From Fimbriimonas ginsengisoli (GTDB taxonomy: Bacteria; Armatimonadota; Fimbriimonadia; Fimbriimonadales; Fimbriimonadaceae): DNA of 64,000 nucleotides. Both the position numbers and the translations under genes were made by a program. Positions 1 through 64,000 of the stretch are shown one piece after another. The DNA is taken from NCBI GenBank assembly GCA_016179045.1, contig JACOSL010000031.1, forward strand, positions 1-64,000, written 5' to 3'. Each line of letters opens with the position of its first letter. Within the stretch, counting starts at the first letter, position 1. A model generated the notes under the pieces. That model was not told where the DNA came from. It made no database searches and saw nothing but the letters and a program-made list of their open reading frames with translations.

Positions 1-165
1 CGACCGTCTCGGGCACGTGGCACGGGTTGCGACCAGGTGCGCGATATCCATAAAGTAGGCGTCCCAACTCGGTCGTTCGCGCATTGTGAGGATTATGGAC
101 GGCTCCGCCGAATCAAAGGGCGTTTGCTCGGATGTTGGCCGGGGGCGGTCGTATACTGCTGGGCG

Positions 166-1422
166 ATGGACCCGGACAAGCTGTTCGAAGACGTTTTCGA
201 GAAATACTGCGCCCACTTCAACCCCGGGTTGGCACGGCTGGTGACCTTCGCCGGGTTCGGCATCGAAATGGAGGCCGAGGGCTGCATCATCACCGACCAC
301 GAGGGGCGCCGATTCATCGACTGCCTGGGTGGGTACGGCACCTTCGCCCTCGGGCACCGGCACCCCAAGGTGGTCGAGGCGGTCAAGCGGCAGCTCGACT
401 CGCTTGCTCTCAGCGGCAAGGCGTTCCTAACCAAGCAGGTGGCGGATCTCGCCGCCAAGCTGGCGGAAATCACACCGGAGGGCCTCGAATACTGCTTTTT
501 CTGCAACAGCGGCACCGAGGCGGTCGAGGCGGCGCTCAAGTTCGCGAAGGCGACGACGGGCAGATCCCGCTTCGTGAGCACCGAAGGCAGCTATCACGGC
601 AAGACGATCGGCGCTCTATCCGTCACCGGTCGCGAGAAGTATCGCAAGCCGTTCGAGCCCCTCTTGCCAGGGGTTGCGTTCGTGCCCTATGGAGATGCGG
701 CCGCCGCGGTCGCCGCCATCGACGACAAGACGGCGGCGATGATCGTGGAGCCCGTCCAGGGCGAGGGCGGCATCATCGTGCCGCCGGACGGATATTTGCG
801 CGAGTTGCGCAAAGCCTGCGATGCCCACGGAGCGCTGCTGATCGCGGACGAGGTGCAAAGCGGCCTGGGGCGTTCTGGCTACCTCTTCGCCTGCGAGCAC
901 GATGGCATCAGCCCCGACCTGATGCCTTTGGCCAAGTCGCTCGGCGGCGGGGTCATGCCGCTTGGGGTTGTGATCGGTACGCAGGCGGTTTGGGATGCGG
1001 TCTTCGGCCCCAACCCCCTGGCCCACACGAGCACGTTTGGGGGCAATGCGCTTGCGTGCGCGGCGGGCCTTGCCGCGCTCGAAGTGCTGCTCAGCGAAAA
1101 CCTGACCGAGCGATCGCGCGTGCTGGGAGCGAAGATGAAGGCGGCGTTCGAAGAGGTGGCCCGGCGGCACGCCGATCTCGTGCTCGAAGTTCGGGGCCGC
1201 GGCCTGATGATTGGGGTTGAGTTCCGCATGGACGAGGTGGGCGAAATCGTGGTGGCCCAACTCATGAAGCACGGCGTCTGCGTGGCTTATGCCCTGAACA
1301 ATCCTCGAGTGCTGCGCTTCGAGCCGCCCCTCATCATCGGTGAGGACCTCGTCGCACAGGTCGTGGAGGCTCTCGATTCTGCCCTCTCTGAAACCGAGTC
1401 CCTACTTGCGGAACTTGTCTGA
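166..1422 (+). CDS. Class III PLP-dependent aminotransferase (acetylornithine/putrescine type)
   Basis: A 418-residue fold-type I aminotransferase of the ornithine/putrescine/4-aminobutyrate subgroup, expected to move an omega-amino group from a diamine or amino acid to 2-oxoglutarate in the cytosol. The cofactor-binding segment FFCNSGTEAVEAALK, the Asp-containing IADEVQSGLGR strand and the probable Schiff-base lysine (about K257, in PLAKSLGGG) are all present. The open frame extends upstream to base 37, but the first 43 codons do not resemble the family, while ATG 166 (MDPDKLF) gives the usual length. No pathway partner is adjacent, so the substrate (putrescine, acetylornithine or other) is unresolved. 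The family call is firm; the specificity is not. Confidence 0.9.
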   Translation: MDPDKLFEDVFEKYCAHFNPGLARLVTFAGFGIEMEAEGCIITDHEGRRFIDCLGGYGTFALGHRHPKVVEAVKRQLDSLALSGKAFLTKQVADLAAKLAEITPEGLEYCFFCNSGTEAVEAALKFAKATTGRSRFVSTEGSYHGKTIGALSVTGREKYRKPFEPLLPGVAFVPYGDAAAAVAAIDDKTAAMIVEPVQGEGGIIVPPDGYLRELRKACDAHGALLIADEVQSGLGRSGYLFACEHDGISPDLMPLAKSLGGGVMPLGVVIGTQAVWDAVFGPNPLAHTSTFGGNALACAAGLAALEVLLSENLTERSRVLGAKMKAAFEEVARRHADLVLEVRGRGLMIGVEFRMDEVGEIVVAQLMKHGVCVAYALNNPRVLRFEPPLIIGEDLVAQVVEALDSALSETESLLAELV

Positions 1423-1547
1423 GGCCCCCGTTGTTGCTCTTATCGAAAGCGATTTGAAACCCCAAGAATCCTAGAGAAGTGAAAGCAAGGCGAAGGCGGG
1501 CGCGGATCAGAGAAGATCGGCGCCCGCCGCGCTCTTGGGGGGGGCCT

Positions 1548-1601
1548 TGCCGTGGCTCTGCTGTGGCTGTGCATGGCATTGCGATGGCTTTGCGGTGGCT
1601 T
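1548..1601. repeat. Five-unit imperfect 11-bp tandem repeat
   Basis: Units TGCCGTGGCTC, TGCTGTGGCTG, TGCATGGCAT (10 bp), TGCGATGGCTT and TGCGGTGGCTT lie end to end, with consensus TGCNRTGGCTN. The period is close to one helical turn. Function unknown. Confidence 0.75.
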
Positions 1602-1715
1602 TCCGGAACTCTTCCCCTTGCCGTTCAGGAGGAAGTCGGCCGAAGGCTCGTGTCGGTTCGATGGAGGTTAGTCCATCGTCACGTTTCGAGCCCAGTTGGC
1701 ATATGGTCGTCACCC

Positions 1716-1833
1716 AACGCCAAGGATGGCGTTGAACAGAAAATGGTGAGCAAGCGCCCGGAGGGCGCGAGCGAACCGAAGAAAACAACTCCCCTCCCTT
1801 GAGGGAGGGGAAGGGGAGGGTGATCGCAGGCTC
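1716..1833 (+). repeat. Dispersed intergenic repeat, family 1, copy A
   Basis: Starts with the imperfect palindrome AACGCCAAGGATGGCGTT (1716-1733). It continues through a segment rich in gcgcccggagggcgcgagcg and a second palindrome built on CTCCCCTCCC/GGGAGGGG, and ends near gggagggtgatcgcag. A clearly homologous copy lies in opposite orientation at 26823-26948. Copies in two spacers 25 kb apart indicate a non-coding repetitive element; no protein is encoded. Confidence 0.8.
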
Positions 1834-1995
1834 AGAAGCGACGGCCTCAGGAGGGGGTGAGCGCCGCGCGTGGGGAACCCGGTCGAAAGCTTCCGGAGAC
1901 TGGATGGCGTTGCAATTTGCGAGTCGCGCGCCGATGAACCTCCACCTGCGTGCGTTTCCGTCTACTTCGAAGGTCAGGTTGGTAGAATGCGCTTC

Positions 1996-3498
1996 ATGGC
2001 CGCAACCGCTCCCCCCCCAACTTCGCCCTTGTCCACGCTGAAGATGCGCCTGGGCGACATGAACGCCCTCCACGCCGCCATCGGCATCATGGATTGGGAC
2101 ATGCAAACCTATATGCCGCCGGGCGGATCGGAAGCCAGAGCCCAGCATGTGAGCCGCCTGATGCGCATGCACCACGACCTCTTCACCTCAGATGAAGTGC
2201 AGCGCCTGGTCGAAGAGTCGAGCCGAGGCGCGACAGGAGACGACGCAGCGATGCTGCGCGTGGTGAAGCGCGAGCTCGACCAGGCGACCAAGATCCCCGC
2301 CGCGCTCGTCGAGGAGAAAGCCAAGCTGACGTCCACCGCCTTCGACATTTGGGTCAAGGCGCGGGCGGCAAACGACTTCAAGAGCTTCGCCCCCTATCTC
2401 GAGCGCGTAGTCGAGATCGTGCGAGAGGAGGCCGAATACCTCGGCTACAAGGACCACATCTACGACGCCTTGATCGACCTTTACGAAGAGGGCGCGACCA
2501 CCGCCGATTGCCGCCAGATGTTCGATGGGATCAGGCAACCCCTAACGGACCTGGTGCGCGCGATCGCGGCCAAGCCGCAGGTTGACGATTCCGTGCTTCA
2601 TGGCGCCTGGAGCGAGCCGGCGCAAAAGGCTTTCACCGAAATGATCGTGAAGGCGGTGGGCTTCGATTTCCAGCGCGGACGGCAAGACAAGGCCGCCCAT
2701 CCGTTTTGCACGGGCTGGTCGATAGGCGATATCCGCCTGACCACCCGCTACAAGGACAACTTGCTCTCCGCCATCTTTAGCTCGCTCCACGAGGCGGGTC
2801 ACGGCATGTACGAGCAGTTCTCGCCAAAGGAGTGGGACCTGACACCGCTGTGCGGGGGCGTTTCCCTTGGGTTGCACGAGAGCCAGTCGCGTACTTGGGA
2901 GAACCTGGTGGGCCGAAGCCGCGCCTTCTGGGTGCGATTCCTGCCAGATCTCAAGCAGGCCTTCCCCCAGCTTGCGGCGCTCGACGTCGATAGCTTCTAC
3001 CGCATGGCGAATAAGGTGCAGCCTTCGCTAATCCGCGTCGAGGCGGACGAAGTGACCTACAACCTGCATGTGCTGATTCGATTCGAACTAGAGTGCGACA
3101 TGCTCACCGGGGCCTTGACTGTACGAGACTTGCCGGAAGCGTGGAGCTCCAAGTATCAGACCTATCTCGGCGTGAGGCCCGCGACCGACTCCGAAGGCTG
3201 CCTGCAGGACGTGCACTGGTCGGGCGGCTCGATCGGTTACTTCCCGACCTACTCGATGGGCACGGTCCTGAGCTTCCAGATTTGGGCGTCGATGGCGCGC
3301 GATCTGGGCGATCTGGATGCGGTGATCCAGCGGGGCGATCTGGCGAGCATCCACGGCTGGCTGGTCGAGAAGATCTATTCGCAGGGCAGGCGCTACACGC
3401 CCAAGGAGCTTGTGCAGCGGGTGACGGGCAAGCCGTTCGAAACGCACGACTACCTAAAGGGCCTGACCGCCAAGTATGCGGCGCTCTACGGTCTTTGA
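1996..3498 (+). CDS. M32 family metallocarboxypeptidase (carboxypeptidase Taq type)
   Basis: A 500-residue zinc carboxypeptidase that removes C-terminal residues from peptides in the cytosol. The zinc motif HEAGH (about residues 265-269) lies in SSLHEAGHGMYEQ, followed by the family-typical GVSLGLHESQSRTWEN, which supplies the third zinc ligand region. The N-terminal MDWDMQTYMPPGG matches the M32 signature. The length equals the usual ~500 residues. ATG 1996 (or 1987) is preferred over upstream in-frame starts because M32 proteins have only ~20 residues before the WDxxTYMPPGG segment. The GNAT gene overlaps its stop codon, suggesting co-transcription. Confidence 0.95.
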   Translation: MAATAPPPTSPLSTLKMRLGDMNALHAAIGIMDWDMQTYMPPGGSEARAQHVSRLMRMHHDLFTSDEVQRLVEESSRGATGDDAAMLRVVKRELDQATKIPAALVEEKAKLTSTAFDIWVKARAANDFKSFAPYLERVVEIVREEAEYLGYKDHIYDALIDLYEEGATTADCRQMFDGIRQPLTDLVRAIAAKPQVDDSVLHGAWSEPAQKAFTEMIVKAVGFDFQRGRQDKAAHPFCTGWSIGDIRLTTRYKDNLLSAIFSSLHEAGHGMYEQFSPKEWDLTPLCGGVSLGLHESQSRTWENLVGRSRAFWVRFLPDLKQAFPQLAALDVDSFYRMANKVQPSLIRVEADEVTYNLHVLIRFELECDMLTGALTVRDLPEAWSSKYQTYLGVRPATDSEGCLQDVHWSGGSIGYFPTYSMGTVLSFQIWASMARDLGDLDAVIQRGDLASIHGWLVEKIYSQGRRYTPKELVQRVTGKPFETHDYLKGLTAKYAALYGL

Positions 3499-4079
3499 GC
3501 TCGTGGGTTAAGCCGGTTACGCTGGTCGGGCGGACGATCAGGCTTGAGCCGCTGTGCGAGGCGCACGCCGCCTCGCTGGCGCGGCATGTGGAGCTCGATC
3601 TGTTTCTGCTCTTTGCCGGCCTTCGCCCTCGCGAGGCGAGCGAGCGGGGTCTGGCGGACTACATTCGGGGTCGGCTGGCGCTGCCCATGGTGCAGTCGTT
3701 CGCGATGGTGCTCCAGGAGGGCGGCGAGGCGGTGGGCCACTCCAGCTTCATGGACATCCAGGCCGAGAATTCGGGGCTGGAGATCGGTTCGACCTGGATC
3801 GCCCGGCCCTGGCAGGGCACGAAGGTGAACCCGGAGGCGAAGCTGCTCATGCTCGCCCATGCCTTCGACGAACTGGGGTGCGAGCGGGTGATGCTCAAGA
3901 CCGACCTGCGCAACCTCCAGAGCCAGCGTGGAATCGAAAAGCTGGGGGCGGTGAAGGAGGGGGTGCTGCGGCGCAACGTGCGCATGGTCGACGGCTATAT
4001 GCGGAGCACGGTGATGTATTCGATCCTGCGCGAAGAGTGGCCTAGGGTTCGCCAGGGGCTCGAGGCGCGGCTCGCCTAG
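3495..4079 (+). CDS. GNAT-family N-acetyltransferase (RimJ/RimL-like)
   Basis: A 194-residue acetyltransferase resembling the RimJ/RimL branch that acetylates alpha- or side-chain amino groups from acetyl-CoA. The N-terminal VTLVGRTIRLEPLCEAHA strand, the central EIGSTWIARPWQGTKVNPEAK (pyrophosphate-binding turn) and the C-terminal NLQSQRGIEKLGAVKEGVLRR are typical. No ATG lies near the conserved start. TTG 3495, overlapping the TGA of the upstream gene, gives the expected N-terminus (SSWVKPVTL) and implies translational coupling. Substrate unknown. Confidence 0.88.
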   Translation: MSSWVKPVTLVGRTIRLEPLCEAHAASLARHVELDLFLLFAGLRPREASERGLADYIRGRLALPMVQSFAMVLQEGGEAVGHSSFMDIQAENSGLEIGSTWIARPWQGTKVNPEAKLLMLAHAFDELGCERVMLKTDLRNLQSQRGIEKLGAVKEGVLRRNVRMVDGYMRSTVMYSILREEWPRVRQGLEARLA

Positions 4080-4128
4080 GGTGGTGTGGAATTAGCCGTG
4101 CACGGTTTGCGCTCGCCTAAGTCACGTG

Positions 4129-4322
4129 GACGCCATGGAAGAAGTCCCGGATGAAAGACGGCGAGCGAGTCCCGATGAAATCGGGACGAGCGACCCGAGG
4201 AAAATAGAATCACCCCTGCCACGCGGCGGGGGTCGGTGAGGCGACTCGTCCGACGAAGCGCAGCGAAGGCGGAAGCCGAACCGGGGGGTGGTGCTCCGCC
4301 GGTAGGCGGAGATGGTGAAACA
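4129..4322 (+). repeat. Dispersed intergenic repeat, family 2, copy C
   Basis: Begins GACGCCATGG and carries the landmarks gcgagcgagtcccg, atcacccctgccacg, cggcgggggtcggtgag and gaaccggggggtggtg, all shared in the same order with the copy at 26541-26724. It fills most of the spacer between the GNAT gene and the small HicB-like gene. Open frames on either strand here are by-products of the repeat. Confidence 0.8.
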
Positions 4323-4348
4323 GACGTACAATCGGGGGTAAACCTGCG

Positions 4349-4567
4349 ATGAGATACGCGATTCTGTTAGAGCCTCAGCCCGAGGGGGGCTTTACGGTGA
4401 CTGTTCCCGACTTGCCCGGATGCGTCAGCCAGGGTGAAACACCCGAGGAATGCCGCGCAAACATCGCGGAAGCGATTGAGGGATGGATTCTCACAGCACA
4501 GGCCAACGGCTGGCCCGTGCCGCGTCCAACCACGCGCTTCGACGAAGTCGAAGTTCGGGCCTCGTAA
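4349..4567 (+). CDS. Orphan HicB-like antitoxin-fold protein
   Basis: A 72-residue protein of the HicB/UPF0150 partial RNase-H-like fold. MRYAILLEPQPEGGFTVTVPDLPGCVSQGETPEE matches the family core almost throughout. In toxin-antitoxin pairs this domain binds and inhibits the HicA mRNA interferase. No HicA-like dsRBD-fold frame is seen on either side, and there is no C-terminal DNA-binding extension, so this is a solitary member whose role is unclear. It sits directly after a dispersed repeat. Confidence 0.8.
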   Translation: MRYAILLEPQPEGGFTVTVPDLPGCVSQGETPEECRANIAEAIEGWILTAQANGWPVPRPTTRFDEVEVRAS

Positions 4568-4603
4568 AGCGTGGCACAGCGTGCTCGCTCCCACTTACCG
4601 AGG

Positions 4604-4930
4604 TCAAGGGTTCAGCCTTCTGTATTCGAATCCAACGGCTGCCAAGTACGCAAAGAGCGCGACACTTATGCCTACTATGACGGCTCGACCCGCTGTGCTC
4701 GGGATGTCCGACTCGAGGGCAAAGATCAGTCCCTCAAATAAGGCTGCTGCGAGTATCCCTGTCGCCCACCGCCCGCTTAGCCTCAGCCACCTGACCACGA
4801 TGACGCCGATGATCAGCCAAATGAGGCCACAGATGACGAATCTAGCGCCGTCCTGAACGGCGCCTCCGGCCCCATACGCCGCCGCAATCAGCAGGGTGCA
4901 AACTAGAACCGGCAAGACATTCTTGGTCAT
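4604..4930 (-). CDS. Small multi-pass membrane protein, unknown function
   Basis: 108 residues with three or four hydrophobic stretches (VLPVLVCTLLIAAAYGAG, FVICGLIWLIIGVIVV, ATGILAAALFEGLIFAL, VIVGISVALFAYLAAVG). The topology and the LES motif after the third segment loosely recall the small membrane protein at 5784-6152, so the two may be related. No recognised family. Starts at ATG 4930; transcribed towards the HicB-like gene. Confidence 0.6.
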   Translation of the reverse strand: MTKNVLPVLVCTLLIAAAYGAGGAVQDGARFVICGLIWLIIGVIVVRWLRLSGRWATGILAAALFEGLIFALESDIPSTAGRAVIVGISVALFAYLAAVGFEYRRLNP

Positions 4931-4980
4931 GATGGGCCACGATCCTCGACTTCCGCGCGCCAGCTTATTTTGGCGGCAAG

Positions 4981-5101
4981 GGTGGAATGGGCTTTAGCCC
5001 GTGCAGTGCGTGGAAGTAAGGCAATCGGGGGTGGCACGGGCTTTAGCCCGTGCAGTGCGAGGAAGTAAGACAATCCGGGTGGCATGGGCTTTAGCCCGTG
5101 C
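4981..5101. repeat. Cluster of three REP palindromes
   Basis: Three direct copies at about 48-bp spacing, with inverted-repeat cores at 4989-5000 (GGGCT-TT-AGCCC), 5034-5053 (GCACGGGCT-TT-AGCCCGTGC, perfect 9-bp stem) and 5082-5101 (one mismatch). Each is preceded by GTGG(A/C)A. The spacers are also repeated (GCAGTGCGNGGAAGTAAGNC). They lie immediately 3' of the RAYT transposase, and an inverted copy lies 5' of it, the arrangement typical of RAYT-associated REP/BIME units. Confidence 0.88.
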
Positions 5102-5130
5102 AGCTTTGCAAGCGTGGGCACAAAGAGCTG

Positions 5131-5700
5131 TCAGCCTAGGCCGGGGGCTCTGCGAGTTTCCGACGCCCACCATGGGCAACGCACCACTTCCACGATCCCA
5201 GCCTTTCCCTCGTGTGCGCGCACGCTCGACCATGGCCAGTCGCGGGCATCGGCGCAGAGTCCACGCTCAACCGGGTTGTGGTGGATGTACTCGATGCTGC
5301 GCCAGGCGACGTTGCCCGACGAAATGTTGCGGTCATAGCCGCCGCCCTGCTGCCAGAAGCGGTACTCTAGCCGTCCTGAGGGTCGCTTCACAGCCGTGGC
5401 CGGGCGCAAATTCGGATGCAATGCGAAGGCTTGTCGCGCGACTGGCGCTTTGATTTGGCGCAAGATTTGCGCCACGGAGTGTTCGGCAGCCTCAGGGAAT
5501 AGTAGCACGTGGCAATGCTCTGGCATCACGACATACGCCCAAACCTGGAACTCGAGTCGATGCCGTGCTCGCTCAAGAGCGTGCACGAACGCTTCCGCGA
5601 CGCCCGGCAGGGTGAGAAACGGGAGGCGGTGATACGTGCTAAACGTGAGTTCGTGGGCCTCGCCGGGCGTGTCGTAGGATCGTCGAGTCTTGAACTTCAT
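5131..5700 (-). CDS. REP-associated tyrosine transposase (RAYT, IS200-like Y1 fold)
   Basis: A 189-residue Y1-type HUH single-strand transposase that acts on REP hairpins. The opening RRSYDTPGEAHELTFSTYHRLPFL, the HUH-like VMPEHCHVLLFP (His-x-His, usual HxH metal motif), and the C-terminal EYRFWQQGGGYDRN and YIHHNPVERGLCADARDWPWSS are hallmark RAYT segments. ATG 5700 is chosen because the family begins a few residues before RR.Y; the frame upstream is unrelated and runs into a REP. The YIHHNPVERGL block normally follows the catalytic Tyr helix. The gene appears intact. It is flanked by three REPs on its 3' side and one inverted REP on its 5' side, so it is probably the source of the REPs in this genome. 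Confidence 0.92.
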   Translation of the reverse strand: MKFKTRRSYDTPGEAHELTFSTYHRLPFLTLPGVAEAFVHALERARHRLEFQVWAYVVMPEHCHVLLFPEAAEHSVAQILRQIKAPVARQAFALHPNLRPATAVKRPSGRLEYRFWQQGGGYDRNISSGNVAWRSIEYIHHNPVERGLCADARDWPWSSVRAHEGKAGIVEVVRCPWWASETRRAPGLG

Positions 5701-5742
5701 GTGCGCCAGTGCGCATCTTAGCGCAGGGCATTTTTGTTCGTT

Positions 5743-5762
5743 GCACGGGCTAAAGCCCATGC
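5743..5762. repeat. REP palindrome, inverted copy
   Basis: GCACGGGCT-AA-AGCCCATGC, followed by CACCCGG, is the reverse complement of the REP units at 4981-5101. With them it brackets the RAYT gene. Confidence 0.88.
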
Positions 5763-5783
5763 CACCCGGAGACCGCAACCGAA

Positions 5784-6152
5784 TCAGCCCGACCCATGAG
5801 GCTGAACTGGCAGCATAAGAGTCAAGCAGATGGGCCAAAGCGCGGTAACGAAGAACCATGCAGATGGATGATGGTGTGCCGTGAGCGATTCCAAGACGAT
5901 CACGAGGCCCGTGAAACACAGCGCCAAGAGCGGGCCCCAGACTCGCCACCGGCGAACGTCGAACGGCGGCTGATCAGGCAGAATGCGTTGCGCCCAACGA
6001 TAGTAAAGTGCCGCTAACATGCCCCAGACTAGCCCTAAGAGCAACGGGACATACTGCGCTCCCGTGCCTAAATCCGCGAGAAACACGCCCGCAAGGAGAA
6101 AGGCGCCCGCTACGCATTCTGCCAAGAAGCGGCTCGCTCCGAAATACTTCAA
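5784..6152 (-). CDS. Small multi-pass membrane protein, unknown function
   Basis: About 122 residues with four hydrophobic segments (FLAECVAGAFLLAGVFLADL, YVPLLLGLVWGMLAALYY, VWGPLLALCFTGLVIVLES, WFFVTALWPICLTLMLPV). The frame extends further upstream into the HPPD gene, where its codons look like a shadow. TTG 6152, 16 bp after the HPPD stop, gives a compact protein starting LKYFGASRF. Probably translated from the HPPD transcript. No family recognised; the start is uncertain. Confidence 0.55.
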   Translation of the reverse strand: MKYFGASRFLAECVAGAFLLAGVFLADLGTGAQYVPLLLGLVWGMLAALYYRWAQRILPDQPPFDVRRWRVWGPLLALCFTGLVIVLESLTAHHHPSAWFFVTALWPICLTLMLPVQPHGSG

Positions 6153-6168
6153 CTCTTGCCTTGGGCCG

Positions 6169-7254
6169 CTAAAGCGTCCCGCGCAGGGCCTGCTCGCGCT
6201 CGATCGCCTCGAACAGCGCCTTAAAGTTCCCCTTGCCGAAGCTCTTGGCGCCTTTGCGGTGGATGATCTCGTAAAACAGGGTCGGGCGGTCGGTGATCGG
6301 CTTGGTGAAGATCTGGAGCAGGTAGCCCTCGTCGTCCCGGTCGACCAAGATCCCAAGCTGCGAAAGCTCCCCGATGTCCTCGTCGATCTTCCCGACCCGC
6401 TTGGGCAGTTCTTCGTAGTACGCCCGGGGCACGACGAGGAACTGCAGACCCCGCGCCTGCAGGCGGCTCACGGTGTGCACTATGTCGTCGGTGCGCATCG
6501 CCACGTGCTGGCATCCCGCTCCGCCGAAGAAGTCGAGAAACTCGTCGATCTGGGAGCGCTTCTTGCCCGGCGCGGGCTCGTTGATCGGGAACTTGACCCG
6601 CCCGTTGCCGTTGCTCATCACCTTCGACATGAGCGCGGTGTATTCGGTGGAGATGTCCTTGTCGTCGAAGCTGATGAGCTGCTTGAAGCCGAGCACGTCT
6701 TGGTACCACTTCACCCAAACGTTCATCTGGCCGAGCTCGACGTTGCCCACGCAGTGGTCCACCTCGATGAGCCCGATCGGGTCGCCCGGCTCGTTCATGT
6801 CGCGGTAGCCGGGCAGGAACCGGCCCTCGAACCGGTCGCGGTTGAGCATGGTGTGGATGGTCCGGCCGTAGGTCTTGATCCCGGCCGTTCGCACCTTGCC
6901 GTCGTCGTCCTCCAGCGTCACCGGCTCGTAGGCGGATTCGGCGCCGCGCGAGATTGCGGTCTTGTACGACCAGTCGACGTCGTCCACCTCGAAGGCGATG
7001 TCTTGGACGAAATCGCCATGCTTGGCCACGAGCTTGCTGAGCGGGTGGTCGGGCACGATCGCGGCGGTGAAGACCAGGCGCAATTGGTCCTGGGCGAGGA
7101 CGTAATCCACCTTGTCGCGCTGGCCCGTCTCGAGGCCGTTGTAGCCCACGATATTGAATCCGAACACGTGCTGGTAGTAGTAGGCGGACTGCCGCGCGTT
7201 GCCGACGTAGTGGCGGATATGGTCGACCTTGCGGATGGGGAAGCTGTCTTGCAT
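6169..7254 (-). CDS. hpd: 4-hydroxyphenylpyruvate dioxygenase
   Basis: A 361-residue Fe(II) dioxygenase that converts 4-hydroxyphenylpyruvate to homogentisate in tyrosine breakdown. Two vicinal-oxygen-chelate domains are visible: VDHIRHYVGNARQSAYYYQHVFGF at the N-terminus, and a C-terminal domain with the iron ligands His in EVDHCVGNV, His in CQHVAMRTDDI and Glu in TLFYEIIHRKG. The final GAKSFGKGNFKALFEAIEREQ helix is diagnostic. ATG 7254 is preferred over the TTG four codons upstream. No homogentisate dioxygenase or fumarylacetoacetase is adjacent, so the rest of the pathway must lie elsewhere. Confidence 0.97.
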   Translation of the reverse strand: MQDSFPIRKVDHIRHYVGNARQSAYYYQHVFGFNIVGYNGLETGQRDKVDYVLAQDQLRLVFTAAIVPDHPLSKLVAKHGDFVQDIAFEVDDVDWSYKTAISRGAESAYEPVTLEDDDGKVRTAGIKTYGRTIHTMLNRDRFEGRFLPGYRDMNEPGDPIGLIEVDHCVGNVELGQMNVWVKWYQDVLGFKQLISFDDKDISTEYTALMSKVMSNGNGRVKFPINEPAPGKKRSQIDEFLDFFGGAGCQHVAMRTDDIVHTVSRLQARGLQFLVVPRAYYEELPKRVGKIDEDIGELSQLGILVDRDDEGYLLQIFTKPITDRPTLFYEIIHRKGAKSFGKGNFKALFEAIEREQALRGTL

Positions 7255-7350
7255 GGCTGGCTCCAAAGATTCTCACTCGAATTATACAGGGGCTTGGCAC
7301 GGTTGCCGACCCTTGAGAAAGGCCCCGTTGAAGGCCATAATGAAGCCCGC

Positions 7351-7425
7351 GCCGCTGTAGCTCAGTGGTAGAGCAATCGCCTCGTAAGCGATAGGTCACG
7401 AGTTCGAGTCTCGTCAGCGGCTCCA
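7351..7425 (+). tRNA. tRNA-Thr (CGT anticodon)
   Basis: Cloverleaf with acceptor GCCGCTG/CAGCGGC, D arm GCTC-AGTGGTA-GAGC, anticodon stem ATCGC/GCGAT with loop CTCGTAA (anticodon CGT), T arm ACGAG-TTCGAGT-CTCGT, discriminator T and encoded CCA. Confidence 0.95.
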
Positions 7426-7486
7426 GGGCGCGGTTAGATTGCGCTCGTGTCTCCCAGACCTATTCTCTGCTTCAGCGCAGAATCGC

Positions 7487-9637
7487 CTAGCGACGCTGTC
7501 CGGCCAAGAGGATCTCCTTCGCCTTGGTGGGGTCGTCGGTAGGCAGGTCGCAAGCCCGATTCCGGCAGATATAAGCCGTGGCCTTGTCGGTCAAAGGGCG
7601 AAGCTCCTTCGTGTACGGAGCCAGTTCCGCCAGGGCCGAGGCGGAGGCGGGCGTCTTCAGGGCGAATACGGCCCTCGGCGCGTAGACTGAGCGCAGGGCG
7701 GCAAGCATGGGTTCGCCGCTGGTGGATGGGCTCGCGATCACGACCTCGTTTCCCGGGCCGTGAACGTAGTCGGCGGCGACGGCGAAGGTGGGAAAGGCGT
7801 GCAGAGCGCCACGGATTCGGGTGCCGAACGCGAGCACGGTTCGCCGGCCAAGCGACTCCAATTGAGGGTCACCGATCAGCCGACCAAGCCGAACCAGGTC
7901 CAGCGCGGCGACCGCGTTCCCGGATGGCAGAGCCGCGTCCTCCGCGGTCTTTGGCCTCGTCAGCGCGTACTTGTCGCCAGTAGGAGCCATGTAGAATCCG
8001 CCGGCGGCCTGGTCGGCGAGCGTGTCCTTCATGACGTTAGCAAGCCTCTTTGCCTCCGCGAGCCAAATCGGATCGAAGTCCGCCTGGTACAAATCGGTCA
8101 AGCCCCAAATTATAAAGGCGTAGTCGTCCAGCCCGCCGACGCCCGCCGATTTGCCACCCCGATACTGATGCAGGAGCTGACCGCTTGAGTCGGCGTTGCG
8201 CTTAAGGATGAATCCTGAAGCCTTTGCCGCCCTTGCCGTCCATCTCTCCTCGCCAAAGGCGGCCCCGGCCTGAGCGTAGGCAGCGATCATCAGCCCGTTC
8301 CAATCGGTGAGAACCTTATCGTCTGTCTGGGGAGGAACGCGCTTCACGCGCGCTGCCAACAACGCGCTTTGAACCCTGAGGAGCCGGGGATCGAGCAAAT
8401 CGACGTCGTCCGCGAGCCTCAAGATATTCGTAGACTCCTCGAAGTTTCCCCCCGGCGAAGTCCGAAAGGCCTGTCGCGCGAATTTGGCATCGGACTCGCC
8501 GAGGGCCTCGCTAAGCTGGCGCTCGGTCCACAGGTAGAACTTGCCTTCGGAGCCTTCGCTGTCCGCATCCTGAGCGCTCAGGAAGCCGCCCGCTGGGTCG
8601 GACATGTCTCGGTCCACATAGGTCAGGACCTCGTCCGCGATCCGCTTGTAAAACGGATTCTTCGTTGCTTGGTACGTCCCGACACAGGCCATGGCGAACA
8701 GCGCCTGATCGTAGAGCATCTTCTCGAAATGGGGCACCGTCCAAGTCGCGTCAGTCGAGTAGCGATGGATTCCGTAACCGACCTGGTCGTAAACGCCGCC
8801 GCGCCTGATCGCTCGGATGGTCTTCTCGACCGCCTTGAGATACTCGGCCTTGCCGGTGGCGTGCCAGGCTCTTAGAAGCATGGTGAGGTTCGTCGGCTGC
8901 GGGAACTTGGGCCGCGAGCCAAATCCCCCGTTTTGAGGATCGTATGCGAGCATGAGCCCGGCCGCCGCTTGGTCCACGTCGGCCAACGACAGGTCTCCGG
9001 GCGCGGAGGACTCGCTCGGCATCAAGACCTTACTCGTGATCTCAGCCGCGTTGTTTTCAAGCTCGGCGCGTTTTGTCTTCCAGAGTTCGGCGGCTCGCGT
9101 CAGAAGCTGGGTAAGAGCCTCCTTCGGGAAGTAGGTGCCGGCGAAAAACGGTTTGCGCTCTGGCGTCAGAAGCAGGGTCATTGGCCAGCCGCCGCTGCCG
9201 GTTAAGGCTTGGGTGACCTGCATATAGATGTGGTCCAGATCGGGTCTCTGCTCTCGGTCGATCTTGATTGCGATGAAGCTGTCGTTTAGAAGCTTGGCGA
9301 CCTCCTTGTCCTCAAAGGATTCTCGTTCCATGACGTGGCACCAATGGCACGTCGAATAGCCGATCGACAGAAAGATGGGCTTGTCCTCCCGCTTCGCGCG
9401 CTCGAGCGCCTCCTCGCCCCACGGGTACCAGTCAACGGGGTTGTGGGCATGCTGGAGCAGATACGGGCTCGTCTCGCTGATGAGATGGTTGGCCGGCTGT
9501 TGGAGCCTCGGCGACATTCCCACGGAGTTCGCTAAGCACTTTCTCGCGCATCCCGGCGCCACCAGCAGCGCGGCGAGAACGGCAAGTCCGACTCCCGCTG
9601 TTCGGTGCAGCGAATCCTTAGCGGCGAACACCCTCAT
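7487..9637 (-). CDS. DUF255 thioredoxin-fold protein (YyaL/SPATA20 family), exported
   Basis: 716 residues. The DUF255 thioredoxin-like domain begins at [29 protein letters not shown] and carries the redox motif CHWCHVM, followed by a long (alpha/alpha)6-type glycosidase-like barrel ([58 protein letters not shown]). Most homologues start at the DUF255 domain. Here about 45 residues precede it, with a hydrophobic stretch [13 protein letters not shown] that looks like a lipoprotein or signal peptide, so the protein is probably exported. Biochemical function of the family is not established. It neighbours further thiol-redox genes at 9.7-12.5 kb. Confidence 0.9.
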
Positions 9638-9722
9638 CGACCACGGTCGCTAAAAGAATCGTGCGAGGTCGCCCGCCTGATGACGCAGAGGCTACCGGGC
9701 TGGCGCGCCCGATTCGCCGACG

Positions 9723-10091
9723 CTAAGGCAGATCGCAACATGGTTCTTCCCCCTCACCCGCGCTCCTGAATGCGGCGAACGCCTTCAGAGCCCACGTCTC
9801 GCCCACACAGCCGCCCATCGTCGAGGCCACCGCACAGATCTCCACAAGCTCCGCCTCGGAAGCGCCCACCTCCCGCGACTTCAACGCGTAATACTTCACG
9901 CAAGGCTCGCACCGGGCTGCGATCGACCAAAGCAGCGCCCCAAGCACCTTGACCTTGGCAGGAAGCGCCCCGTCCGAATATAGCGCCTTTCGGCGCATGC
10001 CCTGAATAGCGCCGGTCGTGCCGTGTGTTGCCCTTGCGAAGTCCGTGAAGTGCTCGTAAGCAGGTTCGATTCTCGTTAGTTGATCATTCAT
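9723..10091 (-). CDS. Carboxymuconolactone decarboxylase-family protein (AhpD-like, CxxC)
   Basis: 122 residues of the AhpD/CMD fold. ALYSDGALPAKVKVLGALLWSIAARCEPCVKYYALKSREVGASEAELVEI contains the redox pair CEPC followed by the usual aromatic/Ala helix. Such proteins act as disulfide reductants or peroxidase partners, while true decarboxylases lack the Cys pair. A CC pair near the C-terminus (EPCCDLP) is unusual. It lies 78 bp downstream of the anti-sigma gene in the same orientation, so it probably belongs to the sigma operon and fits a thiol-stress role. Confidence 0.85.
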   Translation of the reverse strand: MNDQLTRIEPAYEHFTDFARATHGTTGAIQGMRRKALYSDGALPAKVKVLGALLWSIAARCEPCVKYYALKSREVGASEAELVEICAVASTMGGCVGETWALKAFAAFRSAGEGEEPCCDLP

Positions 10092-10169
10092 AATCGACCA
10101 TCTCCCGTCTACGAGGACCGCTGAAACCCCTCGCCTCTGCGTCGACCGACATGAACCAACCGACGACCA

Positions 10170-10913
10170 TCAGATCGCGCTCAAGGCGACCCGCGCAAGC
10201 GTCATCAGGGACATCTGATCGGTCCGAGCCATCAACACGTACGCGGCGGGCCCTTTGCTCCAAGCGACGACGGAAACGCCTTTGCGCGAGCAGCAGAAGA
10301 AGTCCATCCCGGCCATCGAGACCTTGTTTCCCGGCTCGAAGGCGAGCTTCGAGGTCGGCATCTGGCAGAGGGCGACCAACTGCCCCTTCCACCGATAGCG
10401 GACGACGGCTACCGGCGTTCCGGCGAGGGGGCACTGACCGCATCCGGCCATTTCCGCGCCCGCTCCGCTAAGATTCGGCATGGCGATCGGGATGCCAACA
10501 GTGCGGGCAAGCCTCTCGGGGGTCGATTCCGGCATCGGCGTCAGGAGTTCGGATCGTTGGGCGACCTCGGCAAGCGGCATAGGCGCTTGGGCCGAGACAG
10601 GCTGAGGGTGGCTCATCGCCCATGCCAAGGCGATGGCGGCGACCGCGAACGCGGGCGCCCAGCGCCAAAGTGTGGGCTGCTTGGGTTGAGCCTCGATGGC
10701 ACTCCGCACGCCGTCCAGCAGCCCGGAAGGCGCTTGCAAGTCGGTTCGAAGGGCGACTTCGATCCTTGCCGTGTCGCGGCGGAGCGCCTCCGCACGGTCA
10801 CGGCACTCCGCGCATTTCTGCAAGTGGCTCACGACCGCCCGTTCGGCGGACAGATCGAGCTCGCCGACAACATGCAGCAGCATCAGTCGCTCTACTTCTC
10901 GGCAGGTCAACAT
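10170..10913 (-). CDS. Zinc-finger anti-sigma factor with Cys-rich extracytoplasmic domain
   Basis: 247 residues. The N-terminal zf-HC2-type ZAS domain (CREVERLMLLHVVGELDLSAE, HLQKCAEC) should bind the sigma factor. One transmembrane segment (about residues 85-103, WAPAFAVAAIALAWAM) follows, then a roughly 145-residue outer domain with Cys pairs in GCGQCPLAG and FFCCSRKG and a single Cys in LCQM. The outer domain matches no family I can name; its cysteines suggest a thiol, redox or metal sensor. Its ATG overlaps the sigma stop by 7 bp (ATGTTGA), giving translational coupling and roughly equimolar production, as is usual for such pairs. Confidence 0.88.
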   Translation of the reverse strand: MLTCREVERLMLLHVVGELDLSAERAVVSHLQKCAECRDRAEALRRDTARIEVALRTDLQAPSGLLDGVRSAIEAQPKQPTLWRWAPAFAVAAIALAWAMSHPQPVSAQAPMPLAEVAQRSELLTPMPESTPERLARTVGIPIAMPNLSGAGAEMAGCGQCPLAGTPVAVVRYRWKGQLVALCQMPTSKLAFEPGNKVSMAGMDFFCCSRKGVSVVAWSKGPAAYVLMARTDQMSLMTLARVALSAI

Positions 10914-11449
10914 TCGCGGGACTCCTCCGGGAGCTTGGCGCGCAACTCCTCTAGGCCACGTGAGATCCGATGAGCAGCGCTTTGCAAGGTCATTCCTCTG
11001 ATCTCGCCGATCTCCCTAAATGTGTAGCCGAGTACGAATCGTAGAATCACAAGGTGCCTTGTGTCGGGGCTAAGAGCTTCGAGCGCTGCCAGGACCGCCT
11101 TGCGCTCCATTCCGTCGAGGGTCTGCCGCTCGAAGTCGGCCGGGTCGGGAGTTTCGTTGTGCAGGCTCGTTTCCATCGTTCGCGCTCGCCGGCGGCCGTC
11201 GGACCAGTTCAGGCATACGTTCGTGCTCAACCGCAACAACCAGTTTCCGAACGGCCGCTCGGGATCGAATTTTCCGATCTGACGGAAGGCGCGAATAAGG
11301 CATTGTTGGCTCAGGTCTTCCGCGTCTTCGACGGTTCCGGCAAAGCGATAGGCGAGGCGGTAGACATGATGCCGATGCCGGTGCGCCAACTCCATGTACG
11401 CCTCTGTATCGCCGCCCCGCGCCCGCCGTGCCAGGTTTTCGTCTGTCAT
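10907..11449 (-). CDS. ECF-subfamily RNA polymerase sigma factor
   Basis: About 180 residues. The region 2 core (AYMELAHRHRHHVYRLAYRFAGTVEDAEDLSQQCLIRAFRQIGKFDPERPFGNWLLRLSTNVCLNW) and region 4 helix-turn-helix (LSPDTRHLVILRFVLGYTFREIGEIRGMTLQSAAHRISRGLEELRAKL) are complete, and region 3 is absent, as in ECF sigmas. ATG 11449 (MTDENLARRARGG) is preferred to the TTG seven codons upstream. It is followed by its anti-sigma gene, and an ECF-like promoter repeated as a mirror image lies 22 bp upstream, implying autoregulation. Confidence 0.93.
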   Translation of the reverse strand: MTDENLARRARGGDTEAYMELAHRHRHHVYRLAYRFAGTVEDAEDLSQQCLIRAFRQIGKFDPERPFGNWLLRLSTNVCLNWSDGRRRARTMETSLHNETPDPADFERQTLDGMERKAVLAALEALSPDTRHLVILRFVLGYTFREIGEIRGMTLQSAAHRISRGLEELRAKLPEESREC

Positions 11450-11471
11450 CCAGAAGAGTCGTTCACCCAAC

Positions 11472-11498
11472 CATACAGCGCCGGGCGGCCAGTTTTCC
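11472..11498 (-). promoter_or_regulatory. Putative ECF promoter for the sigma/anti-sigma operon
   Basis: On the minus strand GGAAAACTG (11498-11490), 9 bp, then CGCTGTATG (11480-11472). GGAAAA resembles the -35 of ECF promoters. The same two blocks occur in opposite orientation at 11519-11544. Confidence 0.65.
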
Positions 11499-11518
11499 CC
11501 TCGTTACCAACGACTTAT

Positions 11519-11544
11519 GGAAAACTGCGCGCGCACGCTGTATG
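11519..11544 (+). promoter_or_regulatory. Putative ECF promoter for the Cys-rich/thioredoxin genes
   Basis: GGAAAACTG (11519-11527), 8 bp, then CGCTGTATG (11536-11544), identical in both blocks to the divergent promoter of the sigma operon. It lies 58 bp before the start of the Cys-rich protein gene. Confidence 0.65.
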
Positions 11545-11602
11545 AGAGATCAGATGCGCACCGGTCAAGCCATGACCCCCGCATCGAGGAGCAAAACGCC
11601 GT

Positions 11603-11971
11603 ATGAAACGATTCAGATTTGTCCTCCCTACCTCCCTTGTTGTCTTCGCCCTCGTCGGTGCATCGCTCGTGTTCGCATGGCAGGGCGATATGAAGATGAA
11701 GGACATGCGATCCGCAGCAGGGAAGAAGGCGGCGGCGGGCGTGGCTAAAGAGAAGGCCAGGCAAGTGAAGAAAGGCATGTACGGCTGCTGCCTCAAGCAT
11801 TCATGCGACTTCTGCGCCATGCACATGGGAAACTGCGAGTGCGGCGAGATGGCCACGATGGACCAGCCCGTGTGCAACGAGTGCAAGGGCGGCTGGGCTG
11901 CGGGCGATGGCAGGATCGCGGGCAAGAGCGCCGACGCCATCAAGACGATGCCACGCGGCATGAAGATGTAA
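11603..11971 (+). CDS. Secreted Cys-, Met- and His-rich protein, probably metal-binding
   Basis: 122 residues: signal peptide (MKRFRFVLPTSLVVFALVGASLVFA), a Met/Lys/Asp segment (GDMKMKDMRS), an Ala/Lys-rich linker, then eight cysteines in YGCC, HSCDFC, GNCEC and VCNEC with interspersed His and Met (CAMHMGNCECGEM), and a Met-rich tail. The pattern suggests a periplasmic metal (copper or zinc) or thiol buffer; this is inference, since I recognise no family. It is transcribed divergently from the ECF sigma operon from an identical promoter, making it a likely member of that regulon. Confidence 0.72.
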   Translation: MKRFRFVLPTSLVVFALVGASLVFAWQGDMKMKDMRSAAGKKAAAGVAKEKARQVKKGMYGCCLKHSCDFCAMHMGNCECGEMATMDQPVCNECKGGWAAGDGRIAGKSADAIKTMPRGMKM

Positions 11972-12056
11972 TTCCCTCCTGGAAGCGGTCCCCGTTCGGC
12001 CCTCGGCGGGGACCCGCCCCCCTCTCAGGCACGCCATCTCGGGCCGCAGCGTTAGA

Positions 12057-12497
12057 ATGAACAAGATGCTTTCGATCAAGATCGTAACACCGATCGCGGC
12101 TCTCGTCGCCTTTTCCCTTTATTCGGACGGCCAGAAGGCGCAACCTGCGCCGGCAAAGGGCTGGACCGCCAACCTCGCCAAGGCGCTGAAGGATGCCAAG
12201 AAGTCGCATAAGCTGGTCATGGTGGATTTCAACGCCACATGGTGCGGGCCTTGCAGGATGTATCAGACCGAGGTCTTTCCTACGGCCTCGTTCAAGCGGG
12301 AGACCAAGAACGTGGTGCTCGTCACCGTCGACGTCGACGCCCAGCGGGAGCTCGCCCTTAAGTACAAGGTGAGTTCGATCCCCGACATCCGGTTTCTCTC
12401 CCCAAATGGCAAGGAAGTCGGGCGGCTAATCGGCTACGGCGGGGAACAGCGCCTGATCGGCGAACTGGCCAAGGCGCGTCGCGCGGCCAAGCTGTAA
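12057..12497 (+). CDS. Secreted thioredoxin-family protein
   Basis: 146 residues: short hydrophobic N-terminal export segment (about residues 5-23), then a thioredoxin fold with DFNATWCGPCRMYQTEVF (active-site WCGPC), VDVDAQRELALKYKVSSIPDIRFLSPNGKEVGRLIG and the conserved cis-Pro in SIPDIRF. Predicted to act on disulfides outside the cytoplasmic membrane. It is 85 bp downstream of the Cys-rich protein in the same orientation and probably shares its transcript, so its substrate may be that protein. Confidence 0.9.
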   Translation: MNKMLSIKIVTPIAALVAFSLYSDGQKAQPAPAKGWTANLAKALKDAKKSHKLVMVDFNATWCGPCRMYQTEVFPTASFKRETKNVVLVTVDVDAQRELALKYKVSSIPDIRFLSPNGKEVGRLIGYGGEQRLIGELAKARRAAKL

Positions 12498-12710
12498 TCT
12501 CTGAGTGGCGTCGGCGGATCGCTAGCCCGATCTGGCTGAAGAGAGGGTTTTGCAACTGCGGCGTAGAAAGAGGTTACAGAGGACCGGGGAGAGCCGCGCC
12601 TCAAGCGGTGGTCCGTGATCGGTCGCGCTAGCGTGGTGCGTCTAGATATTCGGCCGTCGGCTTGGGAACATCGCGGCCTTCCCTCAGTCTAGAGTAGAGA
12701 CGTTGCCCAT

Positions 12711-15116
12711 ATGAAGTGTCCGTACTGCAGCAGCAGGGACAGCCTGGACGCCAGGTTTTGCAGCCACTGCGGTGCGATTTTGCGCGCCGACCTAATCGCG
12801 CGCCGGGCACCCAAGCCTAAGATGAAGCGTGGCGCGTTCTTGCGCCTGCTCACCGTCTGTCTCGCTGCGGTCCTCGGAGCGATCATCGGCTGGCAGTTTG
12901 CCCGGATGAGCATCCGGTGGCAGCATGAAACCGACATCTTCGGCTTCTTCGGCGGTCTTATCGGCCTGGTCCTGGTCTATCTGGTGAGCGGCGCCGGACT
13001 CTTGATCTCGAAGACGAAGCTCCAGCAACGCAGGCACCGCGTGAACACGCAGTTGCGCTCGTTGATGCGCGGGATCGAGAACGCATGCCAGGAGACGCTT
13101 GAGGAGACCGAAGCGGACACCGAGCACGACCACCGGCAGAAGCGAGCGGAGACCTTTGAGGTGCTGGCAATCGCCCATCTCATGACAGGCGAAACCGAGG
13201 GCGCTTCGCACGAGTTTGAATTGGCGCGAGAGTTGGGGGCCAAGGATGCATCGCTGCTCAACAATTCGGGCGTGGCTCAGGCCAAGCTGGGGCGACTGCC
13301 GCAGGCCATGAGTTTGGTTGAGCAGGCCTGCGCGGCGGTTCCAGGAGCCAAAGAGCCCTACGCCAACCTTGCCCACATTTATTGCAAGGGCACGTTCGGC
13401 GCCGGCGGTCGCAGCCTTCAACACGGCATCGACGCCGTCCACAAGGCGATCGCTCTCGATCCGGAGGACCCGGGCAATCTCGAGCGCCTCGGCCAGATTC
13501 TTACGCGAGTGGGCCGGACCGATGAAGCGATGTCGAGCGCGCGATCTCTAGCCGAGAACAGCAATGGGGCGCGCACGCGACAGGCCGACGCCCACAACTT
13601 GATGGGAGTGGCTCTACTGGGAAAGCGAGAGCACCGAACGGCGCTGCACGAGTTCCAATCGGCCGCCCGCATCGACCCGACCAATGGCGCTGCGCTAGCC
13701 AATATCGGCGCGACGATGATCGCGCAGGAGCAGGTGCGCGAATCGCTCGAGCCCCTGCTGAAGGCGGTCATCCTCGATCCTAACTGCGCCGCCGCACAGA
13801 ATAATCTCGGCATCGCCCTTGCGACCGTGGGCGCGGTGAACGAGGCGGTCCATGCGTTCCGCGAGGCGAGTCGCCTCGATCCGTCCCTCGACGAGCCGCA
13901 CTACAACCTCGGCAAAGTTTATGCCGACCACGGGGTGACCGATCTCGCCGCCCGCCATCTCGTTCGTGCGACCCAGATTAACCCTTATGCGCCCGAGGCT
14001 CTGCTCGCGCTTGGCGTGGTGGAGGCGCACCTCGGGCATCACGACAAAGCGATCGAGTATGTGGAGCTAGCCGCGCGCTACGCGCCGAACGACGCTCTCA
14101 CTTACATTAGCCTTGGCACCTGTCGCGCGCTTGCCGGCGAGTATGAGCTTGCCGAGCAGGATCTGAGCCGAGCTCGGGACCTCGACAAGGACAATCAGCA
14201 CGTTTACGGCCAGCTTGCTTACGTGCACATGATGCTGCACGACGTGAGCACCGCCTCAAGCGACCTGACGATCGCCCTGTCGTTTGGCGACATGCCGCTG
14301 CTCAATAACAACTACGCCTTGACCCAACTGGAGCTGAAGGGCTACGACGCCGCCCTGCTGCACTTCAACCGCTCTCTATCCCTCAAGCCCGACTTCCACG
14401 AGGTGCACTACAACCTCGGCTACCTGTGGGCGCTCAAGAGGCGCGTCCTGGATGCCGTGCGCGAGTGGGAGATCGCCGAGAGGTTTGAGGCCGGGCATGC
14501 CGACTGCTACGTCAACCTCGGAGTCGCCTACTACCTGATCGACCGGCTGGAGGAGTGCGTGCTCCGCTTCCGCCGGGTTCTCACAATGCGTACGGACCGG
14601 ATCGAAGACTATTCGAATCTGGCAATGGCTTATTCGAAGCAGGGCGTCGTTTCCAAGAAGCTCTCGAGGAAGAAGGGCGACCGACACAATCAGGTGGCGG
14701 TCGAGCGGTTCAGCCTTGCCATCGGCATGTTCGATCTCGCTATCCGGATCGATCAGTACAACGTGGTGCTGCACTCGAATCGCGGCCTGGCCTGCTTCTT
14801 CGCCAACCGGTTCGAGGAGGCGTTCGAGGAGTGGTCGAAAATCGCCAAAATCGACCCGGAATACGCCAAGAAGCGCGGCGAGCTGACCAAGGACACCGTT
14901 TTCGACGAGAGCTGCGTGAACTTCGTGAGCATGAAGGTGTGGGAGCGCGCGCACGGCCTTCCCCCTAAGACACATGGCTTTAAGTTCGTCACCGCCCCCA
15001 GCTACGCGGCCGAAGAGTGGAACCTGATGGTGCCGCGCGAGGACCTCGCGGGGGTGCAACAGCTCGAGCGTGAGTCGCGCGAAGTCGAGCGGGCAATTCG
15101 CGCTCTTGTCATCTAG
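12711..15116 (+). CDS. Zinc-ribbon, membrane-anchored TPR-repeat protein
   Basis: 801 residues. An N-terminal zinc ribbon (CPYCSSRDSLDARFCSHCG, residues 3-21) is followed by two transmembrane helices (about 40-65 LLTVCLAAVLGAIIGWQFA and 76-98 FFGGLIGLVLVYLVSGAGLLI), then a long array of TPR-type helical pairs from about residue 140 to 740 (repeats of A..LG..L...G....A...F..A..LDP). This looks like a cytoplasmic scaffold tethered to the membrane. No enzymatic domain is seen. ATG 12711 is directly followed by the first Cys of the ribbon. No obvious partner; the tiny zinc-ribbon gene follows. Confidence 0.88.
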   Translation: MKCPYCSSRDSLDARFCSHCGAILRADLIARRAPKPKMKRGAFLRLLTVCLAAVLGAIIGWQFARMSIRWQHETDIFGFFGGLIGLVLVYLVSGAGLLISKTKLQQRRHRVNTQLRSLMRGIENACQETLEETEADTEHDHRQKRAETFEVLAIAHLMTGETEGASHEFELARELGAKDASLLNNSGVAQAKLGRLPQAMSLVEQACAAVPGAKEPYANLAHIYCKGTFGAGGRSLQHGIDAVHKAIALDPEDPGNLERLGQILTRVGRTDEAMSSARSLAENSNGARTRQADAHNLMGVALLGKREHRTALHEFQSAARIDPTNGAALANIGATMIAQEQVRESLEPLLKAVILDPNCAAAQNNLGIALATVGAVNEAVHAFREASRLDPSLDEPHYNLGKVYADHGVTDLAARHLVRATQINPYAPEALLALGVVEAHLGHHDKAIEYVELAARYAPNDALTYISLGTCRALAGEYELAEQDLSRARDLDKDNQHVYGQLAYVHMMLHDVSTASSDLTIALSFGDMPLLNNNYALTQLELKGYDAALLHFNRSLSLKPDFHEVHYNLGYLWALKRRVLDAVREWEIAERFEAGHADCYVNLGVAYYLIDRLEECVLRFRRVLTMRTDRIEDYSNLAMAYSKQGVVSKKLSRKKGDRHNQVAVERFSLAIGMFDLAIRIDQYNVVLHSNRGLACFFANRFEEAFEEWSKIAKIDPEYAKKRGELTKDTVFDESCVNFVSMKVWERAHGLPPKTHGFKFVTAPSYAAEEWNLMVPREDLAGVQQLERESREVERAIRALVI

Positions 15117-15171
15117 GCTCGCGTAAGGTTCACCCGGAGCCTTTCGGGCTTCCGCCCGCGTCCTTCCAACG

Positions 15172-15375
15172 ATGATCCGGTTTCATCGCCCGATGCCCGC
15201 CACGGATGGCGAGCCTCTGGTCTGCCCGGGCTGCGGAAAGCCGCTCCGCGAAGAACGCTCGCACTATCGGTGCGAAAGCTGCGGGATCGTGGAGGCGTGC
15301 TGCGAGGCGCAGAGCGAAGGCCCTGAGGCGGCCGCGGAGGCCGCAACCCTTTCGCTTCGAACCGCGCAGCCGTAG
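15172..15375 (+). CDS. Small zinc-ribbon protein
   Basis: 67 residues (or 60 from ATG 15193) with CPGCGKPLREERSHYRCESCG, a classic four-Cys zinc ribbon, followed by VEACCEAQ and an Ala/Glu-rich tail. Likely a DNA-, RNA- or protein-binding ribbon of unknown role. Its stop codon abuts the stop of the convergent CusA-like gene. No strong ribosome-binding site is seen, so the start is uncertain; the intact Cys pattern supports reality. Confidence 0.62.
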   Translation: MIRFHRPMPATDGEPLVCPGCGKPLREERSHYRCESCGIVEACCEAQSEGPEAAAEAATLSLRTAQP

Positions 15376-18300
15376 CTACTCCACCGGCGGTAGCAGAGCG
15401 GGATCGCGCCGCAGCACGTGCACATGGATCCAGCGCTGCAGATCGTCGACCAGCGTGTGCATGATCGGGATATCGAGCAGCGAGAGTACCGTTCCCACCG
15501 CAAGGCCTCCGATGATCACCGCCCCGAGCGGCTGATACGCATCGAGCCCCGTCTTGGGCGAGAAGGCCACCCCCGCCATCACGAAGATCGTGATCAGGGA
15601 GGTCATCAGGATCGGGCGCAGACGTTGCGGGCAAGCCTTGGCCACCGCCAGGTTGCGCGGCATGCCGCTTCGCCGGTAGCCGAGAATGAGGTCGATCAGC
15701 AGGATCGCGGTCACCACGTCCATGCCGCTGAGCACGATCACCCCCAGCAGCGACACGGTCGAGAACGCGAGGTGCATCAGCCAGAGCATGAAGAACACGC
15801 CGCTGAGTTCGAGAGGCAGGCTAACCACCATCTGCAGCGGCTGCAAGAAGCTTCCGAACTGGGCGACGAGAATCAGATACATCAGGCAGAGGGCGATCGC
15901 AAGGCCGGTTAGGATCAGGCGGAAGCTGTCGAGCATCTGGGTCATATCGCCGCGCGCCTCCAGGCCATAGCCGGCGGGCCAGTTCAGCTTGGCGAGCGAA
16001 CGCATCTGCACGTCCATCATCACGTCCATGCTGGGCCGCCCATCCTTGCGGTAGTAGCCGCCAAAGTTCACCGCCCGGCGAAGCTGGTCGTGCTCAATCG
16101 CGCTTGGGGCGAGGCGATGTTCTAGACTGGCCACCGCCCCCAGAGGAATCTGCCGCCCATCCGGGGCGGAGATGAAGAGGCCGTCTAAGTCCGCCTCGGC
16201 TCGCCGCTGATCCTCTCGGAAACGAATTTGGACGGTGGTGGGACGGCGGTTGGGCAGGCGGTAATACTCGGCCCCAAAGCCGCCGCGCAAGCCGTAGTAG
16301 GCTTGCTCCGCCACCATCGCCGGGTTCAGCCCAAGCGCGGCCGCCTTCGCCTCGTCCACCTTCACGGTCAGGGTCGGCTTCGTCATCTCCCAACTCAAGA
16401 AAGGCTGCGCGATGTCGGGCTTGCCGGTCTTGGGGCTTACAGCCTCCGTCTGGGCGATCTTCAGCACCTCGTGGCCGAGCCGGTCGATCTCGGCTAGGTC
16501 TCGACCATAGAGCACGAGCGAGACGGGCGCGAGCGAGGTGGCCATCACGTCGCTGCCCATCTCCTTAAGCTGAATCCGGCGTATCCCGGGGATTTCCTTC
16601 ATCGCGCGCCCGTGCATGCGGTCGAGAATCGTCCAGACGTCGGGTCGGCCGGTGTCTTTGTCGGAGAGGGTGATCATGCCGGAGACCGCGCTAACCTGGT
16701 TGGCCTGGTAGCCGGTGAAATACGCCCCGCCCGTGGTCATGCCGGGGCCGCCTTCCACGCCTAGCTCCAGACTGCCATCGCGAATCCAGCCCTGGCGCCC
16801 GCCTTCCTCGATCAGGATGCGTTCTAGCTTCTGCGTCGCCCCTTCGGTGGCCTTGAACGGCGTTCCCGGCTGCATCTCCATCACCAGGCTCGCCTGGCCG
16901 ACGTCGCCGAGCGGCATCATCTCCGAACCGATGAAGTAGTACAGCGTGAACCCAAGGATCACGGTGATGCCGATGCGCACAAAGTTAGCGAATCGGTGCC
17001 GCAGCATCCAAAGGATCAGGTGCTCGTAGCCCGCCTCAAGCCCCCGCAGCCAGCGTTCGAACGGATGAAGGAAGATGCGGCTGAACCACGTTGTAGGGCG
17101 CGTCTCGGGGTCGGTCATGAATCGCGAGCACAGCACTGCGGTAAGCGTCATCGAAACGATGTAACTCGCGACGAGGCCGAAGATGATTGGGAGCCCGAGA
17201 CCTACGAACATGAGTTGAGTCAGGCCGCCGCTCACCATAAGCGGAATGAGGGCGACGATCAGCACGATGGTGGCCGCGAGCACCGAGCGGCGCACCTCGC
17301 TTATGCCGTCGATGGTCGCGGTGCGCCGGTCTTTACCCATCCGCAAGTGGCGCTCGACCGCGTGGACGTCGATGATGGCGTCGTCGACAAGGCGCCCGAT
17401 GGCGATGAGGAGGCCGACCAGGGTGCTCGAATTCAGGCTGAGGTGGAACGGCACCATCGCCAGCAAGGCCATGGCAAGGGACACAGGAATGGCGGTGAGG
17501 GCGATGAGCGTGGCCCTCGGCTCGCCCAGGAAGAACAGCACGGCCAGGCCGGTGAGCAGGATCGCGGCGATCAGCTCGCTTTGCATGTTTCCGAACAAAA
17601 TCTGTACAAATCCACCGTTGTCGTATGCGACTTTGAGGTGGATGCCGGGATACTCGCGCTCCAGTTCGTGGGCGGTCTTCATGACCGCGTCGATGGTCAC
17701 CGGGGAGCTTGCATCGGGGTTTTGGAGCACGTTCACCACGATTCCGCGGTCGACCTGATCGCCGTGCAGGTGGTGGTAGGCGGAGCGGTCCTCGATGACG
17801 GTGTCCTTCACCTCGGCGATATCGCCAACCCTTACGATTCGGGTGCCATCGGACTTGACCGGCACGCGGGCGATGTCTTCCGCGCCACGCGCCAGGCTGT
17901 CGACCCGCAAGATGGGTTCGGATTTCTCGTTCGTGAGCAGGCCGGCGGGGCGAGCCGCGTTGTAGCGGTCGATCGCATCGCGCACTTCGAGGACGGATAG
18001 GCCCGCTGCGCGCAGCCGGTCGCGGTCGACGCGCACCTGCAACTGGCGGCGATGTCCACCAAAAGTTGCTACCGTGTACACGTTTTTATGCGCAGACTTG
18101 AACCGATTGATAAGTTCGTTGTCCGCCAGGTCGCGAAGTCGGGCGAGGTCCCAGCCTTTGTCGCTATCGCCGGTTAAGGCCAAAGACAATATGGGAAGGT
18201 TCAGCGGATCGACGCGCAATATCCAGCTTGGCTTTAGGTTGGCGCCGGTGGCGGGCAAGTCGGCCTGGACCACGCTCAAAAGGCTTTGCACCTCAGTTTG

Positions 18301-18645
18301 CGCCTTTTGCATGTCGGTGCCGAACGGGTATTCGAGCACCACCATGGAAAAGCCGTCCTGGCTTGTCGAGCGGATGTAGCGCACGTTGGGCACGTTCACC
18401 ATCCGCTGTTCGATCGGTGCTGAAAAGTAGGTCTCGACCTCCTCCGCGGATAGGCCGGGCGCCTCGGTGACGATGCCGAGCAAGGGGCTCTCAACGTACG
18501 GCATGAACCGGCGCGGCATGATGTAGCCGATCGCGATCCAGCCGAGCAGGAGCATTGCGAGGAAGAACGCGAGCACCCCCTGGGGGTGATCGACCGACCA
18601 CTGAACCAGGTTGAAGCCCTTGCCGCCCGGCTCGGCAACCCTCAT
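15376..18645 (-). CDS. RND heavy-metal efflux pump (CusA/CzcA family)
   Basis: 1089 residues, the normal RND size. First transmembrane helix at about residues 20-40 (PQGVLAFFLAMLLLGWIAIGY), a large periplasmic porter domain, helices 2-6 (LIAAILLTGLAVLFFLG, ATLIALTAIPVSLAMALLAM), a proton-relay-like helix GLLIAIGRLVDDAIIDVHAVER, then the repeat in the second half. It should be the proton-driven trimeric component exporting metal from periplasm or cytoplasm. ATG 18645 overlaps the adaptor's stop by 4 bp (ATGA). Metal specificity is inferred from the adaptor's metal-binding motifs and the copper-oxidase neighbours rather than from pump residues. Confidence 0.93.
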   Translation of the reverse strand: MRVAEPGGKGFNLVQWSVDHPQGVLAFFLAMLLLGWIAIGYIMPRRFMPYVESPLLGIVTEAPGLSAEEVETYFSAPIEQRMVNVPNVRYIRSTSQDGFSMVVLEYPFGTDMQKAQTEVQSLLSVVQADLPATGANLKPSWILRVDPLNLPILSLALTGDSDKGWDLARLRDLADNELINRFKSAHKNVYTVATFGGHRRQLQVRVDRDRLRAAGLSVLEVRDAIDRYNAARPAGLLTNEKSEPILRVDSLARGAEDIARVPVKSDGTRIVRVGDIAEVKDTVIEDRSAYHHLHGDQVDRGIVVNVLQNPDASSPVTIDAVMKTAHELEREYPGIHLKVAYDNGGFVQILFGNMQSELIAAILLTGLAVLFFLGEPRATLIALTAIPVSLAMALLAMVPFHLSLNSSTLVGLLIAIGRLVDDAIIDVHAVERHLRMGKDRRTATIDGISEVRRSVLAATIVLIVALIPLMVSGGLTQLMFVGLGLPIIFGLVASYIVSMTLTAVLCSRFMTDPETRPTTWFSRIFLHPFERWLRGLEAGYEHLILWMLRHRFANFVRIGITVILGFTLYYFIGSEMMPLGDVGQASLVMEMQPGTPFKATEGATQKLERILIEEGGRQGWIRDGSLELGVEGGPGMTTGGAYFTGYQANQVSAVSGMITLSDKDTGRPDVWTILDRMHGRAMKEIPGIRRIQLKEMGSDVMATSLAPVSLVLYGRDLAEIDRLGHEVLKIAQTEAVSPKTGKPDIAQPFLSWEMTKPTLTVKVDEAKAAALGLNPAMVAEQAYYGLRGGFGAEYYRLPNRRPTTVQIRFREDQRRAEADLDGLFISAPDGRQIPLGAVASLEHRLAPSAIEHDQLRRAVNFGGYYRKDGRPSMDVMMDVQMRSLAKLNWPAGYGLEARGDMTQMLDSFRLILTGLAIALCLMYLILVAQFGSFLQPLQMVVSLPLELSGVFFMLWLMHLAFSTVSLLGVIVLSGMDVVTAILLIDLILGYRRSGMPRNLAVAKACPQRLRPILMTSLITIFVMAGVAFSPKTGLDAYQPLGAVIIGGLAVGTVLSLLDIPIMHTLVDDLQRWIHVHVLRRDPALLPPVE

Positions 18646-20522
18646 GCCGCTTGCCTTTTGAGAGCCATGCCGCACTTGGGGCACGCGCCCGGGCGGTCAC
18701 CGACATAGCCGTCCATCGGGCACACCCAGCGCTCGCCCTTAGCAGTTGCTGAGAGCTCGACCTTTGGGCCGGGAAGTTGGCTTGCTTGATGCGGGTGGGG
18801 GGCGGTCGTCGCCTTGGGCTCGGCGGGCATAGGCATGGTATGGCCTTCATGGCCGGGAACGGTCTGACCCGGCTCGGCCAGACCCGCATCCTTGCCCGTT
18901 TCGCGCAGGGCGGAGCCCTCGACGAGGTCGTCTCCGCCTCCCGACACTACTTGGTCGCCAGCGTGAATGTCGCATTCGACCAATGCCTGATCGGCGTTGC
19001 TCGCAAGAACGCGCACGGGAACTCGGTGGGCGTGGATATGGCCGCCCCGGCTGCGCGGAATTAGGTCCATGCCGCAGATGGGGCACTTGCCGGGGCCAGG
19101 CTTGCTCACGCTCGGGTGCATCGTGCAAGTCCAATCGGTCTTGGCGTCGGCGCCCGCCTGGGCGAGCCACACGAACTTGCCCTGCTCGCCCTCGCGCACG
19201 GCGACAAGCGGCGCTACCAGGCCGTTCTTGGGTTCAGACAGGGGTACGGCAAGGCGGGCGAACATGCCCGGCTTGAGTCCGCTCGAGCCGGTCGGGACGA
19301 GAGCCTCGACCCGGAACGTGCGTGTGGCGGGATCGACGGTCGGGAACACGCTCGTAAGTCTTGCTTCGATGGCGGGTCCTTCGGAGAGGATTCGCACGGA
19401 GACCCCCAGGTGGGCGGTCGCGGAAAGCGCTTCGGGCAAATCGGCCTGCACGCGTAGGGCGTTGCCCGACTTCAGCCTTAGCACCACCTGGCCGATCTGC
19501 ACCGCGGTTCCCGGGCTGACCGACCGCTCGGCCACGACCCCGTCGCCAAGCGCCCGCAATTCGCGGAAGCCCGCGACCGCGTTTGCCTGCTGCTCTTGTG
19601 CGCGGGCGGCGCCCGCTTCATAGCGACCCTGGGCCGCCTCGCGGTGCACCTTGGTCACGTCCTGAGTCGCCTGATACTCTTGGGCTTGGGCCACGCGCAA
19701 CATCGCGGACGATTCTTGGATCATGTTCTTGGAGGCTTGGAGACGACGCTCGGCGGCGAGCGCGGCCTGCCGCGAGGACGAGAGTTGGCCTTGAGTGGAG
19801 GCTAACCGCCCCCTTGCCGCATCGCGCTCTCGGCGGGCGGCCTGGAACTCGTTGAGCGAGATCGCGCCCGCTTCGTAGAGCTTCTGCATTCGCGCCAGTT
19901 GTTTGTCCGCGTATTCGAGGTCGGCTTGCCGCTCGGCTAGGCTGCCTGTCGCGGTTTCCACGTCCGCCTTGGCCCTGGATAGGTCGATGCTCACCGCCTC
20001 ACTTTCGGCCTTGGAGCGATCGACGCCGGCGTATGCGCCGCTGACCGTAGCTTTGGCCGCCGCTTCGATCGCGCGGTGGTGGCCGATCGTGAGTTCGGCG
20101 GCGCGCGCCGCCTCCGCCTTCGCGAGGGCCATTTCCGACCCCGCCGCGGCGGCGGCAAGGGCGTCGGGCGCATCGAGCACGGCGAGCAGTTGCCCCGCTC
20201 GCACCCGGTCGCCGGGATAGACGAGGATGCGCTGAACTCGACCGGGAAGTCGGGCAACCACGTCTTCGTCGCCAAAGGCGGCGACGGTGGCGGGAAACGC
20301 GCGCTCGTCGGCGACGCTGCCCGTCTTGACGGCGGCGAGGGTGACCGGGGTTGCCCCGGCGGGTGCCCGCATAGTGGTCATGTCCATCGACTGCGCGTCT
20401 ACGAAACTCATCGAGCCGGGAGAACGCTGGGTGGCGACCACCCAGCGCACGAGGCCGAGGCTGACGCCCAGCAGGGCGAGGGTCAGCCAGTGTTTCTTAA
20501 GGAAGGTTATGGTTGTGTTCAT
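18642..20522 (-). CDS. RND periplasmic adaptor (CusB/HlyD family) with two heavy-metal-binding motifs
   Basis: 626 residues: N-terminal membrane anchor (HWLTLALLGVSLGLVRWVV), barrel-sandwich hybrid halves (VVARLPGRVQRILVYPGDRVRAGQLL and GDGVVAERSVSPGTAVQIGQVVLRL), a long coiled-coil hairpin between them, and a beta-barrel. Two heavy-metal-binding-domain motifs follow: TCTMHPSVSKPGPGKCPICG at about residues 464-485, and CPMDGYVGDRPGACPKCGM at the C-terminus. The first appears inserted within the membrane-proximal domain, between VAVREGEQGKFVWLAQAG and HAHRVPVRVLASNADQALVECDI. ATG 20522 is chosen because the anchor follows at once. It bridges the CusA-like pump and an outer-membrane channel. 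Confidence 0.92.
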   Translation of the reverse strand: MNTTITFLKKHWLTLALLGVSLGLVRWVVATQRSPGSMSFVDAQSMDMTTMRAPAGATPVTLAAVKTGSVADERAFPATVAAFGDEDVVARLPGRVQRILVYPGDRVRAGQLLAVLDAPDALAAAAAGSEMALAKAEAARAAELTIGHHRAIEAAAKATVSGAYAGVDRSKAESEAVSIDLSRAKADVETATGSLAERQADLEYADKQLARMQKLYEAGAISLNEFQAARRERDAARGRLASTQGQLSSSRQAALAAERRLQASKNMIQESSAMLRVAQAQEYQATQDVTKVHREAAQGRYEAGAARAQEQQANAVAGFRELRALGDGVVAERSVSPGTAVQIGQVVLRLKSGNALRVQADLPEALSATAHLGVSVRILSEGPAIEARLTSVFPTVDPATRTFRVEALVPTGSSGLKPGMFARLAVPLSEPKNGLVAPLVAVREGEQGKFVWLAQAGADAKTDWTCTMHPSVSKPGPGKCPICGMDLIPRSRGGHIHAHRVPVRVLASNADQALVECDIHAGDQVVSGGGDDLVEGSALRETGKDAGLAEPGQTVPGHEGHTMPMPAEPKATTAPHPHQASQLPGPKVELSATAKGERWVCPMDGYVGDRPGACPKCGMALKRQAA

Positions 20523-20562
20523 GGGCCTGATGGCAGCGGCGTCCCAGCCGAGCGGTGGCGGG

Positions 20563-21693
20563 TCATTTCGCCTCAAAGTCGAATGTGTAAGTCGAAGGAG
20601 GCATGTTTGTTGCGGTTACGACGAGGCTCAATCGCCACGGGCCGATCATGGTGAAGGTTGCCTTGACCGCATACTTGCCCTTGCCGATCTCTTGGACGGC
20701 GGGATGCGAGGTTCCCATGTCCATGCTTGTCATCGAGACCGAAGCTACGAACCGGACGCCGGTCACCGGCGCTCCACCTGGCGTCGTGATGATGATGGAT
20801 ATGTTGTTGTCGCCAACCGAAGCCTTGTCGAGCTTGGCTTCCACCTTGAGGGCCTTCGAGCCCACATCTGGCGCATCCGCCTCCGGCTTCACTCCCTCTT
20901 CGGTGAAATTCGCGTCGCTAAAGACCATGTCCATCGGGGCCATTTTCATGCCTTCCATGCCGGAGCCGCCGACCATCATGAGCAACATCATGCGGACCAT
21001 CGGTTCGAGTTTGCCAAAGCCCGTGCGAGTCTCCCAATCCTCATTGCCCGTCCAGGCGTAGGAGGCCTTCTCCTTGAGCTGAGGCAGGGATGCGGCAACG
21101 TGGCCCATCGCCGACATGTCCTGGCCATAAGTCGGCTGAGCGCGCGGGGGTTCTTGCTTGGGCGGTAGCTGCTTTGGAGGCTCGGGTTTGGCGGGTTCCG
21201 CCTTCGGAGCTTCGGGCTGAGCACTCAGCACCTTTTTTGGAGGCGACGGACCGGCGGGCCTTGAGCCGGTGATCTTGATCGTCTTCTTTGCCAGCTGCCA
21301 TGGCTTGTCTCCCCCGACGGTCATATCAAAGCTAACGGTGAATTTCGGGGCTTTACTGACGAGAGTGATCCGCCACGGCCCATCCATCTGGAACATGGGC
21401 CTCAGCGTGTAGTGCCCGGGCGACGTTTCCTTCACCAACGGGTGAGCGGTGCCCATGTCCATGCTCGTCATGCCGACGTTTGAGGTCAGCTTCAGGCCGG
21501 TAACCGGCTTTGAGGCTTCCATGAAGCGGACCTCAAACACGTTCTCGCCGGTCTTTGGCGCGGCGGGTTTGATGGAGGCCGATGCCTCTATCGTTCTGTC
21601 GGCGGCGGGGGCCGCAGCCTGCGGAAGCGCAAGCAGCGAGGCGGGGATTATCGCCGCCGCAAGTAGGATTGTTAATACATCTCTAGTTCTCAT
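20563..21693 (-). CDS. Exported protein with two YtkA/FixH-like domains
   Basis: 376 residues: signal peptide (LTILLAAAIIPASLLALPQAAA), a first YtkA-like immunoglobulin-type domain (GENVFEVRFM...NVGMTSMDMGTAHPLVK...GPWRITLVS), a Pro/Lys/Ala-rich linker (about residues 165-215), a Met-rich segment (GMEGMKMAPMDM), then a second, clearly paralogous domain (NNISIIITTPG...VSMTSMDMGTSHPAVQE...GPWRLSLVV). The MTSMDMGT(A/S)HP motif, repeated exactly, looks like a copper-binding Met/His loop as in FixH/CopC-type folds. ATG 21693 starts the signal peptide. Encoded between the outer-membrane protein and the adaptor of the efflux pump. Confidence 0.82.
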   Translation of the reverse strand: MRTRDVLTILLAAAIIPASLLALPQAAAPAADRTIEASASIKPAAPKTGENVFEVRFMEASKPVTGLKLTSNVGMTSMDMGTAHPLVKETSPGHYTLRPMFQMDGPWRITLVSKAPKFTVSFDMTVGGDKPWQLAKKTIKITGSRPAGPSPPKKVLSAQPEAPKAEPAKPEPPKQLPPKQEPPRAQPTYGQDMSAMGHVAASLPQLKEKASYAWTGNEDWETRTGFGKLEPMVRMMLLMMVGGSGMEGMKMAPMDMVFSDANFTEEGVKPEADAPDVGSKALKVEAKLDKASVGDNNISIIITTPGGAPVTGVRFVASVSMTSMDMGTSHPAVQEIGKGKYAVKATFTMIGPWRLSLVVTATNMPPSTYTFDFEAK

Positions 21694-21703
21694 GTCGATT
21701 TTC

Positions 21704-22921
21704 CTAATTGGGAATGTACTGGTGAAGCAGGTTGGTTGGGGAACGGCGCGGGCCAACGCTTTGATTGAAGGTGGAGCCGAAGTTGAAGGCAAGGCCGATC
21801 TGGAACACGGCTGAATCTCGCCGACCTTCAAAAGCATTCGCCATCACTTCGCTGCGATGCTCGTACCCGACTTGAGAGATGAAATCGAAGCCTTGGCCGA
21901 GGCTCTTGGCGTAGCTCAGCGCCACGCCGCAGGAATTGGCGTCCGAAATCTTCGAATAACGCTTGGCGCCCGCCGTCAACGCCCATTGAGAAGCGGGATG
22001 GCCAAACGGGCTGTAAAGCTTGCGCAGCGAAAGCGCAATGGCCTGCTGGTCAGCGCGGTAGGTGTCGTTGAGGGAGGAAAGCGCTGCGGTGTCGTTGCCA
22101 AATGTGGCCTGTCCAAGGAAGCGCAAGTCGAGCTTGTTCACCAGACCTGGCTGAAGATTGAGAATCCCGCCCGCGTAGATAACGTCTGAAGCGCCGCCTG
22201 CGCTCTGTTTGACTGCTCGATGCTCAAACCCGGCTCCAAACGAGGGCACTCTTTCGATCGTTTTAAGAGCAGGGTTGCCTTCGTATTGATAGCTGAGGCC
22301 AAATGAATTGAGCCCCGTGTCTCCTTCTCCGACACCTGCGCTGTCGATCTGATGCTGCGCGTGGACGTTCAAGAATTGACGAAGCCCACGGTTGATCACT
22401 AGGGCCGCGACGTTGCTATAGCGGTGCTCCTCGGCGTTCGCCCCGTCGGAGAACGGGTCGAGCACCGAAGTGAAGTCGACGAGATCATCCTCCCGGATCG
22501 TCGGGAATGCGACGATCTGGGCCGCGGGCGAGTTGGTTCTGCCCAGATACGCTTCGTAGCGAAGTTCTTGAAAGTCGGCGAAGGCCTGGTGCATGAAGAA
22601 TTGCTTGCCATGACCAACGTTCGATTCGTCGATCGTAAGTCCACCGAAGGTAAAGCTGCCAATTCCGCCGCGATAGAGCCGTTGTGCAGCGCCGAGACTC
22701 AGCGATGAATCGGCGAAGTTTATTTGGCTCCGGCTGCCAAGGCCCCGGCCGCCAAACAACCCGCCTCTTCCTATGTCGAGAGTTGAAAGGCCGGATCCCG
22801 CGATCTCGATCTGCGTCTGAATGCCCACGTCTTTGACCGGCGATTGTTGCGTCTGAGCGCCAGCTGCCGCCGTAAGGGCGCTCGCGGCCAAGATTCCGAT
22901 TCCCGTTATTGCCATTTTCAT
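21704..22921 (-). CDS. Exported beta-barrel-like outer-membrane protein
   Basis: 405 residues with a signal peptide (MKMAITGIGILAASALTAAAGAQ) and alternating polar/hydrophobic strands throughout (for example LDLRFLGQATFG, ALTAGAKRYSKI, FISQVGYEHRSEVM, SAVFQIGLAFNFGSTF), consistent with an outer-membrane barrel. I see no TolC-like helical hairpins, so it is probably not the usual efflux channel CusC; it could be a copper-resistance porin in the position CopB occupies elsewhere. Start ATG 22921 has a GAGGA ribosome site. The stop is 10 bp before the next gene, indicating co-translation. Confidence 0.75.
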   Translation of the reverse strand: MKMAITGIGILAASALTAAAGAQTQQSPVKDVGIQTQIEIAGSGLSTLDIGRGGLFGGRGLGSRSQINFADSSLSLGAAQRLYRGGIGSFTFGGLTIDESNVGHGKQFFMHQAFADFQELRYEAYLGRTNSPAAQIVAFPTIREDDLVDFTSVLDPFSDGANAEEHRYSNVAALVINRGLRQFLNVHAQHQIDSAGVGEGDTGLNSFGLSYQYEGNPALKTIERVPSFGAGFEHRAVKQSAGGASDVIYAGGILNLQPGLVNKLDLRFLGQATFGNDTAALSSLNDTYRADQQAIALSLRKLYSPFGHPASQWALTAGAKRYSKISDANSCGVALSYAKSLGQGFDFISQVGYEHRSEVMANAFEGRRDSAVFQIGLAFNFGSTFNQSVGPRRSPTNLLHQYIPN

Positions 22922-22938
22922 TTGTGTCCTCTTTGCCG

Positions 22939-24192
22939 CTACGAGCTGATCGCGATGACCTCTTCCCATTTGATGCCAGCCTCGCGAGCATCTTCGTACA
23001 TAAGCATCGTCATCATTCCGCCAGGATGCTGGCCGTTGTTAGTCGTTGCCAGGTCGCTGTGGTCGTGGAAGTGCCAAAAACCCGGATTGGTGCCTTGGAT
23101 GACGATGTCGCTGGTCGTTCCCGGAAAGATGGGAATCGTGTTCATCCTAACTGGGGAGGCGAGGGGCGAACCGTCCTGGCACACATGCCAGAAGTCGTGG
23201 CCGTGAAGGTGCATGAAATGCGGCATGAAGCCGCCGCCGATCAACCGCACGCGGATGTTTTCGCCGCGCCTTATCATCACCGGGTCGGTCATCGGATACG
23301 ATTTCCCGTTGATCATGAAGTAGTTCGGCGTGATCGGACGGGCTGTCCCCGTTCGAGCCGCCAGATAGGGCGGAATGTATCCGTCCTTCACTGCCTTGAC
23401 GAATTCATCCTTGTTCTTGAACCAGCCCATCATGCGGCCGTTCATCTCCCGCATCATGGAGGGGCTATGGTTCATTCGCTCCATCTGAACCCCCATCTCC
23501 ACCATTTCCGACATCATGTCCCGCACGAAATTGGTGTCGAGCTCACTCAGAATGAGCGTGTATTCGCGGGTGTACGGGAACGCCTGCTGCACGAGGTCGG
23601 GCCCGCTTGGCTCGACGATCAGGGAGCCGATCAGACCCGCCTGTTGATGCAGGGTGGTCATCACGTGGCAGTGGTAGAAGTGGGTTCCCGTAGGCTGAGC
23701 CTTCCAGAGATATCGAAACTCCTGGTCTGGGCCGACCGGCCACTGTGTGCCGAGGGGGACGCCGTCCATCTCCATCGGAAGCATGATTCCGTGCCAGTGG
23801 ATCGTGTGAAACTCCGGGCTGCTGTTCTTCAGGTTCACCTGAACCCAGTCCCCCTCCTTGACGCGAATTTCAGGGCCCGGATAGGTCTTGTTGAACAAAA
23901 ACATGTGTGCCTGCACGCCTGGCACGATCTCGTGGATGCCGATTGTCACGTCGATGTCGTAAACGTGGATCTTGTCGCCGGGCTTGGGGCGCTCGCGCGG
24001 CGGGAAGGTGGGCGCGGTTCCCCTGGGATCGAAGGCGGCGGGCCACGGTGTTGCAGGCTCGTCCATCGAGCCTTGAGTCCCTTGGGCAAGGGCACGGCCA
24101 ATCAGACCGGCGCTTAGGCCCATGCCGCCCAATTGCAACACTTGCCGCCTGGCAATCTTCGGCGCGCTTTCGCTCAAATCGTTCTTAGCCAT
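22939..24192 (-). CDS. Two-domain multicopper oxidase, Tat-exported
   Basis: 417 residues. A twin-arginine-like signal (RRQVLQLGGMGLSAGL) is followed by cupredoxin domains carrying HTIHWHG (129-135), HFYHCHVMTTLHQQAGLIG (171-189), HFMHLHGHDFW and a final WHFHDHSDLATTNNGQHPGGMM. Copper oxidases of this type oxidise Cu(I) or phenols and reduce oxygen. Unusually, the C-terminal motif, which normally reads HCH, has Asp for the type-1 copper Cys, whereas the first domain has Cys175, so the T1 site seems to sit in domain 1. It lies in a metal-efflux operon, which supports cuprous oxidase activity. Confidence 0.9.
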   Translation of the reverse strand: MAKNDLSESAPKIARRQVLQLGGMGLSAGLIGRALAQGTQGSMDEPATPWPAAFDPRGTAPTFPPRERPKPGDKIHVYDIDVTIGIHEIVPGVQAHMFLFNKTYPGPEIRVKEGDWVQVNLKNSSPEFHTIHWHGIMLPMEMDGVPLGTQWPVGPDQEFRYLWKAQPTGTHFYHCHVMTTLHQQAGLIGSLIVEPSGPDLVQQAFPYTREYTLILSELDTNFVRDMMSEMVEMGVQMERMNHSPSMMREMNGRMMGWFKNKDEFVKAVKDGYIPPYLAARTGTARPITPNYFMINGKSYPMTDPVMIRRGENIRVRLIGGGFMPHFMHLHGHDFWHVCQDGSPLASPVRMNTIPIFPGTTSDIVIQGTNPGFWHFHDHSDLATTNNGQHPGGMMTMLMYEDAREAGIKWEEVIAISS

Positions 24193-24284
24193 GACCTCCT
24201 CGCTTGTCCGTGATCGTGCGGTACATGCCCGCCCGGCCTGGGCTGAGAATCGAGGCAGAAGACGCCTCGATCCTCAGCAGTGGC

Positions 24285-24581
24285 TTACTTCGCCTTGTGG
24301 GCCTTGACTTGCGGCTTAGGCGTCTTGATGTGCGGCTTGTTCGCGTACTTGGCCGGGTTCTTCTTGAACATGGGCGGACAGTCCGAGCAGCAGAAGAAGT
24401 AGCGGTTCCCCTTGTAATCGGTGAACAGATGGTTCTTGGTCGCCCTGTCCATGTCGGTCTTGTCTCCGCTGACGGGGCACTTGATGACGTGTTTGGCGTT
24501 CTTGGCAACCTTGTGGCCCATCTGGGCGGAGGCGACGCCGACAATGGCGGCGAGGGCGAATAGAGCTAGAGCTGATTTCAT
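24285..24581 (-). CDS. Secreted YHS-domain protein
   Basis: 98 residues: signal peptide (MKSALALFALAAIVGVASAQ), then a YHS domain (KCPVSGDKTDMDRA...FTDYKGNRYFFCCSDCPPMFKKNPAKYA) with cysteines KCP, CC and DC, and a Lys/His-rich tail. YHS domains bind metals and occur fused to or beside copper ATPases and copper oxidases; here it probably carries copper in the periplasm. A SD-like AGGAGA precedes ATG 24581. Four 11-bp direct repeats lie just upstream. Confidence 0.88.
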   Translation of the reverse strand: MKSALALFALAAIVGVASAQMGHKVAKNAKHVIKCPVSGDKTDMDRATKNHLFTDYKGNRYFFCCSDCPPMFKKNPAKYANKPHIKTPKPQVKAHKAK

Positions 24582-24599
24582 TTTGGATTCTCCTGGTTG

Positions 24600-24643
24600 A
24601 CGATGGTCTTACGATGGTCGAACGATTGTCGGACGATGGCTTC
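24600..24643. repeat. Four tandem 11-bp direct repeats upstream of the YHS gene
   Basis: Units ACGATGGTCTT, ACGATGGTCGA, ACGATTGTCGG and ACGATGGCTTC, exactly 11 bp each (on the minus strand GACCATCGTNN). They end 18 bp before the YHS start codon. Helical-turn direct repeats are the usual layout of OmpR/PhoB-type operator sites, so this may be a regulator site for the copper genes. Confidence 0.6.
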
Positions 24644-24727
24644 GGGTCGGGTGAGGCGGCCAGCCTCAAATGGAATTGGCGCGACAAGGCGCTGGGCGCG
24701 CATGGGCGTGCGCGGGGCGGAATGTGA

Positions 24728-25234
24728 TCAGGCGAGAGGGGGAGCTCGCCCTGCGTCGGGGGCGCGGGGCGAAGCGCCGGGCGGCCATTGGGCCACCTCG
24801 GGGAGCGGGGGCTCTTCAGGCCGGGCGGTCACGCCCGGGAGGGCGATCGGCTCGGGCGGGGCGAGGGTGAAAACGGGGATGGCGGGCAAGGTGAGCGGGG
24901 CTTTGCTCGCGCGGTCGCTCGTGGAGGCCTGGCAGCAGCACGTTTTGGCGGGCTTGGATGGCTTGGGCTGCGCCTTCGAGGGTGGCATGGGCTTTAGCCC
25001 GTGCAGGTGGCCCGCGGCGCCGCCTTTGCCTAGGTGGCAACAGGCGTGAGGATCGACCTTCGCGGCGGGTGTGGCGGTATCGCGGTGGACCCTGGGGGCA
25101 GGCTCGTCGTTCGCACAAGCCTGCATCGGGCACGGAGGCGGGGCGGCGCTTATCGCCATGCTCGCAACGGCAAGCATGGCGGCTAGCGTCTGGAGAGCCT
25201 TTCCGAATTTCCCCCGCTGGGCCATCACGTTCAT
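24728..25234 (-). CDS. Exported Cys/Pro-rich protein, unknown function
   Basis: 168 residues: signal-like N-terminus (FGKALQTLAAMLAVASMAISAAPP), then cysteines in PPCPMQACAN, HACCHLGKGG and KTCCCQAST, and a long Pro-rich tail. The seven Cys plus His pattern suggests metal binding. First gene of the leftward copper cluster; ATG 25234. A complete REP palindrome lies inside it and is translated as HGLKPMPPSK, so part of this protein is repeat-derived. No family recognised. Codon-level plausibility of the Pro-rich tail is lower than for the rest. Confidence 0.55.
   Translation of the reverse strand: MNVMAQRGKFGKALQTLAAMLAVASMAISAAPPPCPMQACANDEPAPRVHRDTATPAAKVDPHACCHLGKGGAAGHLHGLKPMPPSKAQPKPSKPAKTCCCQASTSDRASKAPLTLPAIPVFTLAPPEPIALPGVTARPEEPPLPEVAQWPPGASPRAPDAGRAPPLA
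24985..25004. repeat. REP palindrome inside a coding sequence
   Basis: GCATGGGCT-TT-AGCCCGTGC, preceded by GGTG, matches the REP units flanking the RAYT gene 20 kb away and lies within the Cys/Pro-rich gene. Confidence 0.88.
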
Positions 25235-25269
25235 GTTAACCGATCCCTCTCTATTATCGGTTCCACTTT

Positions 25270-25310
25270 GTGTCTCGACCTATCGGTTTCTAAGCTCCAA
25301 GGCGAGACAC
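25270..25310. promoter_or_regulatory. Inverted repeat upstream of the copper cluster
   Basis: GTGTCTCG (25270-25277) and CGAGACAC (25303-25310) form a perfect 8-bp inverted repeat with a 25-bp spacer, 36-76 bp before the first gene of the leftward cluster. A second imperfect one (ACCGAT/ATCGGT) lies closer to the start codon. Possible operator; no regulator gene is adjacent. Confidence 0.4.
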
Positions 25311-25437
25311 ATGGGAATGTGAGCGAGCATATAATGAAACGAATCGACGGGCGATTCAAGCTTGAGGTCGCTTCGCTGGTCGGCTGATTGCGCGCCGCTA
25401 GAGCCGCGCTCTGACCCAGCAAACGAAATTCGAACTA

Positions 25438-26229
25438 ATGCCTACCCCGTTGGAATTCCTGCGGATGCACTTAGACAGGTTAGAAAGTCTGGCCTATATT
25501 CTGGCAGCCTTCTTCGCCCTGTCCCTGGTCGGCTACATGATCGCGGTGGTTGGAAAAACGGCGGCGCGGGCACGCCAAGCTAGCGGCAGTTGGTCATCAG
25601 CGACGGTACGGCTGGTGCGCGCTGGCATCATCCTTTTCACGCTGGGCTACGCTTGGTCAGAGCCGCCACACGTCGCTCTGGGCTCGTCCGCGGCAGCAGC
25701 ATGGGCGGGAGGGCTGATTTTGGCCGTGGCGATTTTCGTGGTTACCCTGTATGCGTTGAAAGGGGCCTGGCCGCTGTTCGGGGCGTGGTGGCTGATGTTC
25801 AGCTTGGTCGTAGTTGGCCTCATACGTTCACTAGCTGCACCGATGATTTCCGTGCCCGATACCCGCGACTTACAGCTTGTCGGAATTTGGGTGCCTTCTG
25901 ACAGTGGCCGACGGGCTAACCTGATGCGTTCGGACAAGGCCGCGGAAATTCTGGACTCATCCGCGCTCTCCCTCGCCGGAGATGGGAGTTCCGAATTCGG
26001 TTTCGTCACAAAGGATCAGCGGTTCCAGCCCTTCGAACGGGGTCGTTGGGGCACTCGGGGCAGTGTGCTCTTCGTGCGAAGCATCTTTACGGATTACGTC
26101 AATTTTGACAAGCGCTACTACGTTCTGCTTGATCCCGATACCGTGGTGTTGGACCAGAGCGTGGACTTTGGCAAGGAGTCCACCACCTATCGCAGATGGT
26201 CGGCTGCAAGTGTCGCTCCAACGAAATGA
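25438..26229 (+). CDS. Membrane protein, unknown function
   Basis: 263 residues: four hydrophobic segments in the first 135 residues (LAYILAAFFALSLVGYMIAVV, AGIILFTLGYAW, AWAGGLILAVAIFVVTLYAL, FGAWWLMFSLVVVGLIRSL), then a soluble, mainly beta C-terminal domain (about 140-263) that includes LVGIWVPSDSG, GDGSSEFGFVT and YYVLLDPDTVVLDQ. The C-terminal part looks like a lipocalin-like or 'remaining-signal' beta domain, but no family is identified. Starts ATG 25438 with no strong SD. Confidence 0.68.
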   Translation: MPTPLEFLRMHLDRLESLAYILAAFFALSLVGYMIAVVGKTAARARQASGSWSSATVRLVRAGIILFTLGYAWSEPPHVALGSSAAAAWAGGLILAVAIFVVTLYALKGAWPLFGAWWLMFSLVVVGLIRSLAAPMISVPDTRDLQLVGIWVPSDSGRRANLMRSDKAAEILDSSALSLAGDGSSEFGFVTKDQRFQPFERGRWGTRGSVLFVRSIFTDYVNFDKRYYVLLDPDTVVLDQSVDFGKESTTYRRWSAASVAPTK

Positions 26230-26250
26230 AACTTGCGTCTTGCCCAGGGC

Positions 26251-26326
26251 TGGCGCGGACGGAGGGACTCGAACCCCCAACCCTCAGTTCCGAAGACTGA
26301 TGCTCTATCCGTTGAGCTACGCCCGC
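26251..26326 (-). tRNA. tRNA-Arg (TCG anticodon)
   Basis: On the minus strand: acceptor GCGGGCG/CGTCCGC, D arm GCTC...GAGC, anticodon stem TCAGT/ACTGA with loop CTTCGGA (anticodon TCG), T arm GGGGG-TTCGAGT-CCCTC, and encoded CCA. Confidence 0.95.
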
Positions 26327-26540
26327 GCAGGCGACCTTGAGTGTACCGGCCTTGGCCCCGCTTGTCCCGGCGAGGAAACCTGCTTAGGGCCCCACGCTAT
26401 GTTCATCTAGATTGTCGGAGTTTAGTGGCGTTCCGAGGCCGCCGGGCACGACGGAGCGTACCCCTCCCGCTTCGTATGCCGATGGCGAGTTCAGGGCGCG
26501 CGCCTCCTCCGCTTTCGAGGGCCGTCTCCAACCCGCCAGC

Positions 26541-26724
26541 GGGACGCCAAGGATGGCGTCCCGAAAGAAAACGGCTAGCGAGACCCGGGACGGGGCGAGC
26601 GACCAGGAGAAATACCATCACCCCTGCCTCACGGCGGGGGTCGGTGAGCGGCTTGGCCCGCCGGAGCGTAGCGAAGGAGGGAGCGAACCGGGGGGTGGCA
26701 CTCCCCCGAAGGCGGAGGTGCATG
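26541..26724 (+). repeat. Dispersed intergenic repeat, family 2, copy D
   Basis: Opens with the palindrome GACGCCAAGGATGGCGTC, extended by GG/CC, and continues with gcgagcgaccagg, atcacccctgcctcacgg, cgggggtcggtgagcgg, gccggagcgtagcgaagg and gaaccggggggtggcac, co-linear with copy C at 4129-4322. Confidence 0.8.
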
Positions 26725-26822
26725 GATCGAAGCCTGTAGCCTCGGCACCAGGTAGGCCGAGGCATGGAAAACCCTCGCGGGCCCACCCATTGCTCGAAGC
26801 CGTGATAAGCGTCGCCCAAGCC

Positions 26823-26948
26823 GCTGGCTCGCAGCTGATCACCCTCCCCTTGCCCCTCCCTCAAGGGAGGGGAGTTGTTTCCCTTGGCTCGCTCGCGCCC
26901 TCCGGGCGCTCGCTCGCCTCTACTGTTCGCAACGCCATCCTTGGCGTT
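26823..26948 (-). repeat. Dispersed intergenic repeat, family 1, copy B
   Basis: Reverse-complement homologue of copy A at 1716-1833. It shares the opening palindrome AACGCCAAGGATGGCGTT, the gcgcccggagggcgcgagcg block, the acaactcccctcccttgagg palindrome and the gggagggtgatc end. Confidence 0.8.
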
Positions 26949-27076
26949 GCCCGAGGCTGCTGTGGCGATGAGTGCAAGGTGTGTGCGTTGAATTCTTCCA
27001 TGGGATATGGCAATGCCTCGGATGACGACCGAAGATGTGGGTGGTCGAGACCGGGACGGGGCGCGCGAGCCAGAGA

Positions 27077-27099
27077 ACAAGAAACGCCCGGCCCGGGCG
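27077..27099 (-). terminator. Rho-independent terminator after ispH
   Basis: On the minus strand, stem CGCCC-GGGCC-GGGCG followed by TTTCTTGTTC, starting 3 bp beyond the ispH stop codon. Confidence 0.7.
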
Positions 27100-27101
27100 G
27101 C

Positions 27102-28049
27102 TTACGCTCTCGCGAGCGCGAGCTGGATCAGATCGCGCGGCGGCTTGAAGTTCACGCTCTCCTCGATCGTCTCGAGGACCGAGACCGGCGTGTCCGGCCT
27201 CCCCTCGATAAGTGCCCCGATCACCTGCTCGACAAGTTCCTCCGGGGTCGAGGCGCCCGACGAGATGCCGATCACCGGGTAGTCGGTGCGCCACTCGGGC
27301 TTGATCTGCTCGGGCCCAAGCAGCAGGTGGGCGGGCACGCCCATGCCTTCGGCCACCTCGCGCAGCCGGTTGCTGTTGGAGGAGGTCTGCGAGCCCACGA
27401 TGAGAACGAGGTCGCACTCGCCCGCAAGTTGGCGGATCGCCGCCTGCCGATTGGTGGTGGCATAGCAGATGTCCTCCTTCTTAGGCATCTCCAGGTGGGG
27501 GAAACGGCGATGCAGCACGTCGAGAGTGGCGCGCACCTCGTCCACGCTGAGCGTGGTTTGGGTGAGAACGGCGAGGCGCTCGTAGTGGGGAAGGCGAAGG
27601 CGCTCGGCGTCTTGCGGCGTCTCGACCAGCACCGTCCGGTCGGGGGCCTCGCCCATCGTGCCCTCGGCCTCCACATGGCCCGCGTGGCCGATGTAGATCA
27701 TGAAGTAGCCCTTGTCGGCGTAGTGCCGCGCCTCGTTGTGAACCTTGGTGACGAGCGGGCAGGTCGCGTCGATCACGGTCAGACCCCGCGCCTCGGCGTG
27801 GCGTCGAACCTCGGGGGATACGCCGTGCGCGGAGAACACGACCGGCATGCCTTCGGGAATGTCGTCCAGGCTCTCGACGAACACCACGCCCCTGCGCTCG
27901 AAGCTGCGCACCACCCACTCGTTGTGCACGATCGCGTGGCGGACGTACAGGGGCGCGCCGTGAATCTTGAGCGCGAGATCCACCACCTCGATCGCGTAGG
28001 CGACGCCCGCGCAGAATCCGCGCGGGGCGGCAAGGAGAATCTTGTCCAA
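27102..28049 (-). CDS. ispH: 4-hydroxy-3-methylbut-2-enyl diphosphate reductase
   Basis: 315 residues; last enzyme of the MEP (non-mevalonate) isoprenoid pathway, reducing HMBPP to IPP and DMAPP with a 4Fe-4S cluster. The three cluster cysteines are present: C13 (PRGFCAGV), C97 (DATCPLV) and C195 (DICYATTNRQ). Substrate-binding histidines lie in VHNEWVV and SAHGVSPE, and the catalytic Glu in HAGHVEAEGTMGEA. Length is normal. It is 11 bp downstream of folB and followed at once by a terminator, so the two genes form an operon. Confidence 0.97.
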   Translation of the reverse strand: MDKILLAAPRGFCAGVAYAIEVVDLALKIHGAPLYVRHAIVHNEWVVRSFERRGVVFVESLDDIPEGMPVVFSAHGVSPEVRRHAEARGLTVIDATCPLVTKVHNEARHYADKGYFMIYIGHAGHVEAEGTMGEAPDRTVLVETPQDAERLRLPHYERLAVLTQTTLSVDEVRATLDVLHRRFPHLEMPKKEDICYATTNRQAAIRQLAGECDLVLIVGSQTSSNSNRLREVAEGMGVPAHLLLGPEQIKPEWRTDYPVIGISSGASTPEELVEQVIGALIEGRPDTPVSVLETIEESVNFKPPRDLIQLALARA

Positions 28050-28060
28050 CTGCGTCGAGT

Positions 28061-28438
28061 TTACTTGGGGCGCTCAACCCCGGACCGGCGGCGTACCAGT
28101 TCCACGCCCGCCGATTGCACCACCACCGCCATCGGAGGCGCGAGCTTGGCCACCCGCACTTTGGCCTCGGCGATCTCGGGAAATCCATCGAGCAGGCCTT
28201 GGGCGATCGCCCCTGCCAGGCGCTCGACGGTACGCACCTGGCTCTTGCTGGCGACTTCGTAGGCGAGCGTGGCAGCAAGGCCGTAATCCACGGTCTGCAC
28301 GATCTCGTCGGTCGAAGTCGCCGTCTCGGATGACACCTCGAGCGAGAGGTCGATGCGGTACCGATGCCCGACCGCCTGCTCGGCGTCGCTCACCCCGTGG
28401 TACGCATGAAGTTCGAGCCCTTCTACGAACACCCGCAT
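28061..28438 (-). CDS. folB: Dihydroneopterin aldolase
   Basis: 125 residues. MRVFVEGLELHAYHGVSDAEQAVGHRYRIDLSLEV is the standard FolB opening, with the conserved Tyr-His-Gly and the Glu of the pterin pocket. VDYGLAATLAYEVASKSQVRTVERLAGAIA supplies the Tyr and Glu/Leu contacts. It cleaves dihydroneopterin to hydroxymethyldihydropterin in folate synthesis. It lacks the usual Lys-rich C-terminal KP motif in full (KLAPPMAV instead of KPxAP). Divergent from nusA across 121 bp; in operon with ispH. Confidence 0.93.
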   Translation of the reverse strand: MRVFVEGLELHAYHGVSDAEQAVGHRYRIDLSLEVSSETATSTDEIVQTVDYGLAATLAYEVASKSQVRTVERLAGAIAQGLLDGFPEIAEAKVRVAKLAPPMAVVVQSAGVELVRRRSGVERPK

Positions 28439-28472
28439 CGCCCGTGACGGTACCCCAGCAGGCTCGGCGTGC

Positions 28473-28478
28473 TATAAT
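28473..28478 (+). promoter_or_regulatory. Putative -10 element of the nusA operon
   Basis: A perfect TATAAT 82 bp before the nusA start. No good -35 at 17 bp was found. Transcription from here would cross the leader terminator at 28509-28535. Confidence 0.5.
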
Positions 28479-28508
28479 CGCCTCGACAAACCAAAGCGCG
28501 CGGCGGGT

Positions 28509-28535
28509 GGGCGGCTTTAAGGCCGCCCTTTTTCT
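28509..28535 (+). terminator. Intrinsic terminator in the nusA leader (possible attenuator)
   Basis: Stem GGGCGGC / GCCGCCC with loop TTTAAG, followed directly by TTTTTCTT. It lies between the TATAAT box and the nusA start codon, in a divergent spacer where no rightward gene ends, so it can only act on the nusA transcript. Confidence 0.75.
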
Positions 28536-28559
28536 TAACGGGCGCTTGGGAGACGCGGA

Positions 28560-29600
28560 ATGGATATCTTGCAGCAGCTAAACCAGATTGCCCAGGAACG
28601 AGACATCGAGTTGCAAGAACTCCTCCAGGAGATTGAGGAGGCGCTTGCCGTTTCCTACAAGAAGTTCGTCGGCGCGACCGGGGATGTGGTCGTGCACATC
28701 GACCCTCAAAAGGGCTGGACCGCCTTCCTGGAAAAGGAGGTCGTGGGCGTGGTCGCCGAACCGAGCTTTCAGATGAGCCTCACCGAGGCGCGCAAGCGCA
28801 AGCCGGAGGCCGAGGTTGGCGATTTCATCGCAACCGAAGTCGACCCGAACCGGTTTGGCCGCATCGCCGCCCAGACGTTCAAGCAGGTGCTGAACCAGAA
28901 GCTGCGGGAGGCGGAGCAGCGCCAGATTCAAGAGGTGTTCCACGAGAAGATGGGCGACCTCGTTACCGGCAGCGTGACGCGGCGTGAGGGCTCGAGCATC
29001 TTCGTGGAAGTCAACCGGGTGGAGGCGGAACTGCCGAGGCGCGAGCAGGTGCCCACCGAGCCGTACCGCCCGAACGACCGGATGAAGGTGTACGTGCTGC
29101 GGGTGGACGACAGCACGAGGCGCTTGCGGGTGATCGTTTCGCGCACCCACCCCAATCTCCTTCGCAAGCTGTGCGAACTAGAGATTCCAGAGATCGCCCA
29201 GGGCGTGGTCGTGATCAAGAGCGTGGCGCGTGAGCCGGGCCAGCGCAGCAAGCTGGCGGTTGTGACCACCGACGAGCGAGTGGACCCAGTGGGCGCGTGC
29301 GTCGGGCCGAGGGGCGCGCGGGTTCAGGCCATCGTGGACGAACTTTACGAAGAGAAGATCGACATCGTGCCCTTCAGCGAGGATCAGAAGACGTACATCA
29401 CGAACGCGCTCAGCCCTGCCAAAGTCAACTCGCTCAAACTGAACGAAGAGGAGCACAGCGCCTACGTGGTCGTACCCGACAACCAGCTTTCGCTCGCGAT
29501 CGGCAAGGGCGGCCAAAACGTGCGGCTTGCCGCCCGGCTGACCGAATGGAAGATCGACATCCGCAGCGAGGCGCAAGCGGCGGCGGAGGGCAAGAAGTAG
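28560..29600 (+). CDS. nusA: Transcription elongation/termination factor NusA
   Basis: 346 residues. An N-terminal RNAP-binding domain (ILQQLNQIAQERDIELQELLQEIEEALAVSYKK) is followed by an S1 domain (about 130-200, GDLVTGSVTRREGSSIFVEV) and two KH domains (DPVGACVGPRGARVQAIVDEL and SLAIGKGGQNVRLAARL). It lacks the C-terminal acidic repeats of E. coli NusA, as in most non-proteobacterial versions. It modulates pausing, termination and antitermination. First gene of a nusA-ylxR-infB operon; a leader terminator precedes it, and rimP is not adjacent. Confidence 0.96.
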   Translation: MDILQQLNQIAQERDIELQELLQEIEEALAVSYKKFVGATGDVVVHIDPQKGWTAFLEKEVVGVVAEPSFQMSLTEARKRKPEAEVGDFIATEVDPNRFGRIAAQTFKQVLNQKLREAEQRQIQEVFHEKMGDLVTGSVTRREGSSIFVEVNRVEAELPRREQVPTEPYRPNDRMKVYVLRVDDSTRRLRVIVSRTHPNLLRKLCELEIPEIAQGVVVIKSVAREPGQRSKLAVVTTDERVDPVGACVGPRGARVQAIVDELYEEKIDIVPFSEDQKTYITNALSPAKVNSLKLNEEEHSAYVVVPDNQLSLAIGKGGQNVRLAARLTEWKIDIRSEAQAAAEGKK

Positions 29601-29860
29601 CCGCCGGGCCGCAACGCACCTGCGTCGGCTGCCGCCGAAAGGGCGATCAAGCCGATTTCCTTCGGGTGGCAGCGACTGCGGATGGTTCACTCACGGTGCG
29701 AGGTAAGGGCGGCGCCGGCCGGAGCGCCTATCTGTGCAAGCAAGTGTCCTGCATCGAAGCGGGCATGAAATCCGGACGGCTGGAGCGAGCCTTGCGGACG
29801 AAGTTTGAAGAAAGCGCGCGGGCGCGACTGAGGAACGAGTTGGAATGCAAACTGAGGTAA
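29546..29860 (+). CDS. ylxR: YlxR-family RNA-binding protein
   Basis: About 104 residues. The core PQRTCVGCRRKGDQADFLRVAATADGSLTVRGKGGAGRSAYLCKQVSCIEAGMK is the YlxR fold with its Cys-x-x-Cys and GRSAYLC motifs. It occupies the usual place between nusA and infB. No start codon lies between the nusA stop and the core; the nearest in-frame ATG is 29546, which overlaps nusA by 55 bp and adds a Gly/Arg-rich N-terminus, so the true start is uncertain. It overlaps infB by 16 bp. Confidence 0.82.
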   Translation: MEDRHPQRGASGGGGQEVAAGPQRTCVGCRRKGDQADFLRVAATADGSLTVRGKGGAGRSAYLCKQVSCIEAGMKSGRLERALRTKFEESARARLRNELECKLR

Positions 29861-31785
29861 AGAAAGCAGACATGACCGTCGTGATCGCCGACTTGGCGAA
29901 GGAGTTTGAGATCCTTCCCGGCCAAGTCTCCGGCACGCTCGACGAGCTTGGCCTTGCCCACGAGGGTGGCCAGTTCGAGTCGGACCCGGAGACCCTCGAG
30001 CTTGTGCGCGAGGCGCTGACAGAGGTGATCGGCACCAAGAATCTGACGCTCCAGCCGGGCCGCACCCCGAGGGACATCGCGACCGCCCTCGGCATGCCCC
30101 AGCAGGAAATCCAGAAGACCCTCATGCTGAAGATGGGGGTGGGCGCGACCATCACCACCGCCCTCAAGGACGAGGTGGCAGAGCAACTCGTACAGCACTT
30201 CGGCTATGCCGTTACCTGGGCAACCGAAGTCAAGCCGAGACCCAGGCCCGCCGCCCATCCGAAGCCAAAAGTCGGCGCCCAGCACCGGCCACCGGTGGTG
30301 ACCATCATGGGCCACGTAGATCACGGCAAGACCTCCCTGCTCGATTTCATCCGCAAGACGAGCGTGGCCTCGCACGAGCATGGCGGCATCACCCAGCACA
30401 TCGGCGCTTACCAGGTCGTCCTGCCCGAGGGCACGATCACGTTTCTCGACACGCCCGGCCATGCCGCGTTCACCGCGATGCGCGCCCGGGGCGCCCAGGT
30501 CACCGATATCGCGGTTCTCGTAGTGGCGGCAGACGACGGCATCATGCCTCAGACGAAGGAGGCGATCAGCCACGCCCGAAATGCGGGGGTGCCTATCATC
30601 GTCGCGGTCAACAAGATCGATAAGCAGGGCGCGAATCCCGATCGCGTGCTCCAGCAGTTGCCCGAGCAAGAGGTGATACCGGAGGCTTTCGGTGGCCAGA
30701 CCATCGTTTGCCCGGTGTCCGCCCTGACCGGCGAGGGCGTGCCCCACCTGCTCGAGATGATTCTGCTCCAGGCGGGCGTTTTGAACCTCACGGCCGACCC
30801 GAAAGGCAAGCTCGAAGGTGCGGTTATCGAGTCCAAGCTGGAGAAGGGTCGCGGGCCCGTTGCGACCGTGCTGGTTCAAGAGGGAACCCTGCGCGTTGGC
30901 GACACCATCGTGGTCGGCCACGCGTTTGGCCGGGTCAAGGCGATGACGGACTACCGGGGCGAGCGCATGACCGAGGCGGCCCCTTCGACTCCGGTCGAGG
31001 TGCTCGGTCTCAGCGAGGTGCCCGCCGCCGGCGACGCGGTCGAGCCGACGGACGACGAGCGAACTGCGCGCGAGATCGCCACCGGCCGATCTCAGGAGGC
31101 GCATCGGCAGAGCCTAGTTTCCCCTTCGAGAGGGATCACCCTGAGCGAGCTGCGCGAGCGGCTGGCGGAAGAGGAGACTAAGGAGCTGAGGCTGATCGTC
31201 AAGGCGGACGTGCACGGGTCCGTGGAGGCGGTGCGCGGGCTCGTCGAGCAGATGAACAACCCGGAAGTGGAAGTTCGCGTGATCCACAGCGGCGTGGGCT
31301 CGATCGTCGAAAGCGACATCCTGCTCGCCAACGCGGCGGGCGCGATCTGCGTGGGATTCAACACAAAGCCTGAGCCGGGCGCGAAGAAAGAAGCCGAGCG
31401 GCGTAAGGTCGAGATTCGAACCTATACGATCATCTATGAGCTGATCGAAGACATAGAGAAAGCGGTCAAGGGCATGCTCGAGCCCAAATACGAGGAATCG
31501 TATTTGGGCACGGTCGACATCCGCGTGCGCTTCGATCTGTCCAAGAAAGGCATCGTGGCCGGCTGCTACGTTTCCGAAGGGAAAGTTGTGCGCAACGCCA
31601 GCTGTCGGGTTTCGCGTGATGGCGAAGTGGTGTTCAGCGGCAAGATCGGTTCGCTACGGCACCTTAAGGACGACGTGCGCGAGGTGACCGAAGGCATGGA
31701 ATGCGGCGTGACGTTTGACGGCTGGGACGAGTTTAAGGAAGGCGACAAGATCGAGGCCTTCGAACAGGTACTCGTCAACGCCTGA
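29845..31785 (+). CDS. infB: Translation initiation factor IF-2
   Basis: 646 residues. Short N-terminal region without the long variable extension of E. coli IF-2, then the GTPase domain: G1 GHVDHGKT (156-163), G3 DTPGHA, G4 NKID, G5 SALTGEG. Domains II-IV follow, with [21 protein letters not shown] and [15 protein letters not shown] (initiator-tRNA-binding domain). It places fMet-tRNA in the P site. Third gene of the nusA operon. A degenerate copy of its last codons lies at 31930-31975. Confidence 0.97.
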
Positions 31786-31812
31786 CGCCCAGACAGGTGG
31801 TCCTCGGGCTAT

Positions 31813-31855
31813 GCCTCAGCATTCCTCGGATGGGTTGTGCCGCGAATGCTGAGGC
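31813..31855. terminator. Inverted repeat just after infB
   Basis: GCCTCAGCATTC (31813-31824) and GAATGCTGAGGC (31844-31855) form a perfect 12-bp stem with a 19-base loop. Possible operon terminator, although there is no long T-run. Its arms recur in the next hairpin. Confidence 0.5.
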
Positions 31856-31874
31856 TTTCCGGGGGCACTGGGAT

Positions 31875-31922
31875 AGCCTCAACATCGGGCCGGCACGAAC
31901 CATCCGGCAGCAATGCTGAGGC
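31875..31922. repeat. Second, related hairpin of the infB-downstream element
   Basis: GCCTCAACAT (31875-31884) and ATGCTGAGGC (31913-31922) repeat the arms of the preceding hairpin with one mismatch. Confidence 0.55.
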
Positions 31923-31929
31923 ATCGTAA

Positions 31930-31975
31930 AGGATCGGGCCGTTCGAACAAGTCCTGGTAAACGCCTGACGGCCAA
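31930..31975 (+). pseudogene. Duplicated 3' end of infB
   Basis: Bases 31930-31975 align without gaps to the last infB codons and trailer at 31747-31792, 36 of 46 identical by hand count, including ttcgaaca and acgcctgacg around the stop. No other infB sequence is present here, so it is a remnant of a gene end. Confidence 0.7.
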
Positions 31976-32024
31976 TATGAACAAGGGCCGCGGCGTCCCG
32001 CAGCCCTTGGTCTCGTTTGAGGGC

Positions 32025-32486
32025 TTAGGTCTTGAACATCGCCTTGGTGAGGCCACCGGCGATCGGCGGTGTGTACTCCTCTCCCTTATTGGCGGCTACC
32101 GCGCCCATGATCGTAATAACTATGTGGAAGATCCAGATCAGTGGCATCAGGATGAAGCCGATCAGCACGAAGGCTAAGATCCATGACGCCACGTAGGCGA
32201 TGGCGATGAAAATCTCAAAGCCTAGCGCTTGGGTCGCGTGCTTGTGCACAAACGGCTTATCTTTGGCGACAAGGAAAAAGATCAGCCCCGGGATGAACCC
32301 GAAGAATATCGTGAGCACCCAAACCAGGGTCGCCTGCCCTTTGTCTTCTTGTGAAACCATGCCACCTCCCGACGGCGTGATACTTGGACCGGACGGTTTG
32401 GCGGGCTGCGAAGCCTGCGCCTTGCTCGGCCCGGCAACTTCTGGTTCAGACGCTTTGCCCGCGCCGGGCTCTGGGTCGTTATTCAT
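32025..32486 (-). CDS. DUF4870-family membrane protein
   Basis: 153 residues: Pro/Ser-rich N-terminal third (about 45 residues), then a DUF4870-like hydrophobic domain (TLVWVLTIFFGFIPGLIFFLVAKDKPFVHKHATQALGFEIFIAIAYVASWILAFVLIGFILMPLIWIFHIVITIMGAVAANKGEEYTPPI without gaps in the family pattern). The KPFVHKHATQAL turn and the closing AANKGEEYxPP are typical. Function of the family is unknown. Transcribed towards infB. Confidence 0.85.
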   Translation of the reverse strand: MNNDPEPGAGKASEPEVAGPSKAQASQPAKPSGPSITPSGGGMVSQEDKGQATLVWVLTIFFGFIPGLIFFLVAKDKPFVHKHATQALGFEIFIAIAYVASWILAFVLIGFILMPLIWIFHIVITIMGAVAANKGEEYTPPIAGGLTKAMFKT

Positions 32487-32786
32487 GGTTGCCCTCTCAC
32501 GTTACGACGCAGTATGACCTCATAGAGGTGCGAAAATATCTGGCCCGCCCGCCATCGCCCGCTTCGTTGTGCCCGGTTGAACGTACTAAACCATGGGTGT
32601 TGGGCAGCACGGTCAATGTGGTCGATGAAGCCCCATACCGATAATCCATGGCGGGCCGCCGGGTGGAGTCTGGACAAGACCCCAGCCAGGTCAGGTTGAA
32701 CCTAAGGTATAACAGTTGTCGGGCGAACTGAACTTCACTGCCGCAGCTCTGCCGCCCGTACCTCGATTGATTTCAAGGAGAGGTTT
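32487..32786. other. Divergent spacer without recognisable elements
   Basis: 300 bp between the DUF4870 gene and pdhA. A TATAAC at 32708-32713 could be a -10, but no matching -35 is visible. No RNA structure or repeat recognised. Confidence 0.5.
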
Positions 32787-33803
32787 GTGGCAAAGCCAGC
32801 GCACAAGGATTTGATTGCGAGTCCGGCTGAGGTCGAGCAGGACTACCGCGACATGCTCTTCCTCCGGCACTTCGAAGAGAAGTGCAACGCCGCCTATCGG
32901 GCGGGCAAGGTCGGAGGCTATCTCCACGTTTACATCGGCATGGAGCCGCTGGCGGTCGGCTGGCTCGGCTGCATCAAGAAGGGCTACGACCGCGTCATCG
33001 CTCCTTACCGCATCCACGGCCACGCGCTGACGCTCGGCTCCGATCCGGTCAAGGTAATGGCGGAGATCATGGGCCGCGCGGCCGGGCTCAGCCACGGCAA
33101 GGGCGGCTCGATGCACCTGTACGATGTCGAGAAGGGCTTCTACGGCGGCTGGGGCATCGTGGGCGGCCACACGCCGATTGCCGCCGGCCTCGCTTTTGCC
33201 GACAAGTATCGAAACGAGGACCGGATCACCCTTTGCTATCTGGGCGACGGCGCTGCCAACGCGGGCGTGTTCTTCGAGACGCTCAACATGGTCGGGCTTT
33301 GGGACCTGCCCATCATCTTCCTCATCGAGAACAACCTGTTCGCGATGGGTACCCGCATCGAATACCACGCGGCCGACACCGAGCTTTGGAAGCGCGGCGT
33401 GCCGTTTGGCATCCACAGCGAGCGGGTGGACGGGATGGACGTCTTCCAGGTCAAACGCGACGCCCAACGCATAATCGACCGCGTCCGCCGCCAGCAGAAG
33501 CCGGCGCTCGTCGAGGTGATGACCTACCGCTTCGCGGGCCATGGCGCGGCCGACAACGACCAGAGCCTATACCGGACGCCGAAGGAAGTTGAAGAAGCCC
33601 GCAGGCGCGACCCGATCGCCCTCATCGAGGGCTTCATCCGCGAGCACAACCTGATGACGCAGGAGAAGATGGAGGCGATCGACGCCGAGATCGTCGAGCG
33701 GGTCGAGGATATCTACCATCAGGCCGACGCTCTCCCTTTCCCCGAACCGGGCGAGGTGTACGAGCACGTTTACACCGACATGCTGCCGGAGGAGGGCCAC
33801 TAA
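32787..33803 (+). CDS. pdhA: 2-oxo acid (pyruvate) dehydrogenase E1 component, alpha subunit
   Basis: 338 residues; thiamine-diphosphate E1 alpha that decarboxylates pyruvate (or a branched 2-oxo acid) and passes the acyl group to E2. The TPP-binding motif GDGAANAGVFFETLNMVGLWDLPIIFLIENN is complete, and RIHGHALTLG plus the phosphorylation-loop-like YRFAGHGAADN are typical. GTG 32787 with AAGGAGA upstream is the start. Overlaps pdhB by 1 bp (TAATG). No E2 or E3 gene is adjacent. Confidence 0.93.
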   Translation: MAKPAHKDLIASPAEVEQDYRDMLFLRHFEEKCNAAYRAGKVGGYLHVYIGMEPLAVGWLGCIKKGYDRVIAPYRIHGHALTLGSDPVKVMAEIMGRAAGLSHGKGGSMHLYDVEKGFYGGWGIVGGHTPIAAGLAFADKYRNEDRITLCYLGDGAANAGVFFETLNMVGLWDLPIIFLIENNLFAMGTRIEYHAADTELWKRGVPFGIHSERVDGMDVFQVKRDAQRIIDRVRRQQKPALVEVMTYRFAGHGAADNDQSLYRTPKEVEEARRRDPIALIEGFIREHNLMTQEKMEAIDAEIVERVEDIYHQADALPFPEPGEVYEHVYTDMLPEEGH

Positions 33804-34777
33804 TGGCGGCCACGATCTACCGCGACGCGCTCCGGCAGTGCCTCATCGAGGAAATGGAGCGAGACGACGACGTGTTCCTGATCGGCGAGGACATCGGGCG
33901 CTACCAAGGCACGTTTCGGGTGACGGCCGGGCTGTTCGACCAGTTCGGCGAGCGCCGAGTGGTGGATACGCCTATTACCGAGCCCGCTATCGTGGGGCTC
34001 GCCAACGGAGCAGCGATGGCTGGCCTTCGGCCGGTGGTCGAGATGATGACGATGTCGTTCTCGATCCTCGCCCTCGATCAGATCATCAACCACGCCGCTA
34101 AAATCCACTACATGACGGGCGGCGAGATCAAGGTGCCGATAGTGATTCGTGGTCCCGGCGGGGCGGCCAATCAACTGAGCGCGCAGCACAGCCAGTCGCT
34201 CGAAGGCTGGTATGCCCATTGCCCCGGTCTCAAGGTGGTCGCGCCCGCGACCCCCGCTTGCGCGTACGGCTTGCTGCGCAGCGCCATTCGGGACGACAAC
34301 CCGGTGATCTTCACCGAGAATCCGGGACTCTATGGGCTGAAGGGCGAAATCCCCGACGATAAGGATTTCACGATCCCCTTCGGGAGCGCTCGGATCGCCC
34401 GCGAGGGCAAGGACGTGACCCTGATCGCCTACAGCCGCATGGTGCACGTGTGCCTTGCCGCCGCCCAGACGCTTGCGGGCGAGGGCGTCGAAGCCGAGGT
34501 GGTGGACGTGCGCAGTCTGTTGCCGCTCGATACGGAGACGATTCTTGCCTCGGTTCGCAAGACTCACCGCGCGGTGGTTGTGTACGAAGACTGGCGGAGT
34601 GGCGCATTTGGGGCCGAGATCGCGGCGCGAGTCGGGGAGCTTTGCTTCGACGACCTCGACGCGCCAGTGGGCCGGGTCGGGGGGCTCAACGTGCCGATGC
34701 CCTACACGCGCCCGCTCGAGCTTCTCTGCATCCCGAACGACCACGACGTGGTCGACGCCGTGCACCGGCTGAACTGA
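33803..34777 (+). CDS. pdhB: 2-oxo acid (pyruvate) dehydrogenase E1 component, beta subunit
   Basis: 324 residues; partner of E1 alpha, forming the other half of the TPP site. Conserved segments: VFLIGEDIGRYQGTFRVTAGL (catalytic Glu), RVVDTPITEPAIVGLANGAAMAGLRPVVE, GPGGAANQLSAQHSQSLEGWYAHCPGLKVVAP and DVRSLLPLDTETILASVRKTHRAVVVYED (transketolase C-terminal domain). AQHSQSLE is the usual interface motif of the pyruvate type. One-base overlap with pdhA. Confidence 0.94.
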   Translation: MAATIYRDALRQCLIEEMERDDDVFLIGEDIGRYQGTFRVTAGLFDQFGERRVVDTPITEPAIVGLANGAAMAGLRPVVEMMTMSFSILALDQIINHAAKIHYMTGGEIKVPIVIRGPGGAANQLSAQHSQSLEGWYAHCPGLKVVAPATPACAYGLLRSAIRDDNPVIFTENPGLYGLKGEIPDDKDFTIPFGSARIAREGKDVTLIAYSRMVHVCLAAAQTLAGEGVEAEVVDVRSLLPLDTETILASVRKTHRAVVVYEDWRSGAFGAEIAARVGELCFDDLDAPVGRVGGLNVPMPYTRPLELLCIPNDHDVVDAVHRLN

Positions 34778-34867
34778 GCTGCTCTGGGCCGAGCCTGCAA
34801 GATCGGCTCGCGGATTCCAACAATTGACTCTGGCGTGCAGTTGGCGTCGCCTTTTGGAGGAGCACAC

Positions 34868-36001
34868 TTGAATCGGGCTGGCGATGAAACTGCGAACTTG
34901 AACGAGACCCTTGCCGCTGCGCGGGACGAGGTAAGCGCCCAACGTCGCGTCGTCGAGGAGTGCACGCAGCGCCTGGCCATGCAGGAGGCCGAGCTCAGCG
35001 GCCTGAAGAGCCGAATCGACCGCGCGCACAGCCTGTACGCGGAGACCGCGCGGCGAATGGAGGACCTGTTCCAGGGGCTGCCCTTCGCTTGCTTCGGCTA
35101 CGATGCCGAGGGGCGCATCCATCAATGGAACCGAGCCTGCGAGGAGCTGTTCGACCTGCAAGCGTTTCAGGTGCTCGAGCGCTCGCTGGAGGAAGTGTTC
35201 GGAACGATGGCGGCGATGGAGGACCTTGCCGCCATCGGCAGCAAGCCATTCGAAGGATCGGTGGTCGAAAAGCTGCTGTGGAAGCGCGATCGGGAAGACG
35301 GCAAGACCCAGTGGATCGAGACCACCGCATTCCCCGTGCGCAACGAGCGCGAGCAGATCGTGGCCGCCGTCTGCGCAAACCTCGATATCACCGACCGCGC
35401 GGTGTATGAAGCCCAGCTTGAGCAAAGCATGGAGAGGATCAACCGCTATAGCGCGGAATTGGAGGCGGCCAACCAAAAGCTCGAACAGCTGGCGGTCACC
35501 GACGGCCTCACCGGCCTTCGCAACCACCGCAGCTTCCAGCAACGCCTCGAAGCGAGCATCGCGGATGCGCGAGAGACCGACAGCCCCATCGCCCTCGTGC
35601 TGCTCGATGTAGACCACTTCAAGAAGTTCAACGACGCCTACGGGCATCCGGAGGGGGACCGCGTGCTCCAAGGGGTCGCGGCGGTTCTTGCCAGCTACGG
35701 AGACGAGCCCTTCACGCCCGCGCGGTATGGGGGCGAAGAGTTCGTGCTCGTCCTGCCCGGTTTGGCGGTGGAGGACGCGCTGACGACCGCCGAGCGGGTG
35801 CGGGGCGAGATCGAAGCGGCGCAGCCCACGGGCCGGCTCGTGACCGCCAGCTTGGGACTTGCGATCTGGACGCCCGAGATGCGCGGACCCGGCGAACTGA
35901 TCGCCCAGGCGGATAAGGCGCTCTATAAGTCCAAGGCGGACGGCAGGAACCGGGTGACGCTCGCCAGTAGCCTTTGGGTGGATGAAAAGAGAGCGGCCTA
36001 A
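34868..36001 (+). CDS. PAS-GGDEF diguanylate cyclase
   Basis: 377 residues: N-terminal coiled coil (about 10-65, LNETLAAARDEVSAQRRVVEECTQRLAMQEAELSGLKSR region), a PAS domain (MEDLFQGLPFACFGYDAEGRIHQWN to NLDITDRAVYE), a short linker helix and a GGDEF domain (AVTDGLTGLRNHRSFQQRLE; signature GGEEF in ARYGGEEFVLVLPG). It should make c-di-GMP from two GTP. TTG 34868 is the start, because GGAGGA lies 7 bases before it; a GTG 33 bp upstream has none. Its stop overlaps that of the convergent molybdoenzyme gene by 4 bp. Confidence 0.92.
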   Translation: MNRAGDETANLNETLAAARDEVSAQRRVVEECTQRLAMQEAELSGLKSRIDRAHSLYAETARRMEDLFQGLPFACFGYDAEGRIHQWNRACEELFDLQAFQVLERSLEEVFGTMAAMEDLAAIGSKPFEGSVVEKLLWKRDREDGKTQWIETTAFPVRNEREQIVAAVCANLDITDRAVYEAQLEQSMERINRYSAELEAANQKLEQLAVTDGLTGLRNHRSFQQRLEASIADARETDSPIALVLLDVDHFKKFNDAYGHPEGDRVLQGVAAVLASYGDEPFTPARYGGEEFVLVLPGLAVEDALTTAERVRGEIEAAQPTGRLVTASLGLAIWTPEMRGPGELIAQADKALYKSKADGRNRVTLASSLWVDEKRAA

Positions 36002-36741
36002 AGTCCGGCGAACCAGTCGTAGCCCTCTTCCGCCCAGAAATCCTTGGGCCGCTCGTCGGCGTAGCGGATTCGGCCGAGCCATTTGATGTTCTTGATCCCG
36101 TACTTCACCGGGATCACGAGGCGCAGAGGCGCGCCATGCTCGAATTCGAGGGGAGCGCCGTTCATCTCGTAGCAAAGCAGGGTCTGCGGGTGCATCGCGC
36201 TTCCCATATCGAGCCCAACGAAGTACACGCCGTCGGCAGTCTCCATCGCAACATAGTCGGGGGCGCCATCGGGCGGGTAAGCCTTGACGAAATCCGAAAA
36301 CCACGCGCCGCCCCAGCGCACGGTTTGCGTCCAGCCCTCGATGCAATGCAATTCGGTGATCATCTCCACCTTGGGCAGGGCTTGGATGTCTTTGAGTCTG
36401 AGCGTGCGCGGCTCGTCGCCCGCCATGCCCTCGACGATGAGTTCGAAGTCTTTGGCCCGTTCTTCCGGTTGGCCTTCCTCGCCGTTCACCCGAGGCTTGG
36501 CGTTGATTCGGGATGCGTCGAAGGTCGGGGCAAGGCGAGCGGGCTCGTAGAAGTCTTGTCCGAAGGCGTCGGTGGCGTCTAAAGCTCGTCGCAGTGGCCA
36601 GACCAAGCCGCGCTCCGTCCGGCGCGACGCAATCCAGCGGATTGCCCCCCAAGCCCCCACGACCGCCGCCGCCGCCCAGAGGAAGCTGCGGCGCGAGATC
36701 GCGCGCATCTGGCGAGCGGGATCGTCGTGGATTTCGCTCAT
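35998..36741 (-). CDS. MsrP/YedY-like sulfite-oxidase-family molybdoenzyme, Tat-exported
   Basis: 247 residues. A twin-Arg signal (SRRSFLWAAAAVVGAWG, RR at 17-18) is followed by the molybdopterin fold of the sulfite-oxidase family. C133 in ELHCIEGWTQTVRWGGAWF is the Mo ligand, and GAPLRLVIPVKYGIKNIKWL closes the domain. Best-known relative is MsrP (YedY), which reduces methionine sulfoxide in periplasmic proteins. Its ATG overlaps the cytochrome b stop by 4 bp, so the two work as one quinol-linked enzyme. Confidence 0.9.
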   Translation of the reverse strand: MSEIHDDPARQMRAISRRSFLWAAAAVVGAWGAIRWIASRRTERGLVWPLRRALDATDAFGQDFYEPARLAPTFDASRINAKPRVNGEEGQPEERAKDFELIVEGMAGDEPRTLRLKDIQALPKVEMITELHCIEGWTQTVRWGGAWFSDFVKAYPPDGAPDYVAMETADGVYFVGLDMGSAMHPQTLLCYEMNGAPLEFEHGAPLRLVIPVKYGIKNIKWLGRIRYADERPKDFWAEEGYDWFAGL

Positions 36742-37454
36742 CCCGCCTTCTCCTTAAGGGCCGGCGCCGCCGCGGGCGTTGACTTTGGCGCTTCAGGGAT
36801 GTCGGTCAACTCGTAGCCGGTCACCATCGCGCGGAAGTTGTTCCACCCCGCCCGCATCACTTGGGCGACGTGCACGCCGAAGAACAGCACGAACGCGCCC
36901 ATCAGCCAAAAGTGGAGTTGCCGGGCGAAGTCGTAACCCCCGAGCAGCGCCGCGAGCCCGCTGGCCTGGATCGGCTTATGGATGGCAAGGCCGGTGAGGA
37001 CCGAACCGATTCCCATGAGCACCACGCCGGTGTAGGCATAGCGCTGCGCTCCGTTGTACTTATCGCCCGCGCCCTCGGGCGGCGCTTTTCGAAGGTGGAG
37101 GTCGTGGAGGAACACCTGGATGGCGATGCGCATCGAGCCCCGTTTGGGCACGAGGTGCCGCCACTCGCCCGAGATGGCGAGGGCGAGCACGTAGAGCAGG
37201 CCGTTGGCGGCGAACAGCCACATCGCGAAGAAGTGCCAGGCCATGCCCTCGGCCAGGCGCTGGTTGAGGCCGAAGGCCACGAACCAGGAATCGGGGAAGA
37301 AGTGGAACAGTTCGCGCGAGCCGAACCGGATGCCGTACACCGCGTTCGCCCAATAGATGAGCAGCCCGCTCCAAACCAGGATGGCGAGCACGACGAAGTT
37401 GATCCAGTGGAACCACCGAATCGAGAGCGGATGCTTCCGTTCCAGTCGCTGCAT
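36738..37454 (-). CDS. Cytochrome b membrane subunit paired with the molybdoenzyme
   Basis: 238 residues with four or five transmembrane helices and paired His (RWFHWINFVVLAILVWSGLLIYW, AWHFFAMWLFAANGLLYVLAL, RYAYTGVVLMGIGSVLTGLAI, RQLHFWLMGAFVLFFGVHVAQVM). The layout matches the Ni/Fe-hydrogenase/thiosulfate-reductase type b-cytochrome rather than the flavin-haem MsrQ. It probably passes electrons from quinol to the exported molybdoenzyme encoded just downstream. C-terminal Ala/Pro tail of about 25 residues. Confidence 0.88.
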   Translation of the reverse strand: MQRLERKHPLSIRWFHWINFVVLAILVWSGLLIYWANAVYGIRFGSRELFHFFPDSWFVAFGLNQRLAEGMAWHFFAMWLFAANGLLYVLALAISGEWRHLVPKRGSMRIAIQVFLHDLHLRKAPPEGAGDKYNGAQRYAYTGVVLMGIGSVLTGLAIHKPIQASGLAALLGGYDFARQLHFWLMGAFVLFFGVHVAQVMRAGWNNFRAMVTGYELTDIPEAPKSTPAAAPALKEKAG

Positions 37455-37584
37455 GTCCCTCAGGTCTTAGGACTGCATGGGGCGGCGGAAGGTTGCCTGC
37501 GACACGAGGTCAAGGGCTAGTTGAACCCTGGAGCAAAGGGTTCGCAGCCTAACCACCGAGTCTCCGTGATGCTAATCGCCACGA

Positions 37585-37616
37585 AACCCGGCGAGCGCTT
37601 TGGCACCCGCCGGGTT
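37585..37616. terminator. Strong hairpin between the response regulator and cytochrome b genes
   Basis: Perfect 9-bp stem AACCCGGCG (37585-37593) / CGCCGGGTT (37608-37616) with a 14-base loop. Lies between two leftward genes. No T-run on either strand, so factor-independent termination is doubtful. Confidence 0.4.
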
Positions 37617-37661
37617 CGTCTGGTCCCCGTTGGACGAAGGGTGGCTGGATCGATAACCTGC

Positions 37662-38141
37662 CTATGAACCCAAGGCCTCTTCAATCGTCGACACGAGCTC
37701 CTCGGATTTGAACGGCTTCGTCATGTAAGCGAAAGCGCCGAGGCTTTCCGCCTTCTGCCGGTCGAGCTCGGACGTCCGCGCGGTCAGGAAGATGATCGGG
37801 GTGATGGCGGTGACCACATTCTCCCGCAATCTGTTCGCGACCTCGAAGCCGTCTCCGCAAGGGAGTCCGATGTCGAGGATGACCACGTCGGGCTGAAACT
37901 GAAACGCGGCAGCGGTAGCGGCGACGCCGTCGCCGGCCACGCTGACGTCAAATCCAGCGTACTTCAGCCGCTTCATGACCGAGAGCGCAACGTCCTTTTC
38001 ATCCTCGATGACGAGCACCCGAGCTGTTCGAATTCTCGACTTTTCCTTGTGCGCAACCCCCAAGAGCTCGCTTTCTTCCGGCGGGAGACTTTCTGCCAGG
38101 GCCAAAGTGGCGCCTTTCGGTTTTTCCTCGATTCGTTCCAT
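37662..38141 (-). CDS. Stand-alone response-regulator receiver protein
   Basis: 159 residues: about 40 residues of Glu/Lys-rich N-terminus, then one REC domain (ARVLVIEDEKDVALSVMKRLKYAG) with acidic pocket EDE, phospho-acceptor Asp in VVILDIGLP, Thr in FLTART and Lys in MTKPF. No output domain. ATG 38141 is preferred because GGAGG lies 5 bp upstream; ATG 38153 is the alternative. It lies 85 bp downstream of the broken hybrid kinase and may have been its partner. Confidence 0.88.
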   Translation of the reverse strand: MERIEEKPKGATLALAESLPPEESELLGVAHKEKSRIRTARVLVIEDEKDVALSVMKRLKYAGFDVSVAGDGVAATAAAFQFQPDVVILDIGLPCGDGFEVANRLRENVVTAITPIIFLTARTSELDRQKAESLGAFAYMTKPFKSEELVSTIEEALGS

Positions 38142-38226
38142 ACGTGCCTCCATTCGACTCCCGGTAATCTTCCTCACCACCTTAACGGTGCTTGGTCATT
38201 GCCGTGATCGAACAAGTCAATGCAAG

Positions 38227-39849
38227 TCATTCCGCGGGAACCTGTAACGGTATCCTAGTACTTATATACGAGTTTCGGCCGTGACCCTCAAGTCCTATGC
38301 CTGAGCCGGCCATGGCGCGCTCCAACGTTTCGGCGGCGTCTCTCGTCCGGTCGACGACCGCGATCGAATGGTCGAGTTGCAGACCCTGCAGACTTGAGCC
38401 CGCCGCCTGAAGCAATCGCTCCTTAAACGCGCAGGCGCCCGGAGCGTCGGTAGCCAACATGCAGGCAAGGAACGTGCCATCCCCAGAGCGCATGAAGGCA
38501 TCGGCCGATCGCCCAACTTTGGCGCAAAGCCGCTGCAGGTCATCAACCGCCTTTCTCACGCGCCCTTCGTCCTCTGCGATCGGCCGCATCAGCAACAGAA
38601 CCAGGTCGCCCTTCGTAGCGTCGAGGGCATCAGCAACGAAGGATAGGAGTTCGCTCTCTTCATCCCAGACGGGAAGGGTGAAGAAAAACCGCGATCCCTT
38701 ACCGACTTCGCTTTGAACGTCCAACACGCCGGAGTGCTTCTCAACGATGCGCCGCGAGATCGGCAGCCCCAGCCCGGTGCCACGGCTGCCTGGCCCTTCG
38801 TCGGTCGGGTTAATCTGGCCGAAGGGCTCGAAAGCCCGCTCGGCATCCTTTGCCGCGATGCCCGGCCCCGTGTCTTGGACGAACACTTCGACGAGACGCT
38901 CCTTCCGGATGGCACCAACGTGGATCGCGCCGCCACTCGGAGTGAACTTAGCGGCGTTGCCGAGGAGATTGGACAGCACTTGGGAGATCGATTGGGGATC
39001 GGCGAGCACGAATTCGATGTCTTCGGGCAATGCCAAGGTTAAGTCGATGCCCGCAAAGCGACATTTCGGCTCGAAATCGTGCACGGCCTGCTCCAGCAGT
39101 CGCGCGATGTCAGTTCGGGTCCGACTTAATCTCAAGCTGCCCGTTTCGATGCGGTGGAAGTCGAGCAGATCGTTCAGCAGCCCGCCAAGGCGGTCGCAAT
39201 TGCGCAGGATTGTGTCGAAGGAGTCGGCGACCTCGTCCGGACTTGTCCCGGCGGCGCCATCTCTAAGAAGGCTCGCAAATTCCCGGATTACGGTGAGCGG
39301 GGTGCGCAATTCGTGCGATGCGGTGGCCACGAACTCGGACTTGAGCCGGTCGAACTCGAGGAGGCGCACGTTCGTGGCGGAAAGCTCGGCGGTCCTCGCC
39401 GCCACGACTTCCTCCAAATGGTCCGCGTGGTGCTTCAGCTCTTTGCGCAGCCTGTGCGAAGCCAAAAGGTTGCGCGCTCTCAGTTCCAATTCGATTGCGT
39501 CGACGGGCTTCGTCAAGAAGTCGCTAGCGCCTAGCGAGAGGGCCCTGTGCCTTGCGCTCGTCGTCGCGTCGGCGGTGAGAACCAAGATGGGAAAGTCGGA
39601 CTCCAAGCTACCGGAGTGCTGTAGGTCCTCCAACACTTCGTAGCCTGATTTGTGAGGCATGTTGAGGTCCAGTATGAGGAGCTCAGGCTTGAACTCACGG
39701 ATGCGCTCCAAAGCGTTTCTCGAATCGCTCTAGGTCTCAACGCAGTCAAAGCCAAAAGTCTCCAGCAAAGCCCGAAGCACAAAGAGGTTCGTTGTCTCGT
39801 CGTCGAGGGCGAAGATGCGCGCGTCTGAAATAGCATCCTTATCGACCAC
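38227..39849 (-). pseudogene. Hybrid REC-histidine kinase interrupted by an in-frame TAG
   Basis: Read through one stop, the frame encodes 540 residues from GTG 39849: REC (DARIFALDDETTNLFVLRAL ... [17 protein letters not shown] ... [13 protein letters not shown]), coiled coil, HisKA ([16 protein letters not shown] with the phospho-His), HATPase_c ([35 protein letters not shown]), then a 130-residue tail. A TAG at 39732-39730 falls within the REC domain, between FGFDCVET and [10 protein letters not shown], with no frameshift. The part from TTG 39711 on is open for 494 codons but lacks the first half of REC. Either a recent nonsense mutation, a sequencing error or readthrough; the kinase core is intact. 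Confidence 0.82.
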
Positions 39850-39964
39850 TTCAAGCCTCGCGGCTCGGCTACGCAGCAAGCACGATGCCGCCGAGCGTGC
39901 CAACGATTATCGGTACGACGTGGTACTTTAGTGAGAGCACAAATGCTCACTATATGCAGGAGCG

Positions 39965-41434
39965 CTAGTTGCTCTTCGCGTAGTGCCGGGCGACCGCCAT
40001 CACCGCCTGCAGGGTGGGCGATGGGTCCGATTCGCCGCCTCGGTTCGTGATCGAGGCGACTGCCAGGTTCAATTTCGGAAATACGCCCAGCTCGGCTCGG
40101 AATGTGCCGTTCGAGCCGTTGTGGCCGTGGATCGGGCCGAGCACTGGCCCTTCTTGCACGCTCCAGCCACAGGCGTACGCCCGGTCGCCGCCCGGCTCTG
40201 GCTCGCCGCGATGCAGCCGCTCGACGGTGGTCGCCTTGAGCAAGCCGTCCTGCCCCTTCAGCCCCTTGAGGTGCTCCGCGCCGAAGGCGGCAAGGTCGCC
40301 GACCGACATCCACATGCCGCCTCCCGCGCCTACGAGCATTGTCTCAAGCGGGCCGGTTAAGAATCTTGGCTCGAGCTTGCCGCTCGGCCCTGGCACGTGC
40401 CCGTTCGGGCGCGCCTCGGGCAGGGTGGACGTGCCCACGAAGCTATGCCGCAATCCTAGAGGCTCGAAGACTATCTCCCGAACGAGCTGCTCGTACGGCT
40501 TGCCCAACGTCCGCTCGGCCACGATGGCGAGAAGCGCGTAGCCGGCGTTGGAGTAGGCGAACGACGTGCCCGCCTTGCTGATCGGCTTGCGCGAGAGGAT
40601 AGCGCGGGCATAGTTCTCCCTGACCTTCAGCGGATCGGTCGCGCCCGCCACGATCCGCTCGACGGTCGCTCCGGAGAAGCCCATGTCTTGGGGGATGCCG
40701 CCCCGGTGATGCATGATCTGTTCGAGGGTTACGCCCCGGTAGCCGTCGTCCATCGGGAAGTCGCCCAGCGCCTCGCCTAGCGTCGTATCCCAGCGCAGCT
40801 TGCCGGCTTCGATGAGCTTGCCGATGATCGTGCTGCAGATCGGCTTGCCGATCGAGCCGATGCTCCAGGGCTCGTCGGGGCCGACTTCATCCGGCTTGCC
40901 CAGTTCCCGAACGCCGCGGGCGACGGTGGCGGCTTTGCCGTCGTGGATGACCGCGATGCCGAGCGCGGGGGCGTTGCGATCCTTGCGAATCTCGTCGGCG
41001 AGGCGGGCAAGGTCGGTCCAGCCCGAATAGTCCTTGGGCGCCACGTCGCCCTCGTCGCCGACCGGCCGCACCATGATCCGCCTGATCTTTGGAGGGGTGT
41101 CGGCCGTCAGTTCTATGCCGAACTCGACCTCATCGCCGTGCTTGTCGCGCACGAGCGCGCGGTAACGGCCCGGGCTCTGATCGAGGACCTTGAGAATCTC
41201 GAATGGCGCGCCTTGCTCGATAAGGCCGCCGATTCGCGCTAGCCGCTGCTCGAGGGGCACTTCGTCGGTGAAATTCGCGCCGACGAAGGCTTTCAGCTTC
41301 GCAGAGTCGTTGCCGTTCAAGGCCTCGATCAGGCCGTGGAAGAGCTTATCGGCATCGCTAGCCCCCTGGGGGTGGGCGAAGGCGACGACGAGCGCGATGA
41401 GCGCAACGAGAGCGACAAGGAAAAGGCGCGACAT
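39965..41434 (-). CDS. Exported serine hydrolase of the beta-lactamase class C/PBP4* fold
   Basis: 489 residues: hydrophobic signal segment (LFLVALVALIALVVAFA), an N-terminal domain of about 110 residues that looks like a DUF3887-type beta domain, then the serine hydrolase domain with SIGK (S194-xx-K197 from this start), Tyr-Ser-Asn in FAYSNAGYALL, and HGHNGSNG in place of the KTG-like triad. Typical of esterases/D-aminopeptidase-like proteins rather than true beta-lactamases. ATG 41434 is preferred because the signal peptide begins there; the frame runs 14 codons further upstream. Confidence 0.9.
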   Translation of the reverse strand: MSRLFLVALVALIALVVAFAHPQGASDADKLFHGLIEALNGNDSAKLKAFVGANFTDEVPLEQRLARIGGLIEQGAPFEILKVLDQSPGRYRALVRDKHGDEVEFGIELTADTPPKIRRIMVRPVGDEGDVAPKDYSGWTDLARLADEIRKDRNAPALGIAVIHDGKAATVARGVRELGKPDEVGPDEPWSIGSIGKPICSTIIGKLIEAGKLRWDTTLGEALGDFPMDDGYRGVTLEQIMHHRGGIPQDMGFSGATVERIVAGATDPLKVRENYARAILSRKPISKAGTSFAYSNAGYALLAIVAERTLGKPYEQLVREIVFEPLGLRHSFVGTSTLPEARPNGHVPGPSGKLEPRFLTGPLETMLVGAGGGMWMSVGDLAAFGAEHLKGLKGQDGLLKATTVERLHRGEPEPGGDRAYACGWSVQEGPVLGPIHGHNGSNGTFRAELGVFPKLNLAVASITNRGGESDPSPTLQAVMAVARHYAKSN

Positions 41435-41515
41435 GGGAGACACAACGCGAGCCAAAGTCCGAAAAGTTTCGTACATCGTCGCGGTCCTGGGACCGATGCG
41501 CAGCTGGTTGGCCGC

Positions 41516-41881
41516 TCAGGCAGCCCCGGAGCCCATCTGGGTCAGAAAATAGTCGTCGGCGACGCCACCGACGTACCATTCAAAACTCAGCCCTTCTTCG
41601 TCGTGTCCCACCAAGACGAATCCGAAACGCCTCGCGGTCAAGAAATTCCCGGGTGCGCCTAGCCGTGCCTCCACGATCATCGACGGAGTCCAACCCTCCG
41701 CAGTGGTCGCCATGGCCACGACCTTGCCCAGGGTCGTCGGCTCGCGACTCGGCGTGAACTCGACCTCGACCACTTTGGCGAAGGCGATCTCCCCCTCATC
41801 GTCAACGATCACCAGCGGATCGCAGAACCATGTCTGCGGCGTAAAGCGGTCCACGGGCGCAAGCCACTCGGGGGCTCTCAC
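41516..41881 (-). CDS. Hypothetical soluble protein
   Basis: 121 residues, starting with GTG (MRAPEWLAPVDRF). Mixed alpha/beta composition, no signal peptide or transmembrane segment, two Trp-Phe-rich turns (PQTWFCDPLVIVDDEG, LSFEWYVGGVADDYFL). I recognise no family. Lies between two leftward genes, the serine hydrolase and the giant surface protein. Confidence 0.55.
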   Translation of the reverse strand: MRAPEWLAPVDRFTPQTWFCDPLVIVDDEGEIAFAKVVEVEFTPSREPTTLGKVVAMATTAEGWTPSMIVEARLGAPGNFLTARRFGFVLVGHDEEGLSFEWYVGGVADDYFLTQMGSGAA

Positions 41882-41935
41882 GGGTCAATCATACGCCCCG
41901 CGACACAGACCAGCTCGAATCGCCGCGCCAGCCGC

Positions 41936-44900
41936 CTACTTCAACCCAAATCGAAAGTCGATGAACGTGCCGTCCTTGAGGCTGATACGGTACACGTAGG
42001 TCTGGTTTTTGGTCAGAGGCTTCGTGCTGATGTTGAAGATCCACTGCATGGCCGTCGGATCCCATCGGAACGCGGTGTCGGGCGTCGTCGAATCGACTAC
42101 CTCGTTTACCACCTGCACCACGGTACCGCTGACGATCTCGGTCAGTCGGAAGCTGGTAACCACGCCGGGCGTTCCGATCGAAACACCGTTCACGTCGTAT
42201 ACCTTGAACTTCGCGGGCACCGTGCTGCCTTGCTTGAAGACGCTCGTGCCGTCCGGGTTGATCGGCGGCAGGATGCCGCTGTTGCTCAGGTAGAGGATCG
42301 ACAGCGTACCGTTGTTGATCGTGACGTTGTAGTTGCCTAAGCTGCCGCCCGGATCGACCAGGCTGGGGGTGATCGGGTAAGTCCCGACGTCGCTCGTTTG
42401 CGTAGCCGTCGTGCTGTAGGTCGCGGTGATCGCATCGCCGGCCTGCACGCCGGTTAGAACTCCGGTCAGAGTCGGCAGAGGCGCGCCGAGGATCTTAGAC
42501 TTGTTGTCGGCCGTCACGACGAGCGTCGCCTTGTTGATGACGATGGTCGCGCCGCTGGTTGCGGGATTGTAGTTGCCGTTGCCCGCGAAGGAAGCGCTCA
42601 CCGGGTAGGTCCCCACGTCGACAGGGGCGTTGGAGCCGCCAGGCGTGTAATTATAAGCCGGCGCCCCCAAGTCCTCGCCGTGAGCACCGGTTACGGAGCC
42701 GCTGGCAGGGTGAGGATGGTTGTCGTAGGTGAAGGTACCGCCGTTGATAGTCACCGTCGGGTTGGCCTTGGCCACCGCGAAGGCCTGATCGACGCTCGGC
42801 GCCGCATTGTAGTTGCCATTGCCGCCCTGGGCGGCTCGCACGGTTACGGCTCCCGCTGCTGTGATCGTCAACGTGTTCCCAGCAAGGGTCGCCGGTCCCG
42901 AAACTACTGAGAACGACACCGCCAATCCAGAGCTTGCCGATGCGCTTAGCGCGAACGGGGCGTCGCCGTAGGTTCTGCCCGGCAGCGCGCCGAAGCTGAT
43001 CGTCTGATCCGCCTTATTGATCAAGATCGAGGCTGGGCTCGAGGTCGCTGCGTTGTAGTTGCCGTTGCCCGCGAACGAACCGATGACGCTGTAAGAACCC
43101 GCGTTTACTGGCGGGCTCGCGCCACCCGGCGTGTAGGCGAAGGTCGGGGCGCCCAAGCTTTCACTAAGCACTCCAGTTACCGTGCCCGTGGCGGGATGGG
43201 CCGATGCGTCGTAGGTGTACGTGCCGCCGGTCGCGACCACGGTCGGATCAGCCTTGGCCACCACGAGCGCTCCGGTCGCGTCGGGCGCCGCATAGTTGGA
43301 GTTGTTCAGACTCGCTACGACCGCGTAGCTGCCCGCATTCACGGGTGCGCTGCCGCCGCCATCGTAAGTGATCGACACGCCAGACAGGCCGGCCGGGGTT
43401 GTCGTCGCGGTCGCGACTCTGGCCGAGCCGTTGTAAGTCTGGCTCAGGTCGCTGAGGCTAATCGTGGCGGGAGCCTTGTCGATGTGAATCGACGCGCTGC
43501 TCGATGCCGGGTTGTAATTTGCGTTGCCGGGGTACGAACCAGTCGCGGTGTAATCGCCCGCGTTTACCGGCGCGGTTCCGCCCGGCGAGTAGCTGAACGA
43601 AGGCGCGCCGAGGTCCTCGCCGTTCGCGCCGGTAACCGAGCCCGTCGCCGGGTGCGGATTGCCGTCGTACACGAAGATGCCGCCGGTGACGCTCACCGTA
43701 GGCGTGAATTTCGCCACGGTGAAGCCGCGATCAACGACCGGAGCCGGATTGTAATTGCCGTCGCCAGGTTGCTTGGCACGAACCACGACTGCGCCCGCGC
43801 CGGTGATGGTCAGCATGTTGGCACTGATCGTCGCCGGTCCGGAAACCACGCAGAAACTGACCGAAAGGCCGGAGCTGGCCGTCGCGCTCAGGGAGAAGGG
43901 GGCGTCGCCGTAGGTCTTGTTCGCTAACGCGTCAAACGTGATCGTCTGGTCAGCCTTGTTAATCAGGATCGTCGCGCTTGCCGAAGCCGGGTTGTAATTG
44001 GGGCTGCCCGCGTAAGAAGCTACGACGCCGTAGGTACCCGCATTGGTCGGCGCGCTCGCACCGCCAGGCGCGTAGGCGAAGTCCGGCGTGCCAAGGTTGG
44101 CACCGCCAACTCCTGTTACGGAGCCGGTCGCCGGATGGGGCAATCCGTCGTAGGTGAAGGTGCCGCCGCTGGCCGTCACGATGGGATCGGCCTTCGCGAC
44201 CACAAGCGTGCCCGTCGCGTTATCGGCCTCGTAGTTCTGGTGCGTCAGCGAGGCCACGATGGCGTAGCTGCCTGCGTTGATCGGCGCGCTCGAGGAGCCG
44301 TCGTAGGTCACCGACACTCCGCTGAGGCCGCCAGGGCCGGTCGTCGCGATCACGATGCGCGCCGTGCCGTCGAAGACCTGGCTTAGGCCAGAGAGCGAGA
44401 TCGTCGCGTGTGCCTTGTTGATCAGGATCGACGCGGAGGCCGACGCGGGGTTGTAGTTCGCGTTGCCCGCGAACGAAGCGGAGACGCCGTAGGTGCCCGC
44501 GTTCACGGGAGCGGACGCGCCGCCCGGCGAGTAATCGAACACCGGCGTTCCGAGATTTTCGCCGTTGACGCCGTCGATGCTGCCCGTGGCCGGGTGCGCC
44601 GCGCCGTCATAGGTGAACACGCCGCCGGTCACATGCACGGTCGCGGTGGCCTTGGCCACCGTAAACGAGCGATCGACGTCCGGGGCCGCATTGTAGTTAT
44701 GGTTGCCGGGCTGTTTGGCTCGCACCACGACTGTGCCTGCCCCGGTAATGGTCAGCGTGTTGCCGCTGATCGTCGCCGGTCCTGAGACTACGCAGAAGCT
44801 AACGTCGAGCCCGGAGCTCGCGGTGGCGATCAGTGCGATCGGAGCGTCCCCATAGGTCTTGTCGGCCAGGGCGTCGAAGGTAATCGTTTGGTCTGCCTTG

Positions 44901-47900
44901 TTTATCACGATTGTCGCGGTCGCGGAGGCCGGGTTGTAGTTGGCGTTGCCCGCGAACGAGCCGGTGGCCAGATAGGTTCCCGCATCGATCGGCGCAGTGC
45001 CGCCGGGGGCGTAGGTGAAGGTAGGAGGATCGAGGGCGGCGCCGCCGACGCCGGTGGTCGTGCCCGTGGCGGGATGCGGCGAGCCATCATAGGTGAACGT
45101 TCCACCGGTCGCGGTGACCGTGGGATCGGCCTTGGCAATTACCAAGGCTTGGTCGACGTCGTCCGCGGCGTACCAGTTCGAATCGCCCGCCTGGGATGCG
45201 CGCACGGTGGCGGTGCCCGCGCCGGTTATGGTCACGATCGAGCCCGCAACCGAGGTAGGGCCAGACGCGATGCTGAAGCTAACCGGGAGGCCCGAGGAGG
45301 CGGTCGCGCTCACCGTGAACGGAGGATCGCCGAACGTCTTGCCGGCTAGGGCGCCAAACGTGATCGTCTGGTGCGCCTTGTCGATGGTGAAGGTCTGGCC
45401 GGCCGACGTGCCGCCGCCAGGGGTTGGCGTGAACACGGTCACCTGCTTGGTGCCCGCCGCCGACATGTCGCTGGCCGGGATGTCGGCCTGAAGCCGGTTG
45501 AAGCTCACGAAGTGAGTGGGCCGATCCTCTCCGTCCATGCGCACGACCGAGTTCGGCATGAACTTGTCGCCGTCCAGAGTCATCGTGAACGCGCCATCGC
45601 CGAACGCCTTCATCGCGGGGGTGATCGTATTCAGCACCGGGACCGGATTCACGACGTTGACGGTGAAGGTCTTGGTCGTCTGGTTGCCCGCCGCGTCCAC
45701 CGCTGTGCAGGTCACCAGGGTTGCGCCGACTCCGAACAGCGATCCCGACAGAGGCGTGCAGGTCACGGTCGGGGCGCTGTCCACGTTATCCGTGGCCACC
45801 GGCGATGCGAAGGTGACGGTCGCGCCATCGAAACCGGTCGCGACCACCGTGATGTCGGCAGGCTGCGCCAGGTCGGGCGGCGTGTTGTCGTAGCGCACCA
45901 CCACCGTCTTGGGGGTCGCCGCGTTGCCCGCGTTGTCGACCGCCCAGTAGGTGATCGTCGTGATTCCCTCGACGTTGATCAGCACGGAGGCGTTGTTGCC
46001 GGGCACCACGATCGGCTTAAAGGAATCACCGATCGGCTGGGCGCCGGTGGCGTAGTAGCGGATCTCCTTCACGCCGGAACCGGCGATGTCGGAAGGCGAA
46101 TCGGGCATCGAGCGGATGTTCGGATCACTCGCGGTGATGGCGGCGGTAACGCTGGACTTGAACCAACCCGGGTTGGGGGCAAGATCGCCCGCCAGGGCGG
46201 CGTCGTCAACCAGGGGCGCGGTGCGGTCGATGTAGAACGTCAGGTCGCTCGTCGATTCTAGGCCGGTGCAGTCTATGGCATCGATGTGGATCAGATACTT
46301 GCCCTCGGCCGACACGGTTGTCGGGCTGGAGATGTCCATGGGGCCGACGTCGACGCCAACGAGCAGGCTCGTCAGGGTCTGCACGATGGTCAGAGGCGGG
46401 GCGGGGGTTGTGACCGAGTACTGGATCGTCTGATCGGAGTTGTAATACTGCTGATCCTGCGGCGAACCGGCGAGGAACGTGATGGTCGGCGCTTGGTTGT
46501 TGATCTCGAAGTTGATCGTGCGCGTGCTAACGTTGCCTGCTTCGTCGGTTGCAGTTACGTTCAGTTCGTACATCCCGTCGTCCGAAGAACCGCCCAACGT
46601 CTGGTCGGGGATGACAGGCAGCACGTCGCTTACGGTCTGCGACCAGACGGGAAGGCCGTTCTTTTTGAGGGATGCGACAAGGGTGATGGTCGCGCCGCTG
46701 CCGCTGTCGGAGGCGCTGATGCCGAACGTAACGCTCTGGTGGCAGTGCCCGCTCAGGCCGGTCACCACGATCGTCGGCGCGGTCGCGTCGTACTTGAACG
46801 GGAACTGACGATGAGTCGCGTTGCCGGCGACGTCGGAGACGTCGGCGCTGACGAATGCGTTCTTACTGTCTGGCCCGGAGTACAGGATCGGCGTTGTGAG
46901 AGTCGTGCCATCGATGCCCGATCCGAAATCGGAGCCGGCAAAGGTAAACGTGACCGGGCTCGTGTACCAGCCGTTGCTGTCGGGGGCCCGGTCGGGCGTC
47001 GCCGACAGGTCCGGGGCAGTCTTGTCGAGCAGGATCGTGATGGTCTTTGCGACTTCCGCGTTGCCTGCGTTGTCCACCGACCAGTAGGACACGGCCGTCG
47101 TGCCTTCGGTCGAAATCACGACCGAGGTGTTGTCGCTGCTCACGACCACTATGGGGCCGCCACCGACCTGGTAGCGAATCTCCTTCACGCCGTCTCCGCC
47201 CACGTTGTCGGTGGCGGTGATCGTTATGGTTACATCGTTGCGATTCCAGCCCGCTCCGTTGACCGGGGGCGCCGACGCGGCGACCGAAACCGGCGCAACA
47301 TTTTCGAGGAGCTTGAAGGTTTGGACCACGTCGGGGGCCGGGTTATGGTTGGAGTCGCCGGGCTGCGAAGCGGTGACCGTGATGATCTTAGTGATGCCGC
47401 CGTCCGAGGGCACGCTCACGGTGACGCCGGAGAGCGTCGCGGGATCGGTCACCGCAAAGCTGACGGTGAGACCCGAGGAGCTGGTCGCCGACAGGTCGAA
47501 CGAGGCATCGCCAAAGTGGCGGTCGGCCAGGGCGCCGAACGTGATCGTCTGATCGGCCTTCGCAACGACGAGCGTGCCAGTCGCATTGGAGGCGCTGTAG
47601 TTGGGGTTGTCGAGAGATGCGATGACCGCATAGCTGCCCGCGTTGGTGGGAGCCGTAGCGGAGCCGTTGTACGTAACCGAAACTCCGGTCAGGCTGGGCG
47701 GGCTGGTCGTGACGGGCACCGATTTCGGGCTGCCGTCGTAGGTTGCCGCTAGGCTGCCGAGGGTCAGGGTGGCGGGGGCTTTGCTAATGACGATGGCGGC
47801 GGGCGCGGAGTCGGCGCTGTTGTAGTTGGCGTTGCCCGCGAACGAGCCGATGGCCGAGTAAGTGCCCGCGTTGACCGGGGCGGTCGCGCCGCCTGGCGTG

Positions 47901-50900
47901 TAGGTGAACGTGGGCGTGCCGAGGTCCTCGGAGTTGACGCCGGTGATCGTGCCCGTCGCCGGATGAGCAAAGCCGTCATAGACGTAGCTGCCGCCGGTGG
48001 CGGTGACGATCGGCGTGGCTTTGGCGACCGTGAAGCTCCGGTCGACGTTTGGCGCCGCGTTGTGGTTGCTGTCGCCCGGCTGAGAGGCCCGCACAATCAC
48101 CAGGCCCGCGCCCGTGATCGTGATGTTGCTGCCCGCGATGGTCGCGGGCCCGCTGAAGATGCTGAAGCCCACCGCGAGGCCCGAAGAAGCAGTGGCGGAC
48201 ACGCTGAATGGAGCGTCGCCGTAGGTCTTGCCGGCAAGCGCGCCGAAGGTGATGGTCTGATCGGCCTTGTTGATCGTGATCGTTGCGCTGCTGGAACCGG
48301 GGATGTAGTTCGCGTCGCCCGCAAACGAACCAGTTGCGGTGTACGAACCAGGCGTAACCGGGGCGGATGCGCCTCCCGGGGCGTAGCTGAATGTCAGAGC
48401 GCCGAGGCTCTCGCCAAGGACGCCTGTTACGGAACCGGTGGCCGGGTGGGCTGCCCCGTCGTAGGTGAACGTTCCACCCGTCACGGTCACGGTAGGCGTC
48501 GCCTTGGCGATGGTCAGGGTCGCGTTCGCGTTGCTCGCCTGATAGTTCGCGCTGGTAAGGCTTGCGACCACGGCGTATGAGCCCGCGTTGGTCGGCGCGG
48601 TCGCCGAGCCGTCATAGGTCACCGAGACTCCGATCAAGCCAAGCGGGCTGGTGGTGACCGTAACACCCTGGGAGCTGCCGTTGTACGTCTTCGAGGTGTC
48701 GCTGATCGTGAGCGTGGCGGCAGCCTTGTTGATCGTGAGGGTGCCGCTGGCGTTCGGAGCCTGATAGTTCGTGTTGCTCAGGCTCGCGACGACCGCGTAA
48801 GAGCCTGCGTTGGTGGGGGCGGTCCCCGAGCCGTTGTACGTCACAGAGACGCCGCTCAGGCCGAGCGGCGAGGTCGTTACCGTCGCGCTCTTGGGCGAGC
48901 CGTCGTAGGTCTGGGTCAGATTGCTTAGGCTGAGGGTGGCGGCAGCCTTGTTGACGACCAGCGTGCCGCTCGCCGAGCCCGCGTAGTTCGGGTCGGTGAT
49001 GGTCGCGGCGACCGCGTAGCTTCCCGCGCTGGTCGGCGGCGTCGAGGAGCCGTTATAGGTCACGCTCGTCGAGAGGCCCGCCGGATTTGTGGTAACGGTG
49101 GCGCTCTTGGGGCTGCCGTCGTAAGTCTGGGTCAAGTTTGAAAGCGTTACCGTGGCGGCGGCCTGGTTCACAACCTGGCTCATGCTTGCGCTGCTCGCGA
49201 GCAGCGGGGGGCTGCCGCTGTAGGCGGCGGTAATCGTGTGCGAGCCGGCGGTAAGCGTGCTGGTCGAATAGCTGGCCCGGCCGCTTCCGGTGACGCCGAT
49301 CGTGGCGAGCACGGTAGCTCCGTCCGAGAAGGTTATCGATCCGCCGCCCACGTTGCCAGTGCCGTTGGTGACCGCGCGGGCATCGAACGTAACGCTCTGT
49401 CCGTATGTGGACGGATTGCTAGTCGAACTCAGCGTGGTCGTCGTGCCATTGTCGTTGACCGTCTGGGAAACCGAGCCTGAGCTGGATGCGAAATTCGTTC
49501 CGTCGGAGTACGCCGCATTGATCGTGTGGCTGCCGATTGCGAGGGCGGACGTGGTGTAGGCCGCCGTCGCGCCGCTGAGTGAGACGGTGGCCAATGGGGT
49601 GACGCCATCGCTGAATGTGACCGAACCCGTTGGTGTGCCCGAGCCGGGGCCGGAGATCGCGACCGTGGCGGTGAAGGTAACCGAGTCACCCGAGAACGAT
49701 GGGTTCAACGAGGACACCACCGACGTGGTCGTGGCGATCTGGTTGACGACTTGGTTGAGAGTCGGCGAGGTGCTGCCGTTGTAATTCGTGTCGCCCGCAT
49801 ATACCGCGCTGATCGGGTGGGTGCCCACCGCGAGGCCCGACGACGTAAACGTCGCCTGGGCACTCGCGTTTAGGGTGAGGGTGGCGATGGTCGTAGCCCC
49901 ATCCAGGAGGGTGACGGTTCCGGTTGGGGTGCCCGAAGTCGTCGAGACGGTCACGGTGAAGGTAACCGACTGGGTGAACACGGAAGGATTGAGGCTGGAC
50001 ACGACCGCGGTGGTCGTGACGCCCTTCACCAGCTGGCTCACGCTCGAGCTGGTGCTGCCGTTGAAATTGGAATCGCCGCCGTAAGCCGCAGTCACCACAT
50101 GCGTGCCGATGGAGAGTGTCGAGAGGTTGAGGGTAGCCGATCCCCCAGACAGCGTCGCGGTGCCTAGCGTAGTAGCGCCTTCGGTGAAAGTGACGGTGCC
50201 CGTGGGGCCTGATGTAGGGGTCACGCTCGCGGTGAACGCGACTGTCCCGCCGAAGACGGACGGGTTGGGCGATGACGCAAGGCTTGTGTTGGTGTTCGTA
50301 AGAGACTGGATGTTCTCGTTAAGGGAATTCGATGTGCTCGCGTTGTAGTTGCCGTCCCCAGAATAGGTGGCGGTGATATTGTGATGGCCAACGGATAGAG
50401 CACTCGTGCTAAGGCTGGCCGAACCGCCGCTGAGCGTGCCCGTTCCAAGGGTGGCAGCGCCGTCTTTGAACGTTACGGTGCCGGTCGGGCCGGTCGGGCC
50501 GCCGCCGGTAACCGTCGCAGTGAAGGTAACGGTTTGGGACTGGTTAGCGGGATTGAGCGAGGAGACGACGTCGGTGGTCGATGAGGCCGGGTTGACGGTT
50601 TGCGACACCGTGCCGCTGCTCTTGGTGTAGTTCGTATCCCCGTTGAAGTCCGCCGTGATCGTGTGCACGCCGCCGATGAGCGAATTGATCGTGAAGGTCG
50701 CGGTGGCTATGTGGCCGGAACCGGACAGAACCCCCGTGCCAAGGGTGGTCGCGCCTTCGCTGAACGCGATCGTGCCGCTAGGCACCGCCGAACCGCTCCC
50801 GTTGACGGTCGCGGTGAACGTCACGCTTTGGCCGTAAGTCGAGGGGTTTACCGACGAAGTGACAGTTGTCGTCGAGCCCGTCTTGTCGGTGAAGAAGCAC

Positions 50901-51274
50901 TCGGCATACAGCAGCGCCATCCCTTCGGGCTGCGAATTGGCGGTGAGCTTGAAGGAGCTGCCAATCGAGTCGTCTGGGCTGACCAGCCATGTGGCGGCGA
51001 GGTTGCCGGCTTCGTCCGCCGTTACTATCCACGGCTCGTGCCCCGCGCCGCCCTCCGCCGTTCCGTCGATATGAACGACTTGCAGGGTGACCGGCTGGTT
51101 TGGATACCATCCCGCGCCTGTGATCTGCGCCACGTCGCCGGGCGCGTAGTCGGTCTTGTCGGTGGCGACGGTGGGCCCGTCGCGCCTACCGCTCGCCCAA
51201 GCGGGCGTCGATACGCCAATCAGGGCCGCGACCATAGTGGTCACGGCAAGCATCGCAATATAACTGCGTTTCAT
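41936..51274 (-). CDS. Giant repeat-built surface protein (Ig-like, MBG, HYR, PxKF)
   Basis: 3112 residues with a signal peptide (MKRSYIAMLAVTTMVAALIG...AWA). In order: an N-terminal domain; six ~95-residue bacterial Ig-like repeats (each TTTxxSSxNPSxxGQSVTFTATV); a first MBG block (repeats of LTQTYDGSPKSATVTT and AGKTYGDAPFSVSA); a non-repeat central part with WNRNDVTITITATDN-type Ig domains and an HYR-like domain (FGVGATLVTCTAVDAAGNQT); a second MBG block; an MBG_2-like copy (ADNKSKILGAPLPTLTG); and a C-terminal PxKF-like domain (INPDGTSVFKQGSTVPAKFK). I count about 14 YDG-type and 6 TYGDxPF-type units. It should be an adhesive cell-surface or secreted fibre. It has no sortase, PEP-CTERM or transmembrane tail that I can see. 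Confidence 0.93.
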   Translation of the reverse strand: MKRSYIAMLAVTTMVAALIGVSTPAWASGRRDGPTVATDKTDYAPGDVAQITGAGWYPNQPVTLQVVHIDGTAEGGAGHEPWIVTADEAGNLAATWLVSPDDSIGSSFKLTANSQPEGMALLYAECFFTDKTGSTTTVTSSVNPSTYGQSVTFTATVNGSGSAVPSGTIAFSEGATTLGTGVLSGSGHIATATFTINSLIGGVHTITADFNGDTNYTKSSGTVSQTVNPASSTTDVVSSLNPANQSQTVTFTATVTGGGPTGPTGTVTFKDGAATLGTGTLSGGSASLSTSALSVGHHNITATYSGDGNYNASTSNSLNENIQSLTNTNTSLASSPNPSVFGGTVAFTASVTPTSGPTGTVTFTEGATTLGTATLSGGSATLNLSTLSIGTHVVTAAYGGDSNFNGSTSSSVSQLVKGVTTTAVVSSLNPSVFTQSVTFTVTVSTTSGTPTGTVTLLDGATTIATLTLNASAQATFTSSGLAVGTHPISAVYAGDTNYNGSTSPTLNQVVNQIATTTSVVSSLNPSFSGDSVTFTATVAISGPGSGTPTGSVTFSDGVTPLATVSLSGATAAYTTSALAIGSHTINAAYSDGTNFASSSGSVSQTVNDNGTTTTLSSTSNPSTYGQSVTFDARAVTNGTGNVGGGSITFSDGATVLATIGVTGSGRASYSTSTLTAGSHTITAAYSGSPPLLASSASMSQVVNQAAATVTLSNLTQTYDGSPKSATVTTNPAGLSTSVTYNGSSTPPTSAGSYAVAATITDPNYAGSASGTLVVNKAAATLSLSNLTQTYDGSPKSATVTTSPLGLSGVSVTYNGSGTAPTNAGSYAVVASLSNTNYQAPNASGTLTINKAAATLTISDTSKTYNGSSQGVTVTTSPLGLIGVSVTYDGSATAPTNAGSYAVVASLTSANYQASNANATLTIAKATPTVTVTGGTFTYDGAAHPATGSVTGVLGESLGALTFSYAPGGASAPVTPGSYTATGSFAGDANYIPGSSSATITINKADQTITFGALAGKTYGDAPFSVSATASSGLAVGFSIFSGPATIAGSNITITGAGLVIVRASQPGDSNHNAAPNVDRSFTVAKATPIVTATGGSYVYDGFAHPATGTITGVNSEDLGTPTFTYTPGGATAPVNAGTYSAIGSFAGNANYNSADSAPAAIVISKAPATLTLGSLAATYDGSPKSVPVTTSPPSLTGVSVTYNGSATAPTNAGSYAVIASLDNPNYSASNATGTLVVAKADQTITFGALADRHFGDASFDLSATSSSGLTVSFAVTDPATLSGVTVSVPSDGGITKIITVTASQPGDSNHNPAPDVVQTFKLLENVAPVSVAASAPPVNGAGWNRNDVTITITATDNVGGDGVKEIRYQVGGGPIVVVSSDNTSVVISTEGTTAVSYWSVDNAGNAEVAKTITILLDKTAPDLSATPDRAPDSNGWYTSPVTFTFAGSDFGSGIDGTTLTTPILYSGPDSKNAFVSADVSDVAGNATHRQFPFKYDATAPTIVVTGLSGHCHQSVTFGISASDSGSGATITLVASLKKNGLPVWSQTVSDVLPVIPDQTLGGSSDDGMYELNVTATDEAGNVSTRTINFEINNQAPTITFLAGSPQDQQYYNSDQTIQYSVTTPAPPLTIVQTLTSLLVGVDVGPMDISSPTTVSAEGKYLIHIDAIDCTGLESTSDLTFYIDRTAPLVDDAALAGDLAPNPGWFKSSVTAAITASDPNIRSMPDSPSDIAGSGVKEIRYYATGAQPIGDSFKPIVVPGNNASVLINVEGITTITYWAVDNAGNAATPKTVVVRYDNTPPDLAQPADITVVATGFDGATVTFASPVATDNVDSAPTVTCTPLSGSLFGVGATLVTCTAVDAAGNQTTKTFTVNVVNPVPVLNTITPAMKAFGDGAFTMTLDGDKFMPNSVVRMDGEDRPTHFVSFNRLQADIPASDMSAAGTKQVTVFTPTPGGGTSAGQTFTIDKAHQTITFGALAGKTFGDPPFTVSATASSGLPVSFSIASGPTSVAGSIVTITGAGTATVRASQAGDSNWYAADDVDQALVIAKADPTVTATGGTFTYDGSPHPATGTTTGVGGAALDPPTFTYAPGGTAPIDAGTYLATGSFAGNANYNPASATATIVINKADQTITFDALADKTYGDAPIALIATASSGLDVSFCVVSGPATISGNTLTITGAGTVVVRAKQPGNHNYNAAPDVDRSFTVAKATATVHVTGGVFTYDGAAHPATGSIDGVNGENLGTPVFDYSPGGASAPVNAGTYGVSASFAGNANYNPASASASILINKAHATISLSGLSQVFDGTARIVIATTGPGGLSGVSVTYDGSSSAPINAGSYAIVASLTHQNYEADNATGTLVVAKADPIVTASGGTFTYDGLPHPATGSVTGVGGANLGTPDFAYAPGGASAPTNAGTYGVVASYAGSPNYNPASASATILINKADQTITFDALANKTYGDAPFSLSATASSGLSVSFCVVSGPATISANMLTITGAGAVVVRAKQPGDGNYNPAPVVDRGFTVAKFTPTVSVTGGIFVYDGNPHPATGSVTGANGEDLGAPSFSYSPGGTAPVNAGDYTATGSYPGNANYNPASSSASIHIDKAPATISLSDLSQTYNGSARVATATTTPAGLSGVSITYDGGGSAPVNAGSYAVVASLNNSNYAAPDATGALVVAKADPTVVATGGTYTYDASAHPATGTVTGVLSESLGAPTFAYTPGGASPPVNAGSYSVIGSFAGNGNYNAATSSPASILINKADQTISFGALPGRTYGDAPFALSASASSGLAVSFSVVSGPATLAGNTLTITAAGAVTVRAAQGGNGNYNAAPSVDQAFAVAKANPTVTINGGTFTYDNHPHPASGSVTGAHGEDLGAPAYNYTPGGSNAPVDVGTYPVSASFAGNGNYNPATSGATIVINKATLVVTADNKSKILGAPLPTLTGVLTGVQAGDAITATYSTTATQTSDVGTYPITPSLVDPGGSLGNYNVTINNGTLSILYLSNSGILPPINPDGTSVFKQGSTVPAKFKVYDVNGVSIGTPGVVTSFRLTEIVSGTVVQVVNEVVDSTTPDTAFRWDPTAMQWIFNISTKPLTKNQTYVYRISLKDGTFIDFRFGLK

Positions 51275-51509
51275 GTGAGGTTAAGGCCGGACAAGCAGAA
51301 TCAAAGCCCTGCAACTTTGATTCCAAATCGAACAATTGAAACTGGAACTTCCATTGTAAAGGCCCTTTGGGCTCGATGCAGGGCAGCCGGGCCAGGAGCA
51401 GCGAAAAACCTGGTAATTGATATTTGCCGATTCGCGGTTATCATAAGACGTCCGGCCTTACCCGTGAGGAAATGCGGGCCGTGGTTACGGCGTGGGTAGG
51501 CCCCCGGAC

Positions 51510-54308
51510 ATGGGGGATGATGTGCTTGGTTTTAAGGCCGTGAGGCTGCTCGCCTCGGTTTTCGTTCTGCTTCTGGTCCAGCTCGCGCTTGCGGGCACCG
51601 CCCAACTCCTGGGCCAGGTGACGGTCAAGGGCCCCGATGCGCCCGTTTTCCCCATCTCGGGCGCGTTCGTGATGCTGAGCAACCCCGCCCAGCCAAGCGT
51701 GACTCTCGCGATCGCCCAGACCGACGCGAACGGCAACTACGCCATGCAAGGCCTCAATCCTGGAACCTACGTCGCGCGTTTTTCCAAGACCGGCTTCCTG
51801 CAAGGCGTCACCCCGTCCTTCAACCTCGTCGATAGCGCGATTGCCCTGCTAAATGCATCCCTCGTTCCCAGCCTCAGCGCTACCGAAATCGGCCAGCCGG
51901 ACGAGAAGTCGGAGAACACCTTCACCGTCCACAACCCAAACTATTTTGCGGTGACCTACATGTGGTCGCTCCCCAACCACAAGCTCTCGGGAATCGGGCT
52001 TGCGCCTCCTGGCGATTCGGTTCTTGCCACGAACGCCGCCCATCACACGGAGAAGGTGCGCCTATTCGTTGACGGCTCGTCCGTCGAGCTTCCCTCGTCC
52101 AAGACCACTGTGCCGCCCCCGGTTGTGGAGAGCATGATCAGCGGCTACGTGACGAGTGGCTCTCCGCTAGGCGGCGTGCTTGTTACGGTAAGGGACTCCA
52201 ACAACAACCTGGTGGGAAGCACTCAGACCCTGACCGACGGCAGCTACGTCTTCCACAACCTGGCCGCGGGCAGCTACACTCTGTCTTTTTCTCTTACCGG
52301 TTATTTTCCGGCCTCGACCTCGATCGTGTTCCTCGGGGGCGCCCTCACCGTGCCTACCGAGGCGCTGACGCCGATTCCGCCCCCGCCCACCGCGACGGTT
52401 AACGTAACCGTGACCCAATCGGACACGGGCGCGGGGATCCCGGGCGTGACCGTGACCATTAGCTATACCGGCGGCTCGAGCGTGGTCGGAACCACCGACG
52501 GCAACGGCCTCGCCTCGTTCTCGAACCAGCCGGTCAGCATCGCGTCGGTCATCAGCGCGGCAACTAACGACGGGTCGAACCGCATGGGCTCGACCTCGAG
52601 CTCGGGGTTCGTCGCCGGGGCCAACTCGGTGCCGATCGTGATCCAACCCATTCCGAGAGGCTCGGTATCGGGGATGGTCACCGATATGGCGACCGGCGTG
52701 CCGCTGGGCGGCGCGATGGTCACCGTCATGGATGGGGGCCTGAACGTGGTCGGCTCGGGCCAGACCGTGTCCGACGGCACCTACATGATCGGGAACATCG
52801 TGGCGGGCGCCTACTCGATGACGTTCTCGCTCGCGACTTACCAGACTGCGAACGTACCTGGTGTCGTGGTCGCCTCGGGCGCCAACACGACGCAGAACGA
52901 GGCCCTGTCTGCGATCCCGCCGCCGACCGCGACTGTCAACGTCACCGTCACCCAGTCCGACACGGGCGCCGGGATTCCGGGCGTGACCGTGACGATCAGC
53001 TACACCAGTGGATCGACAGCGATCGCTCCCACCGACGGCAACGGCCTGGCTCAGTTCACGAACCAGCCCATCAACGCCTCGGCCGTAATCAGCGCCGCCA
53101 CCAACGACGGCTCAAACCGCACCGGCTCGACCTCCACCACGGGCTTCGCGGCCGGGGCCAACTCGGTGCCGATCGTGCTCCAGCCCATCCCGAAGGGCTC
53201 GATTTCGGGCGTCGTCACCGACAACAACAACGTGCCGCTTGGCAACGTGCAGGTCACGGTGCTCGATGCCAACGCGAACCCAGCCGGTGGGGCAACCACC
53301 GTCTCCGACGGCAGCTACTCGATCAGCGGCGTCCCGCAGGGGAACTATTCGCTGACCTTTACCCTGGTGAACTACAACCCGGCGACCTCCAACGTCGTGG
53401 TTAACTCGGGGGCGAACACCACCCAGAACGCGCAGCTCACTCCGGTCGTACCGCCATCGGACGCGACGGTTAACGTGACCGTGAACGATTCCTCGTCGGG
53501 CCTGCCTGTTGCCGGCGTGACCGTATCGATCACGTATTCGAACGGCACGATCGCAGGGCCCGGATTGACCGACGGCAACGGCTTTGTGTCGTTCTCGAAC
53601 CAGCCGACCGCCGTCTCCGCGACGGTTTCCGCCCAGCTCGTCGATCCTGCTAGCGGCGTCCTCCGTACGGGCTCGACTGCCAGCGCCGGTTTCTTTACCG
53701 GCCCCAACGCACTCAGCGTGCAGCTCTCGCCTGCGCCGCCTCCGCCGCCATCGGCGACGGTGAACGTCTCAGTCGTCGACGTGAACGGAGCGGCCGTTGC
53801 CGGCGCGAGCGTGACGATCACCTATACGAGCGGCCCGCAGGCCGGGCCTACGCTCACCGATGCGAGCGGCAACGTCGCGTTCTCCGGCCAGCCGGTTGGT
53901 GTCGCGGCCACCGTGTCAGCATCCCTGATCGACGTCACTGGAACGGTCCAGAAATCGGGCTCGACGCCAATTGCGAACGGCTTCGTGAACGGGACTAACT
54001 CGGTCACCGTGTCAATCTCGCCGCCGCCCCCGCCACCCTCCGCGAGCGTTACGATCAACGTGACTGACAACGCGAACGCAGGCTCGGCAATCAATGGCGC
54101 GACCGTGGCCATCTACTTTGCCGGATCCACTACTCCGTTCGCGGTTCAGTCGACCGATCTAGCTGGAAACGCCTCCTTCACCAGTCTGCCTGTAGGGGTA
54201 TCAGCGGTGATCACCGTTTCCACGCCTGACGGGAGGCTGCAATCGCTCTCCATCGCAAACGGTCTCGTAGCCGGCTCTAACCCGACCATAGCCATCGCCG
54301 TCAACTAG
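51510..54308 (+). CDS. Large exported protein with carboxypeptidase-regulatory-like repeats
   Basis: About 932 residues: signal segment (AVRLLASVFVLLLVQLALAGTA), then a series of CarboxypepD_reg/SpaA-like beta-sandwich units (VTVKGPDAPVFPISGAFVML..., SGYVTSGSPLGGVLVTVRDSN..., repeated TDGSYVFHNLAAGSYTLSFS) and shorter units opening TATVNVTVTQSDTGAGIPGV. Two of the latter, encoded at about 52.38-52.67 kb and 52.92-53.21 kb, are nearly identical. Pro-rich linkers (PPPPPPS) join the C-terminal units. Likely a cell-surface stalk or adhesin, transcribed divergently from the giant protein. ATG 51510 is preferred over a GTG six codons upstream. Confidence 0.88.
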   Translation: MGDDVLGFKAVRLLASVFVLLLVQLALAGTAQLLGQVTVKGPDAPVFPISGAFVMLSNPAQPSVTLAIAQTDANGNYAMQGLNPGTYVARFSKTGFLQGVTPSFNLVDSAIALLNASLVPSLSATEIGQPDEKSENTFTVHNPNYFAVTYMWSLPNHKLSGIGLAPPGDSVLATNAAHHTEKVRLFVDGSSVELPSSKTTVPPPVVESMISGYVTSGSPLGGVLVTVRDSNNNLVGSTQTLTDGSYVFHNLAAGSYTLSFSLTGYFPASTSIVFLGGALTVPTEALTPIPPPPTATVNVTVTQSDTGAGIPGVTVTISYTGGSSVVGTTDGNGLASFSNQPVSIASVISAATNDGSNRMGSTSSSGFVAGANSVPIVIQPIPRGSVSGMVTDMATGVPLGGAMVTVMDGGLNVVGSGQTVSDGTYMIGNIVAGAYSMTFSLATYQTANVPGVVVASGANTTQNEALSAIPPPTATVNVTVTQSDTGAGIPGVTVTISYTSGSTAIAPTDGNGLAQFTNQPINASAVISAATNDGSNRTGSTSTTGFAAGANSVPIVLQPIPKGSISGVVTDNNNVPLGNVQVTVLDANANPAGGATTVSDGSYSISGVPQGNYSLTFTLVNYNPATSNVVVNSGANTTQNAQLTPVVPPSDATVNVTVNDSSSGLPVAGVTVSITYSNGTIAGPGLTDGNGFVSFSNQPTAVSATVSAQLVDPASGVLRTGSTASAGFFTGPNALSVQLSPAPPPPPSATVNVSVVDVNGAAVAGASVTITYTSGPQAGPTLTDASGNVAFSGQPVGVAATVSASLIDVTGTVQKSGSTPIANGFVNGTNSVTVSISPPPPPPSASVTINVTDNANAGSAINGATVAIYFAGSTTPFAVQSTDLAGNASFTSLPVGVSAVITVSTPDGRLQSLSIANGLVAGSNPTIAIAVN

Positions 54309-54382
54309 CATCCCTTCAGTTTTCGCGGTGGCCAGCTTGGAGCGGGCTGGTGAGCAATCCGGTGCCGGGGGCGAGCCTTGCG

Positions 54383-54464
54383 TGGGCAAGCAGGGACTCG
54401 AACCCTGACCCCTTTCGGGACTGGAACCTAAATCCAGCGCGTCTACCAGTTCCGCCACTCGCCC
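54383..54464 (-). tRNA. tRNA-Leu (TAG anticodon)
   Basis: On the minus strand: acceptor GGGCGAG/CTTGCCC, long variable arm (TCCCGAAAGGGG), anticodon stem CTGGA/TCCAG with loop TTTAGGT (anticodon TAG), T arm CAGGG-TTCGAGT-CCCTG. Class II tRNA. Discriminator A; CCA is not encoded. Confidence 0.93.
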
Positions 54465-54540
54465 AGGCGAGTGGAGGATACCAGCGGGCCGAGCCCGTCG
54501 CTCCGGCTGCTCCGGGCCTCGCCGTAATCTCAAGCGGGCC

Positions 54541-54569
54541 TTGACATCCGCAGGTCGTGCAGGTATAGT
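54541..54569 (+). promoter_or_regulatory. Promoter of the 23S-5S rRNA unit
   Basis: TTGACA (54541-54546), exactly 17 bp, TATAGT (54564-54569), about 112 bp before the mature 23S. A near-consensus sigma-70 promoter. Confidence 0.88.
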
Positions 54570-54663
54570 CTCTGTTTGCCGCCGGACCGTCCGCAAGGGC
54601 GCCTGACGGCCAGCGCAAGCTCCTTGACAGTTGCATAGTGGTGAAGCAAAGCATATCGAGCAC

Positions 54664-54679
54664 TCGATAAAGCTGCGAG
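54664..54679 (+). other. 5' half of the 23S processing stem
   Basis: TCGATAAAGCTGCGAG pairs with CTCGCGGCTTTATCGA at 57632-57647 (15 of 16, the exception a G-U pair), forming the long stem that RNase III usually cuts to release pre-23S. Confidence 0.82.
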
Positions 54680-54680
54680 T

Positions 54681-57631
<2,951 letters not shown>

Positions 57632-57647
57632 CTCGCGGCTTTATCGA
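57632..57647 (+). other. 3' half of the 23S processing stem
   Basis: CTCGCGGCTTTATCGA, complementary to 54664-54679; see the 5' half. Confidence 0.82.
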
Positions 57648-57708
57648 TTGTTCGATCTGCCTGCTTCACCCGTGCAACTCTCAAAGCGCTTGCGCGCTCG
57701 ATTTCTAT

Positions 57709-57825
57709 TCGGGTGGCCATGGCGAGGAGGAAACACCCGTTCCCATTCCGAACACGGCAGTTAAGCTCCTCAGCGGCGGAAGTACTTGAGCCGCAGGGCT
57801 CCGGCAGATAGGCACGCTGCCCGGA
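57709..57825 (+). rRNA. rrf: 5S ribosomal RNA
   Basis: About 117 bases: TCGGGTGGCCATGGCGAGGA, AACACCCGTTCCCATTCCGA (loop A/helix III), CACGGCAGTTAAGCTCC and a 3' strand GCTGCCCGGA pairing with the 5' end. The cCCATtccGAACacgg block is diagnostic. About 78 bp after 23S, same transcript. Confidence 0.93.
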
Positions 57826-57837
57826 TAGATTCCCTTT

Positions 57838-57868
57838 GAACGGCCTCGCCAACTCGGCGGGGCCGTTC
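57838..57868 (+). terminator. Terminator of the rRNA unit
   Basis: GAACGGCC (57838-57845) pairs with GGCCGTTC (57861-57868), with an inner stem CGCC/GGCG, followed by TCGCTTTG. Directly after 5S. Confidence 0.7.
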
Positions 57869-57883
57869 TCGCTTTGAAGCAGG

Positions 57884-58144
57884 CTATCCCGACGGCGGCG
57901 GCGGCCCCATGTTAGCGCGGCCCTGCCGCTCGATCGGCCATTCCGAGAACGCGAACCAGATCAGAATCACGAGGTTCGCGCATGGGACCAGGAAGAGCAA
58001 AGACAGGGCGCCGTTGAACCCGGCCTTCGAAAAGATCTTCCAATAGCACCAGATGATCAACGCCATGAGCGCGATCCAGAACACGGCGTAGCCAGCCATT
58101 ATGGCGACGAGAGCGCCCATGTCGGGCGCGGCTTCTCTGCGCAT
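57884..58144 (-). CDS. Small two-helix membrane protein, unknown
   Basis: About 86 residues from ATG 58144: two hydrophobic stretches (VAIMAGYAVFWIALMALIIWCYW and ALSLLFLVPCANLVILIWFAFSEW) joined by KIFSKAGFNG. The motif YWKIFSKAGFNGxLSLLFLVPxxNL resembles the DUF5684/'signal-peptidase-neighbour' type of small membrane proteins that carry K(A/I)G..W.A..P.YN. Function unknown. Convergent with the rRNA unit. Confidence 0.65.
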   Translation of the reverse strand: MRREAAPDMGALVAIMAGYAVFWIALMALIIWCYWKIFSKAGFNGALSLLFLVPCANLVILIWFAFSEWPIERQGRANMGPPPPSG

Positions 58145-58227
58145 GTTGCCCCCCGGGCCGTGACCGGCCCTTGTTACTCCGACAGACGGGCGCCGCCCCA
58201 TTATCGAAGCGGGCTCCGACGCGACGC

Positions 58228-60924
58228 TTACCGGCCGGGATCGATGCGGCGAGCGACGGCGCGCACCAGGGGGTGGCGATCGTCGCGCAGGGCCACCAGC
58301 GCCTGCCGAAATTCGATCGGGCAGCGCCCGTCCAGGGCAAGCAGTGCCTGGATCCGCACGCCGGGGCGGCTGTCGCCAAGCATCGGGCCAACCGTTACGA
58401 GCGCGGCGGGGGAGCCGACCGCCGCGAGCAGGTCGATCCCTCGACGGGCAAAGGGCTCTTCCGGCCGCCGGGCCAGGTCTTGGCCGACGGGCAGGGCGAC
58501 GTCGGGGAACTTGGCTAAGAGGACGAGCGCGGCGCGTCTTACCGGCATCGACGTGGCGCCGAGCAGCGCTTGCGCGGTCGTGGCGGCATGGCTATCTCCG
58601 ATCTCGCTCAGCGAGGACAGAGCGGCAAGCGCGGTCGCCTCGTTGCTCGACCCGGAAAGCGCAAGGAGGCTATCGACCGCCTGTCGCGACCGGGTCGGCC
58701 CCGCCGCCCGCGCCGCGATCTGCTCGAGTTCCGGTCGCTTCAGCGCCTCAGCCACCGCAGCCCCGCATGCGGCGAGCCGCGCATCGGCGGCGATGCGAAG
58801 CGCGTTCCGCGCCTCATCGACGTCCTTCGAGGCAATCCGGTCGGCCACGAGGCGGCCACCCTCGTCGCTAAGCGCCGATGCGACGGCGACGAACGCGCGG
58901 AGCGAGAGACGATCGGCGGCGCGAAGCTCATGATCGAGCATCCAAGCAAGCGCCGGCTTGCCGATACCGATGAGCTGCGCTACGGCTTCGGCCACGTTTC
59001 GCGCCTCCGTCCCCACGCCCCACCTGGTCGCTCGTTCGTATAGCCCAAGCATTGCCTCATCGCCCGGCATCGAAAGCGAGCCGACCGCCGGCTTCAAGCG
59101 GGCCGGGGAGGCGGGCGGATCCAGGCGCTGCTCACTGGCGAGCGCGATCCCCCAATCTGGTCGGACGGCGGCCTCGCCATCGGCGAGGCCCTCGGCGTAG
59201 CGAGCGCCTCCGAGGAGGTCGACGAACAATCCCAGCGAGCCCGAGCCGCGAGCTGCGTTTCCGACCCCAGGGGGGCCAAACGCCCGGTTATCCGGTCCCT
59301 TCGCCACGCAGATTCCGAGGCCGTTGGCGTTGCCGATGCCGGGCCGGCTGTCGCGGCCCGCCCAGATCGAGCCCGCGCCCCGCTCGAGCAGGAATCCAAC
59401 ACCGTAGTCGTGGCCGATGCCGTGGGCAGCGCCGTATTTGACCACGAACGCGTCGTCGCCTCCGAGCGCGAAGAGGTACGCGCCCGTCATGTGCATCGCG
59501 CTTGCCTGGGCGTAGTGGTAGGCGGTGAAGGTGTTGTTCGCGCCCGCGACGTAGCACGAGCCCAGCGAACCCCAGTAGCTTGCGCCCTGGCAGTAGGTGC
59601 CGCCCCAAAACGTGTTGCGGCCGCCGAACGCGGTCAGCAGGCCCACGCCGCCGGAGAGGCCGCCCGTGTCCTCTCGATAGCCGCTCGCGAATCCTTGCCC
59701 GTACGACCTCGGCACGTCGGCAAACAAGGGCTGGTCTGGGAACGGGCCGCCGCACCGATAGGCGCTGCCATCGCCGTTGTCCACCAGCCAGCCCAAGCCC
59801 TGCGTTCGCGCTGCGCCTTGGCCGAATAGGCCTGCTGAAAAGCGGGTGGGTCCGCCGTCGCAGCTGAGTAAGCCGATCCCGAACTGGCCGAAGCCCTGGC
59901 AGAGGGCGAGAGCGTCGAAGTCGGATGGCCCGGTTGCCCGGTGTAGCGCGCCAACGCCGGCGAGGCCGGCGCCAAAGCACAGCGACCGGCCCCTGAGCGT
60001 GCATTTGGGGCCCTCTAGGTAGGCCAGCCCCACGCCCAACACGCCGACGCCGACGCTGAGATCGGGCACGTCGAACGTGCTGTCGCCCAGGTCGATCAAG
60101 ACAGAGCAGTAGCCCACGCCCGCACCAAAGCGCCCCGCGTAACGATTCGTTCCGCCAAGGTCGATGCAGAGCATCGAATCGGTGGATGTGTGGAGGTCTC
60201 CTCTTACTCCGCCGATCTCCACCGTGACTCCGTTCCACTTGCTCCGCCAGATCCCGCGGAAGCTGGAACTCTTGGCGGCCCCCTTGATCGATGGCAGCTC
60301 GCGCTCAACCGCCTCCGCGAGCCCGGCAGCGGCGCGGCGGATGCGCGCCAAGTCGGCGCGACCGAGAAGGGCCAGGATCGTTGCTCGTTCCGCCTGAGGC
60401 TTGCTGACGAACCCGAAGCGAACCTTGGGCTCCTCGACCGCCCATTGGGGCAGGCTTTCGATCAAGACTCTTCGCTCCGCCTCGCTCAGCCCTTTGAGCG
60501 CTTCGCGGACCTCGCCGTTCGCCCAGGCGATGGCGTGAACAAGGAGCGCGACCGAGGCGTTCAATTCGCCAGGTAGGCCACTGGACAAGGCCGATGTCGG
60601 GTTCGGCGGGGATTTCATGTGCACCATGTCACCGAAGACCTCGCGATTGGCAATTTGGAGCAGGCCCGAGAGGCTCCGGCCCTTTGCTGAAGCATGAAGC
60701 CCCAGAAGTTCGTCCGCGGCCTCCAATGGGCGGGCGACCCCAAGTTCGATGAGCGGCAGGCGGTAAGGGTCGGCGAACTGGATGCGCTGCCACTCGAGGT
60801 CTTTGGGAGTGAGGTTGCCGACGTATAGCGCGTCCTCGATTCCTTTTCGCTCTTGGGCGGTGAGCTGGGCGTCGGCGTGGGTTACGCAGAGAGAGGCAAG
60901 AGCGACGCAAGCGAGGATGCGCAT
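58228..60924 (-). CDS. Exported Gly-rich repeat protein with HEAT-like C-terminus
   Basis: 898 residues with signal peptide (MRILACVALASLCVTHADAQ). A mostly alpha N-terminal 230 residues is followed by a Gly-rich region of about 330 residues (GGTNRYAGRFGAGVGYCSVLIDLG, FGAGLAGVGALH, CQGFGQFGIGLLSCDGGPTRF, GQGAARTQGLGWLVDNGDGSAY, YGAAHGIGHDYGVGF). These repeat a pattern of D.GG...Y......G.G...G.G.L, suggesting a beta-solenoid. HEAT-like alpha repeats (SLSEIGDSHAATTAQALLGA, LLAKFPDVALPVGQDL, LALDGRCPIEFRQALVAL) close the protein. Resembles 'GND.Y..G...QG.G' proteins seen in Planctomycetes-type genomes, but I cannot name a family. Same strand as the ApgM-like gene and purF, 14 bp after the former, so it may be in their operon. 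Confidence 0.85.
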   Translation of the reverse strand: MRILACVALASLCVTHADAQLTAQERKGIEDALYVGNLTPKDLEWQRIQFADPYRLPLIELGVARPLEAADELLGLHASAKGRSLSGLLQIANREVFGDMVHMKSPPNPTSALSSGLPGELNASVALLVHAIAWANGEVREALKGLSEAERRVLIESLPQWAVEEPKVRFGFVSKPQAERATILALLGRADLARIRRAAAGLAEAVERELPSIKGAAKSSSFRGIWRSKWNGVTVEIGGVRGDLHTSTDSMLCIDLGGTNRYAGRFGAGVGYCSVLIDLGDSTFDVPDLSVGVGVLGVGLAYLEGPKCTLRGRSLCFGAGLAGVGALHRATGPSDFDALALCQGFGQFGIGLLSCDGGPTRFSAGLFGQGAARTQGLGWLVDNGDGSAYRCGGPFPDQPLFADVPRSYGQGFASGYREDTGGLSGGVGLLTAFGGRNTFWGGTYCQGASYWGSLGSCYVAGANNTFTAYHYAQASAMHMTGAYLFALGGDDAFVVKYGAAHGIGHDYGVGFLLERGAGSIWAGRDSRPGIGNANGLGICVAKGPDNRAFGPPGVGNAARGSGSLGLFVDLLGGARYAEGLADGEAAVRPDWGIALASEQRLDPPASPARLKPAVGSLSMPGDEAMLGLYERATRWGVGTEARNVAEAVAQLIGIGKPALAWMLDHELRAADRLSLRAFVAVASALSDEGGRLVADRIASKDVDEARNALRIAADARLAACGAAVAEALKRPELEQIAARAAGPTRSRQAVDSLLALSGSSNEATALAALSSLSEIGDSHAATTAQALLGATSMPVRRAALVLLAKFPDVALPVGQDLARRPEEPFARRGIDLLAAVGSPAALVTVGPMLGDSRPGVRIQALLALDGRCPIEFRQALVALRDDRHPLVRAVARRIDPGR

Positions 60925-60938
60925 GGCGTTGGCTCAGT

Positions 60939-62048
60939 TTAGCCTTCGGGCCCCGCCAGCCCGCGTTCGATGAGGGTCCGCGCATCGTTTGTAGATAGAG
61001 ACCGATCATCCAAGGCCCGCTCGTCAAAGGGCGCGCTGCCCGAGCCCGGGCGCCCGCTCTCAGCGGTGCAGGCGAGGCCGGCCTCCAAGCCCGGTGCGAT
61101 GAGGGTGAGCCGGGTTGGTGTCGTCGGCAGTGAATCCATCAAAGGCTGGATGAGGTCGCGATTCAGTTCATGCACGAACCAATCTAGTTCCTCGGTTTGG
61201 CCTGCGGCCCGCAGTGCGCCAGGGACGTCGATCACCTGGATGCAGGCCTGGGCCAGGAGGGCGCGCTCGGACAGGACCGCGAGTTTTAGATTCAGGCCGC
61301 GTCCAAGGTCGGAGCGATCGCCATGCCGGTAGCCGACGAGGCGCGAGAGCCCCGCCAGCCGGAGCGAGGCGCTTTCGACCTGGACGACCTCGCCTCGCCT
61401 GAGCGCAAGATTAGGCACGGGCAGGCGGACGCCGTGACCCCAAGGCCAAAGCAGATTGACGGAAGCAAGGCCCTCCTCCTCTCGAAGCAGGTTGAACGCC
61501 TGCTCGGAGAGCAAGTTGATCGAGTCGTCGATGAACCGGCGCAGGACGCGGTCGCCGTCGCCCTCAGGCATCACCGTCGATATGGGCTTGCCAACCGCCT
61601 CGGTCGGACCGCGCGTAACCATATCGACAAGCGACTCCCATACCAAGCCGTGGTCTTCCGCGTCGCCCGCGACGAAGGTGAGGCTCGACGTGTTCAGGCG
61701 CTTTGCCGTCTTGACCACTTGCCGCGCCTCCGTTTCGGTGAGGCTTGCGCCGAGGGCCATCACCCTGCCGTCGACCAAGGCAAGGGGCGAAACGTGGAAA
61801 TGAGTAGACCTTGCAGGAGGATCGGCCCCGAGCGCGGCCACCGTGAGCGGCCCTTGCCTAAGCTGGCCCTCCGAGGGCGGCAAGCCCAGCCACAACGCCT
61901 CCGGCGCCTCGAGAAGGGGAATCGGCGATACCTTGCAGAGCGCGCCGATCTCGGCCATTCGCTCGAAAGCGGGCAAGCGGTGCCGCAAAACCGACTCACT
62001 ATCCGGCCCGCCGACCAGGCCAGGGACGACGAGCACGATCCGACGCAT
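60939..62048 (-). CDS. ApgM-like phosphoglycerate-mutase-fold protein lacking recognisable metal motifs
   Basis: About 369 residues. Overall layout follows archaeal-type cofactor-independent phosphoglycerate mutase: a start MRRIVLVVPGLVGGPDSESV in place of V..DG.GD, PLTVAALGADPPARSTHFHVSPLALVDGRV, and the segment NLLWPWGHGVRLPVPNLALRRG ... SLRLAGLSRLVGY, which matches the NxxWxWGxG block. The N-terminal Asp-Gly metal motif and the catalytic Ser (normally in a SD.A..S.LGY-type stretch) are not visible, so it may be inactive or do another reaction. Starts 8 bp after purF; ATG 62048, since the upstream frame lies inside purF. Confidence 0.78.
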   Translation of the reverse strand: MRRIVLVVPGLVGGPDSESVLRHRLPAFERMAEIGALCKVSPIPLLEAPEALWLGLPPSEGQLRQGPLTVAALGADPPARSTHFHVSPLALVDGRVMALGASLTETEARQVVKTAKRLNTSSLTFVAGDAEDHGLVWESLVDMVTRGPTEAVGKPISTVMPEGDGDRVLRRFIDDSINLLSEQAFNLLREEEGLASVNLLWPWGHGVRLPVPNLALRRGEVVQVESASLRLAGLSRLVGYRHGDRSDLGRGLNLKLAVLSERALLAQACIQVIDVPGALRAAGQTEELDWFVHELNRDLIQPLMDSLPTTPTRLTLIAPGLEAGLACTAESGRPGSGSAPFDERALDDRSLSTNDARTLIERGLAGPEG

Positions 62049-62056
62049 CGCCGCGC

Positions 62057-63535
62057 TTATTCGACCGGCTCGAGCAGCCGGGGCTGGCCGTGGGTCACCG
62101 CCGCCATCTGCCCCATGCCGGGCGGCTCGTCGAAGGCATGCTTGCTCATGTCGGGCGGAATCGCGAGCGGGTAGTCGCCGTTGAAGCATGCCAGGCAAAA
62201 ATCATTCTTCGATTGCCCCGCCGCGGCCACCGCCCCCTCGATGCTGAGGAACCCTAGCGAAGTTGCGCCCACGTGGTTGCTCAGCTCATCGAGGCTCATG
62301 ACGGCGGCGGCGAGCTCGCCCTTGCTTGCCATGTCGATGCCGTAAAAGCAAGGGAAGCGGATCGGCGGCGCGGTGATGCGGACGTGCACCTCTTTCGCGC
62401 CCGCCTCGAACAGCAGCCCGACTATCTTCTTGGTGGTCGTGCCACGTACGATCGAGTCGTCGACCAGGACCAGCCGCTGGCCGCGGATGTGCTCTTCGAG
62501 GGGGGTGAGCTTCATCTTCACGCCCAGCTCGCGCAGGCGCTGGTCCGGGGAAATGAACGTTCGGTGAATGTAGCGGCTCTTGATCATCCCCTCGCGGTAG
62601 GGAAGGCCGCTCACCTCGCTGAACCCGAGCGCGGCGGGGATGCCGCTGTCGGGCACGGGCACCACGATGTCGGCATCGGCGGGGTGCTCGCGAGCGAGCT
62701 GCTGGCCCATCCGCTCGCGAACCGCGTACAGCAACTCGCCGTACATCCGGCTGTCGGGCCGCGCGAAGTAGATGAATTCGAACAGGCACATGGCGCGTCG
62801 TGGCGCCTCGGCGCCTTGCACCAGCCGCAGCCCCGAGGCATCGATAATCGCCATCTCGCCTGGCTTTAGCTCGTGGTCGGGCGTTGCCCCGACCGGACCA
62901 AATGCGCAAGATTCGCTCGCCATGAAATATCCGGTTTCGCCCATGCGGCCGACGGTGAGAGGGCGGATTCCGAGCGGATCGCGAAAGCCGATGACCGCTT
63001 TTGGAGTCAGCACCGTACAGCTATAAGCGCCCTTTGCACGTCGCATCACTTCTCGGACGGCGGCCTCCGGCCCATCTTGCAAATGCCGAACCAAGATCCG
63101 GGCGATCAGTTCGCTGTCGCTCGTGGTGTCGAGCTGCTCGCCTTCGTCTTGCAATTCCCCCCTGAGCTCGCGGGCGTTGATCAGGTTGCCGTTGTGGGCA
63201 ACCGCGATTTCCCCCACCAGGCTCTGGCAGTACACCGGCTGGGCATTGCGCAGCACGCTCGCGCCCATCGTGCTGTAGCGGTTGTGTCCAACCGCGAGGT
63301 GGCCGGGCAGGGTGTTTAGGATCTGCTCGTTGAATACGTTGGCCACCAGACCCATGTCTTTGTGCATGCGCACGCAGGAACCGTCGCTGACCGCGATGCC
63401 GGTGGATTCTTGGCCCCGGTGTTGGAGCGCGAACAGTCCGAAAAAGGCTACGCGGGCCGCATCTTGTTCGGGGGCGTACACGCCGAGGATGCCGCACTCT
63501 TCCTTGGGGCGGTCTTCCTCATCCCGGAACGGCAT
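62057..63535 (-). CDS. purF: Amidophosphoribosyltransferase
   Basis: 492 residues; first committed step of purine synthesis, transferring glutamine amide nitrogen to PRPP. After a 13-residue propeptide (MPFRDEEDRPKEE), Cys14 begins CGILGVYAPE, the N-terminal nucleophile of class II glutaminases. Motifs FALQHRGQESTGIAV, GHNRYST and GNLINARELR follow, and the PRPP loop is VLVDDSIVRGTTTKKIV. C-terminal Cys in NDFCLACFNGDYP likely with the 4Fe-4S cluster. Divergent from glnA; followed by the ApgM-like gene 8 bp later. Confidence 0.97.
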   Translation of the reverse strand: MPFRDEEDRPKEECGILGVYAPEQDAARVAFFGLFALQHRGQESTGIAVSDGSCVRMHKDMGLVANVFNEQILNTLPGHLAVGHNRYSTMGASVLRNAQPVYCQSLVGEIAVAHNGNLINARELRGELQDEGEQLDTTSDSELIARILVRHLQDGPEAAVREVMRRAKGAYSCTVLTPKAVIGFRDPLGIRPLTVGRMGETGYFMASESCAFGPVGATPDHELKPGEMAIIDASGLRLVQGAEAPRRAMCLFEFIYFARPDSRMYGELLYAVRERMGQQLAREHPADADIVVPVPDSGIPAALGFSEVSGLPYREGMIKSRYIHRTFISPDQRLRELGVKMKLTPLEEHIRGQRLVLVDDSIVRGTTTKKIVGLLFEAGAKEVHVRITAPPIRFPCFYGIDMASKGELAAAVMSLDELSNHVGATSLGFLSIEGAVAAAGQSKNDFCLACFNGDYPLAIPPDMSKHAFDEPPGMGQMAAVTHGQPRLLEPVE

Positions 63536-63815
63536 GGCATGAGTATATCTGGGCCAGGCGAGCCGCCCACGAGACGGGTCGCTCGCCCCGGTGCGTTTTC
63601 CGCCGTTGGCTCGTCAAAAGGGGTGATCGTTCGACCCCTATTCTGGGGGCCAGGCGATGCGCGATAATGACTCATCGCCTGCGGCGCGGCGGGCGGGGTG
63701 CGCGGGGGCGCGCGTTTCGGCAGAGGGGCCGAATGCGTAGGTTCAAAACAGTCTGAGTCCGAGTCCGGCGTTGGGCTTGGTCGGGCCAAGTCATTTGGGA
63801 AACCCGGGAGGGGGC

Positions 63816-64000
63816 ATGAAAGCAAAGGAAGCGGTCGCGTTCGTGAATGAAAACGACGCGAAGATCATCGACATCCGATTCACGGACCTGATGGGGACGT
63901 GGGAACACTTCAGCATCATTCCGCGCGACTTCGACGAGGCCATGATCGAAGAGGGCCTTGCCTTCGACGGATCGAGCATCCGCGCCTTTCAGAGCATCGA
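63816..64000 (+). CDS. glnA: Glutamine synthetase, type I (partial, N-terminus)
   Basis: The first 61 codons only; the window ends here. MKAKEAVAFVNENDAKIIDIRFTDLMGTWEHFSIIPRDF and LAFDGSSIRAF are characteristic of GlnA (the beta-grasp domain, with EGLAFDGSSIRG/A). GGGAGGGGG is the ribosome site before ATG 63816. It supplies glutamine, used by PurF on the other strand. The 280-bp shared spacer holds GATAAT-like boxes but no clear promoter. Confidence 0.95.
   Translation, partial: MKAKEAVAFVNENDAKIIDIRFTDLMGTWEHFSIIPRDFDEAMIEEGLAFDGSSIRAFQSI

Follow-up and report, generated by a model that had tools for sequence, protein, structure and literature searches.

The window analysed here, a 64,000-nucleotide stretch of Fimbriimonas ginsengisoli (contig JACOSL010000031.1), carries the same two 9-mers in both directions between the divergent genes of an ECF sigma factor and a secreted Cys-rich protein, which raises the question of whether these blocks are promoters through which the sigma factor controls both its own operon and its neighbour.

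Paired blocks in the divergent gap

The two elements and the sigma/anti-sigma genes lie as follows:

11498-11472, minus strand: promoter-like element of the sigma operon, -35 block GGAAAACTG, 9-bp spacer, -10 block CGCTGTATG
11519-11544, plus strand: promoter-like element of the Cys-rich gene, -35 block GGAAAACTG, 8-bp spacer, -10 block CGCTGTATG
10907-11449, minus strand: ECF sigma factor of 180 aa with sigma2 and sigma4 (Pfam Sigma70_r2 1.4e-15, Sigma70_r4_2 4.4e-11)
10170-10913, minus strand: membrane anti-sigma factor with an N-terminal ZAS/zf-HC2 domain (Pfam zf-HC2 5.2e-5), one predicted TM helix and a Cys-containing C-terminal domain

As the original prediction had it, the blocks are exactly identical on the two strands, with spacers of 9 and 8 bp, the full sites reading GGAAAACTGGCCGCCCGGCGCTGTATG on the minus strand and GGAAAACTGCGCGCGCACGCTGTATG on the plus strand. 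The start codons of the ECF gene (ATG 11449) and the Cys-rich gene (ATG 11603) are separated by 153 bp; both sites fall wholly inside this gap, where they stand back to back, 20 bp apart, with arms that form perfect inverted repeats centred about 11508. The TGTA of each -10 block is 29 bp from the ECF ATG and 64 bp from the Cys-rich ATG, respectively. An alternative ECF start, the TTG at 11470, was replaced by the ATG at 11449, which matches the starts of relatives and is most likely the true one. No sigma70-type promoter was found in this gap. Exact paired blocks are not expected by chance (0 in 100 dinucleotide shuffles of the window), and six inverted 9-mers were observed in the gap, at least four being present in about 5% of random sequences. 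Because lone inverted 9-mers are not rare in so short a GC-rich stretch, weight is placed on the co-linear pair, its spacing, its genome-wide uniqueness and its conservation.

The sigma factor and its membrane anti-sigma factor

The sigma factor has the organization of group IV, with sigma2 and sigma4 only, a short linker and a length of 180 aa, and its best sequence matches in the PDB are SigE (9m9e) and SigW (5wuq). The cognate anti-sigma gene, which encodes the zf-HC2 protein, is adjacent, as is also typical of this group, and overlaps the end of the sigma gene. The anti-sigma factor carries the HxxxCxxC-type N-terminal motif of ZAS proteins as HLQKCAEC, scores above the zf-HC2 cut-off, and its family profile matches RsiW (1e-6) and ChrR. 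In the AF2 model (pLDDT 82), the extracytoplasmic domain is predicted at fair confidence and includes a C-terminal sheet. The similarity of this domain to RseB/MucB is weak (Foldseek probability 1.0, E 4e-3, TM up to about 0.3) and makes a sensor role plausible. The same C-terminal domain without the ZAS part is seen in membrane proteins of relatives (L068 4669-5253; L069 4481-5742), and in L069 it occurs twice in tandem.

Uniqueness and conservation of the motif

Within the genome assembly that was scanned (2,268,096 bp, 66 contigs, 92.7% complete), the exact block pair with a spacer of 6-11 bp occurs in only these two places. Allowing up to 3 mismatches in 18 positions at a spacer of 9 or 8 bp still returns only these two sites of the incomplete 2.27-Mb assembly, and the reversed-pattern control at the same spacers gives 2 and 0 matches. 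The original prediction had proposed such a scan for copies ahead of thiol or metal genes; both window sites were matched, but no further targets emerged from the 2.27-Mb assembly, and the neighbouring efflux cluster at 15376-24192 holds no copy of the motif.

In a set of 113 genomes from the order, an orthologous sigma factor (49% identity) together with a full-length anti-sigma factor is encoded only by G026 and G004. When a motif built solely on the window (both 9-mers, scored by matching positions, with spacers of 8-10 bp) was used to scan the two orthologous loci, L067 and L066, the expected intergenic sites were among the best matches in both, and in register. In L067 (G004), the ECF gene (49% identical) again diverges from that of a 122-aa secreted Cys-rich protein, so that the architecture of ECF, anti-sigma and divergent Cys-rich genes is kept. 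The sigma-side site there (+4483) reads AGAAAGTTG-N9-CGGTGTATA (13/18), with its TGTA 32 bp from the ECF start, and the site before the Cys-rich gene (-4418) reads AGAAGATTC-N9-TCCTGTATG (12/18, tied with several others). L066, whose ECF is also 49% identical, has one site (-6784), AGAAAAATG-N9-GGCTGTAAT (13/18), which precedes an operon of a secreted Cys-containing 192-aa protein, thioredoxin-like as judged by eye only, followed by the ECF and anti-sigma genes.

A contig scan with the sigma factor as query returned only distant ECFs, and the motif is missing from most of 27 less closely related ECFs of the phylum. The clear exception is L102 (found as L075), the closest of the 27 (ECF 41% identical) and the one with the strongest upstream match: it shares the 17-mer GCCGCCCGGCGCTGTAT with the window sigma promoter, its TGTA lies 25 bp before the ECF start, and the -10 block and spacer are kept before the ECF gene while the -35 block is poorly kept. 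Its anti-sigma factor has the same C-terminal domain as that of the window, and the sigma pair is followed downstream by an RND pump and an MFP-like gene. In this comparison of three or four orthologous loci, the joint score over four regions, 50, was reached by none of 2000 Markov sets (maximum 48) and by 2 of the 2000 motif permutations; taken singly, the matches in L102 and on the Cys side of L067 are weak (P about 0.06-0.09). The 1-bp difference between the two window spacers also counts against a shared promoter role. Conservation in L067, L066 and L102 supports the prediction that the adjacent sigma factor, an ECF, uses the blocks as its promoters, and, at the level of sequence, the presence of the motif before both the sigma operon and its target, conserved in orthologues, is what autoregulation would predict.

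The secreted Cys-rich protein and other neighbours

Four further genes flank the sigma/anti-sigma pair:

11603-11971, plus strand: secreted protein, Cys-rich and 122 aa long, no known family, proposed metal binder, probably of copper, and main effector
12057-12497, plus strand: secreted thioredoxin-like protein (CGPC; Pfam Thioredoxin 6.1e-18), possibly co-transcribed with the Cys-rich gene
9723-10091, minus strand: AhpD-like carboxymuconolactone-decarboxylase-family protein (Pfam CMD 1.2e-11), possibly in the sigma operon (same strand, 78-bp gap)
7487-9637, minus strand: DUF255/DsbH-type thioredoxin-domain protein (Pfam Thioredox_DsbH 1.6e-72), possibly in the sigma operon (same strand, 85-bp gap)

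The Cys-rich protein matched no Pfam or NCBIfam family and is present in 11 of the 113 genomes of the order. Its domain keeps CC, CxxC, CxC, CxEC, W and GxG invariant in the spacing CC-x4-CxxC-x6-CxC-x10-CxEC, and eight of the invariant columns are Cys. A fold search with its model (pLDDT only 72) gave no match, and PDB matches of its profile to the adenovirus receptor were dismissed, as they lie for the most part in the N-terminal region, where conservation is poor. Most relatives of the protein occur without this sigma factor and motif, so the pairing of the two is not obligatory, and scanning for the motif near the other homologues (L056-L065) turned up no convincing site. In L057 and L058, the homologues adjoin unrelated ECF sigma genes (27-33% identity) that are without the motif. 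In L062-L065, the Cys-rich domain, often duplicated, is N-terminal in secreted proteins of 550-640 aa (a possible barrel) beside YtkA-like genes. The L063 protein, in which the domain is fused to a larger one and which no Pfam family covers, is encoded in a row with YHS, YtkA, CsoR-like and Cu-ATPase genes. In the window, the gap between the Cys-rich and thioredoxin genes is 85 bp; no strong intrinsic terminator was found in it, and inter-gene hairpins are not stronger than in shuffles.

The cluster at 15376-24192 on the minus strand, 4 kb from the sigma locus, encodes an RND permease, an HMBD-containing CusB-type fusion protein, a YtkA/FixH protein and a multicopper oxidase, and is likely to serve copper/silver export and oxidation. 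This cluster and the recurrence of the Cys-rich domain in cop operons make copper/silver or thiol stress the likely signal, the case for metal being circumstantial. The genome itself (G000) also encodes two P-type ATPases, and no HMA (heavy-metal-associated) domain was found in its 2.27-Mb assembly.

Proposed circuit and alternative explanations

Taken from sequence, the locus is most probably an ECF sigma switch that activates its own operon, has a very small local regulon and two back-to-back promoters, and responds to a thiophilic-metal or thiol-oxidation signal. At rest, by analogy with ZAS proteins of the RsiW/ChrR type, the membrane anti-sigma factor would hold the sigma factor, which would be freed once a surplus of thiophilic metal, copper or silver most likely, or thiol oxidation is sensed by the Cys-containing domain outside the cytoplasm. 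The freed sigma factor would then direct RNA polymerase to the two near-identical promoters (-35 GGAAAACTG, -10 CTGTATG), one of which would amplify the sigma and anti-sigma factors, and perhaps the AhpD-like and DUF255 proteins, in positive autoregulation, while the other would drive production of the secreted Cys-rich protein, probably along with thioredoxin, so that metal would be bound and thiols would stay reduced. A narrower version, in which one divergon would form the entire direct regulon, for an undescribed secreted family of Cys-rich metal-sequestering proteins, with metal sensed by the Cys-containing RseB-like domain of the anti-sigma factor, is possible and is offered tentatively.

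The same circuit might instead answer to general oxidative or thiol stress rather than metal, as the thioredoxin, DUF255 and AhpD-like neighbours and the Cys residues of the sensor domain would allow; the link of the Cys-rich family to cop operons and the RND pump and MFP-like gene beside the L102 sigma gene speak against this, and we regard it as somewhat unlikely. The reader of the sites could also be a different ECF sigma factor, with the local sigma operon downstream in a cascade, since the motif does not by itself reveal which sigma factor recognises it and the genome (G000) encodes 21 proteins with sigma70 region 2, among them others that might in principle act at these sites. The 2.27-Mb assembly, however, holds no other copy, so that no second autoregulated sigma gene carries the motif there, and the motif travels with orthologues of the local sigma factor, which makes such a cascade very improbable.

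Two further readings deny the blocks a promoter role. The perfect symmetry around about 11508 and the divergent gap, the usual place of an operator, would suit one large palindromic operator bound by a dimeric repressor or activator, but the separation of the sites is 20 bp in the window and 64 bp in L067, a lack of conservation that disfavours a single palindrome, and both L066 and L102 carry one site only, before the sigma-containing operon. With no other regulator gene at the locus, an operator of this kind appears very improbable. Some inverted 9-mers do arise randomly in 153 bp of such composition, yet a recent local duplication or functionless chance symmetry would hardly place two co-linear 9-mers at near-equal spacing and in register across other genera and families of the phylum, and is scarcely credible. 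The autoregulated switch with its two promoters is therefore preferred.

Comparison with known systems

The gigPABT/rpoQ-rsqA divergon of Cupriavidus metallidurans likewise sets an ECF sigma factor and its membrane anti-sigma factor divergent from the operon of a small periplasmic Cys-containing protein, and is induced by copper and gold (PMC10304878). There, rpoQ is reported to be RpoD-dependent, with control of gig by RpoQ presumed and unproven (PMC10304878), whereas at the window locus one motif would serve both sides; the neighbouring proteins are also different, GigA and GigB (DUF2063) there and the thioredoxin, AhpD-like and DUF255 proteins in the window. The copper-responsive SigAb of Acinetobacter likewise works with anti-sigma proteins, regulates its own expression and has very few direct targets (three, including relA and the small RNA sabS), but its anti-sigma proteins are different and no divergent arrangement with the gene of a Cys-rich protein is described for it (PMC12153292). 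In bufferin systems, too, sigma/anti-sigma genes accompany those of Cys-rich precursors (PMC12452194); the Cys-rich protein has no DUF2282 Pfam match, and no DUF692 (MNIO) gene is present among the flanking genes tested. Given the resemblance to gig/rpoQ-rsqA and SigAb, and with autoregulation predicted for about 55% of known ECFs (PMC8103513), the type of circuit is known and the general understanding of ECF regulation is unchanged, while the protein families at the locus are uncharacterised. What the locus adds is a sigma factor paired with its likely promoters on comparative evidence, in a lineage where literature searches returned no ECF promoter study, a pointer to a Cys-rich protein family that has no name and is associated with copper genes, and, in its private two-promoter regulon, a candidate orthogonal switch.

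CorE-type ECFs sense copper through a Cys-rich C-terminal domain of their own, without an anti-sigma factor. The copper-dependent representative of Myxococcus (PMC3107203) is another copper-responsive ECF, of a type described as anti-sigma-independent (PMC12153292), and its Cys-rich C-terminal extension is absent from the window sigma factor, which ends LRAKLPEESREC.

SigW and RsiW of Bacillus subtilis are similar in sequence to both proteins of the window pair, SigW being among the top homologues, and RsiW is likewise a ZAS anti-sigma factor with one TM helix. RsiW is not known to have a Cys-containing extracytoplasmic domain. The -35 element of SigW is ATTGAAACCTTT, a box with GAAAC (PMC8103513), and the window -35 block resembles that of SigW-class ECFs. 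The SigW regulon is large and concerned with envelope stress, whereas that of the window sigma factor would be tiny and local.
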